Part shown: positions 1 to 64,000 of the stretch, one piece after another
Position numbering within the stretch: the stretch's first letter is position 1
Layout: each line of letters begins with the position of its first letter
Assembly: GCF_003815915.1 (NCBI RefSeq)
Contig: NZ_CP033929.1
Coordinates: 2,356,001-2,420,000, forward strand
From: Chryseobacterium indoltheticum
GTDB taxonomy: Bacteria > Bacteroidota > Bacteroidia > Flavobacteriales > Weeksellaceae
DNA: 64,000 bases
Direction: 5' to 3'
Notes under the pieces: model-generated
Databases searched by the model: none
Told to the model about the DNA's origin: nothing
The model's input: the letters and a program-made list of their open reading frames with translations, nothing else
Position numbers and translations under genes: made by a program

Positions 1-356
1 CGCCGAATATTGAAGTAAAGTTTCACCATGAATTAATTGGTATTGAGGGTGAAAACAATCTTGTGGAAAGAGCGGTTGTTATTAATAACCAGACTCAGGA
101 GAAATCTACAGTAGATGTTCACGGAATATTTATTGCGATCGGACACAAACCGAATACTGATATTTTCGTTGGTCAAATAGATTTAGATGAAAACGGATAT
201 ATTGTTACTGAAAAAGGTTCGTCAAGAACAAATCTTCCTGGAGTTTTTGCGGCAGGAGATGTTCAGGATCATATTTACAGACAAGCGATTACAGCAGCAG
301 GAAGTGGTTGTATGGCAGCAATGGATGCAGAAAAATATCTTGCCGAATTACATTAA
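1..356 (+). CDS. trxB: Thioredoxin reductase, C-terminal part (5' end outside window)
   Basis: The frame is open from the first bases, so the gene begins upstream of the window. The visible part is the C-terminal FAD-binding half of a thioredoxin reductase, the flavoenzyme that passes electrons from NADPH to thioredoxin in the cytoplasm. Seen directly: an AIGHKPNT strand and the family's last FAD motif [10 protein letters not shown], followed by the [20 protein letters not shown] helix. The redox CxxC and the NADPH domain lie upstream and cannot be checked. A terminator hairpin follows directly. Another low-molecular-weight FAD reductase is possible but less likely. Confidence 0.93.
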
Positions 357-374
357 TACAATATTTTTATATAC

Positions 375-402
375 AAAGCATCTCGAAGGAGGTGCTTTTT
401 TT
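375..402 (+). terminator. Terminator after trxB
   Basis: Hairpin AAAGCATCT / AGGTGCTTT with one G-U pair, followed by seven T, directly after the trxB stop. Confidence 0.8.
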
Positions 403-506
403 GTTTCGATAATGTTAGATTTTGTTTTTGAACTACGATTACTAAAAATAATTTCATTGATTTCTAGTTGGTTATTAATTTTTGTTAAAATTTAATTTCA
501 AAATAT

Positions 507-537
507 TTTGTAGTAATTTAAAAACGTTTTATATTTG
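507..537 (+). promoter_or_regulatory. Bacteroidota-type promoter of tRNA-Ser
   Basis: TTTG at 507-510, then 19 bp, then TATATTTG at 530-537. This fits the known Bacteroidetes primary-sigma consensus (TTG, 17-23 bp, TAnnTTTG). It lies 34 bp before the mature tRNA. Confidence 0.75.
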
Positions 538-571
538 CACCACTGAAAACAACGATACAATCGGAGTTTTT

Positions 572-659
<88 letters not shown>

Positions 660-680
660 GTTGGGAAACCAAAATAAGCT

Positions 681-716
681 AAAACGCTGTAAACATCAAT
701 GTTTACAGCGTTTTTT
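681..716 (+). terminator. Terminator after tRNA-Ser
   Basis: A perfect 16-bp stem (681-696 with 699-714) runs into a T6 tract. It is nearly symmetric (A4 before, T6 after), so it could work in both directions. Confidence 0.88.
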
Positions 717-765
717 GTTTTAGCGCTTGTATCAAAAAAAATCAAAATAGGTCACGATTTATATG

Positions 766-974
766 GGATCAATCTCAAAACTTGGGGGCTAGGCAAAAAG
801 TTTAGACAACCTGAACAGAAAAAATGTTTTATCCCGCACGCCTCTTAATTGCAATCTGAAGTTTTTTATTTTCGCATTGAAAGACTCGGCGGAAGCATTC
901 GTGCTTCTTCTTTCAAAATAATTGAGAATCTCATTGTAATGATTCATTATGGTTTTTCTGAGCACCGAGAAAGC
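766..974 (-). mobile_element. Relic of a second ISL3-type IS (terminal 209 bp)
   Basis: Bases 766-974 are a near-identical direct repeat of the first 209 bases of the intact element starting at 975. The relic includes the outer inverted repeat (766-787) and the 3' end of the transposase gene. It breaks exactly where the second copy's terminal repeat begins. No target duplication is visible on either side. Confidence 0.9.
789..974 (-). pseudogene. ISL3-type transposase, C-terminal fragment
   Basis: About 61 codons matching the end of the intact transposase, through ESFNAKIKNFRLQLRG to the terminal LFRLSKLFA. The stop is TAG at 789-791. At least one residue differs from the intact copy (RDKT instead of RDKA). 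The rest of the gene is missing: the fragment meets the inverted repeat of the neighbouring element at 974/975. Not functional alone. Confidence 0.85.
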
Positions 975-997
975 GGATCAATCACAAAACTTGGGGA

Positions 998-1942
998 CTA
1001 TGCAAAAAGTTTAGACAACCTGAACAGAAAAAATGCTTTATCCCGCACACCTCTTAATTGCAATCTGAAGTTTTTTATTTTCGCATTGAAAGACTCGGCG
1101 GAAGCATTCGTGCTTCTTCTTTCAAAATAATTGAGAATCTCATTGTAATGATTCATTATGGTTTTTCTGAGCACCGAGAAAGCTTTAAATCTTGATTCTT
1201 CCACCTCTTTGAACCAATGTGCCAGTTTCAACATTGCAACGGATTTTTGAATGTTTTGGTTGTAAATTTTCCTCAAGCCATCAGATAAATTGTACGCTTT
1301 TTCTAAATCAGGATATTGCGAGAATAAGATTTCAGCTCGCTGATTTTGCGATGCAGTCCATTTTTCTCTGGTTTTGTAGAGTAAATACCTGCTTCTTGCC
1401 AAAAGTTGCTTTCGGGTATCGCCATTTTCAAAAGTTTCAATCCCGGGGTTGTTTTTCTTTTCTTTTGCTTCCATGAGCAGGTTGTTTTCTTGCTCAATAG
1501 CTTCCCAACGGTGGCTTATCCTTAATTCCTGCAACGCTTCTATGGCTAATTTCTGGACATGGAATCGGTCGATAATTTGTGTGGCATTGGGAAAACATCT
1601 TTTGGCGATGAGCTTCATAGAACCTGCCATATCCAAAGTAATTCCTTTTACATTTAACCTTAGTTTTTTGTTGATTTTTAAGAGATATTCTATTACGGTA
1701 TCACTGTTGGTTCCTTTGATAATGGCGACAATACTGCCTTTTCTGCCCCTTGCTTTTTTGGAGGTCAGAACAGTGTACAATTCGCCATCAGAAAGAGCAA
1801 CTTCATCGAGAGATAGGTGGTGTGAGAGGTTTTCGGGATAGAGAATCCAATCCTCGGCGTGTGATTTTTGTTTCCAGTTTTTAAAATTGCTGATGCTTTG
1901 CTTGTATTGCCTTTGAAATTTCCTGCCATCCACGCCATACAT
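998..1942 (-). CDS. ISL3-type transposase, catalytic ORF
   Basis: DDE transposase of the ISL3 type. Likely catalytic residues are the Asp of LSLDEVALSDGE near the start, the Asp of GITLDMAGSMK in the middle and the Glu of SAESFNAKIK near the end. The helical, basic region between them is usual. The first ATG is at 1942, but the frame is open upstream to about 1991 and encodes a plausible family sequence (ADTKALPCKTIGEM). It is therefore probably made as a fusion with the N-terminal ORF by slippage on the A8 run (see findings). The ATG start is an annotation convenience. Confidence 0.88.
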   Translation of the reverse strand: MYGVDGRKFQRQYKQSISNFKNWKQKSHAEDWILYPENLSHHLSLDEVALSDGELYTVLTSKKARGRKGSIVAIIKGTNSDTVIEYLLKINKKLRLNVKGITLDMAGSMKLIAKRCFPNATQIIDRFHVQKLAIEALQELRISHRWEAIEQENNLLMEAKEKKNNPGIETFENGDTRKQLLARSRYLLYKTREKWTASQNQRAEILFSQYPDLEKAYNLSDGLRKIYNQNIQKSVAMLKLAHWFKEVEESRFKAFSVLRKTIMNHYNEILNYFERRSTNASAESFNAKIKNFRLQLRGVRDKAFFLFRLSKLFA

Positions 1943-1970
1943 CTCGCCAATGGTTTTACAGGGAAGCGCT

Positions 1971-2324
1971 TTAGTATCGGCTGATTTTTTTTAAGAACTC
2001 GGCAAAATCCTGTGTCATGCGGGTTCCTTTGGCAATGAGATTCCAATCTCTTTGGATGATGTTGCCGGTTTTTGTATCGGTCCATCTTCTGCGTTTGATG
2101 TGGAGTTTTACTGTTTTTCCACGAAGAGGAAAATCGTCAACGGTAATTTCCGGAACAAAACCTTTTGACTGCAATAACAGAGAAGAAAATTCTTTCGGAG
2201 CTGTATTTTTCTCGTCAAAGTAAATGTGGACGATTTTGTTTTCTTCTTCAACTTTTACAATCTCAAAATGCTCAATCAAGAGTTCAGGTAAAAATAATTT
2301 GAGGAGTTCGGCATCGTTTAACAT
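1971..2324 (-). CDS. ISL3-type transposase, N-terminal region
   Basis: A 117-aa ORF with the N-terminal part of an ISAon1-like transposase, probably the DNA-end-binding module. It has the basic segment KLHIKRRRWTDTKTG and ends EFLKKISRY. It stops within the catalytic ORF's open frame, right after a run of eight A at 1985-1992. The second ORF is in the frame reached by skipping one base. A product ending here would lack all DDE residues. Confidence 0.82.
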   Translation of the reverse strand: MLNDAELLKLFLPELLIEHFEIVKVEEENKIVHIYFDEKNTAPKEFSSLLLQSKGFVPEITVDDFPLRGKTVKLHIKRRRWTDTKTGNIIQRDWNLIAKGTRMTQDFAEFLKKISRY

Positions 2325-2374
2325 TCCACAAAATTATCAATATTTTTTTTATCCCCAAGTTTTGAGATTGATCC

Positions 2375-2473
2375 GGAATATTGCAAACCGGCAGCAATGA
2401 AGGATATGAATACGACTGTAATGGAATGCAACTATTCACGCAGATGCTAACATATCATACCAAATCCTGTTAG
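2375..2473 (+). pseudogene. 3' tail of an unknown gene cut by the IS
   Basis: Open frame of 32 codons plus TAG that starts at the IS edge without its own start codon. The peptide (GILQTGSNEGYEYDC then NGMQLFTQMLTYHTKSC) has a normal protein composition. It could be the end of a gene truncated by the IS, upstream of and codirectional with the cysteine desulfurase. No family recognised, and chance openness over 99 bp cannot be excluded. Confidence 0.35.
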
Positions 2474-2528
2474 AAAGATTTAAGTTACTGCAAAAAGATC
2501 ATTATTTTTATACTCAATTTATAATGTT

Positions 2529-3671
2529 ATGATGGATAATGATTTTATTTATTTAGACTACAATGCAACAACTCCCGTTGATCAGCGAGTAGTAGATGTA
2601 ATGCTGCCTTATTTTAATAATTTATTTGCCAATTCAGGCAGTTCTCACCTTTTAGGACTTACTGTGAAAGAATCTGTTGAACAATCAACTGAACAGATCG
2701 CCAAACTAATTTCCGCCAACACGAAAGAGATCATTTATACATCCGGAGCAACGGAAGCCGTAAATTTAGCTTTAAAAGGAATTGAAAAAAAAGAAGGTAA
2801 AAATCACATCATTACTGTAAAAACTGAACATAAAGCAGTTTTGGACACTTGTCTTCATTTGGAACAACAAGGTTTTAATATTACCTATCTTAATGTTGGA
2901 AAAGATGGGCTTATTAATCTTGATGAATTGGAAAAACAGATTAATGACAAAACCTTGATGGTCTGTGTGATGTTTGTAAATAATGAGACAGGAGTTATTC
3001 AGCCGATTAAAGAAATTGCTGAGATTGCACGTCAAAAAGGATGTTTTGTTTTTTGTGATGCTACACAGGCAGTAGGTAAGATTCCTGTCAATGTAAAAGA
3101 TTTTGGAATTGACCTGATGGCTTTTTCGGCTCATAAATTTTATGGACCAAAAGGAGTCGGAGCGCTGTACATTTCTTCAGAGCTTAAAAAAAATATGAAT
3201 TCTCAGATCCACGGTGGAGGTCAACAATTCAACCTGAGAAGTGGTACGCTGAATGTTCTGGGAATTATCGGAATGGGAAAAGCAGCAGAAATTGCTATCG
3301 AAGAAATGCAGAAAGACGCTCAATACATTAAAGAATTACGAGATCTTCTTGAAAATTCATTATTAAAAATTCCCGACACTTATATCAATGGAGATAAAAA
3401 TAATAGGATTTTCAACACAACAAATATTTGCTTTACCGGCGTTAATTCGGAACAGATGATCTTAAGGCTTGGTAACATCTGTGTATCGAATGGTTCGGCC
3501 TGCAACGCTATAACATCAAAACCTTCTCACGTATTGAAAGCAATGGGCATGAATGACCTCGATGCACTTTCTTCCATAAGATTTAGCTTAGGGAAATTCA
3601 CTACTCAATCAGAAATTGAAACGGCAGTAGAAAAAATACAGAAAATAGTGTTTCAGTTGCGAAACGTTTAA
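2529..3671 (+). CDS. Cysteine desulfurase (NifS/IscS-like)
   Basis: PLP-dependent enzyme of 380 aa that takes sulfur from cysteine and holds it as a persulfide. Seen: N-terminal LDYNATTPVD, the PLP-ring His in TEHKAV (H101), the DATQAVGKIP Asp/Gln, the Schiff-base Lys in SAHKFYGPKG (K203) and the acceptor Cys in SNGSAC (C325). A second ATG three bases later is an equal start choice. It runs head-on into moaC-moaB with no base between the stop codons. The Moco context suggests it supplies sulfur for MoaD thiocarboxylation (through the MoeB rhodanese domain) and/or the sulfido ligand of the hydroxylases. A general Fe-S role is the alternative. Confidence 0.9.
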   Translation: MMDNDFIYLDYNATTPVDQRVVDVMLPYFNNLFANSGSSHLLGLTVKESVEQSTEQIAKLISANTKEIIYTSGATEAVNLALKGIEKKEGKNHIITVKTEHKAVLDTCLHLEQQGFNITYLNVGKDGLINLDELEKQINDKTLMVCVMFVNNETGVIQPIKEIAEIARQKGCFVFCDATQAVGKIPVNVKDFGIDLMAFSAHKFYGPKGVGALYISSELKKNMNSQIHGGGQQFNLRSGTLNVLGIIGMGKAAEIAIEEMQKDAQYIKELRDLLENSLLKIPDTYINGDKNNRIFNTTNICFTGVNSEQMILRLGNICVSNGSACNAITSKPSHVLKAMGMNDLDALSSIRFSLGKFTTQSEIETAVEKIQKIVFQLRNV

Positions 3672-4580
3672 CTAATGTCCGGCTCCTTGTTTTACTGAAA
3701 AAATGTGTAAAATCTGCGGAAATAATGCCTGAACGTATTCTTTCACAGCACCTGAAGATCCGGGAAGTGTCAAAATCAGCATATCATCAGAAAATCCCGC
3801 TATTCCTCGGGAAAGCATTGAAGTTTTAACCCGTTCCTGTCCATAATTTCTTGCTGTTTCCATTATCCCGGGAATCTCTTTGGTAATAAATGGATGCACA
3901 GCTTCAGGTGTTACATCACGATCCGACAAACCAGTTCCGCCGGTAAATAATAAAAGATTGCAACCTTTATTTTTAAACAATTCAATCTGTTGACGAATTG
4001 CTGAAATATCATCAGAAACAACTGAATAATCAATAGTATTGATGCCTTGCTTTTGAAGTGCTTCAACCAATATTTTTCCGGATGAATCTTCTTTTATACC
4101 TTGCGAAACCGAATCGCTACACACTACAACTGCGGCTGTTAAATGCGTCACATCAATATTCTTCTGATTACTTTTTCCTCCTTGTTTTTCCAATAATTTA
4201 ATATTTGAAATCTCAACATTTTTATCTATAGGTTTCAGCATATCGTAAATGACGAGCGAGGCAACTGATGCGCCGTGCATCGCTTCGACTTCAACGCCGG
4301 TTTTGTAAATGGTATGAACTTCCACTTTAATGTGAATATTTATTTCATCAAAATCATAGCTTATCGCAGCAAATTCAACGGGAAGAGGATGACAGTCAGG
4401 AATAACATCGCTCGTTTTTTTGATGGCAAGTAAAGCCGAAGCTCTCGCAAATTCCAGCACATTTCCTTTTGGAACTGTTCCGTTTTTTACCGCTTCAATT
4501 GTAGAAACTGATGATGTTTTAATTGTTGCAGCTGCGATTGCCTTACGAAGTGTGAAAGTTTTAAAAGTAATATCTACCAT
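3672..4580 (-). CDS. moaCB: Bifunctional MoaC-MoaB Moco biosynthesis protein
   Basis: A fusion. Residues about 1-140 are MoaC, cyclic pyranopterin monophosphate synthase, with KGNVLEFARASALLAIKKTS, IPDCHPLP and GVEVEAMHGASVASLVIYD. Residues about 145-302 are MoaB/Mog-like, the molybdopterin adenylyltransferase domain, with LLLFTGGTGLSDRDVTPEA and TLPGSSGAVKEY. I chose the ATG at 4580 (MVDITFK, typical of MoaC), five bases after the moaE stop. The longer start at 4622 would overlap moaE by 38 bp. Last gene of the ten-gene operon. The fusion places the second and the adenylylation steps on one cytoplasmic chain. Confidence 0.93.
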   Translation of the reverse strand: MVDITFKTFTLRKAIAAATIKTSSVSTIEAVKNGTVPKGNVLEFARASALLAIKKTSDVIPDCHPLPVEFAAISYDFDEINIHIKVEVHTIYKTGVEVEAMHGASVASLVIYDMLKPIDKNVEISNIKLLEKQGGKSNQKNIDVTHLTAAVVVCSDSVSQGIKEDSSGKILVEALQKQGINTIDYSVVSDDISAIRQQIELFKNKGCNLLLFTGGTGLSDRDVTPEAVHPFITKEIPGIMETARNYGQERVKTSMLSRGIAGFSDDMLILTLPGSSGAVKEYVQALFPQILHIFSVKQGAGH

Positions 4581-4584
4581 TTTT

Positions 4585-5022
4585 TTACTGATTGATTTTC
4601 CATTGATGTGTTTCGTCCTCAAAAATTTCTTTGCCCCAGATAGGAAGTTCGTTTTTTATGCGTTCTACCACTTCATTACAAGCCTTTGTAGCTTCATTTC
4701 TGTGTTTTGACGAGGTAAATACAAACAGGCAAATTTCTCCTGCATTCACAATTCCAAGACTGTGATGAATGTGCATACAAGTGATGTTATATTTTGCAAA
4801 AATCTCTTCTCTGATTGCGGTCATTTGGTTTAAAGCCAAATCTTGGTAAGCAGTATATTCTATTGCTTTTACCGTTTTTCCATCAATTTCATCAGCACGA
4901 ATCTGACCTAAGAAAATCTGATGCGCCCCGATTTCCGTCTTTGTAGAATGTTTGGTGATACTTTCTGCTATGAATAGAGGCGAAATAGGACTGTGCTGAA
5001 ATATATTTTTAATCTTATTCAT
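4585..5022 (-). CDS. moaE: Molybdopterin synthase catalytic subunit MoaE
   Basis: The 145-aa large subunit of molybdopterin synthase, which with the MoaD thiocarboxylate puts two sulfurs into precursor Z. Family features seen: GAHQIFLGQIR near the N terminus, the VKAIEYTAYQDLA strand, the IHHSLGIVNAGE active-site segment, FVFTSSKHRNEATKACNEVV and a C-terminal PIWGKEIFEDETHQW. It overlaps moeB by eight bases, so translation is probably coupled. Confidence 0.95.
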   Translation of the reverse strand: MNKIKNIFQHSPISPLFIAESITKHSTKTEIGAHQIFLGQIRADEIDGKTVKAIEYTAYQDLALNQMTAIREEIFAKYNITCMHIHHSLGIVNAGEICLFVFTSSKHRNEATKACNEVVERIKNELPIWGKEIFEDETHQWKINQ

Positions 5023-6124
5023 TAATTTCTTGATTTAATTGAATGATTCCGCCTTCCAAATGGCTGATTGTATAATCCTGCCTCAAAATTTCAGTTAAAA
5101 TCTGAGCTCCGATAAAACTTCTCTTTCCGGATTGGCAAACAACAATAATATTTTTTTTATTAATTTGATTTAAATTTTCCTTTAACTGAGATAAAGGTAT
5201 TGATAAATAGGGCAATTCAAGCTTAGGAAGCTCATCAGTTTCACGGACATCAATAATAACTGTATCCGGAATTTCTGCAATTTCTTTGAATTCTGAAGAA
5301 GAAATATTTATAATTCCCTTTTGTTTAATTCCACAATGCAGTTCGTAATTCGTCTGTTCAAATTCCTTTAAGGTCGAGGGAATATTTTTTTTTGTTAAAT
5401 TCTCTTTAGGAATTTGAAAAATTGCGGTCTGATAATCAAGAATATTAATTGTCATTAATTTATTGATTAATGGATTTCCCGTTCCTGTAATCAGTTTAAT
5501 GGTTTCGGTAGCTTGTATCGTTCCTATAATTCCTGGTAAGACACCTAAAACTCCCGCATCATTGCAATCTGGAACTTCGCCAGGTTTTGGAGGTTCGGGA
5601 AAAAGATGTCTGTAATTTGTGGTAAATCCATCAGCATCGATGACATTAAAAATTGCAGCCTGACCTTCATACTGATAAATGGCTCCAAAGATCAGTGGCT
5701 TTGCCATCAGTCTGGAAACATCATCCAACAAATAACGTGTGGGGAAATTGTCGGTGCAATCTATTATTACATCATAATCCAATATGATTTCAACAGCATT
5801 TTTTGTAGTAATTCTTTCAGAAACAATATTAATTTGTACCTCCGGATTCATTGCATTTAGTCTTTCAAACGCCGCTTCGGTCTTCAATTTTCCAATGTCG
5901 TTTGAAGTGAATAAAATCTGCCTGTGTAAGTTACTTAATGAAACTTTGTCATCATCAATAATTCCAATGTTTCCAACTCCGGCTGCGGTTAGATATTGAA
6001 GAACAGGACAACCCAAGCCTCCTGCTCCGACAACAAGAACCTTAGCTGACGCAAGCTTTTTCTGAGCTTCTATGCCAAAGCTTTTCAATGTTATCTGTCT
6101 GTGATATCGTTCCAAATGCAACAT
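5015..6124 (-). CDS. moeB: MoeB-like MoaD adenylyltransferase with rhodanese domain
   Basis: E1-like ThiF/MoeB enzyme of 369 aa that adenylates the MoaD C terminus. Residues about 1-240 carry the ATP-binding GAGGLGCPVLQYLTAAGVG, the NLHRQILF helix and DCTDNFPTRYL. Residues about 275-369 are a rhodanese domain with IIDVRETDELP and active Cys330 in VVCQSGKRS, which could pass persulfide sulfur to MoaD. Odd: the structural-zinc CxxC usual in MoeB is replaced by NYRH before LFPEPP, and the later CxxC partner is reduced to a single Cys (HCGIK). It lies three bases after moaD and overlaps moaE. Confidence 0.92.
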   Translation of the reverse strand: MLHLERYHRQITLKSFGIEAQKKLASAKVLVVGAGGLGCPVLQYLTAAGVGNIGIIDDDKVSLSNLHRQILFTSNDIGKLKTEAAFERLNAMNPEVQINIVSERITTKNAVEIILDYDVIIDCTDNFPTRYLLDDVSRLMAKPLIFGAIYQYEGQAAIFNVIDADGFTTNYRHLFPEPPKPGEVPDCNDAGVLGVLPGIIGTIQATETIKLITGTGNPLINKLMTINILDYQTAIFQIPKENLTKKNIPSTLKEFEQTNYELHCGIKQKGIINISSSEFKEIAEIPDTVIIDVRETDELPKLELPYLSIPLSQLKENLNQINKKNIIVVCQSGKRSFIGAQILTEILRQDYTISHLEGGIIQLNQEINE

Positions 6125-6127
6125 AAA

Positions 6128-6358
6128 TTATCCTCCTGAATAGGGTGGCATCAGTGCTACCACGTCGTTATTATTTAATTCTGTATTTCCTGAAATGATT
6201 TTCTCATTCACTGCAATTCTCAATTTTAATTCCCTTAAATCGGGAAATTTTTCATTGAGCTGTGCCAGCAACCTATCTGTATTTTCAGCTTTACATTCAA
6301 AATCTAAGCCTATAATCTCTTTCAGTCTGCCAAAGCTTATTATTTTTATTGTACTCAT
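6128..6358 (-). CDS. moaD: Molybdopterin synthase sulfur-carrier subunit MoaD
   Basis: Ubiquitin-like protein of 76 aa ending in the diagnostic diglycine (MPPYSGG), which becomes the thiocarboxylate sulfur donor in molybdopterin synthase. Beta-grasp features KIISFGRLKEIIG and KLRIAVNEK are visible. Start and the previous stop share one base (TAATG), so it is translationally coupled to the secreted protein gene upstream. Confidence 0.95.
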   Translation of the reverse strand: MSTIKIISFGRLKEIIGLDFECKAENTDRLLAQLNEKFPDLRELKLRIAVNEKIISGNTELNNNDVVALMPPYSGG

Positions 6359-6846
6359 TAATCCACTTTTTTTAGTTCAATGGTTTTCAGCATTTTTACA
6401 TATCTTCTGCCTGTCACAAAATCGGTAGGCGATAAGGTAGAAAAACCGTCCTTAGGTCTGCCCTCAACCTGCGGAATAACCAAAACATTGTCACCAACAG
6501 AAGTATTGAAGATTTCGTTCCATGAAAAAATGACTTTATAACCGTCTTCCGCTTTACAGACAATATAATATTCACTTAAAACCTTCGGCGACTTCTCTTT
6601 AAACGAAATTCTTGAAAGAACATCTTTAAGCAAAACACCCTTTATATTCTTAATTGTAGATTTATACTCCTTTACATGATTGGTTATCTGAATACTATCA
6701 AGGGTATGCTTAGGGAGTTTTCCCAGATCAGCAGTCGTCATTATTGTTTTTTCTTTATCTGGTGCGATGACTTCGATATTATTCTTCGCCTGTGAAAACG
6801 ATAAAGTTGAGATAAAAATAGTAACTGAAAAAATTAAATGTTTCAT
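6358..6846 (-). CDS. Secreted molybdopterin-binding-domain-like protein
   Basis: A 162-aa protein with a signal peptide (MKHLIFSVTIFISTLSFSQA). The mature part resembles the oxidoreductase molybdopterin-binding (SUOX/YedY-type) fold: a GVLLKDVLSRI segment, an AEDGYKVIFSWNEI strand pair, LVIPQVEGRPKDGF and a closing TGRRYVKMLKTIEL. It is much shorter than sulfite oxidase. Its only Cys (IVCKAEDGY) is not clearly the Mo ligand. It sits between the permease and moaD. It may bind Moco or a substrate outside the cytoplasm, or only share the fold. Function inferred. Confidence 0.7.
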   Translation of the reverse strand: MKHLIFSVTIFISTLSFSQAKNNIEVIAPDKEKTIMTTADLGKLPKHTLDSIQITNHVKEYKSTIKNIKGVLLKDVLSRISFKEKSPKVLSEYYIVCKAEDGYKVIFSWNEIFNTSVGDNVLVIPQVEGRPKDGFSTLSPTDFVTGRRYVKMLKTIELKKVD

Positions 6847-6851
6847 TTATT

Positions 6852-7586
6852 TTAAATTGTGCTTGATATCAATTTATAGGAAGCCATTAAAAGTACTACT
6901 GCCAATACATATTTCAGTCCATTTTGACTTAATCTTTTTGAGGCTAAATAAGATCCTAGCAATCCTCCTGCAAATGCAAAGACAATATACAACAACATAT
7001 TGCTGGTAAAAGCAATTTCTTTCGTAAACATACCACCTAAACCAGCCACAGAATTGACAAAAATAAAGGCCGCACTGATCGCAGCGGTCTGTTTCTGATT
7101 GGTCCATTTCAATAAAATAAGGACAGGAGAAAGCAGTATTCCGCCACCAATACCAATCATTCCTGAAAATAAGCCGATAACTCCACCGAAAATCAATGAT
7201 AAATATATTTGAGGATTTTTCAGCTCATCCTCATTGGGACTTTTAAAAAAGAAAAACCGGAACACCGGGAAAAGTAATAATACACCTAAAATGCGTTTGT
7301 AAAGAGTATCTTCAATATGGATCATTCCACCAATAAACGCAAGCGGTATCGATGCGATCGCAATAGGAATAAAAATACGAAGCTTGAAATGCCCGCCTCT
7401 GTAATATTGAATGAAAGAAGTGAGAGATACAAATAAGTTGAGTACGAGTGCGGTTGGCTTCATCTCTTTAGGGGCAACTCCGTACAAAGCCATCAAAGCT
7501 AAATAACCGCTTGCACCGCCGTGTCCTACTGCCGCATATAGAGCTGCAATTACAAATAAAATAATATAAAAAAATTCCACACTCAT
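6852..7586 (-). CDS. TSUP (TauE/SafE) family membrane permease
   Basis: A 244-aa integral membrane protein with about eight hydrophobic helices. It has the TSUP features GHGGASGYLALMALYGV in the first helix hairpin and the repeated SGMIGIGGGILLSPVLILL. The family exports or imports sulfite, sulfonates and related small anions. Encoded inside the Moco operon, it might handle a sulfur oxyanion, molybdate or an organic acid linked to the hydroxylases; the sequence does not decide. No ModABC-type molybdate transporter is present in the window. Confidence 0.88.
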   Translation of the reverse strand: MSVEFFYIILFVIAALYAAVGHGGASGYLALMALYGVAPKEMKPTALVLNLFVSLTSFIQYYRGGHFKLRIFIPIAIASIPLAFIGGMIHIEDTLYKRILGVLLLFPVFRFFFFKSPNEDELKNPQIYLSLIFGGVIGLFSGMIGIGGGILLSPVLILLKWTNQKQTAAISAAFIFVNSVAGLGGMFTKEIAFTSNMLLYIVFAFAGGLLGSYLASKRLSQNGLKYVLAVVLLMASYKLISSTI

Positions 7587-7596
7587 TTTCGAATTC

Positions 7597-8775
7597 CTAT
7601 TTTAATACTATGATGTCAACAATTTCATCCTTCTCACAACCTTCTGAATTTTCTTTTAGAATCATCAGACAATTAGCCTCGGCAAAAGACTGCAAACGAT
7701 AAGATTCCTGCGCATGAAGCGGAGTGACCTTTCCGTCGAGATAAGTGGCTTTAAGAAAATGAGTAAGTCCGATTTTCTTTTGATATCTAGTTGTTGTAAT
7801 GGCCTTGGTTTCTGTAGTTATTGACGGACGTTTTATTATTTTTGAAAGTAACGGAGCGATATATAAATAAAAACAGGTCAGGGCAGAAGATGGATTTCCC
7901 GGCAGTCCGAAGATTAACTTTTCTTCTTTAGTTCCAAAATAAAATGGCTTTCCGGGCTTTTGTCTTATTTTATGAAATTTCTGTTCAACTCCACACATTT
8001 TTGCAGCATCAATCACATAATCGTAATCACCCACACTTACGCCACCAACCAAAATCACAATGTCTGTTTTGGTAAGTGCCGAATTTAAAATTCTTTCGAC
8101 TTGTAAAGAATCATCTTTTACCCAAAATGTCTCAATATGATTAATTCCAGACTGTCTCAAAACGCTTTCCAACTGATAAGAATTAGATTCAAAAACTTGC
8201 CCAAAATCAAGATTTTCGCCTGGCTTTACCAATTCAGTCCCAGTTAAAATTAAGGAGACAGAAAGCGGCGAATAAACTTGTACTTCAGTACATCCGATTC
8301 CCGCCAAATATCCGATTGCCGCAGCTGAAAGGTAACTTTCAGAGCTTATCGCAACGGTGTCTTTTTTAGCATCACTTCCGATAGGTCTTACGTTAGCGTC
8401 TTTTTCAAGATCATTATCTTCAATGATAAGCAAATCATCACCCTCAATTTTGACTTTCTCCTGCATTACGACCGTATCTGCGCCATCGGGAAGTGGTGCA
8501 CCTGTAAAAATCCGATAAGCTGTACCATGTTCTAGATTAGCTCGTTCCGTAGATCCGGCAGGTATTTCGCCTACAATTTTTAGTTTTAAATCTTTATCTT
8601 CAAATCTAAGCGCATAGCCATCCATTGAAGATTGTGTAAAATTCGGGATATTGTATTTAGAATAAATATCTTCGCTAGTCGTGTATCCAAAGGCTTCTTT
8701 CAAAGGAAGATTCTGATGTTTTCTTTGTGGAATATTTTGATTGATGATTTTCTGAGCTTCCTGTATGCTGATCAT
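7597..8775 (-). CDS. moeA: Molybdopterin molybdenumtransferase MoeA
   Basis: A 392-aa enzyme that inserts molybdate into adenylylated molybdopterin. Seen: FTQSSMDGYALRF, EIPAGSTERANLEHGTAYRI, the TGAPLPDGADTVVMQE motif, ILTGTELVKPGE, VGGVSVGDYDYV and a FGLPGNPSSALTCFYLY segment. Domain order and length are normal for MoeA. The start codon overlaps the mocA stop by four bases (ATGA). Works with the MoaB-like domain of MoaCB. Confidence 0.95.
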   Translation of the reverse strand: MISIQEAQKIINQNIPQRKHQNLPLKEAFGYTTSEDIYSKYNIPNFTQSSMDGYALRFEDKDLKLKIVGEIPAGSTERANLEHGTAYRIFTGAPLPDGADTVVMQEKVKIEGDDLLIIEDNDLEKDANVRPIGSDAKKDTVAISSESYLSAAAIGYLAGIGCTEVQVYSPLSVSLILTGTELVKPGENLDFGQVFESNSYQLESVLRQSGINHIETFWVKDDSLQVERILNSALTKTDIVILVGGVSVGDYDYVIDAAKMCGVEQKFHKIRQKPGKPFYFGTKEEKLIFGLPGNPSSALTCFYLYIAPLLSKIIKRPSITTETKAITTTRYQKKIGLTHFLKATYLDGKVTPLHAQESYRLQSFAEANCLMILKENSEGCEKDEIVDIIVLK

Positions 8776-9368
8776 TCCTTAGTTTTTAAATTTTCATAAT
8801 CTGATGGCGTATCAATATCGATAGCACCTTGGTCAAAGGTAAAAATATTGACGTCATCCATATTTTGCTGAATGATTTTTTTTGCACCTTGTTCGCCGCT
8901 AAGATGTAGTAATTTTTTAAAATATTTTTTTGAAAACAATACAGGAACGCCGATCGTGCCTGCATATTCAGCAGCGATAATTTCTTTTGAAGAATAATCA
9001 GCAAGTTTTAACATTTCGATAAAAACTTCGCTTGAAAGATAAGGCTGATCGCAAACTGAAATAAAGCATCTTTCCATTTCCGGCAAATGATTCAATAAGA
9101 TTTGCAGTCCAGATTTTATGGATGAAGCCATTCCGGATTCCCATTCTTCATTGACTGATATTAATGTAATTTTATCCTTAATTTGAAAAGCTATTTCACT
9201 GTGATTTGCACCTAATACAATGATGATTTTATTATTATCGAATACTTGTAAAGAGGTATCAACTATCCTTTCCAGCAGAGTTTTTCCCTGATAAAGTAAC
9301 AGTTGTTTTGGCGACCCCATTCTTGTGGAATTTCCGGCAGCCAATAATATAATTCCGGTGTTTTTCAT
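8772..9368 (-). CDS. mocA: MocA-like molybdenum cofactor nucleotidyltransferase
   Basis: A 198-aa GT-A-fold nucleotidyltransferase. The N terminus has LLAAGNSTRMGSPKQLLLYQ; the PKQLL form is typical of MocA (CTP, making molybdopterin cytosine dinucleotide) rather than MobA (GTP). Also seen are SVCDQPYLSS and GTIGVPVLFSKKYF. The product would be the cofactor form used by PaoABC-type hydroxylases, two of which are encoded next door. It shares one base with the moaA stop and four with moeA. Specificity is inferred from motif and context. Confidence 0.85.
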   Translation of the reverse strand: MKNTGIILLAAGNSTRMGSPKQLLLYQGKTLLERIVDTSLQVFDNNKIIIVLGANHSEIAFQIKDKITLISVNEEWESGMASSIKSGLQILLNHLPEMERCFISVCDQPYLSSEVFIEMLKLADYSSKEIIAAEYAGTIGVPVLFSKKYFKKLLHLSGEQGAKKIIQQNMDDVNIFTFDQGAIDIDTPSDYENLKTKE

Positions 9369-10348
9369 TATCCGCCAATATTAATCATACTTCTGTTCTG
9401 AATAATCGAAGCATTTATTTTTTCAAACTTTTCATTCAGTTGTCCACCCTGCGTTTTTGCTTTTGACCAAATTGCTGATTCTATAATCGGTACAATATCC
9501 TGTCCTTCTCTAAACGGAGTTAACAGATCTGTTTCTTTTTTTGAAAAAAGACAGTTTTTCAGCCTACCGTCTGCAGTAAGTCTTATTCGATTGCATCCAC
9601 TGCAAAAAGGTTCGCTCATTGTACTGATAATGGAAAAACTTCCCTGATGTCCTTCGATGCTGAAATTTTTTGCTGTATCGTGAATGCCCATTGGCAAAGG
9701 TTTAAAATTGTATTTCTCTCGGATAATTTCTAGAATTTCTTTTTGGGTCATCACCTGATTACTGCTCCATCTGTTCCCGCTGAAGGGCATAAATTCTATA
9801 AAACGAACTTCCAAAAGCTGTGTTTTTGTAAATGCAATGAAGTCACAAATTTCATCATCATTAATTCCTTTCATCAAGACCACATTGATCTTGGTTTTGA
9901 TGTTCTTTTCCAGTAGCAGATTTATATTTCTCATCACGCGGTCAAAATAATCTCGGCGCGTTATCTTTTGAAATCTGTCTTTCTGTAAGGTATCGAGACT
10001 GATATTAATACTGTGAAAATTAGATTGAATAATCTCAGGAAGAAGATCATCGATACGAATCCCGTTTGTGGTGCAGCTCAATTGAACAGGTAATTTAGCC
10101 AAATTGGTGATGATCTTTGCGGCATCTTTTCTTACAAATGGTTCACCACCTGTGAGCCTGATTTTATTAACGCCATTTTTAACAAAAAGCTTTGCTAGCA
10201 TATCAATTTCATCCACCTGCATCAGTTTTGAATGCGGTGTAAAATCATAATTTTCTTCCGGCATGCAGTAAAAGCAACGGAGATTGCAGTTGTCCGTCAG
10301 CGATATCCGGAGATAATTGTGTATCCTTCCAAATTGATCTGTTAACAT
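9368..10348 (-). CDS. moaA: GTP 3',8-cyclase MoaA
   Basis: Radical SAM enzyme of 326 aa for the first step of Moco synthesis, GTP cyclisation. The SAM cluster motif CNLRCFYC is at residues 21-28, with GGEP in KIRLTGGEPFVRKD. The C-terminal second-cluster motif is FCSGCNRIRLTADGRLKNC, and the protein ends in the activity-linked diglycine (INIGG). Eleven bases separate it from xdhC. A complete family member. Confidence 0.97.
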   Translation of the reverse strand: MLTDQFGRIHNYLRISLTDNCNLRCFYCMPEENYDFTPHSKLMQVDEIDMLAKLFVKNGVNKIRLTGGEPFVRKDAAKIITNLAKLPVQLSCTTNGIRIDDLLPEIIQSNFHSINISLDTLQKDRFQKITRRDYFDRVMRNINLLLEKNIKTKINVVLMKGINDDEICDFIAFTKTQLLEVRFIEFMPFSGNRWSSNQVMTQKEILEIIREKYNFKPLPMGIHDTAKNFSIEGHQGSFSIISTMSEPFCSGCNRIRLTADGRLKNCLFSKKETDLLTPFREGQDIVPIIESAIWSKAKTQGGQLNEKFEKINASIIQNRSMINIGG

Positions 10349-10358
10349 AATTTTCTTT

Positions 10359-11477
10359 TTAAATCCTGATAATGTCAGTATGAATTTTTTCTTTTTTATC
10401 TCTTAGCGATAAACCCTTTTTACCACTCAGAACCGCTTTAATTTCAGCAATGACCGAAATGGCAATTTCTTCCGACGTTTCAGCACCAATATCCATTCCA
10501 ACAGGTCCGTAAAGTTTGTTTAATTCTTTTTCACCAACGCCGATCCCGTCATTTTTAAGATCTTCCAGCATTCTGTTAAGTTTAGTTTTGGGACCCAATA
10601 ATCCTATATACTTTGTTGGCTGATCGATAATTAGCTTTAACAATGCCAAATCATAATTATAATTGTGGGTCATTAAAACAAAAACTGTGGCCTCGTCAAT
10701 TTCAATGGTATTAATGATTTCCTCAGGCTTGGATAAGATAACTTCACTGGCAGTGGGAAATCTTTTTTTGAGAGCATGTGTTGCTCTTCCGTCCGCAACA
10801 ATGGTTTTCCAGCCCAGAATAGAGGCTGTTTCTACGAGAGGTTTAACATCATTTCCTGCTCCTGCAATAAGCAGAGTCGTCTGTGGGGATATATATTGAA
10901 GTAAAATTTCACTTGAAGATATTTTACTCAGTACGCTTTGTTTCTTTTCCAAAACTTGTAGTGAAAGATTTTGTAATTCAGTATCTGTAATGAAATCTGA
11001 GGTTAACAAAGTTACTTTATGATTATTCATCAATCCGACAGTTCCGATCTGCATGCTTCTGTTTTCAATGGAAAATGATGTTATAACAATGGATGCCATT
11101 CTGTTTTCTATTGATTTTTCTAAAAGGTGAATTGGATTTTGAGCACAACTCTCATCAATATATTCGAATAAAATATGAACAATTCCGTTGCATCCCAACT
11201 GTACCCCAAATTCTACATCATCGGGATTATTCGTGTCATACGTAACGAGTTTTTTACTTTTCTGATGAATGGCAAGGACGGCTTTTCTCAATGCATCACC
11301 TTCCAGACAGCCACCACTGATAGCTCCTGTGAGTTGTCCGTCTTCTGTCACCAGCATTCTTGCTCCAGCTTGCCGGTATGAAGAGCCTGCAACTTTTACA
11401 ACAGTAGCCAACGCTGTTTTTAATCCATCATTATGGGCTTTTTTATAGGCTTTTACGATGTCTTTGATCTCTTTCAT
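10359..11477 (-). CDS. xdhC: XdhC/CoxI family Moco chaperone
   Basis: A 372-aa protein with the XdhC_CoxI N-terminal domain (SSYRQAGARMLV then AISGGCLEGDALRKA) and a C-terminal Rossmann domain (TLLIAGAGNDVKPLVETA and VLMTHNYNYDLALLK). XdhC and its relative PaoD bind Moco, protect its sulfurated form and insert it into xanthine-dehydrogenase-family enzymes. First gene of the Moco operon and divergent from the hydroxylase operons, which fits chaperoning one or both. Start at 11477. Confidence 0.92.
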   Translation of the reverse strand: MKEIKDIVKAYKKAHNDGLKTALATVVKVAGSSYRQAGARMLVTEDGQLTGAISGGCLEGDALRKAVLAIHQKSKKLVTYDTNNPDDVEFGVQLGCNGIVHILFEYIDESCAQNPIHLLEKSIENRMASIVITSFSIENRSMQIGTVGLMNNHKVTLLTSDFITDTELQNLSLQVLEKKQSVLSKISSSEILLQYISPQTTLLIAGAGNDVKPLVETASILGWKTIVADGRATHALKKRFPTASEVILSKPEEIINTIEIDEATVFVLMTHNYNYDLALLKLIIDQPTKYIGLLGPKTKLNRMLEDLKNDGIGVGEKELNKLYGPVGMDIGAETSEEIAISVIAEIKAVLSGKKGLSLRDKKEKIHTDIIRI

Positions 11478-11565
11478 GAAGATACATTTTACAGATTATT
11501 AAGTTTGTTTCACAGTAAGTATGTCTTTAATATGAAAAATATACTTAACTTTATTTATGTATATT

Positions 11566-11573
11566 CAAATTTA
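11566..11573 (-). promoter_or_regulatory. Possible -7 element of the Moco operon
   Basis: TAAATTTG on the minus strand matches TAnnTTTG, about 90 bp before xdhC. No clear TTG lies at the expected distance upstream. The 266-bp divergent region is very AT-rich; no good match was found for the plus-strand operon. Confidence 0.4.
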
Positions 11574-11743
11574 CATAAATATTATATTTTTAAGTGGTTG
11601 TAATACACTAATCAGTAATATTGGTCTATAAAACCGTAATATGTATAATTGTATACTCAATTGATTTAGTGATTTTTGTTTACAATAATTATTCACAAAT
11701 ATAATTTCTGAAATATCATTATTAACTTGATAAAAAATAATTT

Positions 11744-12337
11744 ATGGAATTAAAAGGACAATACAGTAGAAGAGGCTTCCTAAAAGTTTCGGGATTGCTG
11801 GCGGCTTTTGTAACTATTCCGTCTTCGGTAAAAGCTTTCTATCAGGATGTAAAGCAATATTTTATCCCCAAGAAAAATGTGTCGCGGCTTACCTTATCCA
11901 TCAATAAAAAAAGTCATACGCTTTATGCAGATACCCGTACAACATTGCTCGATTTATTTAGAGAGCAGCTTAATCTTACGGGCTCAAAAAAAGGTTGCGA
12001 CCATGGGCAGTGCGGTGCGTGTACAATACATATTGACGGAGAAAGAGCCTTAAGCTGCCTTACCTTAGCTGCAATGGCTCAGGGAAAAGAAATCACAACC
12101 ATTGAAGGTTTATCAAACGGAAGCGAACTTCATCCGATGCAGAAAGCGTTTATAGAATGTGACGGTTTTCAGTGCGGTTATTGTACGCCCGGGCAAATTA
12201 TGTCAGCCGTTGCCTGTGTTAATGAAGGACACACCGGTTCTGTTGATGAAATTAAAGAATATATGAGCGGAAATCTCTGCCGTTGCGGAGCATATAACGG
12301 TATTGTTCAATCCATTCAAAAAGTAGCAGCACAATGA
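11744..12337 (+). CDS. Molybdenum hydroxylase 2Fe-2S subunit with Tat signal (PaoA/YagT-like)
   Basis: A 197-aa iron-sulfur subunit of a xanthine-dehydrogenase-family enzyme. The first 2Fe-2S cluster is C85, C90, C93, C105 (GCDHGQCGAC); the second is C144, C147, C179, C181 (CGYC and CRC). The N terminus carries a twin-arginine signal, SRRGFLKVSG (R9, R10) followed by a hydrophobic stretch. This predicts export of the folded complex, with the partners travelling along as in E. coli PaoABC. Overlaps the FAD subunit gene by four bases. Confidence 0.95.
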   Translation: MELKGQYSRRGFLKVSGLLAAFVTIPSSVKAFYQDVKQYFIPKKNVSRLTLSINKKSHTLYADTRTTLLDLFREQLNLTGSKKGCDHGQCGACTIHIDGERALSCLTLAAMAQGKEITTIEGLSNGSELHPMQKAFIECDGFQCGYCTPGQIMSAVACVNEGHTGSVDEIKEYMSGNLCRCGAYNGIVQSIQKVAAQ

Positions 12338-13311
12338 GACCATTTAATTTTGAAAAAGTAAATTCTGTTGCTGAAGCTTCAGCTATGAAATCTGTGAATA
12401 AACAATTCATTGCGGGTGGTACCAATTTGGTAGACCTGATGAAAAAAAATATAGCACAACCGGAAACCTTGATCGATGTTCATTTAGCGTTAACCAATTC
12501 AATTGATTATCAAAACAATGTATTGATCATTGGCGCAGTTGCTAGTAACACTAAAGTAGCAGTTGATAAAGAAGTAATTGAAAAATTTCCTCTCATTTCT
12601 AAAGCTATTTTAGCAGGTGCCTCACCTCAAATCCGGAATATGGCTAGTTCTGCAGGAAATCTACTGCAACGGACGAGATGTCCTTATTTTTATGATATTA
12701 CAACTCCTTGCAACAAGAGAAAACCAAACAGTGGCTGCAGCGCGGTTGACGGAAATAACAGAATGAGTGCCATTGCCGGATATAACGAGCAGTGTGTGGC
12801 GGTTCATCCATCTGACTTTTGTGTAGCTTTAGCTGCTTTGGATGCAACCGTAACAGCAGTGACAAAAGAACAGAAAGAGATTACAATTCCGTTTAAAGAT
12901 TTTCATAAATTACCGGAAAATACACCGTGGCTGGATAATAATTTGCCTCAGGACGCTGTCATAACCAAGATAGAAATTCCAAATAATTCTTTCAGCAAAC
13001 ATTCAACATATGTCAAATTAAGAGATCGAAGTTCATATGCTTTTGCATTAATTTCTGTCGCCGCAGCACTAGATTTAAAAGGCAAAAGAATTAAGGAAGC
13101 CCGTCTTGCATCAGGAGGGGTGGCACATAAACCTTGGCGCTGGTACGAAGCCGAACAGTTTTTGAAAGGTAAACAGGCTACAGAAAATGTTTTTGAAGAG
13201 GCGGCAAAACTGGCAACCAAAGATTTGAAACCACTATCTGAAAATGGCTATAAAATACCCATGCTTCAGGGAGCGATTGTAACAGCGTTAAAAAATTGCA
13301 TCAATCAATAA
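12334..13311 (+). CDS. Molybdenum hydroxylase FAD subunit (PaoB/YagS-like)
   Basis: A 325-aa FAD-binding subunit with AGGTN (residues 28-32) and AGASPQIRNMASSAGNL for FAD contact, plus a CO-dehydrogenase-flavoprotein C-terminal domain (RDRSSYAFALISVAAAL, GGVAHKPWR). Four cysteines at about 116, 126, 135 and 154 (RTRCPYFY, TPCNKR, NSGCSA, NEQCVA) match the extra 4Fe-4S loop known from PaoB. Electrons would pass from Mo through the 2Fe-2S clusters to FAD. No signal of its own. Confidence 0.94.
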   Translation: MRPFNFEKVNSVAEASAMKSVNKQFIAGGTNLVDLMKKNIAQPETLIDVHLALTNSIDYQNNVLIIGAVASNTKVAVDKEVIEKFPLISKAILAGASPQIRNMASSAGNLLQRTRCPYFYDITTPCNKRKPNSGCSAVDGNNRMSAIAGYNEQCVAVHPSDFCVALAALDATVTAVTKEQKEITIPFKDFHKLPENTPWLDNNLPQDAVITKIEIPNNSFSKHSTYVKLRDRSSYAFALISVAAALDLKGKRIKEARLASGGVAHKPWRWYEAEQFLKGKQATENVFEEAAKLATKDLKPLSENGYKIPMLQGAIVTALKNCINQ

Positions 13312-13344
13312 GTTGAATATATACATTAAAAAAAAGTAAATGTT

Positions 13345-15573
13345 ATGGGATTAATTGAATTGATAAAAGATAAATTTAAAAAGCCGGAAGGGCGTGTGGA
13401 AGGGGTGGAGAAAGTAACCGGTAAGGGGAAATATGCCGCTGAATACGAGGTGAAGAATATGGCTTATGCTGTCTTGGTTGGAAGTACTGTTCCGGCAGGC
13501 TCAATACAGTCAATTTTGGTGGATAAAGCAAAAGAGGTAGAAGGTGTTCTCGATATAATTACCCATCTCAATAAACCTATAGTTCCGGGTTTGTCTACCG
13601 AAGAAAAAATTAAAGAGGCAAAATTAGGCCTGCCTGTTTTCCATACCAATAAAGTATATTTTAAAGGCCAGCCTATTGCAATGGTGATTGCAGAAACGCT
13701 TGAGGATGCCACTTTTGCAGCCTCACTGATAGAAACTGAATATCACAAAGAGAGCTTTAGTGTTGATTTTGATGCAACGAAAGAATCTGTATCGTTGAAG
13801 CCTGAAGGTAAGGAAAGAGGGAGTCAGGATAGCTGGCGGAATTCTCAGTTTATTATAGATCAACAATATAATATTAAAGCTGATGTACACAACCCTATGG
13901 AAATGCATGCAACGATTGCACATTGGACCGGAAATGACACCTTAAGGCTATATGACAAGAATCAGGGGGTGAATAATGTACAGAAAACCTTCGCCAAATT
14001 GTGGGCGTTACCTGAAAAAAACATTGAAGTTTTCAGTGAATTTGTAGGCGGAGGTTTTGGCTCCGGGCTTCGGGTCTGGCCGCATGTATTGGCATCGATA
14101 ATGGCCTCAAAACAGGTCAATAGACCCGTAAAACTCATGCTTACTCGTCCCCAAATGTTTGCCGGGACAGGCTACAGACCTGCTTCCTGGCAGCGGATCA
14201 GATTAGGCTCAGATGGGTCAGGTAATCTTTTGGGGATTCTACATCAGGCAAAAAATGGAACTTCTGTATATGAAAATTTTAACGATGGAATTACCCGCGT
14301 CAGCAGATTAATATATAAACTACCCAATTTAAAAGCAGAAGCAGCAATTGTTCCATTAAACTTAAGCACACCTACCTGGATGCGGGGTCCCGGCGATTGT
14401 ACAGGCGTGTTTGCCTTAGAATCTGCTGTCGACGAGCTAAGTTATCAACTCAAAATGGATCCTGTCGAATTAAGATTAAAAAATATTTCACTTGAAAAGC
14501 ATCCGGATTCCGGATTACCATGGTCTACTCATTTCCTTGATGAAGGTATCAGAAAAGGTGCAAAAATGATTGGTTGGAATTCCAGAAAAGCTATTCCTAA
14601 AAGCAGTGTTGACGGAGATTGGTACATCGGTTACGGAATGGCTGTTGGGATGTGGAATGCCGGCAGGCAGGAAGCTAAAGCTGCCATTATTATGCATAAG
14701 GACGGCAGTATTACTGTACAAACTGCAATGACAGATATTGGAACGGGTACCGGAACGGGTATGCAGAATATTGCCCATGAAATTACGGGAATCTCTAAAA
14801 ATAAAATCAATATTGAATTAGGAAATTCAACGCTTCCGCCGGCACCCAGTCAGGGCGGCAGTACAGGATTATCATCTGTGAGTGGAGCAGTTCATGATGC
14901 GAGCAATCAATTAAAATTAAAGTTGGCAGACTATGCTTCTTCAGTCAATCAAAACTTTAAAAATGCTGCTCTGGAAAATATTATTCTTTCAGATGAAGGA
15001 ATTAGTTTAAAAGATAAATCAGTCATTTTTGTTGCGTATTCAGAATTATTCGAAAAAAATAATTTAAATGAAATTCGTTTGGAAGTTTCATCTAAACCGG
15101 GAAGTGAGCGTGAAAAATATGCATTCTGTTCATCTGCAGCTCATTTCTGTAAAGTAAGGGTGAACAAGAGAACCGGAAAAGTCAAAATAGAGAAACTTGC
15201 CGTAGTAGGAGACGGCGGAAAGATCATAAATACCCAGGCAGCGGCAAATCAGATGTCGGGTGCGGCAGTTGGCGGTATAGGGATGACTTTGATGGAGGAA
15301 AATCAGATTGATGCTAAATTAGGTACTGTAATTGGCAATGATCTGGCGGGATATCATTTTGCCGTTAATGCAGATGCGCCGATCATTGAGGTTGAATTCA
15401 TCAATAAACCAGATCCCAATATTAATCCGTCCGGGGCAAAAGGTCTTGGTGAAGTCGGAATTATTGGAACAGCTCCGGCGATTGCTAATGCTATTTATAA
15501 TGCTATTGGATTGCGTATGAGAGATTTGCCAATTACGCCTGACAAAATATTATTGGCATTAAATCAAAGATAA
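13345..15573 (+). CDS. Molybdenum hydroxylase Mo-binding subunit (PaoC/YagR-like)
   Basis: A 742-aa large subunit that binds the molybdopterin cofactor and the substrate. Seen: N-terminal a/b hammerhead domain (GRVEGVEKVTGKGKYAAEY), Mo-pterin loops FVGGGFGSGLR, MRGPGDCTGVFALES and TDIGTGTGTG, QGGSTGLSS, and the catalytic Glu segment GAKGLGEVGIIGTAPA near the C terminus. Family substrates are aldehydes and N-heterocycles; the true one cannot be read here. It lacks its own signal, so export would depend on the Tat-tagged small subunit. A terminator follows. Confidence 0.94.
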   Translation: MGLIELIKDKFKKPEGRVEGVEKVTGKGKYAAEYEVKNMAYAVLVGSTVPAGSIQSILVDKAKEVEGVLDIITHLNKPIVPGLSTEEKIKEAKLGLPVFHTNKVYFKGQPIAMVIAETLEDATFAASLIETEYHKESFSVDFDATKESVSLKPEGKERGSQDSWRNSQFIIDQQYNIKADVHNPMEMHATIAHWTGNDTLRLYDKNQGVNNVQKTFAKLWALPEKNIEVFSEFVGGGFGSGLRVWPHVLASIMASKQVNRPVKLMLTRPQMFAGTGYRPASWQRIRLGSDGSGNLLGILHQAKNGTSVYENFNDGITRVSRLIYKLPNLKAEAAIVPLNLSTPTWMRGPGDCTGVFALESAVDELSYQLKMDPVELRLKNISLEKHPDSGLPWSTHFLDEGIRKGAKMIGWNSRKAIPKSSVDGDWYIGYGMAVGMWNAGRQEAKAAIIMHKDGSITVQTAMTDIGTGTGTGMQNIAHEITGISKNKINIELGNSTLPPAPSQGGSTGLSSVSGAVHDASNQLKLKLADYASSVNQNFKNAALENIILSDEGISLKDKSVIFVAYSELFEKNNLNEIRLEVSSKPGSEREKYAFCSSAAHFCKVRVNKRTGKVKIEKLAVVGDGGKIINTQAAANQMSGAAVGGIGMTLMEENQIDAKLGTVIGNDLAGYHFAVNADAPIIEVEFINKPDPNINPSGAKGLGEVGIIGTAPAIANAIYNAIGLRMRDLPITPDKILLALNQR

Positions 15574-15627
15574 ATCAATATTTCCGCTAATTATTTTAAT
15601 TAAATTACCGGTAAATTATACCACATC

Positions 15628-15659
15628 AACCGTTATCTTCGCATAACGGTTCTTTTTTT
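15628..15659 (+). terminator. Hairpin terminator between the two hydroxylase operons
   Basis: AACCGTTAT (15628-15636) and ATAACGGTT (15643-15651) form a 9-bp stem with a 6-nt loop, followed by a T tract. It lies between the first Mo subunit and the second 2Fe-2S gene. Only about 30 bp separate it from the next start, so the second set may rely on read-through or a promoter overlapping the hairpin. Confidence 0.82.
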
Positions 15660-15691
15660 GTAGTGCTTTCGTCATACCAAATCTTACGCTT

Positions 15692-16171
15692 ATGGCAAGT
15701 AATGAAAAACAATCAGTTACACTCAATGTAAATGGTGAAGATCATCATTTGGAAATTTTACCTTGGGTTTCCCTGCTTGATGCTCTTCGGGAAAGAATTC
15801 ATCTTACGGGCACAAAAAAAGGATGCGACCACGGTCAGTGCGGCGCATGCACTGTTTTAATTGATGGTAAAAGATCATTAAGCTGTCTTACCCTTGCCGT
15901 TATGAAAGATGGATCAGAAATTACAACCATAGAAGGAATTGCCAGTGACGGAACTCTTCATCCTGTACAACAGGCATTTATTGATCATGACGCTTTTCAA
16001 TGCGGATATTGCACTCCGGGACAGATTTGCAGTGCCATCGGTTTGCTTAATGAAAATAAAGCCAATACCCGTGAAGAGGTTCAGGATCTGATGAGTGGAA
16101 ATCTCTGCCGTTGCGGTGCTAACAAGGGAATTATTAATGCTGTAATGGCTGTAAAACAAGGGATGTCATGA
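15692..16171 (+). CDS. Molybdenum hydroxylase 2Fe-2S subunit without export signal
   Basis: A 159-aa paralogue of the Tat-tagged subunit upstream. Both clusters are complete: C45, C50, C53, C65 and C104, C107, C139, C141. It starts directly with MASNEKQSVTLNVNG, with no twin-arginine or hydrophobic segment, so this enzyme should stay in the cytoplasm. Overlaps the FAD gene by four bases (ATGA). Confidence 0.95.
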   Translation: MASNEKQSVTLNVNGEDHHLEILPWVSLLDALRERIHLTGTKKGCDHGQCGACTVLIDGKRSLSCLTLAVMKDGSEITTIEGIASDGTLHPVQQAFIDHDAFQCGYCTPGQICSAIGLLNENKANTREEVQDLMSGNLCRCGANKGIINAVMAVKQGMS

Positions 16172-17187
16172 ATAATTTTACCTATACAAAAGCCACCGAT
16201 ATTGACAATGCTGTTGCATTGATTAATGCAGGTGATGACAACAAAATCATTGCGGGAGGTACTAACATTATCGATCTTTTGAAATATTTTATAATCGAAG
16301 CTGATAAATTGGTTGATATCAATAAAATTTCGGGGATTAATGAATTAACTGAACTCCCAGATGGCGGAATCCGGATTGGTGCGTTGCTTACAAATGCAGA
16401 TACTGCATATCACCCTGTTATTGAAGAAAAATATCCTTTACTATCAAAAGCAATCTTAGCAGGCGCTTCTCCTCAAATCAGAAATATGGCCACCAATGGC
16501 GGAAATTTACTGCAGCGCACACGATGTTATTATTTTTATGATATTCATACGCCTTGCAACAAACGGGAACTGGGTTCCGGATGTTCTGCAATTAAAGGAT
16601 ATAACCGTATTCATGCTATTTTAGGACATAATGAAAACTGTATTGCAGTCTTTCCTTCTGATATGTGCGTGGCACTATCTGCATTGGATGCTGTCATCAA
16701 TATTTCCGCACCGGATGGTGAGAGAGCCATAGAATTTTCAGGTTTTCATAGACTTCCCGAAGATAGACCAGATATTGATAATAATCTAAAGAAGGGTGAA
16801 CTCATTACTTCGATTAATCTACCTGAAAAGGGATTCTCCAAAAATTATTCTTACCTGAAATTACGTGACAGAAGTTCTTATTCCTTTGCATTAGTCTCTG
16901 TAGCGACAGGCCTGGAGCTGGAAAACAAAATTATAAAAGAGGCAAGAATTGCCCTTGGCGGTGTAGCTCACAAACCATGGCGGGTAAAAGAAGCAGAAGA
17001 TTTTCTTATTGGCAAAGAACCAAATCGGGAAAGTTTCAGTGCTGCGGCAGATCGTATTCTTAATGGCGCAAAAGGTTTCGATCACAACAGTTTTAAAATC
17101 GATTTAGCTAAAAAAGCAATTGTAAGAAACTGTATGATGGCACTTGATCCGTCATCCCAACGTCCGGGTGCAAAACCTTCTTTATAA
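16168..17187 (+). CDS. Molybdenum hydroxylase FAD subunit, second copy
   Basis: A 339-aa paralogue of the FAD subunit at 12334. It has IIAGGTNIIDLL, AGASPQIRNMATNGGNL, the four 4Fe-4S-loop cysteines (about C120, C130, C139, C158) and RDRSSYSFALVSVATGL. The C-terminal tail is slightly longer than in the first copy. Middle gene of the second three-gene set. Confidence 0.94.
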   Translation: MNNFTYTKATDIDNAVALINAGDDNKIIAGGTNIIDLLKYFIIEADKLVDINKISGINELTELPDGGIRIGALLTNADTAYHPVIEEKYPLLSKAILAGASPQIRNMATNGGNLLQRTRCYYFYDIHTPCNKRELGSGCSAIKGYNRIHAILGHNENCIAVFPSDMCVALSALDAVINISAPDGERAIEFSGFHRLPEDRPDIDNNLKKGELITSINLPEKGFSKNYSYLKLRDRSSYSFALVSVATGLELENKIIKEARIALGGVAHKPWRVKEAEDFLIGKEPNRESFSAAADRILNGAKGFDHNSFKIDLAKKAIVRNCMMALDPSSQRPGAKPSL

Positions 17188-17216
17188 ATTATTATTAATT
17201 CTAAAATCAAAATTAG

Positions 17217-19454
17217 ATGAAAAATATACCCTCTGTCGGAAAACCCATCAGCCGCCTCGAAGGTCATCTTAAGGTAACCGGAAGTGCAAAATATGCAGGA
17301 GAATATGAAGCACCAGATTTACTGTATGGTTATATTGTCAACAGTACCATTACCAAAGGGAAAATAAAATCAATCGATACCGAACATGTTAAAAAAATAG
17401 AAGGTGTGATTGAAGTTTTCACGCATGAGAATAAACCCTCCACTGCCTGGTTTGATTTCCAGTACGCAGATATGGATGCGCCTCCCGGAATCGTTTTTAA
17501 GCCACTGAAAGATAATGAAATAAAATACAATGGCCAACCTATCGCTTTGGTCGTTGCAGAAACCTTTGAAATGGCAAGGTACGCGGCTGCAAAGATCAAT
17601 ATCGTTTATGAAGAAGAAAATTTTGAGACAGATTTAAAAACTAATCTTGAAAAGGCAAGGGATCCTAAAAAAGGGATGGCATCTTTATTAAAACCGCCCC
17701 CACCAAAGCCTAACGGTGACTTTCAAAAAGAATATGATCATTCATTTGTAAAAACGGATAGCCATTTCAGCCACGGAACAGAACATCACAATCCTATGGA
17801 AATGTATGCGTCGACCGTAATTTATGAAGGAAAAAATAAGTTAAAGATTTACGATAAAACGCAGGGGACAATTAATTCGCAGATGTACGTTGCCAATGTT
17901 TTCGGATTGAAAATGAAAAATGTTCAGGTGATTTCTCCTTTTGTTGGTGGAGGTTTCGGTTCGGGGCTTAGACCGCAGCAGCAGCTTTTTATGGCGGTAA
18001 TGGCATCTTTAGCCTTGAAACGTAATGTAAGAGTGACGTTGAGCCGGGCACAAATGTATATGATTGGCCACCGACCGCCCACATTGCAGCATACGAAATT
18101 CGGAGCTGATAAAAGTGGAAAAGTGAATGCGATGTATCACAAAGCCATCGGCGAAACTTCCCGCTTCGAGGATTATGTAGAGATCGTGGTGAATTGGGCA
18201 AATATGCTCTATCCAGCCGAAAATACTTTATTAGAACATCAACTTGTTCCACTGGATGTTTACAGTCCTTTGGATATGAGAGCCCCGGGCGGAAGTACCG
18301 GAATGCACGCCATAGAAGTTACAATGGATGAAATTGCTTACCAATTAAATATTGATCCGTTAGAACTAAGATTAATCAATTATTCTGAAATTGATAAAAG
18401 CAGCGATAAAGAATATTCCAGTAAAGAATTGAGGAAATGCTACCTCAAAGGAGCAGAAAAATTTGGTTGGAATCAAAGAAATCCTAAACCCCGCAGTATG
18501 AAACGGGGAAATAAATTGGTCGGTTACGGAATGGCAACCGGAATTTGGGATGCCAACAGGATTTTCGGTCGTGCGGAAGCAATCATGACATCAGATGGAA
18601 AAGTAGAAGTGAAAAGTGCTGTTACAGATATTGGAACCGGAACATTTACAATTATGACTCAAATCGCAGCAGATGAACTTGGGCTTCCGATTGAGGATGT
18701 TACTTTTTCTTATGCAGACAGTAAAATGCCTTTTGCACCGATTCAGGGTGGTTCATTTACCACCGCAACCGTTGGCCCTGCAGTTCAGGCAGCTTGTCAG
18801 GCATTAAATAAAAAGCTTTTTAAAAAAGCTAAAGATCTTAAAAATTCAGTATTGGGCGATACTAAATTTAATCAAGTTACCTTTAAAAACGGATTCACCA
18901 TTCATAACGATAATCCAGAAATAAAAGTGAGCATCAGTGAAATTTTTGAAGCCAATGAAGGGAAACCCATCAAGACAACCAATTCTGCAATTCCTAATCC
19001 TTTAACATATGGCAAAAAAGCAAGAGCCGTTCACAGCGCCGTTTTTGTTGAGGTGGAAGTGGATGAAGAGCTTGGAGTTATTGAAGTCAGGAGAGCACTT
19101 ACAGCAGTTGCAGCCGGAAAGATTATCAATCCTAAGACGGCTGAAAGTCAGGTTTTAGGTGGAATGATCTGGGGACTCAGCAAAGCGCTTCATGAAGAAA
19201 CTATTGTAGATCATGAACTTGGAAAATACATGAATGCCAATCTTGCAGAATATCATATTCCCGTGCATGCTGATATTCATGATTTACAAGTATTATTTAT
19301 CGATGAAGAAGATCAGTTTGTAAATGATCTGGGAGTGAAAGGAGTCGGTGAAATAGGAGGAGTAGGTATGCCTCCTGCTGTAACGAATGCTATTTTTCAT
19401 GCGACAGGCAAAAGAATTTATGATCTTCCTATCCATTTTGATAAATTACTATAA
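17217..19454 (+). CDS. Molybdenum hydroxylase Mo-binding subunit, second copy
   Basis: A 745-aa large subunit paralogous to 13345. Features: GKPISRLEGHLKVTG start, FVGGGFGSGLRPQQQ, MRAPGGSTGMHAIE, TDIGTGTFTIMTQ, QGGSFTTATVGPA and the catalytic Glu in GVKGVGEIGGVGMPPA. The pterin-loop differences from copy one (RAPGGS for RGPGDC, GGVGMPPA for GIIGTAPA) suggest the two enzymes differ in substrate. No signal peptide. Last gene of the second set. Confidence 0.94.
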   Translation: MKNIPSVGKPISRLEGHLKVTGSAKYAGEYEAPDLLYGYIVNSTITKGKIKSIDTEHVKKIEGVIEVFTHENKPSTAWFDFQYADMDAPPGIVFKPLKDNEIKYNGQPIALVVAETFEMARYAAAKINIVYEEENFETDLKTNLEKARDPKKGMASLLKPPPPKPNGDFQKEYDHSFVKTDSHFSHGTEHHNPMEMYASTVIYEGKNKLKIYDKTQGTINSQMYVANVFGLKMKNVQVISPFVGGGFGSGLRPQQQLFMAVMASLALKRNVRVTLSRAQMYMIGHRPPTLQHTKFGADKSGKVNAMYHKAIGETSRFEDYVEIVVNWANMLYPAENTLLEHQLVPLDVYSPLDMRAPGGSTGMHAIEVTMDEIAYQLNIDPLELRLINYSEIDKSSDKEYSSKELRKCYLKGAEKFGWNQRNPKPRSMKRGNKLVGYGMATGIWDANRIFGRAEAIMTSDGKVEVKSAVTDIGTGTFTIMTQIAADELGLPIEDVTFSYADSKMPFAPIQGGSFTTATVGPAVQAACQALNKKLFKKAKDLKNSVLGDTKFNQVTFKNGFTIHNDNPEIKVSISEIFEANEGKPIKTTNSAIPNPLTYGKKARAVHSAVFVEVEVDEELGVIEVRRALTAVAAGKIINPKTAESQVLGGMIWGLSKALHEETIVDHELGKYMNANLAEYHIPVHADIHDLQVLFIDEEDQFVNDLGVKGVGEIGGVGMPPAVTNAIFHATGKRIYDLPIHFDKLL

Positions 19455-20034
19455 TTTACATTTGATATGTTTTATTACTTAAAGTTCAAATTGTGACAAG
19501 AATTTCTTGTGACTTAAAATACCGAAACTTTCGGACAGGCTTGTCAGATTTATTTCTCCAGAAGCGATGAAGAATTTGAAGAGATACCGCTATAGTATAA
19601 CGTGTAGTAAAAAAAATTCAAAAGGATTAATTTGATAATTATTAAGAAATAAAGCCCCATTTGGAGCTTTATGAAATTAAAAATATAACTATTTTATCAT
19701 CATCACTAACATTGTCCACTTGAATGACACTGTCTTTTAACAGCATAGCCGGAAACACTTGTGAAACTCCGTTTCTTAAATAATATAGCAAAACGCTGCT
19801 TGTTATCAATTAAAATTTTTCACAAAAAACACTTTGATTAGTCACCAAATATAGAAAAATAAGCTAACTCACCAAATAAACCTATTGCAAAAACTATCTA
19901 CAATTGATTGGCTTATACAAAAATATTATTCATTGGTAGATGAACTCGCTGCATAAATACGTGTAGGAAGCAGGCTTCAATAATTAATCATCAGAAAACT
20001 AACAACTAAAATAAACTTCCTTAGAATTATTTTT
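19455..20034. other. Gene-poor gap with palindromes
   Basis: No convincing gene. Contains two short palindromes close behind the hydroxylase genes (ACAAGAA/TTCTTGT at 19496-19510 and CCGAAA/TTTCGG at 19522-19534) and a weak hairpin at 19651-19670. A minus-strand frame of about 45 codons ending near 19672 (with VFPAMLLKDSVIQVDNVSDD) lacks a credible start and may be a relic. Confidence 0.5.
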
Positions 20035-20637
20035 TTAAATAGATTGTACTACCTCGTCCAATTCAAATCGGGATTTTGGAAAAACACTCGGGTGCATAAA
20101 ATCACTTAAATCAGCATAGCCAACGGCCACTGCAAATAAAGGAGCATATCCATCTTGTACTAATATCTGTTGATAAGCTTCACGGTTGATACCTTCCATT
20201 GGTGTAGCATCAAGCCCCATACTTATGCAAGCACTTAAAAAATAGCCTAATGAAAGATAAACCTGATGTTCCATCCACGATTTTACGGCAGCATCGCCAT
20301 TTGCCTTTATCATGGGTTCATAAAATCCTGTTCTCCAACCTTCGGGTAGAATAGAAATATTGCGTTTCTCAAAATGTTTAATCTCTTCCATTACACTGAA
20401 CACTACTAAAAGACCTACATCGTTAATTGATTGTTCATTCATATAAGATTGAGAAGCCAATTCACTTTTGACATCTTCGGAAGTAACAAATGTAAATTTC
20501 CATGGCTGGCTGTTGATGGAAGACGGGCTTAAGCGGATTATTTCCTTTAGCTCGTCAATCTGTTCTGCGGAAATCTTTTTAATTGGGTTATACTTTTTGG
20601 TCGCATATCTGCGTCTGGCAAGGTCTAAGAAATTCAT
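20035..20637 (-). CDS. NAD(P)H-dependent nitroreductase-family oxidoreductase
   Basis: A 200-aa FMN-dependent NfsB-type oxidoreductase. Seen: N-terminal RRYATKKYNPIKKI (FMN phosphate contacts), the LSPSSINSQPWKF motif, and C-terminal MGLDATPMEGINREAYQ with FAVAVGYAD. The family reduces nitroaromatics, quinones or flavins in the cytoplasm. It is divergent from an HxlR regulator with overlapping promoters, so it is the likely regulated target and may answer to quinone or aldehyde stress. Confidence 0.92.
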   Translation of the reverse strand: MNFLDLARRRYATKKYNPIKKISAEQIDELKEIIRLSPSSINSQPWKFTFVTSEDVKSELASQSYMNEQSINDVGLLVVFSVMEEIKHFEKRNISILPEGWRTGFYEPMIKANGDAAVKSWMEHQVYLSLGYFLSACISMGLDATPMEGINREAYQQILVQDGYAPLFAVAVGYADLSDFMHPSVFPKSRFELDEVVQSI

Positions 20638-20654
20638 ATCTTCTTTTTTTAAAA

Positions 20655-20745
20655 TTATACTATACTTTTTACTGTTGCAAAACTAAGTATAGTGTTTTAC
20701 CTTTGCAATAACGGTCAAAATTGATAGTAACAGATGTATAGTATA
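20655..20745. promoter_or_regulatory. Overlapping divergent promoters with TATAG operator boxes
   Basis: Plus strand: TTG 20675-20677, 20 bp, TACCTTTG 20698-20705 (toward hxlR). Minus strand: TTG 20708-20706, 20 bp, TAGTTTTG 20685-20678 (toward the nitroreductase). Within and around them are TATACTATA (20656-20664), GTATAGT (20687-20693) and TATAGTATA (20737-20745). ACTATAC and GTATAGT form an inverted repeat spanning the promoters. This is a likely HxlR operator set. Confidence 0.7.
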
Positions 20746-21081
20746 GACGACAAACAGTATCCCTGCAGCACAAGCCTCACAATGAAGTATATAGGTGGCA
20801 AATGGAAAGCGGTAATTCTTATTCATTTAATCGAAAAAAAACGATATAGTGAATTGAGAAAAGAATGCAAAGTGATTACCGAGCGGACATTAAGCTTACA
20901 GTTAAAAGAAATGGAAGAAGACGGTCTAATTACTCGTACTGTTCACACCAGCAAACCACCATTGAGAGTGGAGTATGAGCTGACAGAATTTGGCGTAACG
21001 CTAATTCCTTTGCTCAAAGCTATTGCACAATGGGGAACGGAAACCGCAGAAAAGAATAAGCGCATAAAGGTAGCGGAATAG
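20734..21081 (+). CDS. HxlR-family transcriptional regulator
   Basis: A 115-aa winged-helix regulator. The signature includes CSTSLTMKYIGGKWKAVIL, RYSELRKECKVITERTL, the LSLQLKEMEEDGLITR recognition region, and VEYELTEFGVTLIPLLKAI. The N-terminal Cys before the helix-turn-helix is the position used for redox or aldehyde sensing in several HxlR proteins. Divergent from the nitroreductase, whose promoter overlaps its own. Inferred local regulator of that gene and itself. Confidence 0.92.
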   Translation: MYSIDDKQYPCSTSLTMKYIGGKWKAVILIHLIEKKRYSELRKECKVITERTLSLQLKEMEEDGLITRTVHTSKPPLRVEYELTEFGVTLIPLLKAIAQWGTETAEKNKRIKVAE

Positions 21082-21568
21082 TGTGAGAATATTTTTATTT
21101 GCAGATATTTCCAATAAATGATTGAAACCATAAGGCTGAATGACTACAATAATTATTGATGTTTTTTCTACCAAATATAAATCTTTAAATGTCGTGACCT
21201 GTCCATAAAAAGACAAATTTGGATAATTTATAATTGTCTTGCCATGAGCGTTTTGAATAATGACGCAGTTTTGTTTAAACGTCCTAATTAGCTTTTCTCA
21301 AAAGGCCAGTGATAATTGCTGCGATTAGTAATATAAGTTTGAGCAAGGAACCAGAATCAGCAACTCTCTAAAAAATAAACTTACTCTAATTTATAAATAC
21401 AGCTTTGACTTAAGTTTTGCAGCTTCATTTGATTATTATTTTAAAACAAAGCTGTCTAATTGAGGAGACGTATTATTTTTAATTCAAGAAATTAGTTTAT
21501 TGAAGATTTGAATCATAAAATGAAATAGAAGTTATGCCATAAATTTGTTAGAATTTAACCTCTACAAT
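21082..21568. other. Gap upstream of the Crp/Fnr gene
   Basis: No gene seen. Holds an inverted repeat AAGACAA/TTGTCTT (about 21210-21242) and a possible -7 element TAAGTTTG at 21334-21341. The last about 70 bp (from about 21500) resemble the DNA before the truncated Crp/Fnr copy at 48804, so the duplication includes upstream sequence. Confidence 0.5.
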
Positions 21569-22165
21569 ATGCTTATTGATCTCGATTTACTACGTGCCCA
21601 CGGAGGTACAATTCATACCTATGACTCTCATGATTATATATTTCAAATAGAAGAAACCCCTAGGTGCTATTATCAAATAGTTTCAGGAGATGTAAAATTA
21701 AATTACACCAACGAGGATGGTAAAGAATTGATCCAAAGCCTTCTGACTAAAGGAGAAAGCGTTTGTGAATTGCTTCTGTTTGTTGATCATAAATACCCTG
21801 TAAATGCTGTTACAATGTCTGATTGTACCATTATGAAAGTACCGAAGGTAGAATTTTTACATATGTTAGATGAACATCCTCGTGCAGCAATAGATGTTCG
21901 AACCTATATATCAAAAACGCTATATCAGAAATTTATTATGATGCAGAATATTGCATCTACTTCCGCAGAAGAACGTATTAAAGGTACCTTAAAATATTTT
22001 AAAAGTTTTTTTCCGGATAAAACTCCATTTTCATATGAAGTCAAGCTGACAAGACAACAGTTTGTATCAATTACCGGATTACGTACAGAAACCGTTATCA
22101 GAACTTTGAAAAAGCTTGAGAAAGAGGGATTTGTAAAAATAGAAGATCGGAAGGTGTACTTTTAA
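21569..22165 (+). CDS. Crp/Fnr-family transcriptional regulator
   Basis: A 198-aa regulator. An N-terminal cyclic-nucleotide-binding-like domain (about residues 15-130, YYQIVSGDVKLNYTNEDGKE, KGESVCELLLF) is followed by a dimer helix and a C-terminal winged helix (LTRQQFVSITGLRTETVIRTLKKLEKEGFVK). There are no Fnr-type cysteine clusters. I use the ATG at 21569 rather than the upstream TTG (21545). Two broken copies of this gene lie elsewhere (25535-25645 and 48804-48893). Effector unknown. Confidence 0.9.
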   Translation: MLIDLDLLRAHGGTIHTYDSHDYIFQIEETPRCYYQIVSGDVKLNYTNEDGKELIQSLLTKGESVCELLLFVDHKYPVNAVTMSDCTIMKVPKVEFLHMLDEHPRAAIDVRTYISKTLYQKFIMMQNIASTSAEERIKGTLKYFKSFFPDKTPFSYEVKLTRQQFVSITGLRTETVIRTLKKLEKEGFVKIEDRKVYF

Positions 22166-22248
22166 GTAATAGGAACTATTTTCTGTCTCTAAGTGCCCAT
22201 CACAATACATTATGCTCCTCTGTCTACCTGATCTTTTATAATTTTTCT

Positions 22249-25227
22249 TTAATGTAGATAGCCGTTACTGCCAATATTTCTTTTTAGTATTTCAAGAAGG
22301 TCTGCCTGTCTGAGAGGCTTGGGAAGGAAGTCAGTCATACCTGATTCAAGGCATTTTTCTTTCTCACCCAGAATATTTCCGGCTGTAACCCCTATGATGG
22401 GTATATTTTCGTATCCGGGCAGCATCCGTATTTGTTGTGTCGCTTCGATACCGCTCATGATTGGCATCTGAACATCCATAAGAATAATGGAAAAATGCTT
22501 TTTCTTACACGCTTCTAAAGCTTCCAGACCATTGACAGCTTCCGCTAAGTGTGCATCTGGAGCCAGGGATTTCATCATCCTGTTATTCAATACCATATTC
22601 ACTGGATTGTCATCTACCAAAAGAACATCAAGTTCAGGCTCAAATGCATAAGAAGCTTTCTCGGACTGATCCTCAGGAATTTCTACTACATTACTCTGGG
22701 GTGCTCCTTGTAGGGCTTTGTATAAACCATTTGATGTGATTGGTTTCAACAGGAAATATGTATTTTCTCTTTCGCGAATTGAAGTAATTACGTCTAGTTG
22801 ATCCGATGATGAAGAAAGTATGATGAATGGAGTATTTTCTTTTTTCTTATGAAAAAGTTCTATAATTTTATCTATTGTTTCCAATCCTGAAATAACCGGC
22901 ATATAATAATCCATCAGGATTACGTCAAACCGATCTCCCTTCAGTAGAATTTTCAAAGCTTCCATTCCATTAGCAGCCAGCGTAGATTCTATATTCCTAT
23001 AAGCAAGCATCTGCTGAAGAATTATCCTGTTGTTTTCATTATCATCTACCACCAAAGCTTTTTTGATGGTTATATCTTCATCTTTTCTAAACTCAGAAAT
23101 CTCATATGGAACCTCAACGTCGAAGAAAAATACGGAACCTTTTTCTGGTGCACTGATCAACGATAAATGGCTACCCATATACTTGAGAATATTGTTCGAG
23201 ATCGTAAGGCCGAGACCTGTTCCTCCATATTGTTTGCTAATAGAACTGTTCTCTTGTGTAAAAGCATTAAAAATATATTTCTGTTTTTCGACAGGAATAC
23301 CTATGCCTGTATCTCTTACAGAGAAGCGTAAGGCAATATTTTTATCATCTATGCGTAACTTTTCAACTTTCAACTCGATCTCTCCCTTTTCTGTGAATTT
23401 CACTGCGTTGCCCAGAAGATTAATCAGGATCTGTTTTAATCTTGATTGATCAATGATAAGCGTCTTTGGTAGTCCGGGCTCGATATTAAGGAGAAGCTCG
23501 ATATTTTTTTTCCTAGACTGGTAGAGAATGACATTAATCACCTGGTTCACGGTTTCATAAAGATCCATTTTTTCAACTAAGAGATCCATTTTTCCTGACT
23601 CTATTTTCGAAAAATCAAGAATATCATTAATGATGTTGAGGAGATTCTCTCCAGATTCATTGATATACTTCATATATTGTGCCTGCATCTCATTCAGTGG
23701 CGTCTTGAGGAGAAGATCTGAAAATCCGATGACCCCGTTCAAAGGAGTACGTATCTCATGGCTCATATTAGCCAGAAACTCAGATTTTGCTTTGCTTGCT
23801 ATATCTGCTATTTCCTTGGCCTTTTTAAGTTCTTCATTTGCCATTATGGCTTTTGTAATATTTTGTACGGAAATAATGATACCTCCGATTTCATCTTCTG
23901 TGAGATACCATGGTCCGACTTTAAGGTCGTAATGCTGAATTTCTTCCCGACCGTCTACCTTTATAGGAAAGTTACCATTTATATAGGTTTTTCCTAGCAG
24001 AGCATCTTTATAGATTATTTCTCTTTCTTCAAAAATATCCGGAGATATGGTGAAGAGATTATTTCCGATAAGATCGACACCGGTCACATTGAATTCTTCT
24101 CTCCATTTAATGCTTACAGACAAATAGTTAAGGTTTTTATCAAACATTGCCAGAGGAATAGGAACGTCAGTGACAAAAGACTGCATCATGGCTTCCTTTC
24201 TGGTCACTTCCAGAAACATTTTTTTGAAGGTATCAATATTCTGAATGATTCCGAAAACCCTTTTGCAGACATTACCTTCAAATTCGGGAATTCCTTTTAA
24301 TCTTACCCAGATCATAACACCGTCGTACCGGACAAGCTGAAACTCCTCGTCAAAGGGCGCTCCTTCTTTTATGGCCATGTCGAAAAGATATTTTATTTTT
24401 TCTCTGCTTTCTTCTTGATAGAATCTGATGGCATTTTCGAAATCCGGAACGAAATCATCTTCTATTTTATGAATATCTCGTGTACTCTGAGACCAGAAAA
24501 AGTTGTTGGTCTTCATGTTCAGTTCCCAGCCTCCGACTTGTGCTACCGTACTTGTTTCCTCAAGAATTTCTTTCGTGTAAAACAGATCTTTTTCTAATTT
24601 CTGCCTGCGGATAATGTCAGATTTTATTTGTTTGTAGAAAAAAATTGTAACACCAATAGCTGCAAGAGCAGAAAAAATGATGAATAAAACTGTCGATTTG
24701 GAAGACCTGTTGAGATCTTTATTTTTAATAGCCAATTGAGCTTCCTCATATTTTACAAATTTCTCAACAAGTATACGGCACCTGTCCATAGTTGTCTTAT
24801 TTTGTAGAAGTTCTTCCGGGGTCATTAATATTCCCTTTTTTCGATTTTGAATTAACAAAATATCCTCTTCCATCATCATTTTGGAAGTACGAAAGAGTTC
24901 ATTGATAAGCTCTATTTGATGTTTATCTTTGATATTCAGCCTATTTTCATTGGAAATAAGCGCTGGATATTGCTTTACACTTTCGTTAAAGGGATCCAGA
25001 AAATCTTCCTGACCCGTAATTTGATATCCTCGGTTACCTGTCTCTGCATCTAAGAGCGAATTTAAAACATCTTTTACCAGACTTATAGATTCCTTGCTTT
25101 TTAAAAAGCTTTCCCTATTCTCCATTTGCTTCTGTATGCTAACATAAGATGCTATAGAACTCGCAATTAGCAGTAATAAAGAAAGTACGACACCAATCTG
25201 AAGATTTCTAATAATTTTTTTCGGCAT
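22249..25227 (-). CDS. Hybrid sensor histidine kinase (CHASE3-PAS-PAS-HisKA-HATPase-REC-REC)
   Basis: A 992-aa inner-membrane two-component kinase. TM1 about residues 10-30, a CHASE3-like extracytoplasmic domain ([15 protein letters not shown]) about 35-175, TM2 about 180-200, and two PAS domains about 215-470. HisKA carries the phospho-acceptor His in [12 protein letters not shown]; the ATPase has [17 protein letters not shown] and [10 protein letters not shown]. Two receiver domains follow (KALVVDDNE with MDYYMP, and DVLLVDDNP with MDVQMP), both with their phospho-Asp. No Hpt domain or partner regulator is nearby, so the output is unknown. CHASE3 often senses small molecules. Confidence 0.94.
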
Positions 25228-25656
25228 TGAAATTAGTTTAATGATAATGTAAATACAAGTAATCGCTTCTTCACTTTACTGAAACGCTACTTATCCCATA
25301 TATTCTGTGATCATTTTGAGTTGCCAACAAGCTCATGATCATTTGAACATAAGAAAAATTAACCACATGATAAAAGTATGGCAAATATCTTCATTTTTAA
25401 CATATGAATTACGATTATCAAAAAAATAAAGGTTATTCTTTTGAAATACTTATGCAATTTTTATCCTTTTTAAAGTTTCAAAAGTGATATGTTTTAGAAA
25501 GTTGATTGAGACCAAATAATATTGCTGTTTTATACCGAAAACGCTATATAAGAAATTTATTATGATACAGAATATTGCATCTGTTTCGTTAGAAGAATAT
25601 GTTAAGGGAATCTTAAAATATTTTAAAAGTTTTTTCCCAAGATAATATCTACTAAA
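25228..25656. other. Gap upstream of the hybrid kinase
   Basis: AT-rich, no intact gene. Its last part holds a Crp/Fnr relic (25535-25645) that ends 12 bp from the sigma factor stop. No clear promoter consensus found for the kinase. Confidence 0.55.
25535..25645 (+). pseudogene. Crp/Fnr regulator fragment (internal part)
   Basis: 36 codons plus stop encoding PKTLYKKFIMIQNIASVSLE then EYVKGILKYFKSFFPR. This corresponds to ISKTLYQKFIMMQNIAS through YFKSFFPDK of the intact regulator at 21569, with high DNA similarity over about 110 bp. The start, sensor domain and DNA-binding domain are missing. A non-functional relic of a gene duplication. Confidence 0.85.
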
Positions 25657-26274
25657 TTACCTCACCAAAATTTCCATAAGCACCAGCAAAGAAATAAGTT
25701 TTTTAGATGATTTATATTCGGGAGTTAATTCTTCCCTGATTTTACCAATAGCCTTGCTTAGTTTATTGCTCACTGTTTTATTGCTTAAACCTAAAATCTC
25801 TGCTGTTTCGTCGACCGACAAATTTTTACGGATTCTCAGATCATAAATCTTTTGCTCAGTAACCGGAAGTTGCGAAACGACTTCATCGATCATACTGAAA
25901 AGAACTGAAATATCATTTTCTTCTAGTATTTCGAAATAATCCGTGTCTGTAATGTCGATAGAGTTTTCGGCCTCATCAATACGCAATGTTGAGGATACGT
26001 TTTTATGACTGTTGAAATAATCGATCACTCTATAGTGAAGATATTTTACAAGATATCCTTTGGCACTTTCCTCATTATTGGTCTGGATACTTTCTGTATT
26101 TTCAAGAATTTTTATCCAAAGGTTCTGCAACAGCTCTTCGGTGACCTCTTTATCTTTTGTACGTGCAAAAACAAAACGGTATAAACTGTCCCAATATCGC
26201 TCATAGAGTGTCATAAAAGCAGGTCGGTCGCCTGTTTTTATTTTATGTAGTAATATTCTGTCTGTTGGGTTCAT
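25657..26274 (-). CDS. ECF RNA polymerase sigma factor
   Basis: A 205-aa sigma-70-family extracytoplasmic-function factor. Region 2 includes YERYWDSLYRFVFARTKDKEVTEELLQNLWIKI; region 4 is LPVTEQKIYDLRIRKN then LSVDETAEILGLSNKTVSNKL. The tail after region 4 is unusually hydrophobic (KLISLLVLMEILVR). It is divergent from a FecR anti-sigma gene and TonB receptor, the usual outer-membrane signalling trio. A TAATTTTG element at 26292-26285 lies only about 11 bp before the start, implying a very short leader. Confidence 0.93.
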   Translation of the reverse strand: MNPTDRILLHKIKTGDRPAFMTLYERYWDSLYRFVFARTKDKEVTEELLQNLWIKILENTESIQTNNEESAKGYLVKYLHYRVIDYFNSHKNVSSTLRIDEAENSIDITDTDYFEILEENDISVLFSMIDEVVSQLPVTEQKIYDLRIRKNLSVDETAEILGLSNKTVSNKLSKAIGKIREELTPEYKSSKKLISLLVLMEILVR

Positions 26275-26503
26275 AATGATGTTGCAAAATTACCTAAAGG
26301 AAAATTAACGTTTTGTGAACTTTAAAGAATCCCATGTTAATTATTTTGAAGAAATGACGCTTATAATATGAATCAGATATTGATAAATAGTGAAATGAAA
26401 GGAAAATGATCTGCAATGTGAATATAATGTTAAAACCAAGTTGGGGAAGTTTTAAAATTCTGCTGTTTTATAGATGTAACTACGAATTGATAGTAAAATC
26501 TGT

Positions 26504-27451
26504 ATGAGAAATTTAAATTTTAAAGATATTCAGGCATTTGTTTTCAGGCTTTGGCAAAGAGAGGTTTCAGACGAAATAATTTCGGAGAAAGAAACGGAAC
26601 TTTTAGATCAGTGGAAGATCAATGTAGAGAAAGATCTGGAAAGCAATCATATTCTGGAGTCTAAAGCAAGAGTTCTCTTAGTTTTGGAATCTTATTTAAC
26701 ACAAACAACCTATATAAATCATCCGAATAGCTTTAGAAAGTATTTTTACCAAATTGCAGCTGTCATTTTACTTCTGTTTTCAGTAGGAGGCATTTTCTCT
26801 TATAATACTTTCTTTAAGCCGGATGTCTATGTCGCAGAAAAAGGAAATCAAAAAATATATCTGAAAGACGGTTCGGTGGTTACATTGTTTCCGGGTGCAG
26901 AACTTACTGTTGAAAAATCATTTCCGGCCGATACCAGAATGGTTGCTTTAAAAGGGGACGCTATTTTTTCGGTTGCAAAATCTAAAAAACATCCTTTCAT
27001 TGTTCGTGCAGATGGTTTCAGTACCAAAGTTTTAGGAACGGTGTTTAAAATTACACAGTCTGGCAATGATAAAGCGGTGGATCTTTATGAAGGAAAAGTT
27101 GCCGTTTCGTATGTAGGTGCACCTGTTACATTCCTGAAACCTAATCAGAAATGGACAAACTTTGGAGTATCTCGTACAGCAGCAGTCATTTCTTTTACAA
27201 ATGCCACTACATCTACCAAAAAATTACCTTCATTATTATCATTAAGTTTTAATGATGTTATGCTGAAGGAAGTAGCAGAGGTTCTTCAGAAAAACTACAG
27301 CATCAGCATTATTTACCCTAAAGAATTGGCAGAGAAGAAAATAACGGCAGATTTCACTGGCGGAAATACCGATGAAAATATTGAGGCATTGGCATTTATC
27401 CTAGACTTAGAGGTTCAGAAAGAAAAGCAAACCTATATTTTCAAAAAATAG
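26504..27451 (+). CDS. FecR-family anti-sigma factor
   Basis: A 315-aa membrane-anchored anti-sigma regulator. The cytoplasmic N-terminal part (about 1-80, DUF4880-like) is followed by one TM helix (QIAAVILLLFSVGGIFSY) and a periplasmic FecR domain (YLKDGSVVTLFPGAELTVEK, HPFIVRADGFSTKVLGTVF). The DUF4974-type C-terminal domain (SLSFNDVMLKEVAEVLQKNY) follows. It would hold the divergent ECF sigma until the downstream TonB receptor signals through its STN domain. Confidence 0.93.
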   Translation: MRNLNFKDIQAFVFRLWQREVSDEIISEKETELLDQWKINVEKDLESNHILESKARVLLVLESYLTQTTYINHPNSFRKYFYQIAAVILLLFSVGGIFSYNTFFKPDVYVAEKGNQKIYLKDGSVVTLFPGAELTVEKSFPADTRMVALKGDAIFSVAKSKKHPFIVRADGFSTKVLGTVFKITQSGNDKAVDLYEGKVAVSYVGAPVTFLKPNQKWTNFGVSRTAAVISFTNATTSTKKLPSLLSLSFNDVMLKEVAEVLQKNYSISIIYPKELAEKKITADFTGGNTDENIEALAFILDLEVQKEKQTYIFKK

Positions 27452-27512
27452 CCTTTTGTAAGCATTGAAAACTAATAATCAGATAAAATTTTAATTAAAA
27501 GAAAACGTAAAA

Positions 27513-30500
27513 ATGAAAAGTGTGAAATGTGGTTTTACAATTGCGGCTCTGTTCTTTACAGTAACAATAGAAGCCCAGGAATTAGTTCAAAAAGTATCTT
27601 TTTCTGCGCCGGTAGGTAAACCACTGATAGAAGTTTTGGAAGAATTTGCCGGAAAAACCAGAATGAGACTGGTATATTCCAAAACAGATATTAAAGAATT
27701 AAAGGTAAAAAGTATTAAGTGTGACAATATTCCTGTCAATGAATGTTTAAAAGATATTACAAGTGGTCTTCCTATTGTGCATCGTCTTCGGGGAGATCTC
27801 ATTTCAATAAAATATCAAGGGTCAGATGTCTCTGCTCTAGGTGACGGCAGGGTTTCCGGGAAGATAGTAGATGAAATTGGTAACCCTGTGATCAGTGCAG
27901 ACGTAAGCATTGCTGGAAAGAATGCATTAACAGATAGCAATGGTGATTTTTCGATAGAACTTCCTTCGGGATCTTATACATTAATTGTGAAAGCTACGAA
28001 ATATGATGTTTTACGTGTAGAAAAATTATCGATCGTAAATAATCAAACCAACACTGTTTCATTTGTGATGAGGTCAGCTTCTGATAAGATCGCGAGTATA
28101 AAAGAAGTTGTGATTACAGGAACTCGAAAAGCAGATACACAGGCAGGATTATTGGCTTTACAGAAAAAAGCAGCACAGATGAGTGACGGAATTTCGGCTG
28201 AACAAATTTCCAAAACACCCGATAATGATTTGGGAGGAACGCTGAAAAGGATAACAGGTATTACTACAATTGATAATAAATATGTAGTGGTGCGCTCGAT
28301 GGGAGAACGTTGGAATACAGCAGCGATGGATGGGATCAATCTTCCAAGTACAGAAGCTTATAACCAAAATTTTTCGTTCGATATTATTCCCAATTCCATG
28401 GTGGAAAGTGTGATTGTGAGCAAAACAGCTACTCCGGATATGAATGCAAGCTTTGCGGGAGGTTTTGTAGAAGTTAAAACTAAAGATATCCCCAACGAAA
28501 GCTTTACTACGGTAACAATGGGAACTTCCTACAATGATCAGACAACTTTTAAGGAATTTCTTACCAGAAAACGCGGAAAATATGATTACTTCGGGTATGA
28601 TGACGGAACGAGAGATTTCCCTTTGGGCTTGAAGTTTACAAATTGGGAAAACCCTTTGTTCTTTGAACAATCGAGACAGTTTAAGAATGATAATTTTACC
28701 AATTATGCTACAATAGCAGATATGGGATCTAATTTCCAGATCGCGTTGGGAAGAAATTATAAGCTTAAAAATAATAGCAAATGGGGATTTGCAGGAGCTT
28801 TGATTGTAAGAAACGAACAAAATAAACTAGAGATCGATCACACAGGAAGAGGAAACTGGTTAGACACAAGTTACTTGCTTTCGGATTGGCAAACAACCGG
28901 CTCAAATCCTGTAGAATTTTACAACTTCAAAAACCAGGGAGCCTCATATAATTATAATTCTACGGTTGCCGGAATGTTGAATTTTGGATTGCAGCTGGGT
29001 AAAAACAGATTTTCATTCAGAAACTCTTATACTCATATTTATGATAATACCCTGACCAGAATTACAGGCTGGAATGAATATACTTCAGGAAGTGGTTTGC
29101 CGGCTAATGCAGAATTGGCTTACAATTATTTCTACAACGGAATTGTTCCCAATAATGATCCTGAACAGATAAAAACTTTAGACAGACCTTATACAAATAA
29201 TGCCAATTATCCGATTTATCAAACTCTTTTACAAAATAAAATAGAAGGAAGTCATAAAATAGGTAATGTAGCGGTAGACTGGTTTGCGGCAAGAACGGGT
29301 GTAGCATCTGATACAAAAGATTATACATTGCACAATACGCTTTATAATTTCATCGGGACTGAAATTATAGCGTATCATGAAGCTAATAACTCTTCCAGCG
29401 ATTTTGCGAGAGGGTATATAGAAAATAAAGAAACAGATTATAATTATGGTGCCTCTTTTAAATGGGGTAAAGATTTAGGAGATTTTAAAAATGATATAAA
29501 GGCCGGTTATGCAGGAGTATCTAAAAGCAATACCAATTTTCAGCAAAAATTTCTCTTAAGAGTTGACGAAAAAGTAACAGGAAGCAATCTTATGGCTTTG
29601 CAGGGTGCACTTTCTGAATGGTTGGATGGTTCGCACTATGTACCTGGTGGAATCGGATGGCAGACAAGACCGCTTTACACTGACGAACAATATAAAGGTA
29701 AAGTGGAGCAGCATGCAGGGTTTATTATGTTTGATAATCGATGGAAAAGCAAATTTAGATTGGTTTGGGGATTGAGGGCAGAATATTTTAAATATAAATT
29801 GCTTTCTCAGCAGCTAGATCCTAATGATCCACAGAATGTTTACAAAGAGGCGGTGGAGGACAAACCTTGGCAATTCATGCCTTCTGCGAATTTTACTTAC
29901 AGCCCGACCAGTAAAACCAATGTGAGGCTTGCCTACAATAGAATGGTTATTCGTCCTCAGTTTAACGAAAGAACGGGATTGCCCTATTTTGATCCTATCG
30001 CGAACGGACTGATTCATAATACAGAAATGGTGTCGTCTGTGGTGAATAATTATGATTTTAAATTGGAATGGTTTCCAGGTTTAGGTGAAATATTCTCAGT
30101 CGGATTGTACTACAAAAATATAGACAGACCCATCGAAAGAGAAGGGTATATTTCAAATGAAGGAAACTTACATCTTTATAACGGGAATTCTAAAAATGCA
30201 GAACTGAAAGGATTTGAGGCTGAGGTAAGAAAAAATTTAAGTTTCATCGAAGCAGATTCTTTTTTCGAAAAACTCTTCATCAGCGGAAACTTCACCTATA
30301 ACGATACCAAGGTAATATCTTTTAAAGACAGAACTAAAACCACAGATCTTGATGATACTTATGAGGTAGACAGACCGCTTTACGGTCAAACTCCTTATGC
30401 TTATAATTTAGGACTGATGTATGATGGTGAAAGGTTGGGAATAAGTCTTTTGTATAATGCAAAAGGTGAGCAATACATTACTGTAGGGTATGGTTACAAC

Positions 30501-30797
30501 GGAGAAGAGATTCAAAGACCTTATGCAGTTGCAGATGCACAGCTTTCGTACAAATTTTTAAGAAACAGAAATTTGGAGGTGAAGTTTAATGCAAGAAATC
30601 TTTTCAATAGAGTGAAAGAGTTTTATAATAATTTCAATTCTTATTCGGTATCCAAAGGCGGCGGTTTACAAACAGAAAGAGAAATGCTGGAGCTTCTTCC
30701 CGGTGCTACCAATAAATATGATAAAAATATTGATAAAATTTTATTTCGTGCTTACAGCGGAAGAATATTCGGCTTAAGTGTGAACTATACTTTTTAA
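27513..30797 (+). CDS. TonB-dependent receptor with STN domain
   Basis: A 1094-aa outer-membrane transducer. Signal peptide about 1-22; STN domain about 30-105 (KPLIEVLEEFAGKTRMRLVY), which contacts FecR; carboxypeptidase-regulatory-like domain about 115-190 (GRVSGKIVDEIGNPVISADV); plug about 205-330 (KEVVITGTRKAD, LGGTLKRITGI, VVRSMGERWN, ATPDMNASFAGGFVEVKTKD); then the barrel ending with an aromatic GLSVNYTF. No SusD follows; instead a beta-helix lipoprotein, a T9SS cargo and further lipoproteins. The ligand is unknown. Confidence 0.93.
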   Translation: MKSVKCGFTIAALFFTVTIEAQELVQKVSFSAPVGKPLIEVLEEFAGKTRMRLVYSKTDIKELKVKSIKCDNIPVNECLKDITSGLPIVHRLRGDLISIKYQGSDVSALGDGRVSGKIVDEIGNPVISADVSIAGKNALTDSNGDFSIELPSGSYTLIVKATKYDVLRVEKLSIVNNQTNTVSFVMRSASDKIASIKEVVITGTRKADTQAGLLALQKKAAQMSDGISAEQISKTPDNDLGGTLKRITGITTIDNKYVVVRSMGERWNTAAMDGINLPSTEAYNQNFSFDIIPNSMVESVIVSKTATPDMNASFAGGFVEVKTKDIPNESFTTVTMGTSYNDQTTFKEFLTRKRGKYDYFGYDDGTRDFPLGLKFTNWENPLFFEQSRQFKNDNFTNYATIADMGSNFQIALGRNYKLKNNSKWGFAGALIVRNEQNKLEIDHTGRGNWLDTSYLLSDWQTTGSNPVEFYNFKNQGASYNYNSTVAGMLNFGLQLGKNRFSFRNSYTHIYDNTLTRITGWNEYTSGSGLPANAELAYNYFYNGIVPNNDPEQIKTLDRPYTNNANYPIYQTLLQNKIEGSHKIGNVAVDWFAARTGVASDTKDYTLHNTLYNFIGTEIIAYHEANNSSSDFARGYIENKETDYNYGASFKWGKDLGDFKNDIKAGYAGVSKSNTNFQQKFLLRVDEKVTGSNLMALQGALSEWLDGSHYVPGGIGWQTRPLYTDEQYKGKVEQHAGFIMFDNRWKSKFRLVWGLRAEYFKYKLLSQQLDPNDPQNVYKEAVEDKPWQFMPSANFTYSPTSKTNVRLAYNRMVIRPQFNERTGLPYFDPIANGLIHNTEMVSSVVNNYDFKLEWFPGLGEIFSVGLYYKNIDRPIEREGYISNEGNLHLYNGNSKNAELKGFEAEVRKNLSFIEADSFFEKLFISGNFTYNDTKVISFKDRTKTTDLDDTYEVDRPLYGQTPYAYNLGLMYDGERLGISLLYNAKGEQYITVGYGYNGEEIQRPYAVADAQLSYKFLRNRNLEVKFNARNLFNRVKEFYNNFNSYSVSKGGGLQTEREMLELLPGATNKYDKNIDKILFRAYSGRIFGLSVNYTF

Positions 30798-31097
30798 TTA
30801 TAAAGATAAAGAAAAGAGCTCAGTAGTGAAACGTACAGGTTTGGTATCCTGAAAGTGAATCAAAAAAATATAACTGATGAACGCGCAACACAGTTTCAGA
30901 TTCATAAAAAATAACCAATGCCATCCGTTGTCCCAGACATTGGCAAAGAAAAAGGGAACTCTTCGATATAGCTCCTCCTGTAGCGTAGAGTAATAAAAAC
31001 CAAATTGCTGAAATACAGAGGCGTGTATTTCTAAATTTTTTAAAAATCAGGCCGGAAAATATTAACCAGAAAGCTTGATGTCCAAAAAACTTTAACA
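30798..31097. other. 300-bp spacer between TonB receptor and beta-helix lipoprotein
   Basis: No supported gene. An inverted repeat CCAATG/CATTGG lies near 30915-30944, possibly an RNA processing or attenuation site. Confidence 0.4.
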
Positions 31098-32408
31098 ATG
31101 AAAAAATTAACTTTAATCGCTGTAGCAGCATTGTCTCTTACTGCTTGTCAACATGATTCTTTAGTAGATTCTTCAGACTCTTTTAACATGAAAGCTACTT
31201 CTGCTGAATATCTTACTGCATCTGCTCTTCCTGTAACTTCAGTTAGCGGTGACATCACTTCTAGCACTGTCTGGAGCGGAGTAATAGAAATCAACGGTAT
31301 TGTATCTGTAAAAAACGGAGCCACGCTTACTATTATGCCAGGTACATTTATTAAAGCTAAACCTAATGCGATAGGTGAAGGTTCTGGTATTTTGGTCATT
31401 ACAAAAACCGGTAAAATTAATGCAACGGGTACAGAGTCTCAACCGATTATTTTTACAAGTTATAATTTATTAGACGGAAACGAAGATACTACGGCAACTT
31501 CTGGAGATTTCGGTGGAGTAGTGATCTTAGGAGATGCTCCTACAAACGTTCCTACAACAACTACTGTAGAAGGTTTAACAGGAAGTGATTTTTATTTCGG
31601 AGGTTCAAACACTGCTCACAACGGGGGAACCATGAAGTATGTTCGTATCGAGTTTGCAGGTTATGACTTTGTAGGTGCTAATTCTGGTAACGAAGTTAAT
31701 GCTTTGACATTGGCCGGTGTTGGAAATGGTACTACTTTAGATCATATTCAGGTTTCTTTCGGTCAGGATGATTCTTTTGAATTTTTCGGAGGAACAGTGA
31801 ATGCTTCTAACCTGATTTCTTTTGCTGCAGAAGATGATAACTTCGATTTTGATAACGGATATACAGGTACAATTACTTGTGCTCTTGCATTAGCAGATAC
31901 CAACTCGTCGCATACCACAAGTGGTGGCGTTTCTGATACCAACGGTATCGAGCTAGATAACAATGCTTCAGGTACTTCAACTTCGTTGCTTACCCACCCT
32001 GTAATCAATAACCTAACTATCGTAGGACCAAGTACAAATGTATTTTCTACAGTTCCGGGGGTAGGTCCTGCTTACGAAAACGGAATTCATATTAGAAGAA
32101 ACGGTAGATTAACATTAAATGATGCTGTTATTACAGGATATCCTACAGGGATAAAAGTAGAAGGTTCTGGTTCAGAATTATCTTCTGCATCTATCTATAG
32201 CTCGATCAAAGTTCATGGGTTTACCACTTCTGTTACAGGTCTTGGTACAGCAGGAATTCCTTCTGGAAACTTGTTTACAGGAGCTTCTGCTCAGCTTTTT
32301 GGTATGAGCCAGCCGTTTTTCAACATCGGAGGTTGGAATGTTTCTCCAAGAAACTGTGGTAACTACGACGGTATCTGGACAAAATATAATTTTGGTACAA
32401 TAGACTAA
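31098..32408 (+). CDS. Surface lipoprotein with beta-helix-like repeats
   Basis: A 436-aa lipoprotein with lipobox LTAC (Cys17). The body is rich in Gly, Thr and Asn with right-handed beta-helix character: repeated short strands such as GVIEINGIVSVKNGATLTIM, GILVITKTGKINATG and LTLAGVGNGTTLDHIQVSFG. No catalytic motif seen. The first gene after the TonB receptor, and ended by a terminator, so probably the receptor's abundant surface partner in the place where SusD would be expected. Function unknown. Confidence 0.8.
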   Translation: MKKLTLIAVAALSLTACQHDSLVDSSDSFNMKATSAEYLTASALPVTSVSGDITSSTVWSGVIEINGIVSVKNGATLTIMPGTFIKAKPNAIGEGSGILVITKTGKINATGTESQPIIFTSYNLLDGNEDTTATSGDFGGVVILGDAPTNVPTTTTVEGLTGSDFYFGGSNTAHNGGTMKYVRIEFAGYDFVGANSGNEVNALTLAGVGNGTTLDHIQVSFGQDDSFEFFGGTVNASNLISFAAEDDNFDFDNGYTGTITCALALADTNSSHTTSGGVSDTNGIELDNNASGTSTSLLTHPVINNLTIVGPSTNVFSTVPGVGPAYENGIHIRRNGRLTLNDAVITGYPTGIKVEGSGSELSSASIYSSIKVHGFTTSVTGLGTAGIPSGNLFTGASAQLFGMSQPFFNIGGWNVSPRNCGNYDGIWTKYNFGTID

Positions 32409-32416
32409 TACTTATC

Positions 32417-32459
32417 AAGCAGGGAGTGTAGCTTTTACATTCCCTGCTTTTACTTTTTT
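32417..32459 (+). terminator. Terminator after the beta-helix lipoprotein
   Basis: A 14-bp stem (32417-32430 with 32436-32449, one G-U pair), 5-nt loop, then a T-rich tract. Strong and inside the presumed operon. Confidence 0.82.
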
Positions 32460-32478
32460 AATATTAATAATTGGCATT

Positions 32479-33393
32479 ATGAAAAAAATAATTTTATTAT
32501 CTGTAATACTTTTATCGAAGGCGGTATTTGCTCAAATCCCTGTTTGGATGAATACATTTGAAACACCAAGTGACTTACAAGGATGGACTTTCTATGATAC
32601 AAACGGAAATGGAAACGGTTGGATGCAAGGACAAAATATCTATCACAACGGAACTTCATTAGCATACGGAACTGCAGGTGTTCTTCGTCATTCTATCAAT
32701 TTGGTTCCTACAGGTAATGCAACAGGTTTTGCAACTGAAAACGATTGGATAGTTTCTCCGGAAATAGACCTTACGAATGTTGGCGGAACTATTACTTTAG
32801 CAGGATATATCGGAAGACAAAGGTCTAGCCATGCAAGTGTAAGCAGAGATTTATACATTTTTGTAAGCACCTCTCAGAAGCCTGTTCCAGGTCTTGCAGA
32901 TTTTCAACAGTTAGCAACTGATGCTCAAAGTGCAGGTGGTGCAACATATAGATTTAGTGCTTCAAGTAACCTTCCGTCTGATCTTACACAGTTTGCAGAA
33001 TCTTTGGTAAACATCTCAGCTTTTGCAGGAAAGAAAATTTATATAGGCCTTTGGTCAAACAGAATTTCATCCGGAGGAGCACCAAATTCTCAGAATATCA
33101 ATATAGATGAGATGGCAATCTATGCTTCCGTTTTAAGTACAAAAGAAGTAAAAACGGGAAAAGCATTAAGTAAAATAATAGAAAATCCTGTATCATCTTC
33201 CTTACAAATAAAACTTGATGCAGCTTTAAAAGAAAACAACACAACAGTAAGTGTCTATAATATGGGCGGTCAGCAGATTTTAAAAACAAAATATTCTAAA
33301 AATATCAATGTAGCAGAATTTTCGGCAGGTACTTATATTGTTGAGGTATCAGACAGAATAGTCTCTGAGCGAATGAAATTTATTAAAAAATAG
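32479..33393 (+). CDS. T9SS-secreted protein with choice-of-anchor J domain
   Basis: A 304-aa secreted protein. Signal peptide MKKIILLSVILLSKAVFAQ. The middle resembles the choice-of-anchor J / MAM-like jelly roll (WMNTFETPSDLQGWTFYD, ENDWIVSPEIDLTNVGGTI, KIYIGLWSNRIS). The C-terminal about 75 residues are a type A T9SS sorting domain (VSVYNMGGQQILKTK, FSAGTYIVEVSDRI, MKFIKK). It is exported, then carried to the surface by the type IX system. Possibly a carbohydrate or protein adhesin. Confidence 0.87.
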   Translation: MKKIILLSVILLSKAVFAQIPVWMNTFETPSDLQGWTFYDTNGNGNGWMQGQNIYHNGTSLAYGTAGVLRHSINLVPTGNATGFATENDWIVSPEIDLTNVGGTITLAGYIGRQRSSHASVSRDLYIFVSTSQKPVPGLADFQQLATDAQSAGGATYRFSASSNLPSDLTQFAESLVNISAFAGKKIYIGLWSNRISSGGAPNSQNINIDEMAIYASVLSTKEVKTGKALSKIIENPVSSSLQIKLDAALKENNTTVSVYNMGGQQILKTKYSKNINVAEFSAGTYIVEVSDRIVSERMKFIKK

Positions 33394-33462
33394 ATTTCTC
33401 TTATAAAAATTTATAACCATGAAACTAAAACATATCCTCTGTAATTTTTTATAATTAAAACA

Positions 33463-33502
33463 ATTGTTCTCAGCTTTTTATGTTTGGGCTGAGGCAATTT
33501 TT
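33463..33502 (+). terminator. Terminator after the T9SS cargo gene
   Basis: Stem of CTCAGC / GCTGAG extended by ATTG / CAAT with a small bulge, followed by T5. Confidence 0.65.
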
Positions 33503-33535
33503 CTCATAAACAGTTTACTTTTTAAAATTAAATAA

Positions 33536-34276
33536 ATGAAAAATATTTTAGCGCTGACTGTATTTTCACTGCTTTTTTCTTGTACAGACAATAGTTCTTT
33601 AGAAGTTTATGATAAAATTCAGAGGGCAGCACAGATAAATATTAAAGGATACTCAAAACCAGATGTTATTCAGATGAGACTCAACGGAGTTCCCATATCT
33701 GTTAATGGAAATACTTCTTACACCGAGAAAATAGAAACTCAGCTCAATTTTGTTGTAGACAAAGGTGAGACCGACGAAATTGGAATTTACAATAATCAAA
33801 CCGGAGCTCAGATTGCTAAATACAATATCAATTTTGATAATGCTTTAGATTTCAAAGACTTGTATTTCTTTAATCTACCCGGAATTTATTTACAAACGTA
33901 TGCTGTGAAACCTCAGGTTAATTTGGGCAGAGTAGGATTCGAATTTATTTTTCCTAATCTTGGTGAATTTTCGGGAGCATCTTTAGAAGGGGTAAAAGGT
34001 ATTTTGAAGAGAGAAAACGGAACTGTACTTGCCGAATTTGATCACATTGGAAAAAAAGATTTTACAGCTGTTAAAATTTACACATTTTTCAGCGCTACGG
34101 CTCCTGTTTATCTGGAACTGTATAAAATTGGAGCCAATATTCCTTACACGGGTTCAGGTATTATAAAAGTGACTTTAAAACAGGATATTGGCGCTAATAT
34201 GATTGTTCTTCAGGAAAAAATGGAGAATGGAGTTTGGGTAGTGAAAGGCGATATTGATGTTGCTGATTATTTATAA
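33536..34276 (+). CDS. Lipoprotein of unknown function
   Basis: A 246-aa lipoprotein (MKNILALTVFSLLFSCTDN, Cys17). The rest looks like one or two beta-sandwich domains (INIKGYSKPDVIQMRLNG, FIFPNLGEFSGASLEGVKG, VYLELYKIGANIPYTGSGI). No family recognised. It is 16 bp upstream of the S41 protease gene and in the same direction, so the two are probably cotranscribed. Confidence 0.75.
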   Translation: MKNILALTVFSLLFSCTDNSSLEVYDKIQRAAQINIKGYSKPDVIQMRLNGVPISVNGNTSYTEKIETQLNFVVDKGETDEIGIYNNQTGAQIAKYNINFDNALDFKDLYFFNLPGIYLQTYAVKPQVNLGRVGFEFIFPNLGEFSGASLEGVKGILKRENGTVLAEFDHIGKKDFTAVKIYTFFSATAPVYLELYKIGANIPYTGSGIIKVTLKQDIGANMIVLQEKMENGVWVVKGDIDVADYL

Positions 34277-34292
34277 ATAATCTTTAAATTTT

Positions 34293-35657
34293 ATGAGCAA
34301 AACTTTTTTTAAAACTCAGTTACTGGCTTTAATTATATTATCTTTTTTGATAGTTTCTTGCAACCGTACAGATGATGAGGTGCCCAATTTTCCCGAAGGT
34401 AGCACCGAATCTGTGAATGTTTGGGTTCAGGACAGCATGAGACGATATTACTATTGGGCAGATCAGATGCCGCCAAAGCCCAATTATCATCTTCCGGTAA
34501 AAGACTTTTTTAAAAGTTTGTTGCTTCCTCAGGATCGTTTTTCATTTATCATTAATACAAGCGATGCATCTACTTATCCTCGTTCGGTAAGAAATATGTA
34601 TGGCTTTGATTATGCTGTTTTGCAGTTGGAAAATGGTGAAATTGTTACGGTCATAAAATTAGTTTTGAAAAATTCTCCCGCTCTGAATGCCGGATTGGAA
34701 AGAGGAATGATCATCAAAAAAATCGACGGACAAAATATTACCGCTTCTAACGCGGAACAATTAACTTCATCCATAGCCGAAAAAACGATGATCGAGCTTA
34801 CCGTAGGAAATTGGCAAAACGGATCGGTTGTTAATGAAAAAAACATTACAGTTTATTATGGGTATACTTTTGAGCAGCCTTTGACGTCTAAAATATTTGA
34901 TAAAAACGGAAAGAAAACAGGATATCTTTATATTTATGATTTTCCGGATGGGATGAGTCAGGCTCTCAATCAGAAATTCGCAGAATTTAAAAGTGCGGGA
35001 GTGCAGGATTTGGTTCTTGATCTCCGATACAATTATGGAGGTTCTGTTTCATCAGCTGCAGCACTTTGTGCGTTGATTCCGGCAGGAATTTCTGCAAATT
35101 CTCAGTTTATTACCTATAAAGGAAATAAAAACGGGGGCGAAGTTAAAAGGTCTTTTTCACAACAAATTGCTTACGCTTCCAATGCGATTAATTTTAATGC
35201 TTTACAAGCCAATTCTCTTGGTTTACAAAAAGTATATGTTTTAACCTCAAAAAGCACTGCTTCTGCTTCTGAAATTGTTATCAATAATCTAAAACCTTAT
35301 ATGGAAGTCATTCAGGTTGGTGAAGTTACATTAGGAAAAGACATGGCCGGATTTGTAATTGAAGACAAGCGAAAACCTAAAAAAATTACTTGGCAGATAC
35401 ATCCTGTTATTTATAAAGTATTCAATGCCAATGGTGAAGGGAATTATAATAATGGGATTTTTCCGCAAATCTCTGTTAATGAATTTATATCATTGCCATT
35501 ACTTCCTTTAGGCGATCCTGACGAAATATTGCTTTCTTCTGTGATGAATAAAATTTATTCAAAGTCTGTACATACAGAAGCTCAATCAAAAAGCGTAAAA
35601 ATCTTATTTCAAAGTGATCGTCCTTTTACTGTTCTTTCAAAATTAAATTTTAAGTAA
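34293..35657 (+). CDS. S41-family peptidase lipoprotein
   Basis: A 454-aa C-terminal-processing-type protease anchored by a lipobox (LIVSC, about Cys23). An N-terminal helical segment (VNVWVQDSMRRYYYWADQMP) is followed by a PDZ-like domain (SPALNAGLERGMIIKKIDGQ) and the protease core (DLVLDLRYNYGGSVSSAAAL). Likely nucleophile Ser lies in LTSKSTASASEIVINNLKPY, with a Lys in LGKDMAGF further on. It may process the surface proteins of this locus. Confidence 0.88.
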   Translation: MSKTFFKTQLLALIILSFLIVSCNRTDDEVPNFPEGSTESVNVWVQDSMRRYYYWADQMPPKPNYHLPVKDFFKSLLLPQDRFSFIINTSDASTYPRSVRNMYGFDYAVLQLENGEIVTVIKLVLKNSPALNAGLERGMIIKKIDGQNITASNAEQLTSSIAEKTMIELTVGNWQNGSVVNEKNITVYYGYTFEQPLTSKIFDKNGKKTGYLYIYDFPDGMSQALNQKFAEFKSAGVQDLVLDLRYNYGGSVSSAAALCALIPAGISANSQFITYKGNKNGGEVKRSFSQQIAYASNAINFNALQANSLGLQKVYVLTSKSTASASEIVINNLKPYMEVIQVGEVTLGKDMAGFVIEDKRKPKKITWQIHPVIYKVFNANGEGNYNNGIFPQISVNEFISLPLLPLGDPDEILLSSVMNKIYSKSVHTEAQSKSVKILFQSDRPFTVLSKLNFK

Positions 35658-35660
35658 AAT

Positions 35661-35933
35661 ATGCAAGGTATCGAACCAAAATTTCATAATACTCTCATCG
35701 AAAGAGCTAAATATTACCGTTACTTATTGGTCGAATCACAAAAAGATACTGATTCTAATTACCCCATAGATATTGATGAAGTTTCTGAATTAGGTAATCT
35801 TTATGAAGAATATCTGAAAAATAAAAGCCAGCTTGAAAAAAGCATAAAAAAATACAAGGAATGTCATAAAAAAGCACAGGCACAGCTATCTTTAAAAATC
35901 CGAATTGTAAGAAGAAATTTAAGAAACGGATAA
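35661..35933 (+). CDS. Small coiled-coil hypothetical protein
   Basis: A 90-aa, highly charged, helical protein (LGNLYEEYLKNKSQLEKSIK), no signal and basic C terminus. It starts three bases after the protease stop, so it is probably translated from the same mRNA. No family recognised; cytoplasmic by composition. Confidence 0.6.
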   Translation: MQGIEPKFHNTLIERAKYYRYLLVESQKDTDSNYPIDIDEVSELGNLYEEYLKNKSQLEKSIKKYKECHKKAQAQLSLKIRIVRRNLRNG

Positions 35934-36032
35934 AGGTTTTACTTGAATTAAAAACTGTGAGTAATTTAATTAATTAAAAACAATAAATTACCGTAGACAA
36001 CTATAAAGCTTCGTACAATATTATTAAGAATA

Positions 36033-36065
36033 AAATAATCCCACACTAACCATGTGGGATTATTT
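36033..36065. terminator. Bidirectional terminator
   Basis: A perfect 13-bp stem AAATAATCCCACA / TGTGGGATTATTT with 7-nt loop between convergent operons. A and T tracts flank it on both sides. Confidence 0.82.
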
Positions 36066-36179
36066 ATTAATATATTCTGGCAATATTTGCTGTGTAAATC
36101 AGTCCAGATATGTACCACATATTTCTCATAAAATATGACACGAGAAAGATGAGGTGATGTTTGATAAGTTTTTTGAAAC

Positions 36180-36689
36180 TTACTGCACAACCAGGTAAGT
36201 TTCATTTGTTGCGGGCAAATAAAACCAAAAGGATTCTACAAGTGTATTGCTGCCAATCTGGTAATCATATACCGGGGTTGTTCCGCATGGTGCAGAAAAA
36301 GCATCATCTCCCATCATATATTGGTCTCCGGTCTGTACCCCGTTTGCGTCTTTTGTCAAAAACCAAGAAAACTGCCAGCGTGTAATTGGGCTTACCGTAG
36401 TTAAGAAACCTGAATTCGGAGGGACATGGTTGGTAATTGCCCCTGTAGCCGAAGTTCTAGCTGACCAGCCTCCTATATAGGGTAAACTATCATTGTAATC
36501 TAAAATTGTTGCAGAAGTAGACGCAGGAAATTCATATGAAGTCCACACCGATGGTAAGCAATTTTGGCTTCCTCTGGCAAACAATCTTCCCTGCATATTG
36601 TAAACACTATAATTAAAAAGATTTAATGTACCTTGAGAAAATAGTGAATTTGAGATAACGCAAATTAAAATTAAAAAAAGTTTTTTCAT
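36180..36689 (-). CDS. Small secreted protein, NY-C-P family (paralogue A)
   Basis: A 169-aa secreted protein (signal MKKLFLILICVISNSLFSQG). It shares a pattern with 36698 and 38960: near the mature start an NY-x2-Y (LFNYSVYN), then NCLP, later PITRWQF, a second Cys (APCGTTPVYDY) and a final ESFWFYLP...TYLVVQ. Two Cys could form a disulfide. No known domain recognised. Third gene of a minus-strand operon with a small lipoprotein and paralogue B. Confidence 0.72.
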   Translation of the reverse strand: MKKLFLILICVISNSLFSQGTLNLFNYSVYNMQGRLFARGSQNCLPSVWTSYEFPASTSATILDYNDSLPYIGGWSARTSATGAITNHVPPNSGFLTTVSPITRWQFSWFLTKDANGVQTGDQYMMGDDAFSAPCGTTPVYDYQIGSNTLVESFWFYLPATNETYLVVQ

Positions 36690-36697
36690 AATATTTT

Positions 36698-37210
36698 TTA
36701 TTGAATTATAAAATAAGTTTCACCTCCTGAAACGAACCAAAATGCCTCGTATGCCCATGGAGCGCCCCCTTCATAGTCAACAAGCGGGGTATTGCAAACA
36801 ATAGTTCCCACGCTACCGCCACCATATGGAACGCCGCCACCGCTGACATAATGCAGAGAGAACTTATTGAGTTGCCAAGACGTTGTGGTCGCATAAGGTG
36901 TATTCAAAATAAGGTTGGTATGAGCCTGAGTGGTAACAGCACCACCTGCTGTATATACAGTCCAGCTTGGTATCGGAGGATTTACGAGCCCGCTCTGGTA
37001 ATAGCCGTTATAAGTTACAGCTGCCCCTGGTGGAACAGGAACCGGATGATTAGTTCCATTAAAACTTGGTAGACAGTTACCATTGCTTGAATTATAACCC
37101 ACCAATGAATTACTCAAATTATATGCAGTATAATTAAATATGTTTATTTTTCCCTGCCCAAAAGCAAAGGAACATATAAGAACCAGAGTGATAGAAATAT
37201 ATTTTTTCAT
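36698..37210 (-). CDS. Small secreted protein, NY-C-P family (paralogue B)
   Basis: A 170-aa secreted protein (signal ends about AFGQG). Pattern as in paralogue A: INIFNYTAYNLS, GNCLPSF, TTSWQLNKF, TIVCNTPLVDYE and terminal YEAFWFVSGGETYFIIQ. Gly-rich middle. Eight bases separate it from paralogue A and ten from the lipoprotein gene upstream. Unknown function; small rigid beta protein by composition. Confidence 0.72.
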   Translation of the reverse strand: MKKYISITLVLICSFAFGQGKINIFNYTAYNLSNSLVGYNSSNGNCLPSFNGTNHPVPVPPGAAVTYNGYYQSGLVNPPIPSWTVYTAGGAVTTQAHTNLILNTPYATTTSWQLNKFSLHYVSGGGVPYGGGSVGTIVCNTPLVDYEGGAPWAYEAFWFVSGGETYFIIQ

Positions 37211-37220
37211 GGCTCAATTT

Positions 37221-37595
37221 TTAGTTTTCTGATTTAGCATTTTGTTCCATCCCGCGTAATTTCTCAAAATAAAGCTTTGTCGCCTGAGAAATAACTTTTT
37301 CTTTACCCTCTCTTGATTCTGCTTTTGCAAATTCAATACGGTTAACTGTTAATAAATTGTTGGAGGCCTTATAGAGTATGTCAAGACTTCGTTCATTGAG
37401 TTGTGCGCCCAATCTCGATTTTTCTTCTGGTGTAGATCTGTTTTCAGGTTTCATCAGGGATTTTAAGGCGCCGTCAAAATTTTTCATTTCCTGCGTTTTT
37501 GAATTCTCAAGAGTACTGATAGCTGTTTGTTCGTTTGAGCATGACGCAAATAGTCCCGCTAAAGCAATCATCAATGTAAAAGTTAGTTTTTTCAT
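37221..37595 (-). CDS. Small lipoprotein paired with NY-C-P proteins (copy 1)
   Basis: A 124-aa lipoprotein (lipobox LFASC, Cys19). The mature part is helical and charged: QEMKNFDGALKSLMK, LNERSLDILYKASNNLL, ATKLYFEKLRGME. The same three blocks appear in the lipoprotein at 38588 (AMENFENALKTI, LNEEGVEVLLPAASQLL, GFSVYHENLAQYR), so they are paralogues although their genes point in opposite directions. First gene of the minus-strand module; probably works with the secreted proteins it precedes. Confidence 0.75.
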   Translation of the reverse strand: MKKLTFTLMIALAGLFASCSNEQTAISTLENSKTQEMKNFDGALKSLMKPENRSTPEEKSRLGAQLNERSLDILYKASNNLLTVNRIEFAKAESREGKEKVISQATKLYFEKLRGMEQNAKSEN

Positions 37596-37938
37596 GTTTA
37601 AAATTGTTTAATAAATTGTTTTTAGGTTTTATGATAAGGTCTTTATGTAGGTTTTATGTAAACAAGAAAGGAGAGCTTATGATCCCTATTGATCTAGATT
37701 AAATTGGTTGAATTTTAAGGAGAAATATTTTCAAAATATATGCATTAAACTCCTTCTAGGGTATACAAGAAAGTTTAGGATAGTTATCTCAAAATTTTGA
37801 GTTTGCTAAGTACATTTGCTGTAAAGATCAGGGAGTTTCTGGGCATGTTTTACCCGATACAATTTTTGTATAGTTGTATATCTCATATTAATAATTTGAA
37901 TGGTTTTAGTTGAATATCACTAACAGTGAAATTCGTTA

Positions 37939-37967
37939 CAAATGTAAAAAATAAATTTACATATCAA
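37939..37967 (-). promoter_or_regulatory. Promoter toward the minus-strand lipoprotein module
   Basis: TTG (37967-37965), 18 bp, TACATTTG (37946-37939) on the minus strand. It would give a leader of about 340 nt before the 37595 start. Confidence 0.5.
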
Positions 37968-38074
37968 TTGTTTTTTATGATTTTTTTAATTGCGAATTAA
38001 TTATTAATAATGATTTAATATTGTGTTTTAATTTTATTTTTAAAACAAAAACATCAAAGTGTATAAATAATTTA

Positions 38075-38082
38075 TATATTTG
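38075..38082 (+). promoter_or_regulatory. -7 element upstream of a small ORF
   Basis: TATATTTG matches TAnnTTTG exactly, but no TTG lies at the expected distance. It is 54 bp before the ATG at 38137. Confidence 0.45.
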
Positions 38083-38136
38083 TCACGAATCTTCTTTGGA
38101 TAGATTTACACTAATAATCACATCAAAACTATTAAC

Positions 38137-38286
38137 ATGATACATTTTTGTATTAAAATGTTATGTAAAATAAAGCAATTTTCTATTTCTTTATTTGCAT
38201 ATCATCCTCACACTTATTATCGTCACAAACTTTCAATTACGAAGAAGTTTCAGAGGCTCATTTTGACTCTTCCGAAACCGGTCTAA
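38137..38286 (+). CDS. Possible small basic protein, 49 aa
   Basis: ATG to TAA, 49 codons, following a -7 element. The peptide (MIHFCIKMLCKIKQFSISLF then a His/Tyr/Arg-rich centre and LILTLPKPV) is basic with two Cys near the start. No family recognised. It may be a leader peptide, a small protein or a chance ORF. Confidence 0.25.
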   Translation: MIHFCIKMLCKIKQFSISLFAYHPHTYYRHKLSITKKFQRLILTLPKPV

Positions 38287-38587
38287 TTAGATCTCAATGG
38301 AGATTTTAACGTGAAATTTATTCACTTACAATATTATTTGTGATCGCTTCACTGCCTGAGCATTTACCTCGCTATGTATTGAGTTCTGCATTACCCATAA
38401 AACGTATACTTACATATACTGATGAGTTTAACTTATTGTGAATCATAGTGCTATAGGGTTTATTCCTGTTTTTGTTGCAGAGTTTATTTGTTGCGTCGGT
38501 AAAAGGGTTAAAAAACTACCATCAACTTTAAAGGGTCAAAATTAAATATAGTTTAAACTAAATATATTAACCAAAAATCAAAAAAAA

Positions 38588-38947
38588 ATGAGAAAAATTG
38601 CTTGCATAGCCATGTTAAGCTTATTAACAGTCAGTTGCCAAAATGAACAAAGGCAAAGCACAGAAGTGACAGAAACAGTAGTATCTCTAAAGAGTGATGC
38701 TATGGAAAACTTCGAGAATGCTTTAAAAACAATAGCAAAAGGTCAGACGAGATTTATTGATAGCAATAAAGCGCTTAATGAAGAAGGTGTCGAAGTTTTG
38801 CTGCCAGCAGCTTCACAACTATTGATTGATAATAACATGTCAGAGACTGAGCTTAAAAGAATGGAAAAAAGAAAAATTCTTAAAAAAGGATTCTCAGTGT
38901 ATCATGAAAATCTTGCGCAATACAGAAATAAAATTAAATCAAACTAA
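38588..38947 (+). CDS. Small lipoprotein paired with NY-C-P protein (copy 2)
   Basis: A 119-aa lipoprotein (MRKIACIAMLSLLTVSCQNE, lipobox TVSC). Helical, charged, paralogous to 37221 by its three blocks (AMENFENALKTI, LNEEGVEVLLPAASQLL, HENLAQYRNKIKSN). Twelve bases separate it from the secreted protein gene. A 12-bp palindrome lies about 30 bp before its start. Confidence 0.75.
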   Translation: MRKIACIAMLSLLTVSCQNEQRQSTEVTETVVSLKSDAMENFENALKTIAKGQTRFIDSNKALNEEGVEVLLPAASQLLIDNNMSETELKRMEKRKILKKGFSVYHENLAQYRNKIKSN

Positions 38948-38959
38948 TAACTATTTATC

Positions 38960-39529
38960 ATGAAAAAATTATTAATCTTATGTATCGCTTTAGCATCTGT
39001 TCCATTTTATAAAGCATATAGCATTAGTGATGAGATGCAGATACTTAATTACAGCAGATATACACTTGGTGGGCATATCAGTGCTCGTGCTGACAATTGC
39101 TTTCCTGCACTGAGAGGAGAATTCAGTGATAATATATATCCTGATGGCGATCCATTAGGGAGAAATGTGACTTATTACAAAAAATTTAGAAATTCTCAAA
39201 ATGCCATTGTTCCCATTACCCAATGGAGGGTTGCAACTACTGCAAATACCTATGTCACTCAATCTGCAAACAATCCTATTTTAGATAATCCGTTTGGAAC
39301 TTTGGCAAGATGGGGTGGGATTGAAGTTGAGTATTGGAATCCGAACGGTGGGCCTTATGACAATGGAGGTTTTGCATTAAATTATGATGTACGGATGGAA
39401 TCACCGGGAAGTCCGAATGTCTGTTTATTATACCCTATGAATTATACTGATGCTAATGTGACTGTAACATCATTTTATTTGGATCCAACAGCACCAGATG
39501 ATTATGTTGTGGTGATTGTAAATTCATAA
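38960..39529 (+). CDS. Small secreted protein, NY-C-P family (paralogue C)
   Basis: A 189-aa secreted protein with a short signal (MKKLLILCIALASVPFYKAYS). Shared pattern: QILNYSRYTLGG, a RADNCFPAL Cys, VPITQWRVAT, a second Cys (NVCLLYPMNY) and terminal VTSFYLDPTAPDDYVVVIV. It has an Asn/Gly-rich middle (WNPNGGPYDNGG). With 38588 it repeats the organisation of the opposite-strand module. Function unknown. Confidence 0.72.
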   Translation: MKKLLILCIALASVPFYKAYSISDEMQILNYSRYTLGGHISARADNCFPALRGEFSDNIYPDGDPLGRNVTYYKKFRNSQNAIVPITQWRVATTANTYVTQSANNPILDNPFGTLARWGGIEVEYWNPNGGPYDNGGFALNYDVRMESPGSPNVCLLYPMNYTDANVTVTSFYLDPTAPDDYVVVIVNS

Positions 39530-39546
39530 TAATATAAATTAGTTTC

Positions 39547-39580
39547 AAGCCCTTAAATTCAATGCTTAAGAGCTTTTTTT
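39547..39580 (+). terminator. Terminator after the plus-strand module
   Basis: A 10-bp stem AAGCCCTTAA / TTAAGAGCTT with one mismatch, followed by T7-8. Confidence 0.75.
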
Positions 39581-39597
39581 ACTAAATTTAAAATGTT

Positions 39598-39765
39598 ATG
39601 AAGGATAATGATTTTATTTAGATTAGAAATGCTATAAAAGTAAATGGCACCAACTGTCTTTTGTTGGCGCCATTTAGCATTGTACCCATAACCGAAGAGA
39701 TGTCGGAATATCTGGTGGAAGATTTAGAAAGAATCATGGAAGTTTCACAACCCCAGTCTTTATGA
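39598..39765 (+). pseudogene. Broken ORF starting with a copy of the desulfurase 5' end
   Basis: From ATG at 39598 the frame reads MKDNDFI, a TAG at codon 8, then IRNAIKVNGTNC, LLLAPFSIVPITEEM, SEYLVEDLERIMEVS and a TGA at 39763-39765. The first codons and the DNA before them match the cysteine desulfurase start at 2523-2551 (28 of 29 bases); the later codons do not. The later peptide looks protein-like but I do not recognise it. Confidence 0.4.
39641..39676. repeat. Palindrome with 14-bp stem
   Basis: TAAATGGCACCAAC and GTTGGCGCCATTTA flank an 8-nt loop, with one mismatch. No T tract follows, so it is not a clear terminator. It may mark an old element end. Confidence 0.55.
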
Positions 39766-39931
39766 TTTATTTTAAATGGTGGATTAAGTGCAAGTCTTTT
39801 TACCATAAAGACTGTCTCATAACAAGCGGTCTAATATCGTTTATGTAAAATAAAATTTCAACTTCTTATATCGCAAACTATATGTTCTGTGCTGAAAATA
39901 TAAGTAATTGAACAATTATAATTTGACTTTA

Positions 39932-41035
39932 TTATTCTGAAAGTTTGAAAGTAAACTCGTTTCTTGAATCTGTTTTATAAGCATATTTTTGGGTAATTGG
40001 CGAAATACCGAAAAGAGGAGAATATGTTTTCACTTTTACCGTTTTATTATCCGGATAGAACTCAATAATTCTCAGCCAGCCATCACCTCCGTTACCATCA
40101 CGATGACCACCACCTTCACTTTGCATATCAAAAAGCATCTGATTCACGTTTTTCCCATAACTGTTGTGATCTACACGAAAACCTTCTCCTGAAATATGGC
40201 CACTTAATACCAATTGGAGATTTTGAGACGGCTCTATCAGCTTTTTCCATATTTGTTCTCCGTTATTAGATTCCGGAAGTACGATGGTTTTTGATTTTTG
40301 CGGAACATTGTTTATTAGAAAAGGCTCATACATAAACCACGAATTTGCTTTATCAGTTCTCTTATCTTTTTCATTTAAAAAGGCGTGGGTGATTAAAATT
40401 GATTTATGGTTTTTGTATTGAGGCATATCCAATACTTTTTTAGCCCATTCCAATGCTTTATTTCTTGGCGCAAATTCAAGGCTGAGAAATAAATAGTCCT
40501 GGCCATTTAATCCTTTCAATTCTAAAACAGAATTTTCCATGCTTGGAGCACCGGCATCATTAAAAAAGTTCTGTGCTAAATATTTCTGATTTAAATAATT
40601 AAAATTAGACGGAAAAAACTCGTTGTAACGAGAAAATCTTCTGCCTTCTTCATTAATACTAAAATCATGATTTCCCGTTGCAGCAACGTAAGGGACTTTT
40701 CCATTCAGCCTTCCTAAGATTGACTGCACAGATTTCCATTGGTCATCTGCACTTTGGTCGCCATCATATCCTTGATTAAGTATGTTATTATGTTCCACCA
40801 AGTCACCAACCTGACAAACCATTTTAATATTTAACGGAGAAATATTATCCTCAATCCATCTTACCATCAAATCTAGAACAGGCTGGTTTCTGTTCCACTT
40901 CACATAGTTTTGGGTGTCCGGTATCAGGATGATGCTCCATGATTTTTCATTATCTAATTTTGGAGTCTGAAATTTGTCCTGTGCAAAAATCACTGCAGAC
41001 AGTAGTAAAAGCAATATTGATATATTCTTCTTCAT
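39932..41035 (-). CDS. Secreted calcineurin-like metallophosphoesterase
   Basis: A 367-aa protein with signal MKKNISILLLLLSAVIFAQ. Metallophosphoesterase motifs in order: ILIPDTQNY, MVCQVGDLVEHNN (GDxxxxxN type), ATGNHDF (GNHD), a LITHAFL His and LVLSGHISGEG (GH). It would cleave phosphomono- or diesters outside the cytoplasm. Last gene of the SusC/SusD operon, so the locus may take up a phosphorylated or phosphodiester-linked substrate. Confidence 0.9.
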   Translation of the reverse strand: MKKNISILLLLLSAVIFAQDKFQTPKLDNEKSWSIILIPDTQNYVKWNRNQPVLDLMVRWIEDNISPLNIKMVCQVGDLVEHNNILNQGYDGDQSADDQWKSVQSILGRLNGKVPYVAATGNHDFSINEEGRRFSRYNEFFPSNFNYLNQKYLAQNFFNDAGAPSMENSVLELKGLNGQDYLFLSLEFAPRNKALEWAKKVLDMPQYKNHKSILITHAFLNEKDKRTDKANSWFMYEPFLINNVPQKSKTIVLPESNNGEQIWKKLIEPSQNLQLVLSGHISGEGFRVDHNSYGKNVNQMLFDMQSEGGGHRDGNGGDGWLRIIEFYPDNKTVKVKTYSPLFGISPITQKYAYKTDSRNEFTFKLSE

Positions 41036-41050
41036 AATTTTTCTTTAAAA

Positions 41051-42784
41051 TTAATAACCAGGGTTTTGTTTTAATAATGGATTTGCGTCCATTTCTGATT
41101 GTGGTATCGGCCAATATTCATCTTTATTTGGCGTGTACACCACTTGCTGTGTTGAGAAAGATGCTGAAGCTTGTGAATGATTATAAATAGGATTCGCGCT
41201 TTCATCAAAACCTGTTATTACAGATTTTGTCCAGTTATTTCCGTTACGGTTTAGGTATAAATATCCGTTCATCACGGTGTTTGCAATGCCCCAACGTCTG
41301 ATGTCATACCATCTCAATCCGTCATTTGCCAGTTCTACTTTTCTTTCGTATCGAAGGGCTTTTCTCAATTGAGCCTGTGACATTCCGGTCGGTAAAGCCG
41401 GCATTTTCGCACGCAATCTGATCTGATTAATCATATCATAAACCGAATTATCCAACTGATTCGACTCAATTTTTGCTTCTGCGTAAATCAACATTAATTC
41501 TGATAATCTGAAAATCCCAACATTTAAATCTGAATTTCCACTTACCGATGTAGAATTAAAGTCAGCAATATCAACTGTCTTTCTCCAGAGATAGCCGCTG
41601 AAAGAACGATAGGCGTTCGTTGCATCAGCATTGTTCACTTGTGTTGGTGCTCCTGCCGACCAATAGTTGTTTACTTTTGTGAAAGAAGTGTGGGGCTCAA
41701 ATTGATACCCAAGATACCTAGAATGTGGTCGTACAGCATACATATCCAGACGTGGATCTCTGTTTTTAAATGGATTTGCATTATCGTATAAAGGAGAATC
41801 TATGATTGAAAGTCCATCGATCATCTGATAAGAATCGATAAGATTTTGGGTGGGTCCCCAGTAGCAAACGCCTTTGCCCAAACGAGACGCTGCATAATAT
41901 TGCTGATTATGAAGATAACCGGGTACATTCATATTGAATTCAGCAACCCAAATCCATTCTTTACTTGCTGAAAAACCATTATGTCCAAATATATTACTCG
42001 GATCAGGCTCTCCAACGGTATGATCTTTACCAACGTAATTCACAGAAGCATTAAAAGGTGTTAAGCTATAAACTCCTGCTGCTGCGTCTAAAGCCTGTTT
42101 TGAAGTAACGGCGGCGGCGGCGTATTGTTTAGAATAAAGCTCTACTCTTGCTTTTAGCATTAAAGCTGCTATACGGGATGCGCGCACATTTCCATATTGT
42201 GATTGTGAAATAGGAAGTTGAGGTGCAACTGCTCCAAGTTCTGCAATAATAAACTGCTGAATTTCTGCAACAGGTGTTCTTGCAACATTAGCATTTTCAA
42301 GCGTAACTGATGATTTTATTAATGGAACATCACCGTAAAGTTCGATCAATTGAGAATAGGCATAAGCACGAATAAATCTTAATTCTGAATCAAGCTCAGA
42401 TTTTTGCGCAGCGGTAAGTCCTGCAATTTCATCTAATTTATCGAGAACTGCGTGGCATCTTGCAATTGTTTTATAATGAATTTCCCATGGTTTTATGGTT
42501 AATGCATTGGTCGTGGTAATAGAACTCGTGATAGGAGAGGTGTAGTTGGTTCCAGGTCTTGCATATCCGATATCCGTAATATTATCCATCACATGCCAGA
42601 TCGGCGTACTCGCAGCGTCGATTGTACTTAAGTTTCTGTATGCAGCAAAAAGACCCATTTTTCCTTCGTCATAAGATGCGGGAAAAGTTTCGGATGTTGG
42701 CCCGTTAAGTGGTTCTAAATCCATATCGGCGCTTGAGCACGAAGTGATTATGGCTAAAAGAGATATTTTTAAAAAGTTTTTCAT
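41051..42784 (-). CDS. SusD/RagB-family outer-membrane lipoprotein
   Basis: A 577-aa surface glycan- or peptide-binding lipoprotein. I use the start at 42784 (MKNFLKISLLAIITSCSSAD, lipobox ITSC) rather than 42820. SusD features: helical TPR-like body (ELRFIRAYAYSQLIELYGDV), and C-terminal RLSELMLIYAEAKIE, NQIRLRAKMPALP, RKALRYERKVELANDGLRWY and DEYWPIPQSEMDANPLLKQN. It pairs with the SusC receptor, forming a lid over the barrel. 13 bp between the genes. Confidence 0.95.
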   Translation of the reverse strand: MKNFLKISLLAIITSCSSADMDLEPLNGPTSETFPASYDEGKMGLFAAYRNLSTIDAASTPIWHVMDNITDIGYARPGTNYTSPITSSITTTNALTIKPWEIHYKTIARCHAVLDKLDEIAGLTAAQKSELDSELRFIRAYAYSQLIELYGDVPLIKSSVTLENANVARTPVAEIQQFIIAELGAVAPQLPISQSQYGNVRASRIAALMLKARVELYSKQYAAAAVTSKQALDAAAGVYSLTPFNASVNYVGKDHTVGEPDPSNIFGHNGFSASKEWIWVAEFNMNVPGYLHNQQYYAASRLGKGVCYWGPTQNLIDSYQMIDGLSIIDSPLYDNANPFKNRDPRLDMYAVRPHSRYLGYQFEPHTSFTKVNNYWSAGAPTQVNNADATNAYRSFSGYLWRKTVDIADFNSTSVSGNSDLNVGIFRLSELMLIYAEAKIESNQLDNSVYDMINQIRLRAKMPALPTGMSQAQLRKALRYERKVELANDGLRWYDIRRWGIANTVMNGYLYLNRNGNNWTKSVITGFDESANPIYNHSQASASFSTQQVVYTPNKDEYWPIPQSEMDANPLLKQNPGY

Positions 42785-42797
42785 TTTTTTTTTAGAA

Positions 42798-45700
42798 TTA
42801 AAATTTAACATCAATACCAAACGAAACGGTTTTTACCTGTGGATAATAATTTCCACCTCCCAAAGCGACGCCGTCAGAACTCCCAAGATTATAATTAATT
42901 TCAGGATCATATCCTTCATAAAAATCAGTGACAGTCAAGAGATTTTGTCCATTTAGATAGAGATAGATGCTTTGCAGAAATGTGTTCTCAGTAAAAGATT
43001 TAGGTAATTCATATCCGATCTGTACATTTTTAAGACGCATATACGCTGCACTTCTCATCCACTTGGTCGAGTTTTGTGTGTTGTTTGTTGATGTAAGGGA
43101 AACACGTGGAAATTCAGCATCGGTATTTTCAGGTGTCCAATAATCCAATTGCCAAGGTTTCACAGCACTTGAGTTAACCGCAGGAATGACATAATGTGAA
43201 TCTAAATAACCGTCAACTTTACCAACACCCTGTATCAATGCGGATAATTTAAAACCTTTATAAGATAAACCCATATTAAACCCATAAGTATATCTTGGTA
43301 CAGTACTTCCGATAATGGTTCTGTCAGCATCTGTAATTTTTCCGTCCCCGATTGGATTTCCGTTTGCATCAAAAGCTCCGGCAATATCCTTATATCTGAT
43401 ATCTCCGGGTTTTAAAGTTCCAAATTGTGTAGGACCGGCATTAATTTCTGCCTGACTTTGATATAATCCATCAGCAATAAATCCATAAATAGAATTTACT
43501 GAAGATCCAACCTGTTGACGAAGAAGCGTTCCGGAAGACTGACCTTTCATGTCAACGATTTCATTTTTAACGTCAGAAAGATTAAAACCAATATTCATTT
43601 TAAAGTCTCCCCATCTTTCATTGTACTGCGCACCGATTTCCCAACCTTTGTTGCTTACTGTTGCAGCATTTTGTACGGGTGCTTCCAAACCTGTAAGCTG
43701 AGAAGTATTTAATCTTAAAAGAATTCCATCAGTTTTTTTATTGTAAATATCAAAAGTAAGGTCTAACTTTCTCCATAAAGATAAATCGACACCCAGACCT
43801 GACATTGTAGTTTCTTCCCACTTCAGATCAGGGTTAGACATGATTAATTGCTGGATCGTTTGATATACAACTCCGTTCATTGAAGTGCTTCCCAATGATA
43901 AAGGTTCTGAAAAAGGATAATACGAAGAACTGATATTCTGATTTCCCAGTTTTCCCCAAGATCCTCTGAATTTTAACTGGCTGATCGTTCCTCTTAAACC
44001 TTCGAAAAAGTTTTCTCTCGAAACCACCCAACCCGCAGAAAATGACGGAAAAACTGCCCAACGGTTTTTGCCGATAAACCTCGATGTACCGTCATATCTT
44101 ACATTTGCTTCAAATAAATATTTCTGATCGAAATTATAATTAAATCTTCCAAAAGCAGAAACCAATAACCACTCATATTCTGATCCTGCATTATCTTTGG
44201 TTTCGTTATCTGCACCTGCATCAATCACTTCGTAGTTGTCATAAAGAAAATCTCTTCTGTAACCGGATAATATTTTTTCGTTATATGTTTCTCTTGAAGC
44301 TCCGGCAAGAAGCTCAAAACCGTGTTTACCAAAGTCTTTTTTTGCGTCTGCCTGAAACTGATAGGTTCCGTAAAACTGACGTCTTGCAGATTCTGTAAGT
44401 TCAGTAAAAGTGTTGGCAGAACCTGCTTCTGTTCCGTCTTCATAATAAGTTGGAACACTTTTTCTGAAAAGATGAATATTGGTCGTAAGATAACGTGGAG
44501 CTATCATACCTTTTAATGTTAACCAATCGGTAGGTTTGTAAGAAATGTTCATGTTTCCTATAAATTCCAGATTATTCTGTTTACGGTTTCCACCATTTTC
44601 GATATAACCGACCGGATTGATTTTTACCCATCCGTCAGAATAATTTTCACCATAATAAATGGGGATGTTGGTGGGCATTCTTCCAAGATAATTCCAGACC
44701 GTTCCTTCATCGGCAATCTGTGTTCTATCTTTATTTAAGAATGACATATCGAGTCTGATATTCCATTGGTCATTCGGGGTAATATCCATGTTATTACGGA
44801 AAACAAATCTCGTAAAGTCAGTGTTTTTAATAATACCTTCCTGTTTCGAATATCCAAATGACGGCGATACACTTATAATTCCTGATTTCGCGGATAAAGA
44901 AAGATAATGATCCTGCAAGAATCCGCTTCCCTGAAGAATCGCTTTTTGCCAGTCGTAATTGCTTGGATTTTTGTTGTATTCGTTTCTGAAATCATTGATG
45001 GCTTCGTCACTGTATATCTTTGTACCATTGTCATTCATGCTTGCATCATTGAATACTTTCATGTAGGTAAGGCCATCCGTAACTTTTGGTATTGCTGTAG
45101 CTCTTTGCCACCCTGTATACATTCTGTATTGAGCAGTCAGCTTATTTCCCTTCGCACGTTTTGTAGTAACAAGAATAACTCCACCCGCTGCTCTGGAACC
45201 ATATATGGCAGCAGAAGCAGCATCTTTTAGAACAGAAATAGACTCGATCATGTTTACATCGACATCATTGATATTTCCTGCAACACCATCAATAATCACC
45301 AGAGGATTGCTGTCTGAACCTCCAAAACTGTTGATCCCCCTTATTCTTATATTTCCGGCATCACCTCCTGGCGCACCTGTTTGGGTAGTGACCGTAACAC
45401 CCGGTGCAAGACCCTGTAAAAGATTACCGGCCGAAATTACTGGTTGTCCTTCTGCTGTTGAGCCCTTCACAACGGAAACGGACCCTGTGATAATAGATTT
45501 TTTCTGTGTACCGTAACCGACAACTACAACTTCTTCTATCTGTTTTTCCTGATTGCTTAAAGTATCTTTTTTGGGTTCTAAATTATTTTCTGCAAAAGAA
45601 GACCTAGTGGAAGCTAATTTTCTAAGGCTTACCGTATTATTCTGGATTTGATAATCTAACGGAACACTTTTTTTCAGATAGTTTAGACTTTGCTGTAATG

Positions 45701-45923
45701 ATGAATAATTGATTTTGCTTTCATCTACCCAAATGTTTTTAAAATCTGAGGCAGAATAAAAGAATTTGGTCTTGGTAGATTTCTCTAATTTTTTAAGTAT
45801 TTTGACTAATGAAACCTGCCGCTGGTTATTGGTGACAGCCATTTTAGTCTGGGTTTGTGCATAATTTTGCACGGGAAGTCCCATAGCGACGAGTAAAGCA
45901 ATAGAAATTGCAGTTTTTTTCAT
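42798..45923 (-). CDS. SusC/RagA TonB-linked outer-membrane receptor with STN
   Basis: A 1041-aa receptor. Signal about 1-22; STN domain about 35-105 (VSLVKILKKLEKSTKTKFFY), which fits sigma/FecR signalling; plug about 125-250 (QIEEVVVVGYGTQKKSIITG, IRIRGINSFGGSDSNPLVII, GSRAAGGVILVTTK); and a barrel ending VKTVSFGIDVKF. Odd: the usual carboxypeptidase-regulatory-like domain between STN and plug is missing. The STN runs through a short linker straight into the plug motif. Confidence 0.94.
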   Translation of the reverse strand: MKKTAISIALLVAMGLPVQNYAQTQTKMAVTNNQRQVSLVKILKKLEKSTKTKFFYSASDFKNIWVDESKINYSSLQQSLNYLKKSVPLDYQIQNNTVSLRKLASTRSSFAENNLEPKKDTLSNQEKQIEEVVVVGYGTQKKSIITGSVSVVKGSTAEGQPVISAGNLLQGLAPGVTVTTQTGAPGGDAGNIRIRGINSFGGSDSNPLVIIDGVAGNINDVDVNMIESISVLKDAASAAIYGSRAAGGVILVTTKRAKGNKLTAQYRMYTGWQRATAIPKVTDGLTYMKVFNDASMNDNGTKIYSDEAINDFRNEYNKNPSNYDWQKAILQGSGFLQDHYLSLSAKSGIISVSPSFGYSKQEGIIKNTDFTRFVFRNNMDITPNDQWNIRLDMSFLNKDRTQIADEGTVWNYLGRMPTNIPIYYGENYSDGWVKINPVGYIENGGNRKQNNLEFIGNMNISYKPTDWLTLKGMIAPRYLTTNIHLFRKSVPTYYEDGTEAGSANTFTELTESARRQFYGTYQFQADAKKDFGKHGFELLAGASRETYNEKILSGYRRDFLYDNYEVIDAGADNETKDNAGSEYEWLLVSAFGRFNYNFDQKYLFEANVRYDGTSRFIGKNRWAVFPSFSAGWVVSRENFFEGLRGTISQLKFRGSWGKLGNQNISSSYYPFSEPLSLGSTSMNGVVYQTIQQLIMSNPDLKWEETTMSGLGVDLSLWRKLDLTFDIYNKKTDGILLRLNTSQLTGLEAPVQNAATVSNKGWEIGAQYNERWGDFKMNIGFNLSDVKNEIVDMKGQSSGTLLRQQVGSSVNSIYGFIADGLYQSQAEINAGPTQFGTLKPGDIRYKDIAGAFDANGNPIGDGKITDADRTIIGSTVPRYTYGFNMGLSYKGFKLSALIQGVGKVDGYLDSHYVIPAVNSSAVKPWQLDYWTPENTDAEFPRVSLTSTNNTQNSTKWMRSAAYMRLKNVQIGYELPKSFTENTFLQSIYLYLNGQNLLTVTDFYEGYDPEINYNLGSSDGVALGGGNYYPQVKTVSFGIDVKF

Positions 45924-46010
45924 AAATTTGAAGAGTTGATTTATTATTCTTAAGCGAGTTTTGAATTAATTACAAGCACTGATAACGCCACATTATTGGT
46001 GCTGTTTTTT

Positions 46011-46838
46011 TTAATGTAGAATTATTTCATTTTCATTTTTAATAGTAGTTTTTAGATTAAACGGATAATTGATGATGGAAAGAATTTCTTTCAGATTTCC
46101 TGAAAATGAACCCGATACCTGGTTTTTAGCAATGTTGTTAGGATAAGTTATTTTGGCTCCGTACGTATTTTCTATTTCGTTTATAGCATCCTCGAAAGTT
46201 GTGTTTTCAAAAGTGAAAGTTTTTACGGCAGTTACCGCGTAATAATGATAATCTTTTTTGGCAGGAGAAGTGCTCCAGTTTTCATTGGGTAGGAGATAAG
46301 TCAGTTTGCCGTTGTGATTGACTTTTACCTTTCCTTCAAATAAGTTGACCTTTTTTTCATCCGATTTCTGATCAACTGAAAATTTAGTTCCCAAAACTTC
46401 AACACTGAAACCGCCTGCATCTACGATGAAAGGTTTAGATTTATTTTTTGCTATCGAGAAAAAGCCTTTTCCTAAAAATTTCACGTTTCTGTATTTTTTT
46501 CCAAAATCTTTATTGATTGATAATTTACTGTAAGGCTCCAAGGTGATAATGCTATTGTCAGACAATCTGAAAGTTTTAGAAGATTCCTCGGTTTGCAATA
46601 CTATTGCTGATAAACTAATTTTTGGTTGTTTTGACTCAAAATCTTTGTAAAAAAACAAAATTCCGAATAAAGGCACCAAAATAGCCGCAACCAGCCAATA
46701 ATATTTTCGCTTATTATTTTGCTTAATTCTCCCGTTTATTACGCTCCAGATTCTGGAATCGGTTGCAGAATCCATTTCCTGTTTTTCTTCGGAAACCTTT
46801 GTCCAAATTTTTTCAAAATATTTTTGAGAATCTTTCAT
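46011..46838 (-). CDS. FecR-family anti-sigma factor
   Basis: A 275-aa anti-sigma factor; start chosen at 46838 (MKDSQKYFEKIW) over 46874. Cytoplasmic N terminus, one TM (YYWLVAAILVPLFGILFFY), FecR core (FRLSDNSIITLEPYSKLSIN, KPFIVDAGGFSVEVLGTKF) and C-terminal domain (TFEDAINEIENTYGAKITY). Lies between the sigma gene and SusC; a hairpin with T8 on the opposite strand (about 45975-46013) sits in the gap before SusC. Confidence 0.93.
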   Translation of the reverse strand: MKDSQKYFEKIWTKVSEEKQEMDSATDSRIWSVINGRIKQNNKRKYYWLVAAILVPLFGILFFYKDFESKQPKISLSAIVLQTEESSKTFRLSDNSIITLEPYSKLSINKDFGKKYRNVKFLGKGFFSIAKNKSKPFIVDAGGFSVEVLGTKFSVDQKSDEKKVNLFEGKVKVNHNGKLTYLLPNENWSTSPAKKDYHYYAVTAVKTFTFENTTFEDAINEIENTYGAKITYPNNIAKNQVSGSFSGNLKEILSIINYPFNLKTTIKNENEIILH

Positions 46839-46921
46839 ACAAATACAATTACGCAGCAAAATAAAAATATCCACCCCGAAGAGATGGATTTAATAATTTG
46901 TTTAAACTGCTTAATATTTCG

Positions 46922-47410
46922 TTAAAACAGATTGAGGTTGGTCTTTATATGTCGGATGACTTTATTGACTTGCTTTTCTACAGCTGTTTTTGAGATGTTA
47001 TTTTCTTTTGCAATTTGAGAATAGCTTATTTTTTCTAATTTGTTTTTATAGAAAAAAGTTTTGCTTCGTTCTGGAACTTTTTCAAGAAGATTTTGTATTT
47101 TTTGCAATTGCTCTTCTTTAAATTCATTATCTGTTTTTTCTGAATCGGCTTCGTCTTTTATCAAACTTTCATCTGAAAAAGAGAAGAGCATTTTATTTTT
47201 TCTGTAAAAATTAGAAACTTCCTGCTGAGCTGTTTTGAAGATAATAGCTTCTAAAGTATGAGGATTTTTAAGAGACGAAGAATGTTTCCAGAGATGTACG
47301 AAAATCTCCTGTACAACGTCTTCCACATCTTCCATATTTGAAATAAACTTTTTGACAAAAAAGTATACCTGATGTTTGTAATCTAAATATATTTTTTTAA
47401 AATATTCCAT
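46922..47410 (-). CDS. ECF sigma factor of the SusCD locus
   Basis: A 162-aa sigma-70-family factor; start at 47410 (MEYFKKIYLDYKHQ) fits its promoter, the longer 47443 start would overlap the -7 box. Region 2: MEDVEDVVQEIFVHLWKH. Region 4: VPERSKTFFYKNKLEKISYS then QIAKENNISKTAVEKQVNK. First gene of the sigma-FecR-SusC-SusD-phosphoesterase operon. Confidence 0.92.
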   Translation of the reverse strand: MEYFKKIYLDYKHQVYFFVKKFISNMEDVEDVVQEIFVHLWKHSSSLKNPHTLEAIIFKTAQQEVSNFYRKNKMLFSFSDESLIKDEADSEKTDNEFKEEQLQKIQNLLEKVPERSKTFFYKNKLEKISYSQIAKENNISKTAVEKQVNKVIRHIKTNLNLF

Positions 47411-47440
47411 TATAAAGCACCAAACGGTTTTGATGCATGG

Positions 47441-47474
47441 CAAAAGTAGTCAATTCGTGTCAGGCTAATATCAA
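47441..47474 (-). promoter_or_regulatory. Promoter of the SusCD-locus sigma factor
   Basis: Minus strand TTG (47474-47472), 23 bp, TACTTTTG (47448-47441), 30 bp before the 47410 start. It lies about 90 bp inside the IS982-type insertion edge, so the core promoter is intact. Confidence 0.6.
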
Positions 47475-47558
47475 GTATATATTAACTAATAAAGTTGTTG
47501 TTGTTAATTTAGCAGTTGATTTATTGCTGCTTAAATATCATTACCGATCCGCCAGTAT

Positions 47559-48602
47559 TAATTAACCTGAGTTCGGGATAAGAGTTGAAAATAAATTTGC
47601 AATAAAAAGCAATAATTCGTACATTTAAGTATCTAACATTCAAATGTTTAAACGAATTATTGCTTATGATTCTGAAAGACCAAATTACAAATATTTTTGT
47701 ACAAGTTGACGATTTTTGTAAAGAATTTGATTCCCAAATCAAACAAATGAAGTTTCAGGCGCTGGGAGATCAAAAGAAGAGAAGAAACAGAAGATCTATG
47801 ATGTCCGATTCTGAAATCATTACCATCATGATCGGTTTTCATCTCGGTGCACACAAAACATTTAAGCATTACTACCAGGAAATAGTGTGTGGCTACTGGA
47901 AAAATTTGTTTCCAAAAGCCCTTTCCTACAATAGATTTATAGAACTTCAGCAAAGAAGTTTTGTGGTTTTTGCATTGTTTCTGAAAGAAAAATGTTTGGG
48001 TAAATGCACGGGAATAAGCTTTATGGACAGTACCACTTTGAAGGTTTGTAGAAACCAAAGGATACACAATCATAAAGTTTTCAAAGGTTTGGCAGAACGC
48101 GGAAAATCTTCAATGGGCTGGTTTTATGGGTTTAAACTGCATTTGGTTTGTAATGAAAAAGGAGAACTTCTATCTTTTTATTTAACGAAAGGAAATGTTG
48201 ATGACCGAAATCCGAAACATATTAAAAAAATGACAGAGCAGCTTTTTGGAAAACTCTTTGCCGACAAAGGATATCTTTCCAAGGCTCTCTGGGAGATGCT
48301 TTTTGCTGATGGAATCCAGCTTTTCACAAAGCTTCGTAAGAATATGAAAAATCATATCATGAAAATGGAAGACAAGATTTTGCTTCGAAAAAGAGCCATC
48401 ATTGAGACGATAAATGATGAATTAAAGAATCACTGCCAAGTGGAACACACCAGACATCGAAGCGTGAATAATTTTATGATGAATATTTTGGGAAGTCTTT
48501 CAGCATATTGCTTTTTCCCAAAAAAACCATCATTAAACTTGAAAAAAGTAAATGATGGTCAATTATTTTTAAGCTTTCTTTAACCCGAACTCAGGTTAAT
48601 TA
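47559..48602 (+). mobile_element. IS982-type insertion sequence with 6-bp target duplication
   Basis: Element 47565-48596 (1032 bp). Terminal inverted repeats start ACCTGAGTTCGGG at both ends, and TAATTA is duplicated at 47559-47564 and 48597-48602. One transposase ORF fills it. The complete ends and exact duplication point to a recent or intact insertion. The target is itself a palindrome. Confidence 0.92.
47666..48583 (+). CDS. IS982-type transposase
   Basis: A 305-aa DDE transposase; ATG at 47666 used instead of the upstream TTG. Likely triad: Asp in GISFMDSTTLKVC, Asp in KLFADKGYLSKALWE, and Glu in RAIIETINDELKNHCQ. N-terminal MSDSEIITIMIGFHLGAHKT and C-terminal RSVNNFMMNILGSLSAYCF fit the family. 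Intact, so potentially active. Confidence 0.93.
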   Translation: MILKDQITNIFVQVDDFCKEFDSQIKQMKFQALGDQKKRRNRRSMMSDSEIITIMIGFHLGAHKTFKHYYQEIVCGYWKNLFPKALSYNRFIELQQRSFVVFALFLKEKCLGKCTGISFMDSTTLKVCRNQRIHNHKVFKGLAERGKSSMGWFYGFKLHLVCNEKGELLSFYLTKGNVDDRNPKHIKKMTEQLFGKLFADKGYLSKALWEMLFADGIQLFTKLRKNMKNHIMKMEDKILLRKRAIIETINDELKNHCQVEHTRHRSVNNFMMNILGSLSAYCFFPKKPSLNLKKVNDGQLFLSFL

Positions 48603-48803
48603 GATCTTTTGTAGGGTAAAATATATAATAACTTTGTAAGAACACGATTCTTATACTCTTTAACTTTAAGCGTATGAAAAGATCAGAAAAGATTACAGTT
48701 TGGAATGGAAGGTTCAGGCAGTATCTTTAGCTTATTACAAATCTGAATCATAAAATTGAACAGAAATTGAACAGTAAGTTTGCTGGAATTTAACCTGTAC
48801 AAT

Positions 48804-48893
48804 ATGCTCATTAATCTCGATTTACTCCATGCCCACGGAGGAATGTTCCAAAAACATTACACCGATATCTCATACTGTCTGAAAAATACAGCC
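48804..48893 (+). pseudogene. Crp/Fnr regulator fragment (5' end)
   Basis: Thirty codons beginning MLINLDLLHAHGG, matching MLIDLDLLRAHGG of the intact gene, then diverging (YTDISYCLKNTA against SHDYIFQIEETPR). The preceding non-coding DNA is also similar. The frame continues into unrelated basic codons up to 48977. A truncated duplicate. Confidence 0.75.
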
Positions 48894-48920
48894 AAAAAAA
48901 AGCCCTCTCCGAAGAGAAGG
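48894..48920 (-). terminator. Terminator of the surface-protein operon
   Basis: On the minus strand: CCTTCTC, loop TTCG, GAGAGGG (one G-U), then C and a T8 tract. The loop closed by C-G is the very stable UUCG tetraloop. About 100 bp after the 49017 stop. Confidence 0.82.
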
Positions 48921-49016
48921 AAAAAACACAAAGTTGAAAAAAATAGCATTAAGCTATGCGCAGTGATTGAGGGATAGTAATTATTGTGTTTTTAGTCAAG
49001 TGATATGATATATCAA

Positions 49017-49547
49017 TTATTTCCAGTAATTCCACTGTGCACCGTCATAAACGGCCATAGTAGATGAAGTTGCGTCGTAGACCATAGTTCCGGCCACAGA
49101 TCCTATCATGGTTGATTGCGGATTTGAAACGATAGGGAGCACCAGCGCTCGCGTTGTTGATTCTAGTACCAATGTTCCCGATTTTGTTGTTGTGGATGCG
49201 CCGATTATAACACCAACATTAGAAGTACTATCAGATGCCGAATTATTAAAGGAGTGAAGAACTCCGGCATTTAGTTCGGTTAGATTGAGCCATCCACCGT
49301 TTCCGTTGGCATTTCGTTGCTCCCATACCTGAACAGCTTTGCTCGAGGTGTTGAAGACAAATGCTCCCGGAGTATTTCCATTGACAGATTGAACAGAAGG
49401 CACAATAATGCCTTTGTTTCCTGTTCCAAATTCAAGAAGAACACTGCTGTTTGTAACCGATGTTTTTCCGATCGCAATTTGAGAATGCATTATGTTTGAC
49501 ATGCTTAATAATGCGATACATAAGCTTATTTTTATTATTTTTTTCAT
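49017..49547 (-). CDS. Secreted protein with Bacteroidota surface-tail motif
   Basis: A 176-aa protein; start at 49547 (MKKIIKISLCIALLS, signal ending MHSQ) instead of the longer 49661 frame. The mature part has two copies of a motif: KGIIVPSVQSVNG...GAFVFNTSSKAVQVWE...GWLNL, and RALVLPIVSNPQ...GTMVYDATSSTMAVYDGAQWNY. The motif also occurs once at the C terminus of the protein encoded upstream. It resembles the tail motif of many Bacteroidota surface and phage-tail-like proteins. Function unknown; probably cotranscribed with 49570. Confidence 0.75.
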   Translation of the reverse strand: MKKIIKISLCIALLSMSNIMHSQIAIGKTSVTNSSVLLEFGTGNKGIIVPSVQSVNGNTPGAFVFNTSSKAVQVWEQRNANGNGGWLNLTELNAGVLHSFNNSASDSTSNVGVIIGASTTTKSGTLVLESTTRALVLPIVSNPQSTMIGSVAGTMVYDATSSTMAVYDGAQWNYWK

Positions 49548-49569
49548 AATGTTTGTCAATATGTATGGT

Positions 49570-51828
49570 TTATTCGTTACATCCTTTAGTGATACAGTTC
49601 CAGCCTCTTCTTGTATTGTCGACTGCAGGATTATTTCCTCTGTAGAGCTGTACACATCCAAAATCAGTATTGTAAATTAACATTCCTTCAAGAGGAACTA
49701 AAGCATCTCGCTGTAAAGTAGTCATGTGCGTAATCACCAATCCCTTATCTGCTGAATCTAAAGCCAAATGACCGTTGGGAATGGTTTTCGGCCAATCTTG
49801 TACAGTGACATTTGATTTGGTAGTGATTCCGAAATTGGTATAACCTACGGGAGTGCCTGCAGCACCTGGGTTAGCACAAATACATAAAGTCTGGTTTAGC
49901 CCATAACCTCTTCCTGACATATTCGTCGCGCCTACCACGTTTTGAGTTGCTACCACGGTGTTTGTTCCGGTGGGATTCCAGGTTACTGTGTTAAAGGAGT
50001 TTCCATTGATGAGTTTTAAAGGAAATAGCGGACCACCGGAAGTTTTGCTTCCAAACATGGTAATTGTTCCGGTAGGACTAATATTTACCCTGATAATCGG
50101 ATTAGTTTCGGTTCCTGTCATATTGTAGATAAAAGAAGTAGCTGTTTCATAACTACTGTTATCTACAAATTGTACATTGATACCAGATGTTCCATTAGAT
50201 TGAAATTCCATTTCCTGCGTGGCAAGTGGTGTTCCGTTGATCACCATATTGAATGAATTATCAAGTTTTGTAATATCGAGTACGAAACCATAATTCGCAG
50301 CTGGCTGATTGAAACTTTGTGTTACAGGATTTGAGGGTGCATTATTGTTATAACTCCAGCTAAAACTTGAGCCATTGACGGGTTTTGTACAAATATCTTC
50401 AGCAGCGGCTAACCCGAATTTAATATTTGAGATTACCGGATTTGCGGTATTAAATTTAATTGGAATCCTTAGATTGGGAGTGCCACCCTCTACACCGTTA
50501 CCGGAAAGATTATTAACTCCAAAATCTTCACCTACTATTTGCCAACCAGTAGGTAAGATAGGTGACGAAAAACTGTAAGTTCCACTGACGTTTCTAGTGT
50601 CAATCAGAACATTATAAGTATTGCTGGTTTCAAGGATAGTAGATGGGAAAACAAAAGACCCATTAGAATTCACAGGTACTTTCGATAAAATTGTATTATT
50701 CGGTGCAAGAAGATATGCATAAAGAGGTAACGCCATTACCGATCCCATACCATTACCATTGATTGCAGCATTCCCGTCAATATCCCGGTAAACATTTCCG
50801 GTGATTGTTCCCGAAGCTACATCCGAAGCGACAAAGAAGCCTCCACCTCCCATAAAGTCAAGACCACCATTTACAGTACCATCAGTGTTGGCAGGTACAT
50901 CAGTAAGATTGATAAGATCATTTGTTCCCTGAATAACATCTCCCGGATATACCGCAATTCCGTAAATAACCTGCCCGCCAGTTACTCCCATCTCTGAAAA
51001 CGTAATAAAATCACCTGAAATTGCCTGTAAACTTATATTTTCAACCGGCTTTATAAGATTATCAGCTGCGGTAGGGTTTGCACCGTTTCCATTCTGAAAG
51101 ACTACACTGGTAAGCGTATATCCGGTACTGCTAAAATTACTTTGGCTTCGGCTTACGAGATTACCAATTCCGGAAACCTTTCCTGCTGAATCCAAAGAAG
51201 TGATAACCGCTATCTTATAATTGTCGTTTCCGCCCCTGTCGAGTAACAATGCACCAAGCTTACTGAGACTTACATTAGATGGGATTACAACTCCGGCATT
51301 TAATATAAGGTCTACTCTTTCGACATTATTAGACGTCCCGCTTGTCGCATTTGAGAATATATTATCAACCCCTCGATTAATTACGTAACTGTTGATTAGT
51401 GATTCTAAATTATCAATATATTCTGCTTTAAAATAGATGCTGTTACCATTGATCAGACTGTATTCAAAAAAACCGGTGAATTTGTTACTATTCTGTGCGA
51501 GGGTAGATGAACTAACTTTACGATTAATAACGATCCTGTCATAGGGAAGGGATCCTGATTGAGTCAAAGGAACATAATTCATACTGTTGAATTGAAATGC
51601 CTGCAGCTTTGGAACATTACCAACCGTATTAGCTCCGGTTCTTCCAAAATTAAGATTGTAATTTGTAGAGCTCAAATATCCTGTAGTGCCTGTATTATAT
51701 CCGGCTCTTATCACGTTGCTTGTTGTTGCTGACTGAGTCTGATTAACGAGATAATTAGAAGCAGTTTGAGCAGGTAAATGTGAACCTATACTCAAACATA
51801 AAAAATAGAGAGAATTTCTTAATGACAT
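49570..51828 (-). CDS. Large secreted surface protein
   Basis: A 752-aa secreted protein (signal ends about HLPAQ). Asn/Ser/Thr/Gly-rich, beta-sheet-like and adhesin-like. It contains a possible SdrD/Cna-B-like module (GTITGNVYRDIDGNAAING) in the middle. The C-terminal about 60 residues hold the tail motif (DKGLVITHMTTLQRDALVPL, GMLIYNTDFGCVQLYRG, WNCI). No enzyme motif or clear T9SS tail. Divergent from the TPR-AraC regulator at 52293, which is its likely controller. Confidence 0.78.
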   Translation of the reverse strand: MSLRNSLYFLCLSIGSHLPAQTASNYLVNQTQSATTSNVIRAGYNTGTTGYLSSTNYNLNFGRTGANTVGNVPKLQAFQFNSMNYVPLTQSGSLPYDRIVINRKVSSSTLAQNSNKFTGFFEYSLINGNSIYFKAEYIDNLESLINSYVINRGVDNIFSNATSGTSNNVERVDLILNAGVVIPSNVSLSKLGALLLDRGGNDNYKIAVITSLDSAGKVSGIGNLVSRSQSNFSSTGYTLTSVVFQNGNGANPTAADNLIKPVENISLQAISGDFITFSEMGVTGGQVIYGIAVYPGDVIQGTNDLINLTDVPANTDGTVNGGLDFMGGGGFFVASDVASGTITGNVYRDIDGNAAINGNGMGSVMALPLYAYLLAPNNTILSKVPVNSNGSFVFPSTILETSNTYNVLIDTRNVSGTYSFSSPILPTGWQIVGEDFGVNNLSGNGVEGGTPNLRIPIKFNTANPVISNIKFGLAAAEDICTKPVNGSSFSWSYNNNAPSNPVTQSFNQPAANYGFVLDITKLDNSFNMVINGTPLATQEMEFQSNGTSGINVQFVDNSSYETATSFIYNMTGTETNPIIRVNISPTGTITMFGSKTSGGPLFPLKLINGNSFNTVTWNPTGTNTVVATQNVVGATNMSGRGYGLNQTLCICANPGAAGTPVGYTNFGITTKSNVTVQDWPKTIPNGHLALDSADKGLVITHMTTLQRDALVPLEGMLIYNTDFGCVQLYRGNNPAVDNTRRGWNCITKGCNE

Positions 51829-52292
51829 GTTTTTGTGTTTATTATTTAGTATTTTTCAGTTGAGCCTTAGCGTTAGATTTTATTAGCTTTGATCATTTAA
51901 TCACGACTGCAAATCTATTATTAGCGTACTGAAAGCGAAAGATTGTGTATTACCATATTCAGGAAAGTGGTAATGGTCTACTAAAATACTGAAGTTGATT
52001 TGCTCGATTTATTGTAATGTAGCATGTATGTTTTTAAATATATTTTAGCTGAAAAACTTCATGAAATCATGTGAATGCGTTGGTAACATAAGATTTAAGT
52101 TTGTGGTCGAAATTACTTGCAGAATACTTTAATAACCATTACAGAATGTGTTTTATATCAATATCTTGTAATTTTTTTCCTTATAATGATAAACTTTCCC
52201 GATATCGGTAAATATTGATTCTTATTTAATATGAATTATTTTATCTTTTGGCTGGAAAATTTTAACTTTATCGCACAAATAATGAGAAGTTG
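51829..52292. promoter_or_regulatory. Divergent control region
   Basis: No gene. A -7-like TAGATTTG on the minus strand (51917-51910) lies about 80 bp before the surface protein. Inverted repeats TTACCA/TGGTAA (51950-51973) and CCGATATCGG (52199-52208) are possible binding sites for the AraC regulator. Confidence 0.45.
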
Positions 52293-53885
52293 ATGAAAAA
52301 GCTATTTTCACTAATTATATTTTTTCTATTTTTAATTTTACACTCACAGGATAAAGAAAAGTTTGATAAGATTTATGTAAAAACCTACTTGGAAACTTCA
52401 CAGAAGGATTTTAATAAAGCTTTGAAAATCGCAGATTCACTATTCATTAATTCTGCAGATCCTTTACTAAAAACAAGAAGTCTAATGCTTTCTGCCTCTT
52501 TGTATCAGCAGAAAGGTGATTACAAAAAAGCTGTTGACTTTGCTCTGTTAGCCGAAAAAACGATTACTGAAACAGATGATATATCCTGGAAAGTCAGAGT
52601 TTATGGCTTTCTGGCATCGCAATACCGCATCCTGAAATTATATGACCTTTCCAAGAAGTATATTGACGAAGCTATGACTAGCAGTAAAAAGTTAGGCGAT
52701 AGTCTTGCAAGAAAACAGGTAGTCGGTTTGATGATGCAGGAAAAAGCGTATTTTGAGATTCAAAACAAAAATTTTAAGAAAGCTGTATTGCATGTGAAAT
52801 CATCACAAGAGCTTTTAAAAAACGTAAAGAAAAATCATGATTTTTTCACCGCAAATAACGAACAATTGCTAGGTCTTTGTTTTTATCATCTTAAGGACTA
52901 TAAAACTTCACTTCAGCACTATAATGAGGCGGAAAGGCAACTGAAAAATTTACCCGAATCTTTTTTAATCGGTCTCGTTTATAACGGAATCGCTAATACT
53001 TATATGGATATGGGTAATTTTAAAGATGCCGAAAGAGAATTGCAGAAAGCAAGAGTAATAGCTGATAAAACGCAATATCTAAATTTAAAAACTGAAATAT
53101 ACGATACCGCTCAGCGTTTATATCTTGCTAAAATGGACGTTAATAAGATACAGGAATACAAATTTAAACACGATCGTGCGCAAGACCAGCTAGATATTGG
53201 GACGAGCCAATTTTATAACGCTTCCCTAAAAGATGCTGAAACAAAGAGCACTGTAGCCAATAATAATAGTAGTGCCAAAAACATGGTCATTATATTTGTT
53301 ATTATATTGTTAGCTGTTTTCTGTATCTATTTTCTGTATTATAAAAAAGCGGAAAAAAGGACTTATGTAAGATTTAAAGCGATTATTGCTGAACTTAACA
53401 AAAGACGGGCTTTAGAAAGTGAAAGTGATAATCTGAAGGATTCAGGATTAGAATCTGCGCCACCTCATCGCACTGCGGAGAATGTGGAAGATCTTCCGAT
53501 GATGACAATTGGGACGGAGGAAAAATTGTTGGATTATCTTGAGAAGTTTGAAAAATCAGACCAATATCTAAAAAATGATATTTCATTGCCGGGTCTCGCT
53601 GCTTATTGCAAAACCAATACAAAGTACTTATCCCGGATCATCAATATCCACAAAGGGATGGATTTTAATAATTACATCAATAAATTGCGGATTCAATATA
53701 TAATAGAAAAACTCAATAACGAACCTGAATATATGAAGTATAAAATTGCTACTCTTGCGGAGGAAGCAGGATTTTCTTCACAGAATAAGTTTGCAACAAT
53801 TTTTAAAAAAGTAACCTCAATATCTCCTTCTGTTTTTATTAAATATCTTCAGGATCAAAAAAATAACTATCAGCAAAATGATTAG
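52293..53885 (+). CDS. Membrane-anchored TPR-AraC transcriptional regulator
   Basis: A 530-aa protein; ATG at 52293 rather than TTG at 52290. Signal or first TM (KKLFSLIIFFLFLILHSQ), about 300 residues of TPR repeats (DYKKAVDFALLAEKTI, DYKTSLQHYNEAERQLKNLP, FKDAERELQKARVIAD), one TM (AKNMVIIFVIILLAVFCIYF), then a cytoplasmic AraC-type double helix-turn-helix (LPGLAAYCKTNTKYLSRIIN, IATLAEEAGFSSQNKFATIF). A one-component sensor across the membrane. Divergent from the surface-protein operon. Confidence 0.9.
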   Translation: MKKLFSLIIFFLFLILHSQDKEKFDKIYVKTYLETSQKDFNKALKIADSLFINSADPLLKTRSLMLSASLYQQKGDYKKAVDFALLAEKTITETDDISWKVRVYGFLASQYRILKLYDLSKKYIDEAMTSSKKLGDSLARKQVVGLMMQEKAYFEIQNKNFKKAVLHVKSSQELLKNVKKNHDFFTANNEQLLGLCFYHLKDYKTSLQHYNEAERQLKNLPESFLIGLVYNGIANTYMDMGNFKDAERELQKARVIADKTQYLNLKTEIYDTAQRLYLAKMDVNKIQEYKFKHDRAQDQLDIGTSQFYNASLKDAETKSTVANNNSSAKNMVIIFVIILLAVFCIYFLYYKKAEKRTYVRFKAIIAELNKRRALESESDNLKDSGLESAPPHRTAENVEDLPMMTIGTEEKLLDYLEKFEKSDQYLKNDISLPGLAAYCKTNTKYLSRIINIHKGMDFNNYINKLRIQYIIEKLNNEPEYMKYKIATLAEEAGFSSQNKFATIFKKVTSISPSVFIKYLQDQKNNYQQND

Positions 53886-53886
53886 G

Positions 53887-53926
53887 GCTATTATATTCCC
53901 GAAAATGATAATAGCATATTTTTTTT
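53887..53926 (+). terminator. Terminator after the AraC regulator
   Basis: GCTATTAT (53887-53894) and ATAATAGC (53908-53915) form an 8-bp stem, followed by T8. Confidence 0.72.
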
Positions 53927-54024
53927 CTTTAGTTTTTGCTATCTAATTTTGCAGTTAGATGAAAATATCAACCATATGATAATTTGTTATGGTTATTCTT
54001 GGATTTAATAGCCGGATCTTAATC

Positions 54025-54504
54025 ATGAAATTTAATAATAGTACAAGAGTTAGGTTGTTGACAATCCTTTTTAGTAGCATTATTTGTTTACTAATTGCAG
54101 CATTATTTTTAAATTTTAATACTGAATTCAAATTAACTGTACTTGGAACTATTATGATTCTTCTTGTTTTTGTACTCTTTACAAACTACACGGAATTTGC
54201 TAGTAATAATGACTGTTTAACGATAAAAAAACTATCGTTTTACAAATTCCTATCAATCAGACATTCTCTTGAAATTCCCAAAATTTATATACATGATTAT
54301 GTCATCTACAACACATTTTTCACATACTATTTAACTCTGCAGATTGATAAAGGTTCCGGAGGGATAAATGATATTACCATTTCATTGTGGGGTTTTACCG
54401 ATTATGAAGTGATTTCTATCGCCAAAATAATTGAGTCCATTAAAAAAGAGAACTTAGAGCAAGATGCTAAAATCATGAACATCCTGCTTCAGTTGAGTAA
54501 ATAG
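54025..54504 (+). CDS. Membrane protein with PH-like C-terminal part, unknown
   Basis: A 159-aa protein; start at 54025 (MKFNNSTRVRLLTILF) instead of 53989. Two TM helices (LLTILFSSIICLLIAALFL, LTVLGTIMILLVFVLF), then about 100 soluble residues with alternating strands resembling a bacterial PH-like domain (CLTIKKLSFYKFLSIRHSLE). A TAATTTTG box lies at 53944-53951. No specific family recognised. Confidence 0.65.
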   Translation: MKFNNSTRVRLLTILFSSIICLLIAALFLNFNTEFKLTVLGTIMILLVFVLFTNYTEFASNNDCLTIKKLSFYKFLSIRHSLEIPKIYIHDYVIYNTFFTYYLTLQIDKGSGGINDITISLWGFTDYEVISIAKIIESIKKENLEQDAKIMNILLQLSK

Positions 54505-54590
54505 CTAATGTTGTATGTTGAAAATTATTAAAACACTTGATCTTATCAACATCCAAGTTCTCAATAGGTAGTTGATGATGGATTTAGTTT

Positions 54591-54848
54591 TTAATCAACT
54601 TCATCCTGATAAGTTTTTATTGTTTCATCAAAGAACTTAATTGTAATTTGTTCTGCAATTTCAAAATCAATTTGATGCTCAGGATTCTGCTTTGTTTCCT
54701 CATCCAATATTCTTACCTCAAAAGGATCATGTTTTACTGCAGCCAAGGCACCATTGAATTTCTTTTTCTTCTTGTAAACTACCTCAATGTTATCAATCAA
54801 CTTTGTACGTGTCAGAAGGTCATCTTTAATATCATGAGTAATTTTCAT
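54591..54848 (-). CDS. Small hypothetical protein
   Basis: An 85-aa acidic/basic-mixed cytoplasmic protein without a signal (MKITHDIKDDLLTRTKLIDN, VRILDEETKQNPEHQIDFEI). No family recognised. Convergent with 54025; its own 5' region is about 130 bp after the Hsp20 terminator. Confidence 0.6.
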   Translation of the reverse strand: MKITHDIKDDLLTRTKLIDNIEVVYKKKKKFNGALAAVKHDPFEVRILDEETKQNPEHQIDFEIAEQITIKFFDETIKTYQDEVD

Positions 54849-54951
54849 AGTGTAAAAAATAATTATTTGTCGACAATGATTTACAAATATTAAGCCAGCA
54901 CAGGTTGGTATTGTACATTTCTAATCAAATAATATTTAATCTAAAATGAAA

Positions 54952-54978
54952 AGGTTTTCCGGATAGTCCGGAAAACCT
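54952..54978 (-). terminator. Terminator after hsp20
   Basis: A perfect 12-bp stem AGGTTTTCCGGA / TCCGGAAAACCT with a 3-nt loop, followed on the minus strand by a T-rich stretch. Confidence 0.75.
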
Positions 54979-54985
54979 GTAAGTA

Positions 54986-55444
54986 TTATTGAATTTCGAT
55001 CAGTCTCGGTGACTGGGCTAGAGCACTCTCTTTTTTGGGAATGGTAAGCCTTAAGACACCATTCTCATATCTGGCCTGAATGTTTTCGTCATCTACAACA
55101 TCTTTTGAAAGCTCGAAGCTGCGTTGAAAAGACTGATAGCTGAATTCTCTTCGGGTGTATTTACCGTCTTTTTCTTCCTGCTGATCCTCTTTAGAAGATG
55201 AAATAGTGAGCATGTTGCCATCAAGAGTAATGCTGAAATCTTCTTTCTTCATTCCCGGTGCTGCAACTTCCACCTCAAAAGCTTTTTCAAGCTCTTTAAT
55301 ATTAACGGAAGGAAGTGTGGTGCGAGAAGCAGAAAAGTTATTATTACCCCAATTAAACAGTTCGCGGTTGAAAAAATCGTCGAACATTGAACGCTGACTG
55401 GCAGGGAGTAGGCTGCCGTTGGTTCTTTTTACGATTGTTGTCAT
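54986..55444 (-). CDS. Hsp20/alpha-crystallin small heat-shock protein
   Basis: A 152-aa chaperone holding unfolding proteins; start at 55444 (MTTIVKRTNGSLLP). The alpha-crystallin domain is about residues 45-140: NIKELEKAFEVEVAAPGMKK, the FSYQSFQRSFELSKDVV segment, and the diagnostic ARYENGVLRLTIPK (A-x-x-x-n-G-v-L). A short C-terminal tail ends LIEIQ. The upstream region has three spaced direct repeats. Confidence 0.95.
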   Translation of the reverse strand: MTTIVKRTNGSLLPASQRSMFDDFFNRELFNWGNNNFSASRTTLPSVNIKELEKAFEVEVAAPGMKKEDFSITLDGNMLTISSSKEDQQEEKDGKYTRREFSYQSFQRSFELSKDVVDDENIQARYENGVLRLTIPKKESALAQSPRLIEIQ

Positions 55445-55911
55445 AACAAACAAAATTTAAAAGTTAAACAATATTTTAAATGATCTCACTTTTCAGAACT
55501 CAAACAATATACCACCAACTTCAGCAAGAAAAAATGTCATGTTCATTCTTGTAAAGTATTTCAAAATGTCATTTTTCAGAATTTTATTGTGTGAAAAAAT
55601 GTCATAAATTATTATTTGCTTTAGATAAGGAATAAAGCCTCCTCGTTGATATGCAGATGATATAAGAGGTTGAAATATGCTCTATTTTAAGTTGTGAAAA
55701 TTAAATAAGATTGTCTAATGTATATTTATATTTTCTTTGATATATAAAATACATTAGCACAACAATAAGCGAGTGTAAAGTAAACCATAGTATTCCTGAG
55801 AAACACAAAGTAATACAATATCCTCATAAATAAACAGGATTTATGATAATAACTGCAAGCATCAAAGAGATGGGAAATAATGTCATCATCAATGAGGAGA
55901 AAACTTTATTG
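55445..55911. promoter_or_regulatory. hsp20 upstream region with three spaced repeats
   Basis: AAAATGTCAT occurs at 55531-55540, 55563-55572 and 55596-55605, at 32- and 33-bp intervals (about three helical turns). A promoter-like TATTGTTTG on the minus strand (about 55511-55503) has one extra base in the consensus. The remainder up to the SDR gene holds no gene. Confidence 0.6.
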
Positions 55912-57336
55912 TTAACCATCAATTAATTTTTTAATCATTCCGTTGAAAATATATCCGTGAAAAGGTAAAACAGCATACCAATATAATCTTCCAAGAAGAC
56001 CTACAGGCCGAAATGTTGCTTCCTGTATCAGTTTTCCATCCTTAATTTGGAAATCTAGCCATGCTTCTCCCGGCAATTTCATTTCGGCGAATAAGAGTAA
56101 TCTTTTTTCATCACGGCTCGCATACAATACCCTCCAAAAATCAAGGGAATCACCGGCTGAGATCATATCTTTATTTTTTCTGCCTCTTTTCAGACCTACA
56201 CCTCCGAATAGTTTATCAATCCATCCTCTGATGCTCCACAAATAATCTGCGTGATACCATCCGTTTTTACCGCCTATTCCGAAGATCTTCTGGATAGTAT
56301 GTTGCTCATTGACGATATTCCTTTCTTTTCGGTCTTTAAATACTCCTTTATTCGGCACCTCCAAAAAAGTCCATACATTTTTTGAGTATCGGTAATCACC
56401 AAATGAGTCGTACCATGTGGAAAGTACGTCATTTTGCTCAATTTTATCAAAGCTTAGTTTTAAACTTTCGCGGTACGTGAGGAGTTTAATATTTAGCTGG
56501 ATTGCAAGCTGATTATCCTCCGCAACCACATTTATTTTCATACTGTCTACAAGATTTTTTGCAAGAGCGTAGGTTGTAGAAGTAATAAAATACAGCCAAT
56601 ATGAAGATATTTTTGGACTTAAAACCGGAACAGAGATAATGGTTCTTTTCAACTTTCTTTCCTCAGCAAATATCAAAAGCATTTCTTTGTAGGAAAGAAT
56701 GTCAGGTCCTGCAATATCAAAATGATGGTTAAAGGTAAATTCTTTATCAATTACACCCGTTAAAAATTCAATAACATTACGAACAGCTATCGGTTGACAA
56801 AGTGTTTTCAGCCATTTGGGTGCCACCATCACAGGAAGTTTCTCTACAAGATCCCTGATGATTTCAAAGGAAGCAGAACCTGAGCCAATGATAATACCCG
56901 CGCGAAGAACAGTGAGTTTGTAGTTTGGAGATCTCAGGTGTTCTTCTACATCTTTTCTGGATTGCAAATGCTTAGATAATGCTTCAGAGTTTACAATTCC
57001 GGTCAGGTAAATAACCTGCCTGCACCGGGTTTCTGAAACGATATTTGAAAAGTTTTGTGCAGAAATTTTTTCAGACTTACTAAAATCTTCATTTGCAGAC
57101 ATAGAGTGAATAAGATAATACGCAATATCTATATCTTTATCCAATGTTGCCAGCGTTTTTTCATCAGTGAAATCCTGTTCGATGATTGTAAGTTGGTTTT
57201 TGTGGCTTGCGTAAAGGCTGGTATCAAACCTTCTTTTGTCCCTTACAGAGCAGATTACATCATGCCCGGCCGAAAGAAGTTGAATGAGAAGTCTTTTACC
57301 AATATAGCCAGTTGCGCCTGTAAGAAATATTTTCAT
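55912..57336 (-). CDS. SDR-type oxidoreductase with DUF2867 domain
   Basis: A 474-aa protein. The N-terminal atypical short-chain dehydrogenase domain has the NAD(P)-binding FLTGATGYIGKRLLIQLLSA, AYYLIHSMSA and VIYLTGIVN. The C-terminal about 170 residues match DUF2867 (NGWYHADYLWSIRGWIDKLF, GGVGLKRGRKN, GEAWLDFQI, GLLGRLYWYAVLPFHGYIF). The fusion is widespread and uncharacterised. Likely membrane-associated and redox-related. Confidence 0.9.
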   Translation of the reverse strand: MKIFLTGATGYIGKRLLIQLLSAGHDVICSVRDKRRFDTSLYASHKNQLTIIEQDFTDEKTLATLDKDIDIAYYLIHSMSANEDFSKSEKISAQNFSNIVSETRCRQVIYLTGIVNSEALSKHLQSRKDVEEHLRSPNYKLTVLRAGIIIGSGSASFEIIRDLVEKLPVMVAPKWLKTLCQPIAVRNVIEFLTGVIDKEFTFNHHFDIAGPDILSYKEMLLIFAEERKLKRTIISVPVLSPKISSYWLYFITSTTYALAKNLVDSMKINVVAEDNQLAIQLNIKLLTYRESLKLSFDKIEQNDVLSTWYDSFGDYRYSKNVWTFLEVPNKGVFKDRKERNIVNEQHTIQKIFGIGGKNGWYHADYLWSIRGWIDKLFGGVGLKRGRKNKDMISAGDSLDFWRVLYASRDEKRLLLFAEMKLPGEAWLDFQIKDGKLIQEATFRPVGLLGRLYWYAVLPFHGYIFNGMIKKLIDG

Positions 57337-57683
57337 AAATTTAATTTAGATGGTGGTGTTTTTTGTAAATGAAAGATGGCAAGAAGCCGGCCAAAATAAT
57401 GATAATCTTAAAGGAGAGAAAAGTATTGTGACAAGTATTTTCAGTCCTATTTTATAAGATCAGATGAAATTTTATTTTGTAAAATGAAACCAACTATATT
57501 TATTATGAATTATCTCTGCTTAAGACGTTTCTGAATTTTAATTTGTCTGTAGCATTAAATTCAAATTCTTTTTCATTGTCAAATTATAAAGAAATTTAAT
57601 GAAATATCATTCGATAGATGTTTATATGTTGAGGATCTATAACATAACCCTTTTATGTATATTTACATTAAGTGAAATTGCTT
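57337..57683. other. Divergent intergenic region
   Basis: AT-rich; no gene and no convincing consensus promoter. TATATTTA near 57657 is a near-match just before the lipoprotein gene. Confidence 0.4.
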
Positions 57684-58379
57684 ATGAAACAGAAAGTTCA
57701 TTATATTATAATTCTACTTTTATCTTTATCGTGTACGTCGGATGACAAAAAAGATCATAAGGCTGATATGGTTGGTCGATCCAGTCAAAAGGTTACTTAC
57801 GGGAAAAAAATTGACCTTTTCAATATCACCTTCAAAGAAACCCTTAAAGATTTGGGTTTAGACTATAATAAAGAAAATCAATCTGCTCAAACATTGACGG
57901 GATACGGCACTTTTGTAAGTTCGTCTCCCGATATATTGATCTTTAATCATCAGTCTCTTACCGGAAAAGTTGATGAAAATCAAAATCAGGTTGTATTGCA
58001 TTATACCTTAAATAAACAGGTTATTTCTGCATTTGAGATACAGCTTTATACATCTGATGCTTTACAAAAAGTAGATTCAATCTTAATACATACACTTGGT
58101 CAGCCAGGCTTTACAAATACGTCTTCGAAACATCCGGGTCTTGCAATAGATAAAAACGGAAATATGATGGATGGCCCCAGAACCGAAATCACGTATCAGT
58201 TATGGACAAATAAAAAGAGCGGAATTTCGTATCATCTTCTACAATACAGACGCTCTGAAAAACTACTTTTCGCCGAACTTACTGCTTTCAATGACAGAAG
58301 CAGTGATGCAGATTACTGGGCTTCATTTAAAAATTATGACAGGTACAAAAAATCTACTAAAGACAACAACCATGAATAG
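57684..58379 (+). CDS. Lipoprotein of unknown function
   Basis: A 231-aa lipoprotein (MKQKVHYIIILLLSLSCTSD); ATG at 57684 rather than GTG at 57672. Soluble part begins with a Lys/Asp-rich linker, then a mixed beta region (HYTLNKQVISAFEIQLYTSD, VDSILIHTLGQPGFTNT). No known domain recognised. Its stop overlaps the next start by eight bases (ATGAATAG), and both products share a strand-turn pattern (KLGQPSG-type segment), so they probably act together. Confidence 0.72.
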   Translation: MKQKVHYIIILLLSLSCTSDDKKDHKADMVGRSSQKVTYGKKIDLFNITFKETLKDLGLDYNKENQSAQTLTGYGTFVSSSPDILIFNHQSLTGKVDENQNQVVLHYTLNKQVISAFEIQLYTSDALQKVDSILIHTLGQPGFTNTSSKHPGLAIDKNGNMMDGPRTEITYQLWTNKKSGISYHLLQYRRSEKLLFAELTAFNDRSSDADYWASFKNYDRYKKSTKDNNHE

Positions 58380-59034
58380 ACTTTCAGCAGTATTAATAAT
58401 ACTCCTCAGTATGGGATGTAATAAATCGACCCTCGATTTGAGTACGATTGATTTTAGCCAGCCAGCCTCGGAATATCTGAAAGATATATCTCCGTCTAAG
58501 GGTGAAATGCAATATGGTCATTGGGAGTTAATTAAAAATAATTCGGCAGAAGATGATTTGGAATTAAAGCTGGTGGGAAAAGAAGAAGTAAGTAAAGTCT
58601 ATCATATTACAGGTCCGTCTGATAAGAGTCAATTTAGTTTTTTTGGTTATCCTTCAATCGGGATGATGGGAATAGAGATTGTAGAGTATCAGAATAAAAT
58701 CGCTTTTTACAGTATCTATCCAGAAGGATCCAACACATCTGAAATTCTTTTAAAACTTAAACAAAAACTCGGTGAACCGAGTGGAGTAGTTCTTGATACT
58801 TTGGCAAAGACCAACATATTGTTGCAGCCCATATTGAAAACCCTTCCCAAAGATGATATTATATATTTCACCGATGAATATGATCAGCAGGTATCTTTTC
58901 CAGAACATTATATATGGAAAAGAAACGGTATGATTTATCAATTTACACTATTACAGGGAAGTGAAGTTGTTAGCAGTAATAAACTTCTCATATTTGGATC
59001 CTCCAAAACAGGAAGCCATGAATTGAATCTATAG
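58372..59034 (+). CDS. Lipoprotein paired with the previous gene
   Basis: A 220-aa lipoprotein (MNRLSAVLIILLSMGCNKST, lipobox SMGC). The start at 58372 lies inside the previous gene's end. The long frame starting at 58171 overlaps that gene too far. Has ILLKLKQKLGEPSGVVLDTL, resembling IHTLGQPGFTNT of its partner. Unknown; a two-lipoprotein unit translated in a coupled way. Confidence 0.72.
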   Translation: MNRLSAVLIILLSMGCNKSTLDLSTIDFSQPASEYLKDISPSKGEMQYGHWELIKNNSAEDDLELKLVGKEEVSKVYHITGPSDKSQFSFFGYPSIGMMGIEIVEYQNKIAFYSIYPEGSNTSEILLKLKQKLGEPSGVVLDTLAKTNILLQPILKTLPKDDIIYFTDEYDQQVSFPEHYIWKRNGMIYQFTLLQGSEVVSSNKLLIFGSSKTGSHELNL

Positions 59035-59297
59035 TTTTTATTGGCTATAATTTGATTGTTAAATTCTCTTACTTTAACTTTTTGTTCTTCAGTCATTATT
59101 CTGGAATTAAGAGTTGAAATTATCTTTAAACAATAAGATCTCTAAAGATAGATTTATAATTGTGATTTTCAGTTTTGCTAACTTACGAAAAGTTCAATTT
59201 AAAAAGAGTATTCAGATGCTAATCATTTACCAGTTTAGAAAACAAAATTTACTAATCTTCTATATTTGATCAACAAGTATTTTTTTCTACAAATTAA

Positions 59298-60275
59298 CTA
59301 CTTTTCTAAATTTAATTCCATTTGAATATTGCAGCGTTTGTAAGGCGTTTGATGGCCTACAATCTTTTCAAAACCCATTTTATGATATAAATTGATTGCC
59401 GGTTCCAGAATGGTATTGCTTTCTAAATATATTTTTGAGGCTCCTAATTGCTTAGCTGAATCTATAATGGTCTGTCCTAAAAGCCAACCCAGGTTTTTAC
59501 CCTGAGCTTTTGGAGAAACTGCCATTTTTGCCATTTCAAAATCATAATTTTGATCGGTCATTTTTATTAAAGCGCAAACTCCTAAAGGCTCGTCCTTATA
59601 AGGCTCGTCCTTATAAAGAGCGACAAATATTTTTCCGCCTTTATCCAGAATATATTCTTTAGGATTGTCTAATGCTTTATAGTCGGCTTCCTCCATTTCA
59701 AAAAAAGTAGAAATCCATTCTTCATTCAAAGCTTTGAAAGCTGATTGATATTTGGGCTCATATTCTACAATTGTAACATCTTTGCTTTCACGCAGTTTCT
59801 TTTGGTCTTTTACTCTTTTTAGTAAAGATTTTTGTTCCAGTAAAAACTCCCATTCTGCTAACGCTTCCCAAAGATTGTTAGTCGCTTGGTTGATGATTTC
59901 ATCAATAGCAACATCAATATCGGCACATTGTTCTTCAATCATTTTCTTTGCTAAAGAAGTTCCTTCGGTTGTAAGACCAACAACGTTTCTTCGTTTGTCA
60001 TTGGAGTTAAGCTTGTCTTTAACTAAGCCTGCTTTAGTCATTTCTTTGATGATTTTTGTAACAGACGGTTGCGAATGCCCAATTTCTTTTGCAATTTCGG
60101 TAATGGTTTTTTCTTCTGTTTCCGAAAGAACAAAGAAAACAGGAAACCATTTTGGAGAAAATCCTGCAATATTATACAATTCATAAATCTGAGCTGCATC
60201 TTCAGTAACTTTGCTGGTCAGCAATCTTAATCTGCTTCCTAGAGCCATTTTTCCGGTACGGTTGAATATATCCAT
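59298..60275 (-). CDS. MarR-type regulator fused to GNAT acetyltransferase
   Basis: A 325-aa fusion. N-terminal MarR winged helix about 1-150 (KTITEIAKEIGHSQPSVTKI, DKLNSNDKRRNVVGLTTEG). C-terminal GNAT domain about 170-320 (MAVSPKAQGKNLGWLLGQTI, the acetyl-CoA loop, and KIYLESNTILEPAINLYHKM). Known type of bifunctional regulator/acetyltransferase. Odd: an in-frame tandem 15-bp duplication gives YKDEP twice. Divergent from an AraC gene with its own promoter and operator. Confidence 0.92.
   Translation of the reverse strand: MDIFNRTGKMALGSRLRLLTSKVTEDAAQIYELYNIAGFSPKWFPVFFVLSETEEKTITEIAKEIGHSQPSVTKIIKEMTKAGLVKDKLNSNDKRRNVVGLTTEGTSLAKKMIEEQCADIDVAIDEIINQATNNLWEALAEWEFLLEQKSLLKRVKDQKKLRESKDVTIVEYEPKYQSAFKALNEEWISTFFEMEEADYKALDNPKEYILDKGGKIFVALYKDEPYKDEPLGVCALIKMTDQNYDFEMAKMAVSPKAQGKNLGWLLGQTIIDSAKQLGASKIYLESNTILEPAINLYHKMGFEKIVGHQTPYKRCNIQMELNLEK
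59587..59616. repeat. 15-bp tandem duplication inside marR-GNAT
   Basis: GGCTCGTCCTTATAA twice in a row (59587-59601, 59602-59616), adding five residues in frame before GVCALIKMTD. Confidence 0.9.
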
Positions 60276-60284
60276 AATTAATTA

Positions 60285-60328
60285 CATAACTGATTATGCA
60301 AAATTATATAAATGATTTTAAATAGCAA
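60285..60328 (-). promoter_or_regulatory. marR-GNAT promoter with MarR-like operator
   Basis: Minus strand TTG (60328-60326), 19 bp, TAATTTTG (60306-60299). Just downstream is the inverted repeat CATAA-CTGA-TTATG (60285-60298), suited to autoregulation by the MarR domain. Confidence 0.65.
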
Positions 60329-60400
60329 AATTTCTATTTCACTTAAAATGAATTTAAATTGAAATATTATTTTAAAGTTTGAATTTCTTAACTTTATCAA

Positions 60401-61279
60401 ATGAAAGAGAAGGTAATCAGAGTAATTTCAGAATTTAATAGTGAACTGAAGCTTCAAGGATTTAAGGCATTTCAAATTGAAAGTGACAGTAACGAAACAC
60501 GTACCTACAGTAGAAAAGAGTTCTATAAAATCTGCCTTACGACAGGGAAAAGTAAGATTCATTATTCCGATAAAACTTTTGAACAGGAAGGGACGATTCT
60601 CTTTTTTGGTAATCCACACATTCCTTATTCCTGGGAAACAATTTCTACAACTTATGTAGGATATACCATTCTTTTTTCTGCTGAATTTTTTAAAAATTCA
60701 GAACGTTCAGAGAGCTTACAGCAGTCTTCTTTTTTTAAAATTGGCGGAACTCCTGTTTTAAAAATTACATCTGAGCAGAGAGATTTTCTCAATACTATTT
60801 TTCAGAAAATGATTGCCGAACAGGAAAGTGACTACCTCTATAAAGATGAACTGATCAGAAACTACATCAGTCTTATTATTCACGAATCTCTAAAGATGGA
60901 ACCTTCTGAAAATTATGAGCAAAACAAGAATGCGTCTTCGAGATTAACTTCTGTTTTTCTGGAATTGTTGGAACGACAATTCCCAATTGAAACGACCGCA
61001 AACCCTCTTCAGCTAAAAACGGCACAACATTATGGGCAACATTTGAATGTACACATTAATTATCTCAACCGTGCTGTAAAAGAGGTTACCGGAAAATCAA
61101 CAACGGCTCATATTACAGAGCGCATTATCACAGAAGCAAAAGCACTTTTACTACATACAGATTGGAGTATTTCAGAAATCGCTTATGCTCTAGGATTTGA
61201 ATATCCTACTTACTTTAACAACTTTTTTAAAAAACAAACTGGAACTAATCCCAAATCATTTCGATTAACCGAGGTTTGA
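60401..61279 (+). CDS. AraC-family transcriptional regulator
   Basis: A 292-aa cytoplasmic regulator. N-terminal cupin-like sensor about 1-165 (YKICLTTGKSKIHYSDKTFE, GNPHIPYSWETIS), C-terminal double helix-turn-helix about 185-290 (HYGQHLNVHINYLNRAVKEV, WSISEIAYALGFEYPTYFNN, FFKKQTGTNPKSFR). First gene before the acetyltransferase-cupin-hydrolase operon, which it probably regulates. Confidence 0.92.
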   Translation: MKEKVIRVISEFNSELKLQGFKAFQIESDSNETRTYSRKEFYKICLTTGKSKIHYSDKTFEQEGTILFFGNPHIPYSWETISTTYVGYTILFSAEFFKNSERSESLQQSSFFKIGGTPVLKITSEQRDFLNTIFQKMIAEQESDYLYKDELIRNYISLIIHESLKMEPSENYEQNKNASSRLTSVFLELLERQFPIETTANPLQLKTAQHYGQHLNVHINYLNRAVKEVTGKSTTAHITERIITEAKALLLHTDWSISEIAYALGFEYPTYFNNFFKKQTGTNPKSFRLTEV

Positions 61280-61331
61280 AATTCTTAGTTTTTGGTTTGA
61301 TAATCTTTAACGGCTTATTCGTATGTCGTGA

Positions 61332-61339
61332 TATCTTTG
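61332..61339 (+). promoter_or_regulatory. -7 element of the acetyltransferase operon
   Basis: TATCTTTG matches the consensus, 25 bp before the start at 61365; no TTG at the right distance, so activator dependence (AraC) is plausible. Confidence 0.45.
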
Positions 61340-61364
61340 TATTCTATTATCAAATCAATTTAAA

Positions 61365-61970
61365 ATGCCAAATTCAAACAATATTCCAAATTCTATTCAT
61401 CCTCAACTAGATATTTTTGAGAGGTTATTGGCTGGAGAAACAATCCTGCCCAACGATCCACAAATGCACAGATTGAGAGATGAATCTTTCGCAGTCAGAA
61501 AATTACTCATAGAAATGAACAACTCCTCAGATTCTGAAGAGGTTACAAAAATATTGAGTGAAATTTTAGATCAGGAAATTCAAAATGTCGCTGTGTTTAC
61601 GCCTATTTATATCAATTACGGAAAGCATATCAATATTGGTAAAAATGTATTCATCAATTTCGACTGTACCTTTCTTGCCTTAGGCGGAATAACAATTGAA
61701 GACGATGTATTGATAGGCCCGAAAGTCAGCCTTATCACGGAAAATCATCCATTAGATCCAAAACTAAGAAATGGACTGATCGGCAAAGCGATTCATATTA
61801 AAAAAAATGCATGGATTGGTGCAAACGCAACCATTTTACCGGGCGTTACCATTGGCGAAAATTCAGTGGTTGCAGCCGGAGCAGTCGTTTCTAAAAATGT
61901 ACCTGACGATACAATTGTCGGTGGAATTCCTGCAAAGATCATTAAAAAAATAGAGAATGAAAATATTTAA
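61365..61970 (+). CDS. Maltose/galactoside-type O-acetyltransferase
   Basis: A 201-aa left-handed beta-helix (hexapeptide) acetyltransferase. Seen: FTPIYINYGKHINIGKNVFI, NFDCTFLALGGITIEDDVLI, the active-site ENHPLDPKLR (His), and hexapeptide turns AWIGANATILPGVTIGENSV, ending GGIPAKIIKKI. The N-terminal segment is longer than in LacA. It acetylates a sugar or similar acceptor using acetyl-CoA. Overlaps the cupin gene by 14 bases. Confidence 0.9.
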   Translation: MPNSNNIPNSIHPQLDIFERLLAGETILPNDPQMHRLRDESFAVRKLLIEMNNSSDSEEVTKILSEILDQEIQNVAVFTPIYINYGKHINIGKNVFINFDCTFLALGGITIEDDVLIGPKVSLITENHPLDPKLRNGLIGKAIHIKKNAWIGANATILPGVTIGENSVVAAGAVVSKNVPDDTIVGGIPAKIIKKIENENI

Positions 61971-62466
61971 ATTTAATCATAAAATACTGTTGTTATGCGC
62001 ACTTGTCTTAATAACAGTAATGTCATGTAACAACAAAAATCAAGAAAAAATGAATAAAGAAAATACAACAGGTCTTTTCCCGAAAGGAGACCAATTACCA
62101 AATGAATGGTTTACCGGAAATGCTTTTTTATCTCCTTTGGTAGCCAAAGATAAAAACAATGAATTTTCTGCAGGAGCAGTCACTTTTGAAATTGGCGCAA
62201 GAACCAATTGGCATATTCATCCTAAAGGTCAGGTTTTGATCGTAACAGAAGGTTCTGGTTTTTATCAGGAAAAAGGAAAACCTGCACAAATCATTAAAAA
62301 AGGTGATGTTGTGAATATCCCTGAAAATGTTGAGCATTGGCACGGTGCATCAGATAAAACGTCGATGACGCATATTGCCATTACCAACTTTAAAGAAGAT
62401 GTACAGGTAACTTGGCTGAAGCCGGTTACAGATGAAGAATTTAATCAAGTCAATAACGAACAGTAA
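61957..62466 (+). CDS. Cupin-domain lipoprotein
   Basis: A 169-aa lipoprotein (lipobox VMSC, about Cys24). Single cupin: WHIHPKGQVLIVTEGSGFYQ (metal His/His) and NIPENVEHWHGASDKTSMTH. Related cupins are associated with carboxymuconolactone decarboxylases or act as hydroxynitrile lyases; here membrane-anchored. Start lies inside the acetyltransferase gene; two bases separate it from the hydrolase gene. Confidence 0.88.
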   Translation: MKIFKFNHKILLLCALVLITVMSCNNKNQEKMNKENTTGLFPKGDQLPNEWFTGNAFLSPLVAKDKNNEFSAGAVTFEIGARTNWHIHPKGQVLIVTEGSGFYQEKGKPAQIIKKGDVVNIPENVEHWHGASDKTSMTHIAITNFKEDVQVTWLKPVTDEEFNQVNNEQ

Positions 62467-62468
62467 AA

Positions 62469-63524
62469 ATGAAGAAACTCACATTAATGTTTGCCGCAAT
62501 ATTGTCTTTAAGTCAATTTACAGCGCAAAGCAAACAAAAATCATTTGATAAAAACTCAAAGAAAATGAATACAACAGAACATTATACATTCAAACTCAGT
62601 GATAATGTAACCCGCAAAACAGTAACCTTCAAAAATCGATACGGAATTACCTTATCCGGAGATTTATATCTACCTAAAAATGCAGGAAACGAAAAATTAT
62701 CAGCATTGGTAATCAGCGGTCCATTTGGTGCGGTAAAACAGCAATCTTCAGGATTATACGCCAATGAAATGGCAAAAAGAGGTTTTGCCGTGATTGCTTT
62801 TGATCCGTCTTATACCGGTGAAAGTGGTGGTGAACCAAGAAATTTGGCATCACCAGAAATCAATACAGAAGATTTTAGTGCAGCAGTTGATTTTATAGGT
62901 CTTCAAAAAAATGTAGACAGAAATAAAATAGGAATCATCGGTATTTGTGGTTTTGGAGGCTTTGCACTGAATGCGACGGCGGTAGATAAAAGAGTAAAAG
63001 CTGTTGCCACAACAAGTTTGTATGATATGACAAGAGTAATGTCAAAAGGATATAACGATTCTGTAACACCGGAACAGCGTACCAAGACTTTGGAAGATCT
63101 GAGCCAACAACGTTGGAAAGATGCCGAAAACGGAAACCCAGCCAAAGGTTCGAGAAATTTACCCGAAACGTTGAAAGGTGACGAGCCGCAATTTGTAAAA
63201 GAATATTTTGATTATTACAGAACGCCTCGTGGTTTTCATGCCAATTCACTGAATTCTAATGGAGCTTGGTTGATGACCAATCCGCTTTCGTTTATGAATA
63301 TGCCGATCTTAACGTATGTGAAAGAGATTTCTCCAAGACCTATGCTTTTGATTGCGGGCGAAAATGCCCATTCACGATATTTCAGTGAAGATATTTACAA
63401 ATCTGCAGCTGAGCCGAAAGAACTCATGATTATCCCAAATGCAGTTCACGTTGATTTGTATGATAAAGTAGATGTTATTCCTTTTGATAAGCTGGAAAAT
63501 TTCTTTACAACAAATCTGAAATAA
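62469..63524 (+). CDS. Secreted alpha/beta hydrolase with Cys nucleophile motif
   Basis: A 351-aa protein with signal (MKKLTLMFAAILSLSQFTAQ). Alpha/beta-hydrolase core: GDLYLPKNAGN, GPFGAVKQQSS, FDPSYTGESGGEPRN, the nucleophile elbow GICGFGG, PRPMLLIAGENAHSRYFSED and the final His in NAVHVDLYD. The elbow has Cys in the Ser position, as in dienelactone hydrolases. In an operon with a cupin and an acetyltransferase, suggesting a small-molecule modification or detoxification route. Confidence 0.88.
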   Translation: MKKLTLMFAAILSLSQFTAQSKQKSFDKNSKKMNTTEHYTFKLSDNVTRKTVTFKNRYGITLSGDLYLPKNAGNEKLSALVISGPFGAVKQQSSGLYANEMAKRGFAVIAFDPSYTGESGGEPRNLASPEINTEDFSAAVDFIGLQKNVDRNKIGIIGICGFGGFALNATAVDKRVKAVATTSLYDMTRVMSKGYNDSVTPEQRTKTLEDLSQQRWKDAENGNPAKGSRNLPETLKGDEPQFVKEYFDYYRTPRGFHANSLNSNGAWLMTNPLSFMNMPILTYVKEISPRPMLLIAGENAHSRYFSEDIYKSAAEPKELMIIPNAVHVDLYDKVDVIPFDKLENFFTTNLK

Positions 63525-63544
63525 CTATTTTTCTAAAAAATTCT

Positions 63545-63588
63545 AAAAAGGTTTATTTGCAATTGATATGCAGATAAACCTTTTTTTT
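63545..63588. terminator. Bidirectional terminator
   Basis: AAAAAGGTTTAT (63545-63556) pairs with ATAAACC-T5 (63574-63585), with an inner TGCA/TGCA stem; A and T tracts at the two ends serve the converging genes at 63524 and 63587. Confidence 0.8.
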
Positions 63589-64000
63589 ATAACCTGTTTG
63601 AAGTTTCATTAACGCTGCTTTCTTTATAATTCGATTTTTCAAGCCTGCCAAAATTGTATTTTACAGCAACCGAAATTGTAGGCGTGTTTCCGTAAAAATT
63701 ACCGGTAGAAATAATTTTATCATACGTCATGTTTTGAATGTAATTCATCTGTTTAAAAATATCATTATATCTGAACGTAAAATCAAAATCTGATACAGAT
63801 TTGGTGATTCCGAAATTGACGGCGCAAACTGCATTGTTTTCGTATAAACCTTCTGTACGTTTGCTGATGTAAGAACCGTCCATTAATAAAGAAAAGCGTT
63901 TAGTGATTTTTAAAGTATTATTGGTATAAATATAAAGGTATGGAGTCGATTTTTTAATTAATGCTAAACTGTCTTCTGTTTTACCATAATTAACCGACAT
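63587..64000 (-). CDS. Outer-membrane beta-barrel protein, C-terminal part
   Basis: Frame is open to the window edge, so this is the 3' end of a larger gene. The 137 residues are amphipathic barrel strands (YLYIYTNNTLKITKRFSLLM, AVCAVNFGITKSVSDFDFTF, PTISVAVKYNFGRLEKSNYK). They resemble the end of the outer-membrane beta-barrel (TonB-receptor-like) proteins common in flavobacteria. The plug or N-terminal domains lie outside. Confidence 0.82.
   Translation of the reverse strand: MSVNYGKTEDSLALIKKSTPYLYIYTNNTLKITKRFSLLMDGSYISKRTEGLYENNAVCAVNFGITKSVSDFDFTFRYNDIFKQMNYIQNMTYDKIISTGNFYGNTPTISVAVKYNFGRLEKSNYKESSVNETSNRL

Follow-up and report, generated by a model that had tools for sequence, protein, structure and literature searches.

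Two families of small proteins in divergent operons

What task could join a small lipoprotein to the small secreted proteins encoded directly behind it, when neither resembles a described family? The question is raised by a locus of Chryseobacterium indoltheticum, whose genome is a single contig of 4.25 Mb. In the window, as we call the whole stretch of 64,000 nucleotides that was analyzed, two divergent operons encode lipoproteins (LP) and secreted proteins (SP), in the order LP1-SP1-SP2 on the minus strand and LP2-SP3 on the plus strand:

36180..36689, minus strand: SP2, 169-aa secreted protein, paralog of SP1 (ORF, alignment)
36698..37210, minus strand: SP1, 170-aa secreted protein, predicted β-sandwich (ORF, AF2)
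37221..37595, minus strand: LP1, 124-aa lipoprotein, lipobox Cys19, CSNE, predicted all-helical (ORF, homology to LP2, AF2)
37596..38587, no strand: divergent intergenic region, 992 bp between the LP1 and LP2 operons
38588..38947, plus strand: LP2, 119-aa lipoprotein, CQNE (ORF, homology)
38960..39529, plus strand: SP3, 189-aa secreted protein (ORF, homology)

A preliminary annotation made by a model from the DNA letters (the sequence-only reading) had described this layout, and all five ORFs were found where it placed them. Spacing within the operons, given there as 8–12 bp, measured 8, 10, and 12 bp. Their divergence was confirmed as well, with 992 bp between the LP1 and LP2 starts. No Rfam match at E ≤ 0.1 occurred at positions 35000–41000 of the window. 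A second divergent LP/SP locus lies ~160 kb away in the same genome and is made up of LP-SP and, on the opposite strand, LP-SP-SP. The module had been called duplicated, which is accurate for the two copies in the window but too modest, as a single locus elsewhere holds up to eight LPs.

The LP family consists of proteins of ~120 amino acids (~13 kDa), and the SP family of proteins of ~170–190 amino acids with a signal peptide. The proposed kinship within each family was borne out. LP1 and LP2 are 33% identical (E 3.3e-7 in a search within the genome), and the three window SPs are homologous, with 35% and 25% identity to SP2 (36% between SP2 and SP1 in a separate comparison) and SP3 retrieving SP1 at E 1.8e-7. 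An SP of genome G028 is 49% identical to SP1. The motifs N-Y-x2-Y and N-C-x-P are invariant across SP1, SP2, and SP3. A second cysteine, also noted in the sequence-only reading, is present in each window SP, but its positions do not align. Among 280 SPs of the wider family, the mature protein has two cysteines in 196, none in 56, one in 12, and three in 16. This preponderance of two or none is the pattern expected of a disulfide that is lost as a pair. The aromatic C terminus that had been described is not a feature of the window SPs, which end in Q, Q, and S; the terminal residue is Y, F, or W in 167 of the 280.

That no described family fits was upheld for both families in the libraries searched. 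The five window proteins had no convincing match in Pfam, NCBIfam, PHROG, or PADLOC, and 58 SP and 18 LP relatives gave at most scattered weak matches to Pfam (best 1e-4). A PDB sequence search returned no match for the SP and no convincing one for the LP. Protein searches returned 22, 52, and 54 proteins, none with a Pfam domain or a known function; those that are named are mostly 'hypothetical protein' of Chryseobacterium. A few relatives bear other automatic names, namely Ig-like domain-containing (P0009, P0127), lipoprotein (P0032), and T9SS C-terminal target domain (P0092). Among the titles and abstract openings listed from the open-access literature, no paper on the LP-SP module was found.

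Predicted structures

Single-chain AF2 models were obtained for one member of each family. LP1 is predicted to form five helices (pLDDT 85.4), and no convincing match to a known fold was found for this model. SP1 is predicted to form a β-sandwich (pLDDT 84.4, pTM 0.78), for which Foldseek gave no structural match at E ≤ 0.001. In VIA, aegerolysins and actinoporins rank high among the matches to the SP model but are weak: every match has Z < 8, which VIA classes as common, and the list is headed by a Vps13 adaptor domain.

Aegerolysins and actinoporins are small lipid-binding β-sandwiches. The SP model is of similar size and is likewise a predicted β-sandwich; the SPs differ from them in having a signal peptide, usually two cysteines, and a lipoprotein neighbor. 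The Pfam aegerolysin model (PF06355) matched none of the 58 SP relatives (E ≤ 0.1) and none of the three window SPs (E ≤ 10). No actinoporin model was among the Pfam matches of the 58. Aegerolysins are reported to act alone or with MACPF-like partners.

These matches bear on the main rival to the interpretation we develop below, namely that the SPs are membrane-active antibacterial proteins and the LP a general self-protection (immunity) lipoprotein by which they are blocked. We consider this somewhat unlikely, and the weakness of the VIA matches, the Vps13 adaptor domain at their head, and the empty Foldseek result all count against it.

Conserved pairing and tandem arrays

The extent of pairing was examined in a set of 78 loci (the window, L007, and L038–L113), in which profiles identified 195 LP and 288 SP ORFs. 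For 191 of the 195 LPs, the next gene downstream, at most 300 bp away on the same strand, is an SP, with a median gap of 6 bp. In one of the four exceptions, at L078, the next ORF is SP-like but scores below the threshold, a case that illustrates how highly divergent SPs escape the profiles. Seen from the SPs, the preceding gene is an LP for 191 and another SP for 93, so LPs and SPs are not matched one to one. The sequence-only reading had held that homologs found mostly without the lipoprotein partner would speak against it. Such SP ORFs, with neither an LP nor an SP just upstream, number four of the 288 in these loci, which were chosen via matches.

Pairing also holds across genomes, as had been suggested from the window. 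In a sample of 118 genomes of the genus Chryseobacterium, 44 have both families, 70 have neither, and four have one alone (LP in G082 and G115, SP in G055 and G081; of these four genomes, G055 was inspected). LP was matched in 46 of the 118 at E ≤ 0.01 and SP in 46 at E ≤ 1e-5. The co-occurrence has a Fisher p of 2e-27, which serves only as a guide because the genomes are related. Both sets derive from profiles built on their own members, and the loci were picked via LP or SP matches. LP and SP, of which the window holds two module copies, are nearly always inherited together. Two families with no recognized relative are tied to each other in genome after genome.

Beyond the genus the module is sparse. 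In a family-level sample of 197 genomes, LP matched 44 at E ≤ 1e-3, of which 17 were at E < 1e-20; the other 27 matches were weaker than 1e-5 and mostly covered the N-terminal part. Strong LP matches beyond the genus occur in four genomes (G129, G131, G137, and G156). In three of these four the LP stretch contains stops, while the ORF of G137 is still 122 amino acids long. Some of the out-of-genus copies look broken: G129 and G156 have short LP ORFs, and in G131 the SP is split. G162 has an SP-like piece adjoining a propeller-like gene at one end of the sequence examined (L137), with no LP match. In an order-level sample of 346 genomes, with 10–12 candidates scored per genome, LP and SP each matched the same 10 genomes, all inside one family. 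Mobile spread of the module was also considered, and was rejected upon finding that one array-type LP had no relative in plasmid or phage collections.

Within the genus, the module reaches its greatest number of copies in tandem arrays. Twenty-three loci (L038–L057 and L106–L108) carry 4–8 LPs each. By eye, 21 of the 23 adjoin the same polyphosphate-kinase-like gene, from which it appears that most arrays sit in one old chromosomal slot.

Constant lipoproteins and variable secreted proteins

The arrays consist of a constant partner in front of variable ones. Across 23 loci that contain three or more LPs, mature LP paralogs have a mean identity of 0.93, with pS 0.54 and pN 0.04; for their signal peptides, identity is 64% and pN is 0.21. 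Recent duplication as the cause of this likeness is ruled out by the mature pS of about 0.54; the copies are old and have been held alike by selection. The mature LPs differ at pS 0.543 and pN 0.037 within one genome and at pS 0.589 and pN 0.046 from the orthologous module elsewhere (pN/pS about 0.07 for paralogs and 0.08 for orthologous modules). Being slightly closer within a genome than to orthologous modules, the LPs appear to have undergone some homogenization too, and recombination may add to selection.

The SP paralogs of the 23 arrays have a mean identity of 36% (795 pairs, with pairs lacking a BLAST match scored 0). For 188 of 200 array SPs the best match is in another genome and not in their own array, which indicates old, stable positions. 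SP orthologs have pN/pS of 0.11–0.42, varying with divergence, and so each SP is conserved in itself. The arrays amount to a natural experiment, in which up to eight LP copies are held alike by selection next to SP partners that share, on average, about one-third of their residues.

These patterns weigh on the immunity interpretation. A specific antidote should diversify alongside its toxin, as in polymorphic toxin-immunity loci, where the two vary together. Those loci resemble the LP-SP arrays in being arrays with a variable part, but the LP is constant within arrays, which speaks against each SP having an antidote of its own. The purifying selection on SP orthologs, moreover, bears no sign of an arms race.

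LP and SP similarity are correlated (Mantel r 0.70, p 0.0005, for 64 non-redundant of 177 modules). Joint inheritance of an operon, without LP-SP contact, can be enough to produce both this correlation and the phyletic match. It is conceivable that the two proteins are simply co-transcribed, with separate functions, and that the arrays arose through ordinary lineage-specific expansion, as would suit a module confined in the sampled genomes to one bacterial family and having no relative with a known function or Pfam domain. We judge this rather improbable, since hardly any SP or pair of SPs lacks an LP in front, purifying selection on the LP copies is strong, and LP and SP coincide across genomes.

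An upstream element at the first lipoprotein gene

An element of the form WCAC-N7-TGAW (often CAC-N6-GTG) occurs 59–94 nt upstream of the start in 47 of 76 first LPs; the corresponding counts are 1 of 119 for inner LPs and 14 of 651 for other genes. With near-identical upstream sequences collapsed, it is found at 26 of 49 first LPs and 4 of 407 other genes. Fifteen first LPs have a double element within 200 nt, with a spacing of 77–78 bp in 14. Its presence at first but not inner LPs suggests one transcript per array, and each array is probably one operon. A promoter for each module likewise found no support, as the element is nearly absent from inner LPs and none of 54 inner gaps of at least 40 bp contains a TAnnTTTG box. 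If there is a single transcript, the repetition of LPs fits matched amounts of the two proteins rather than separate regulation.

The arrays are probably under one shared regulator, and the window copies may be regulated otherwise. The element is absent within 140 nt of the start of LP1, LP2, and both LPs of the second locus in this genome, which has one copy farther off in its divergent gap (L007:8519-8533). A generic Bacteroidota promoter pattern occurs at chance level in the window (20 found, 19.5 expected).

Location of the lipoproteins

The sequence-only reading had placed the lipoprotein at the cell surface. In lipoproteins of Capnocytophaga, the surface-export signal consists of two or more acidic residues following the +1 cysteine (PMC5080379). 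Exactly one acidic residue is present at positions +2 to +7 in 174 of 177 LPs, and two or three in the remaining 3. In SusD-like lipoproteins of the same genome, used as a control, there are two or three in 10 of 11 and one in 1 of 11. The placement at the surface is thus not supported by 174 of the 177 LPs, which have no paired acidic residues. Judged by this signal, which is that of Capnocytophaga and may differ in Chryseobacterium, the LPs would face the periplasm.

Proposed function and comparison with known systems

Taken together, the evidence points to an undescribed dedicated helper-and-cargo system. Our leading proposal, which we hold tentatively, is that the LP is a periplasm-facing, lipid-anchored chaperone or holdase dedicated to a diversified, secreted β-sandwich SP. 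Gene adjacency and co-occurrence, as expected of a cognate chaperone and cargo, are both found. Of the two possibilities offered by the sequence-only reading, a lipoprotein-ligand and a chaperone-cargo system, the latter is the better fit to a constant LP and a variable SP and the former fits less well, although neither is proven.

According to this proposal, the LP would be made just ahead of the SP from one mRNA. The SP would reach the periplasm through its signal peptide and fold there as a small β-sandwich, usually with one putative disulfide. The helical LP, presumably located in the periplasm, would be the stoichiometric, dedicated partner of its own SP in a physical complex, and as a chaperone would hold it folded or inert until the SP met its likely fate of release or export. 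The LP might be constant and the SP variable because every LP serves the shared SP fold or one common machine. A chaperone of this kind could also keep a membrane-active SP harmless to its producer. In an unlikely variant, the module would be a new class of cassette with a constant carrier and variable cargo, in which the invariant periplasmic LP, repeated within one operon ahead of the diversified SPs, routes many β-sandwich cargos via a common, so far unknown exit in the outer membrane.

The lipase-specific foldase Lif offers a parallel, as a helical, inner-membrane-anchored helper whose gene adjoins that of one secreted client. Likened by description only, the LP would similarly be a membrane-anchored helical helper beside a secreted client; Lif is larger than the LP.

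The CDC-like toxins of Bacteroides fragilis, a known case that bears on the immunity interpretation, are far larger than the SPs. The antidote against them is the lipoprotein BcdI, which is encoded directly upstream of the secreted pore-former, an arrangement like that of LP and SP (PMC11169675). This precedent in the same phylum, Bacteroidota, is why immunity remains the main rival. However, BcdI is a 30.4-kDa surface protein encoded on a mobile element (PMC11169675), whereas the LP is ~13 kDa, repeated, nearly invariant, and encoded in chromosomal arrays. The LPs, furthermore, mostly lack the export signal that a surface location like that of BcdI would call for, and the array-type LP searched had no plasmid or phage match.

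Should the LP act on the SP fold in general, as a chaperone or an antidote, a single lipoprotein would serve a whole set of different secreted proteins, and the arrays would expose a route of secretion or antagonism in a common environmental genus.

A propeller-like third gene

At some loci the SP is followed by a gene for a propeller-like protein of ~600 amino acids. This is the case in at least L078 (twice), L095, and the four out-of-genus loci L098–L101; in L101, the SP is split, as is the propeller. The designation is based on visually recognized repeats and, in L100, on a single Pfam SBBP match that falls short of the cut-off. When L098–L101 were scanned with Pfam, a type IX sorting tail was matched in each of the four loci, in two of them with a score under the curated cut-off.

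This neighbor raises a further alternative, that the SPs are surface adhesins or matrix lectins whose outer-membrane assembly is aided by the LP, sometimes with a type IX-secreted propeller-like protein. Surface proteins commonly form paralog arrays, and the propeller-like gene, with its type IX tail in L098–L101, is what such a system might include. Still, we find the alternative distinctly improbable. The surface signal is missing from most LPs, and the SPs matched neither an adhesin family nor a type IX sorting domain: Por_Secre_tail matched none of the three window SPs or 58 SP relatives, and the SP relative P0092, despite its automatic T9SS name, carries no Pfam domain.

The propeller is, in addition, usually found apart from the SP. 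Among 30 propeller loci of the family, an SP profile match lies beside the propeller in six (L114–L116, L118, L136, and L137), and L124 adds a seventh, weak match (E 8e-4). With L124 counted as none, 24 of the 30 had no adjoining SP within ~1.5 kb, and the propeller was dismissed as a fixed third component. C. indoltheticum itself has a propeller, at C1:2526073-2527860, with no LP or SP alongside. Where it does accompany the module, the propeller may mark an older three-gene form or be an occasional partner.

Conserved element upstream of first LPs and contrast between signal peptide and mature part in array LPs

A WCAC-N7-TGAW element (CAC...GTG) is conserved 5' of the first LPs, the lipoproteins that open module clusters, and is present in 14 cases as two copies spaced by 77-78 bp.

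Examples of WCAC-N7-TGAW elements upstream of first LPs
L038:6513-6527 and 6591-6605, two copies (array locus)
L067:5218-5232
L081:6577-6591

In LP coding regions, array paralogues are ~93% identical in their mature parts versus ~64% in their signal peptides. This is a strong contrast within one small protein, the mature part being near-constant and the signal peptide variable.

Genes adjoining LPs and SPs

Secreted propeller-like proteins of ~600 aa, named from repeats seen by eye and one sub-threshold Pfam SBBP match, are encoded immediately 3' of SP. Those of the out-of-genus loci L098-L101, the loci scanned, carry a type IX sorting tail, in two of them at a score under the curated cut-off.

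Propeller-like proteins directly 3' of SP
L078:5875-7734, first of two
L078:9029-10879, second of two
L095:2833-4650
L098:5371-7218
L099:5710-7545
L100:5960-7714
L101:5633-7446, split into two ORFs

An SP-like piece (L137:3312-3689) also adjoins a propeller gene, in out-of-genus genome G162, which yielded no LP match. An orphan SP without LP (L087:5367-5870) is flanked by two large secreted proteins that appear by eye to be mutually similar.

Neighbors of the module in the window
39932-41035, phosphoesterase-like gene (by eye), adjoining the LP-SP module
41051-45923, minus, lipoprotein of the SusD-like type, matching Pfam SusD-like_3, together with a large protein resembling its SusC partner by eye
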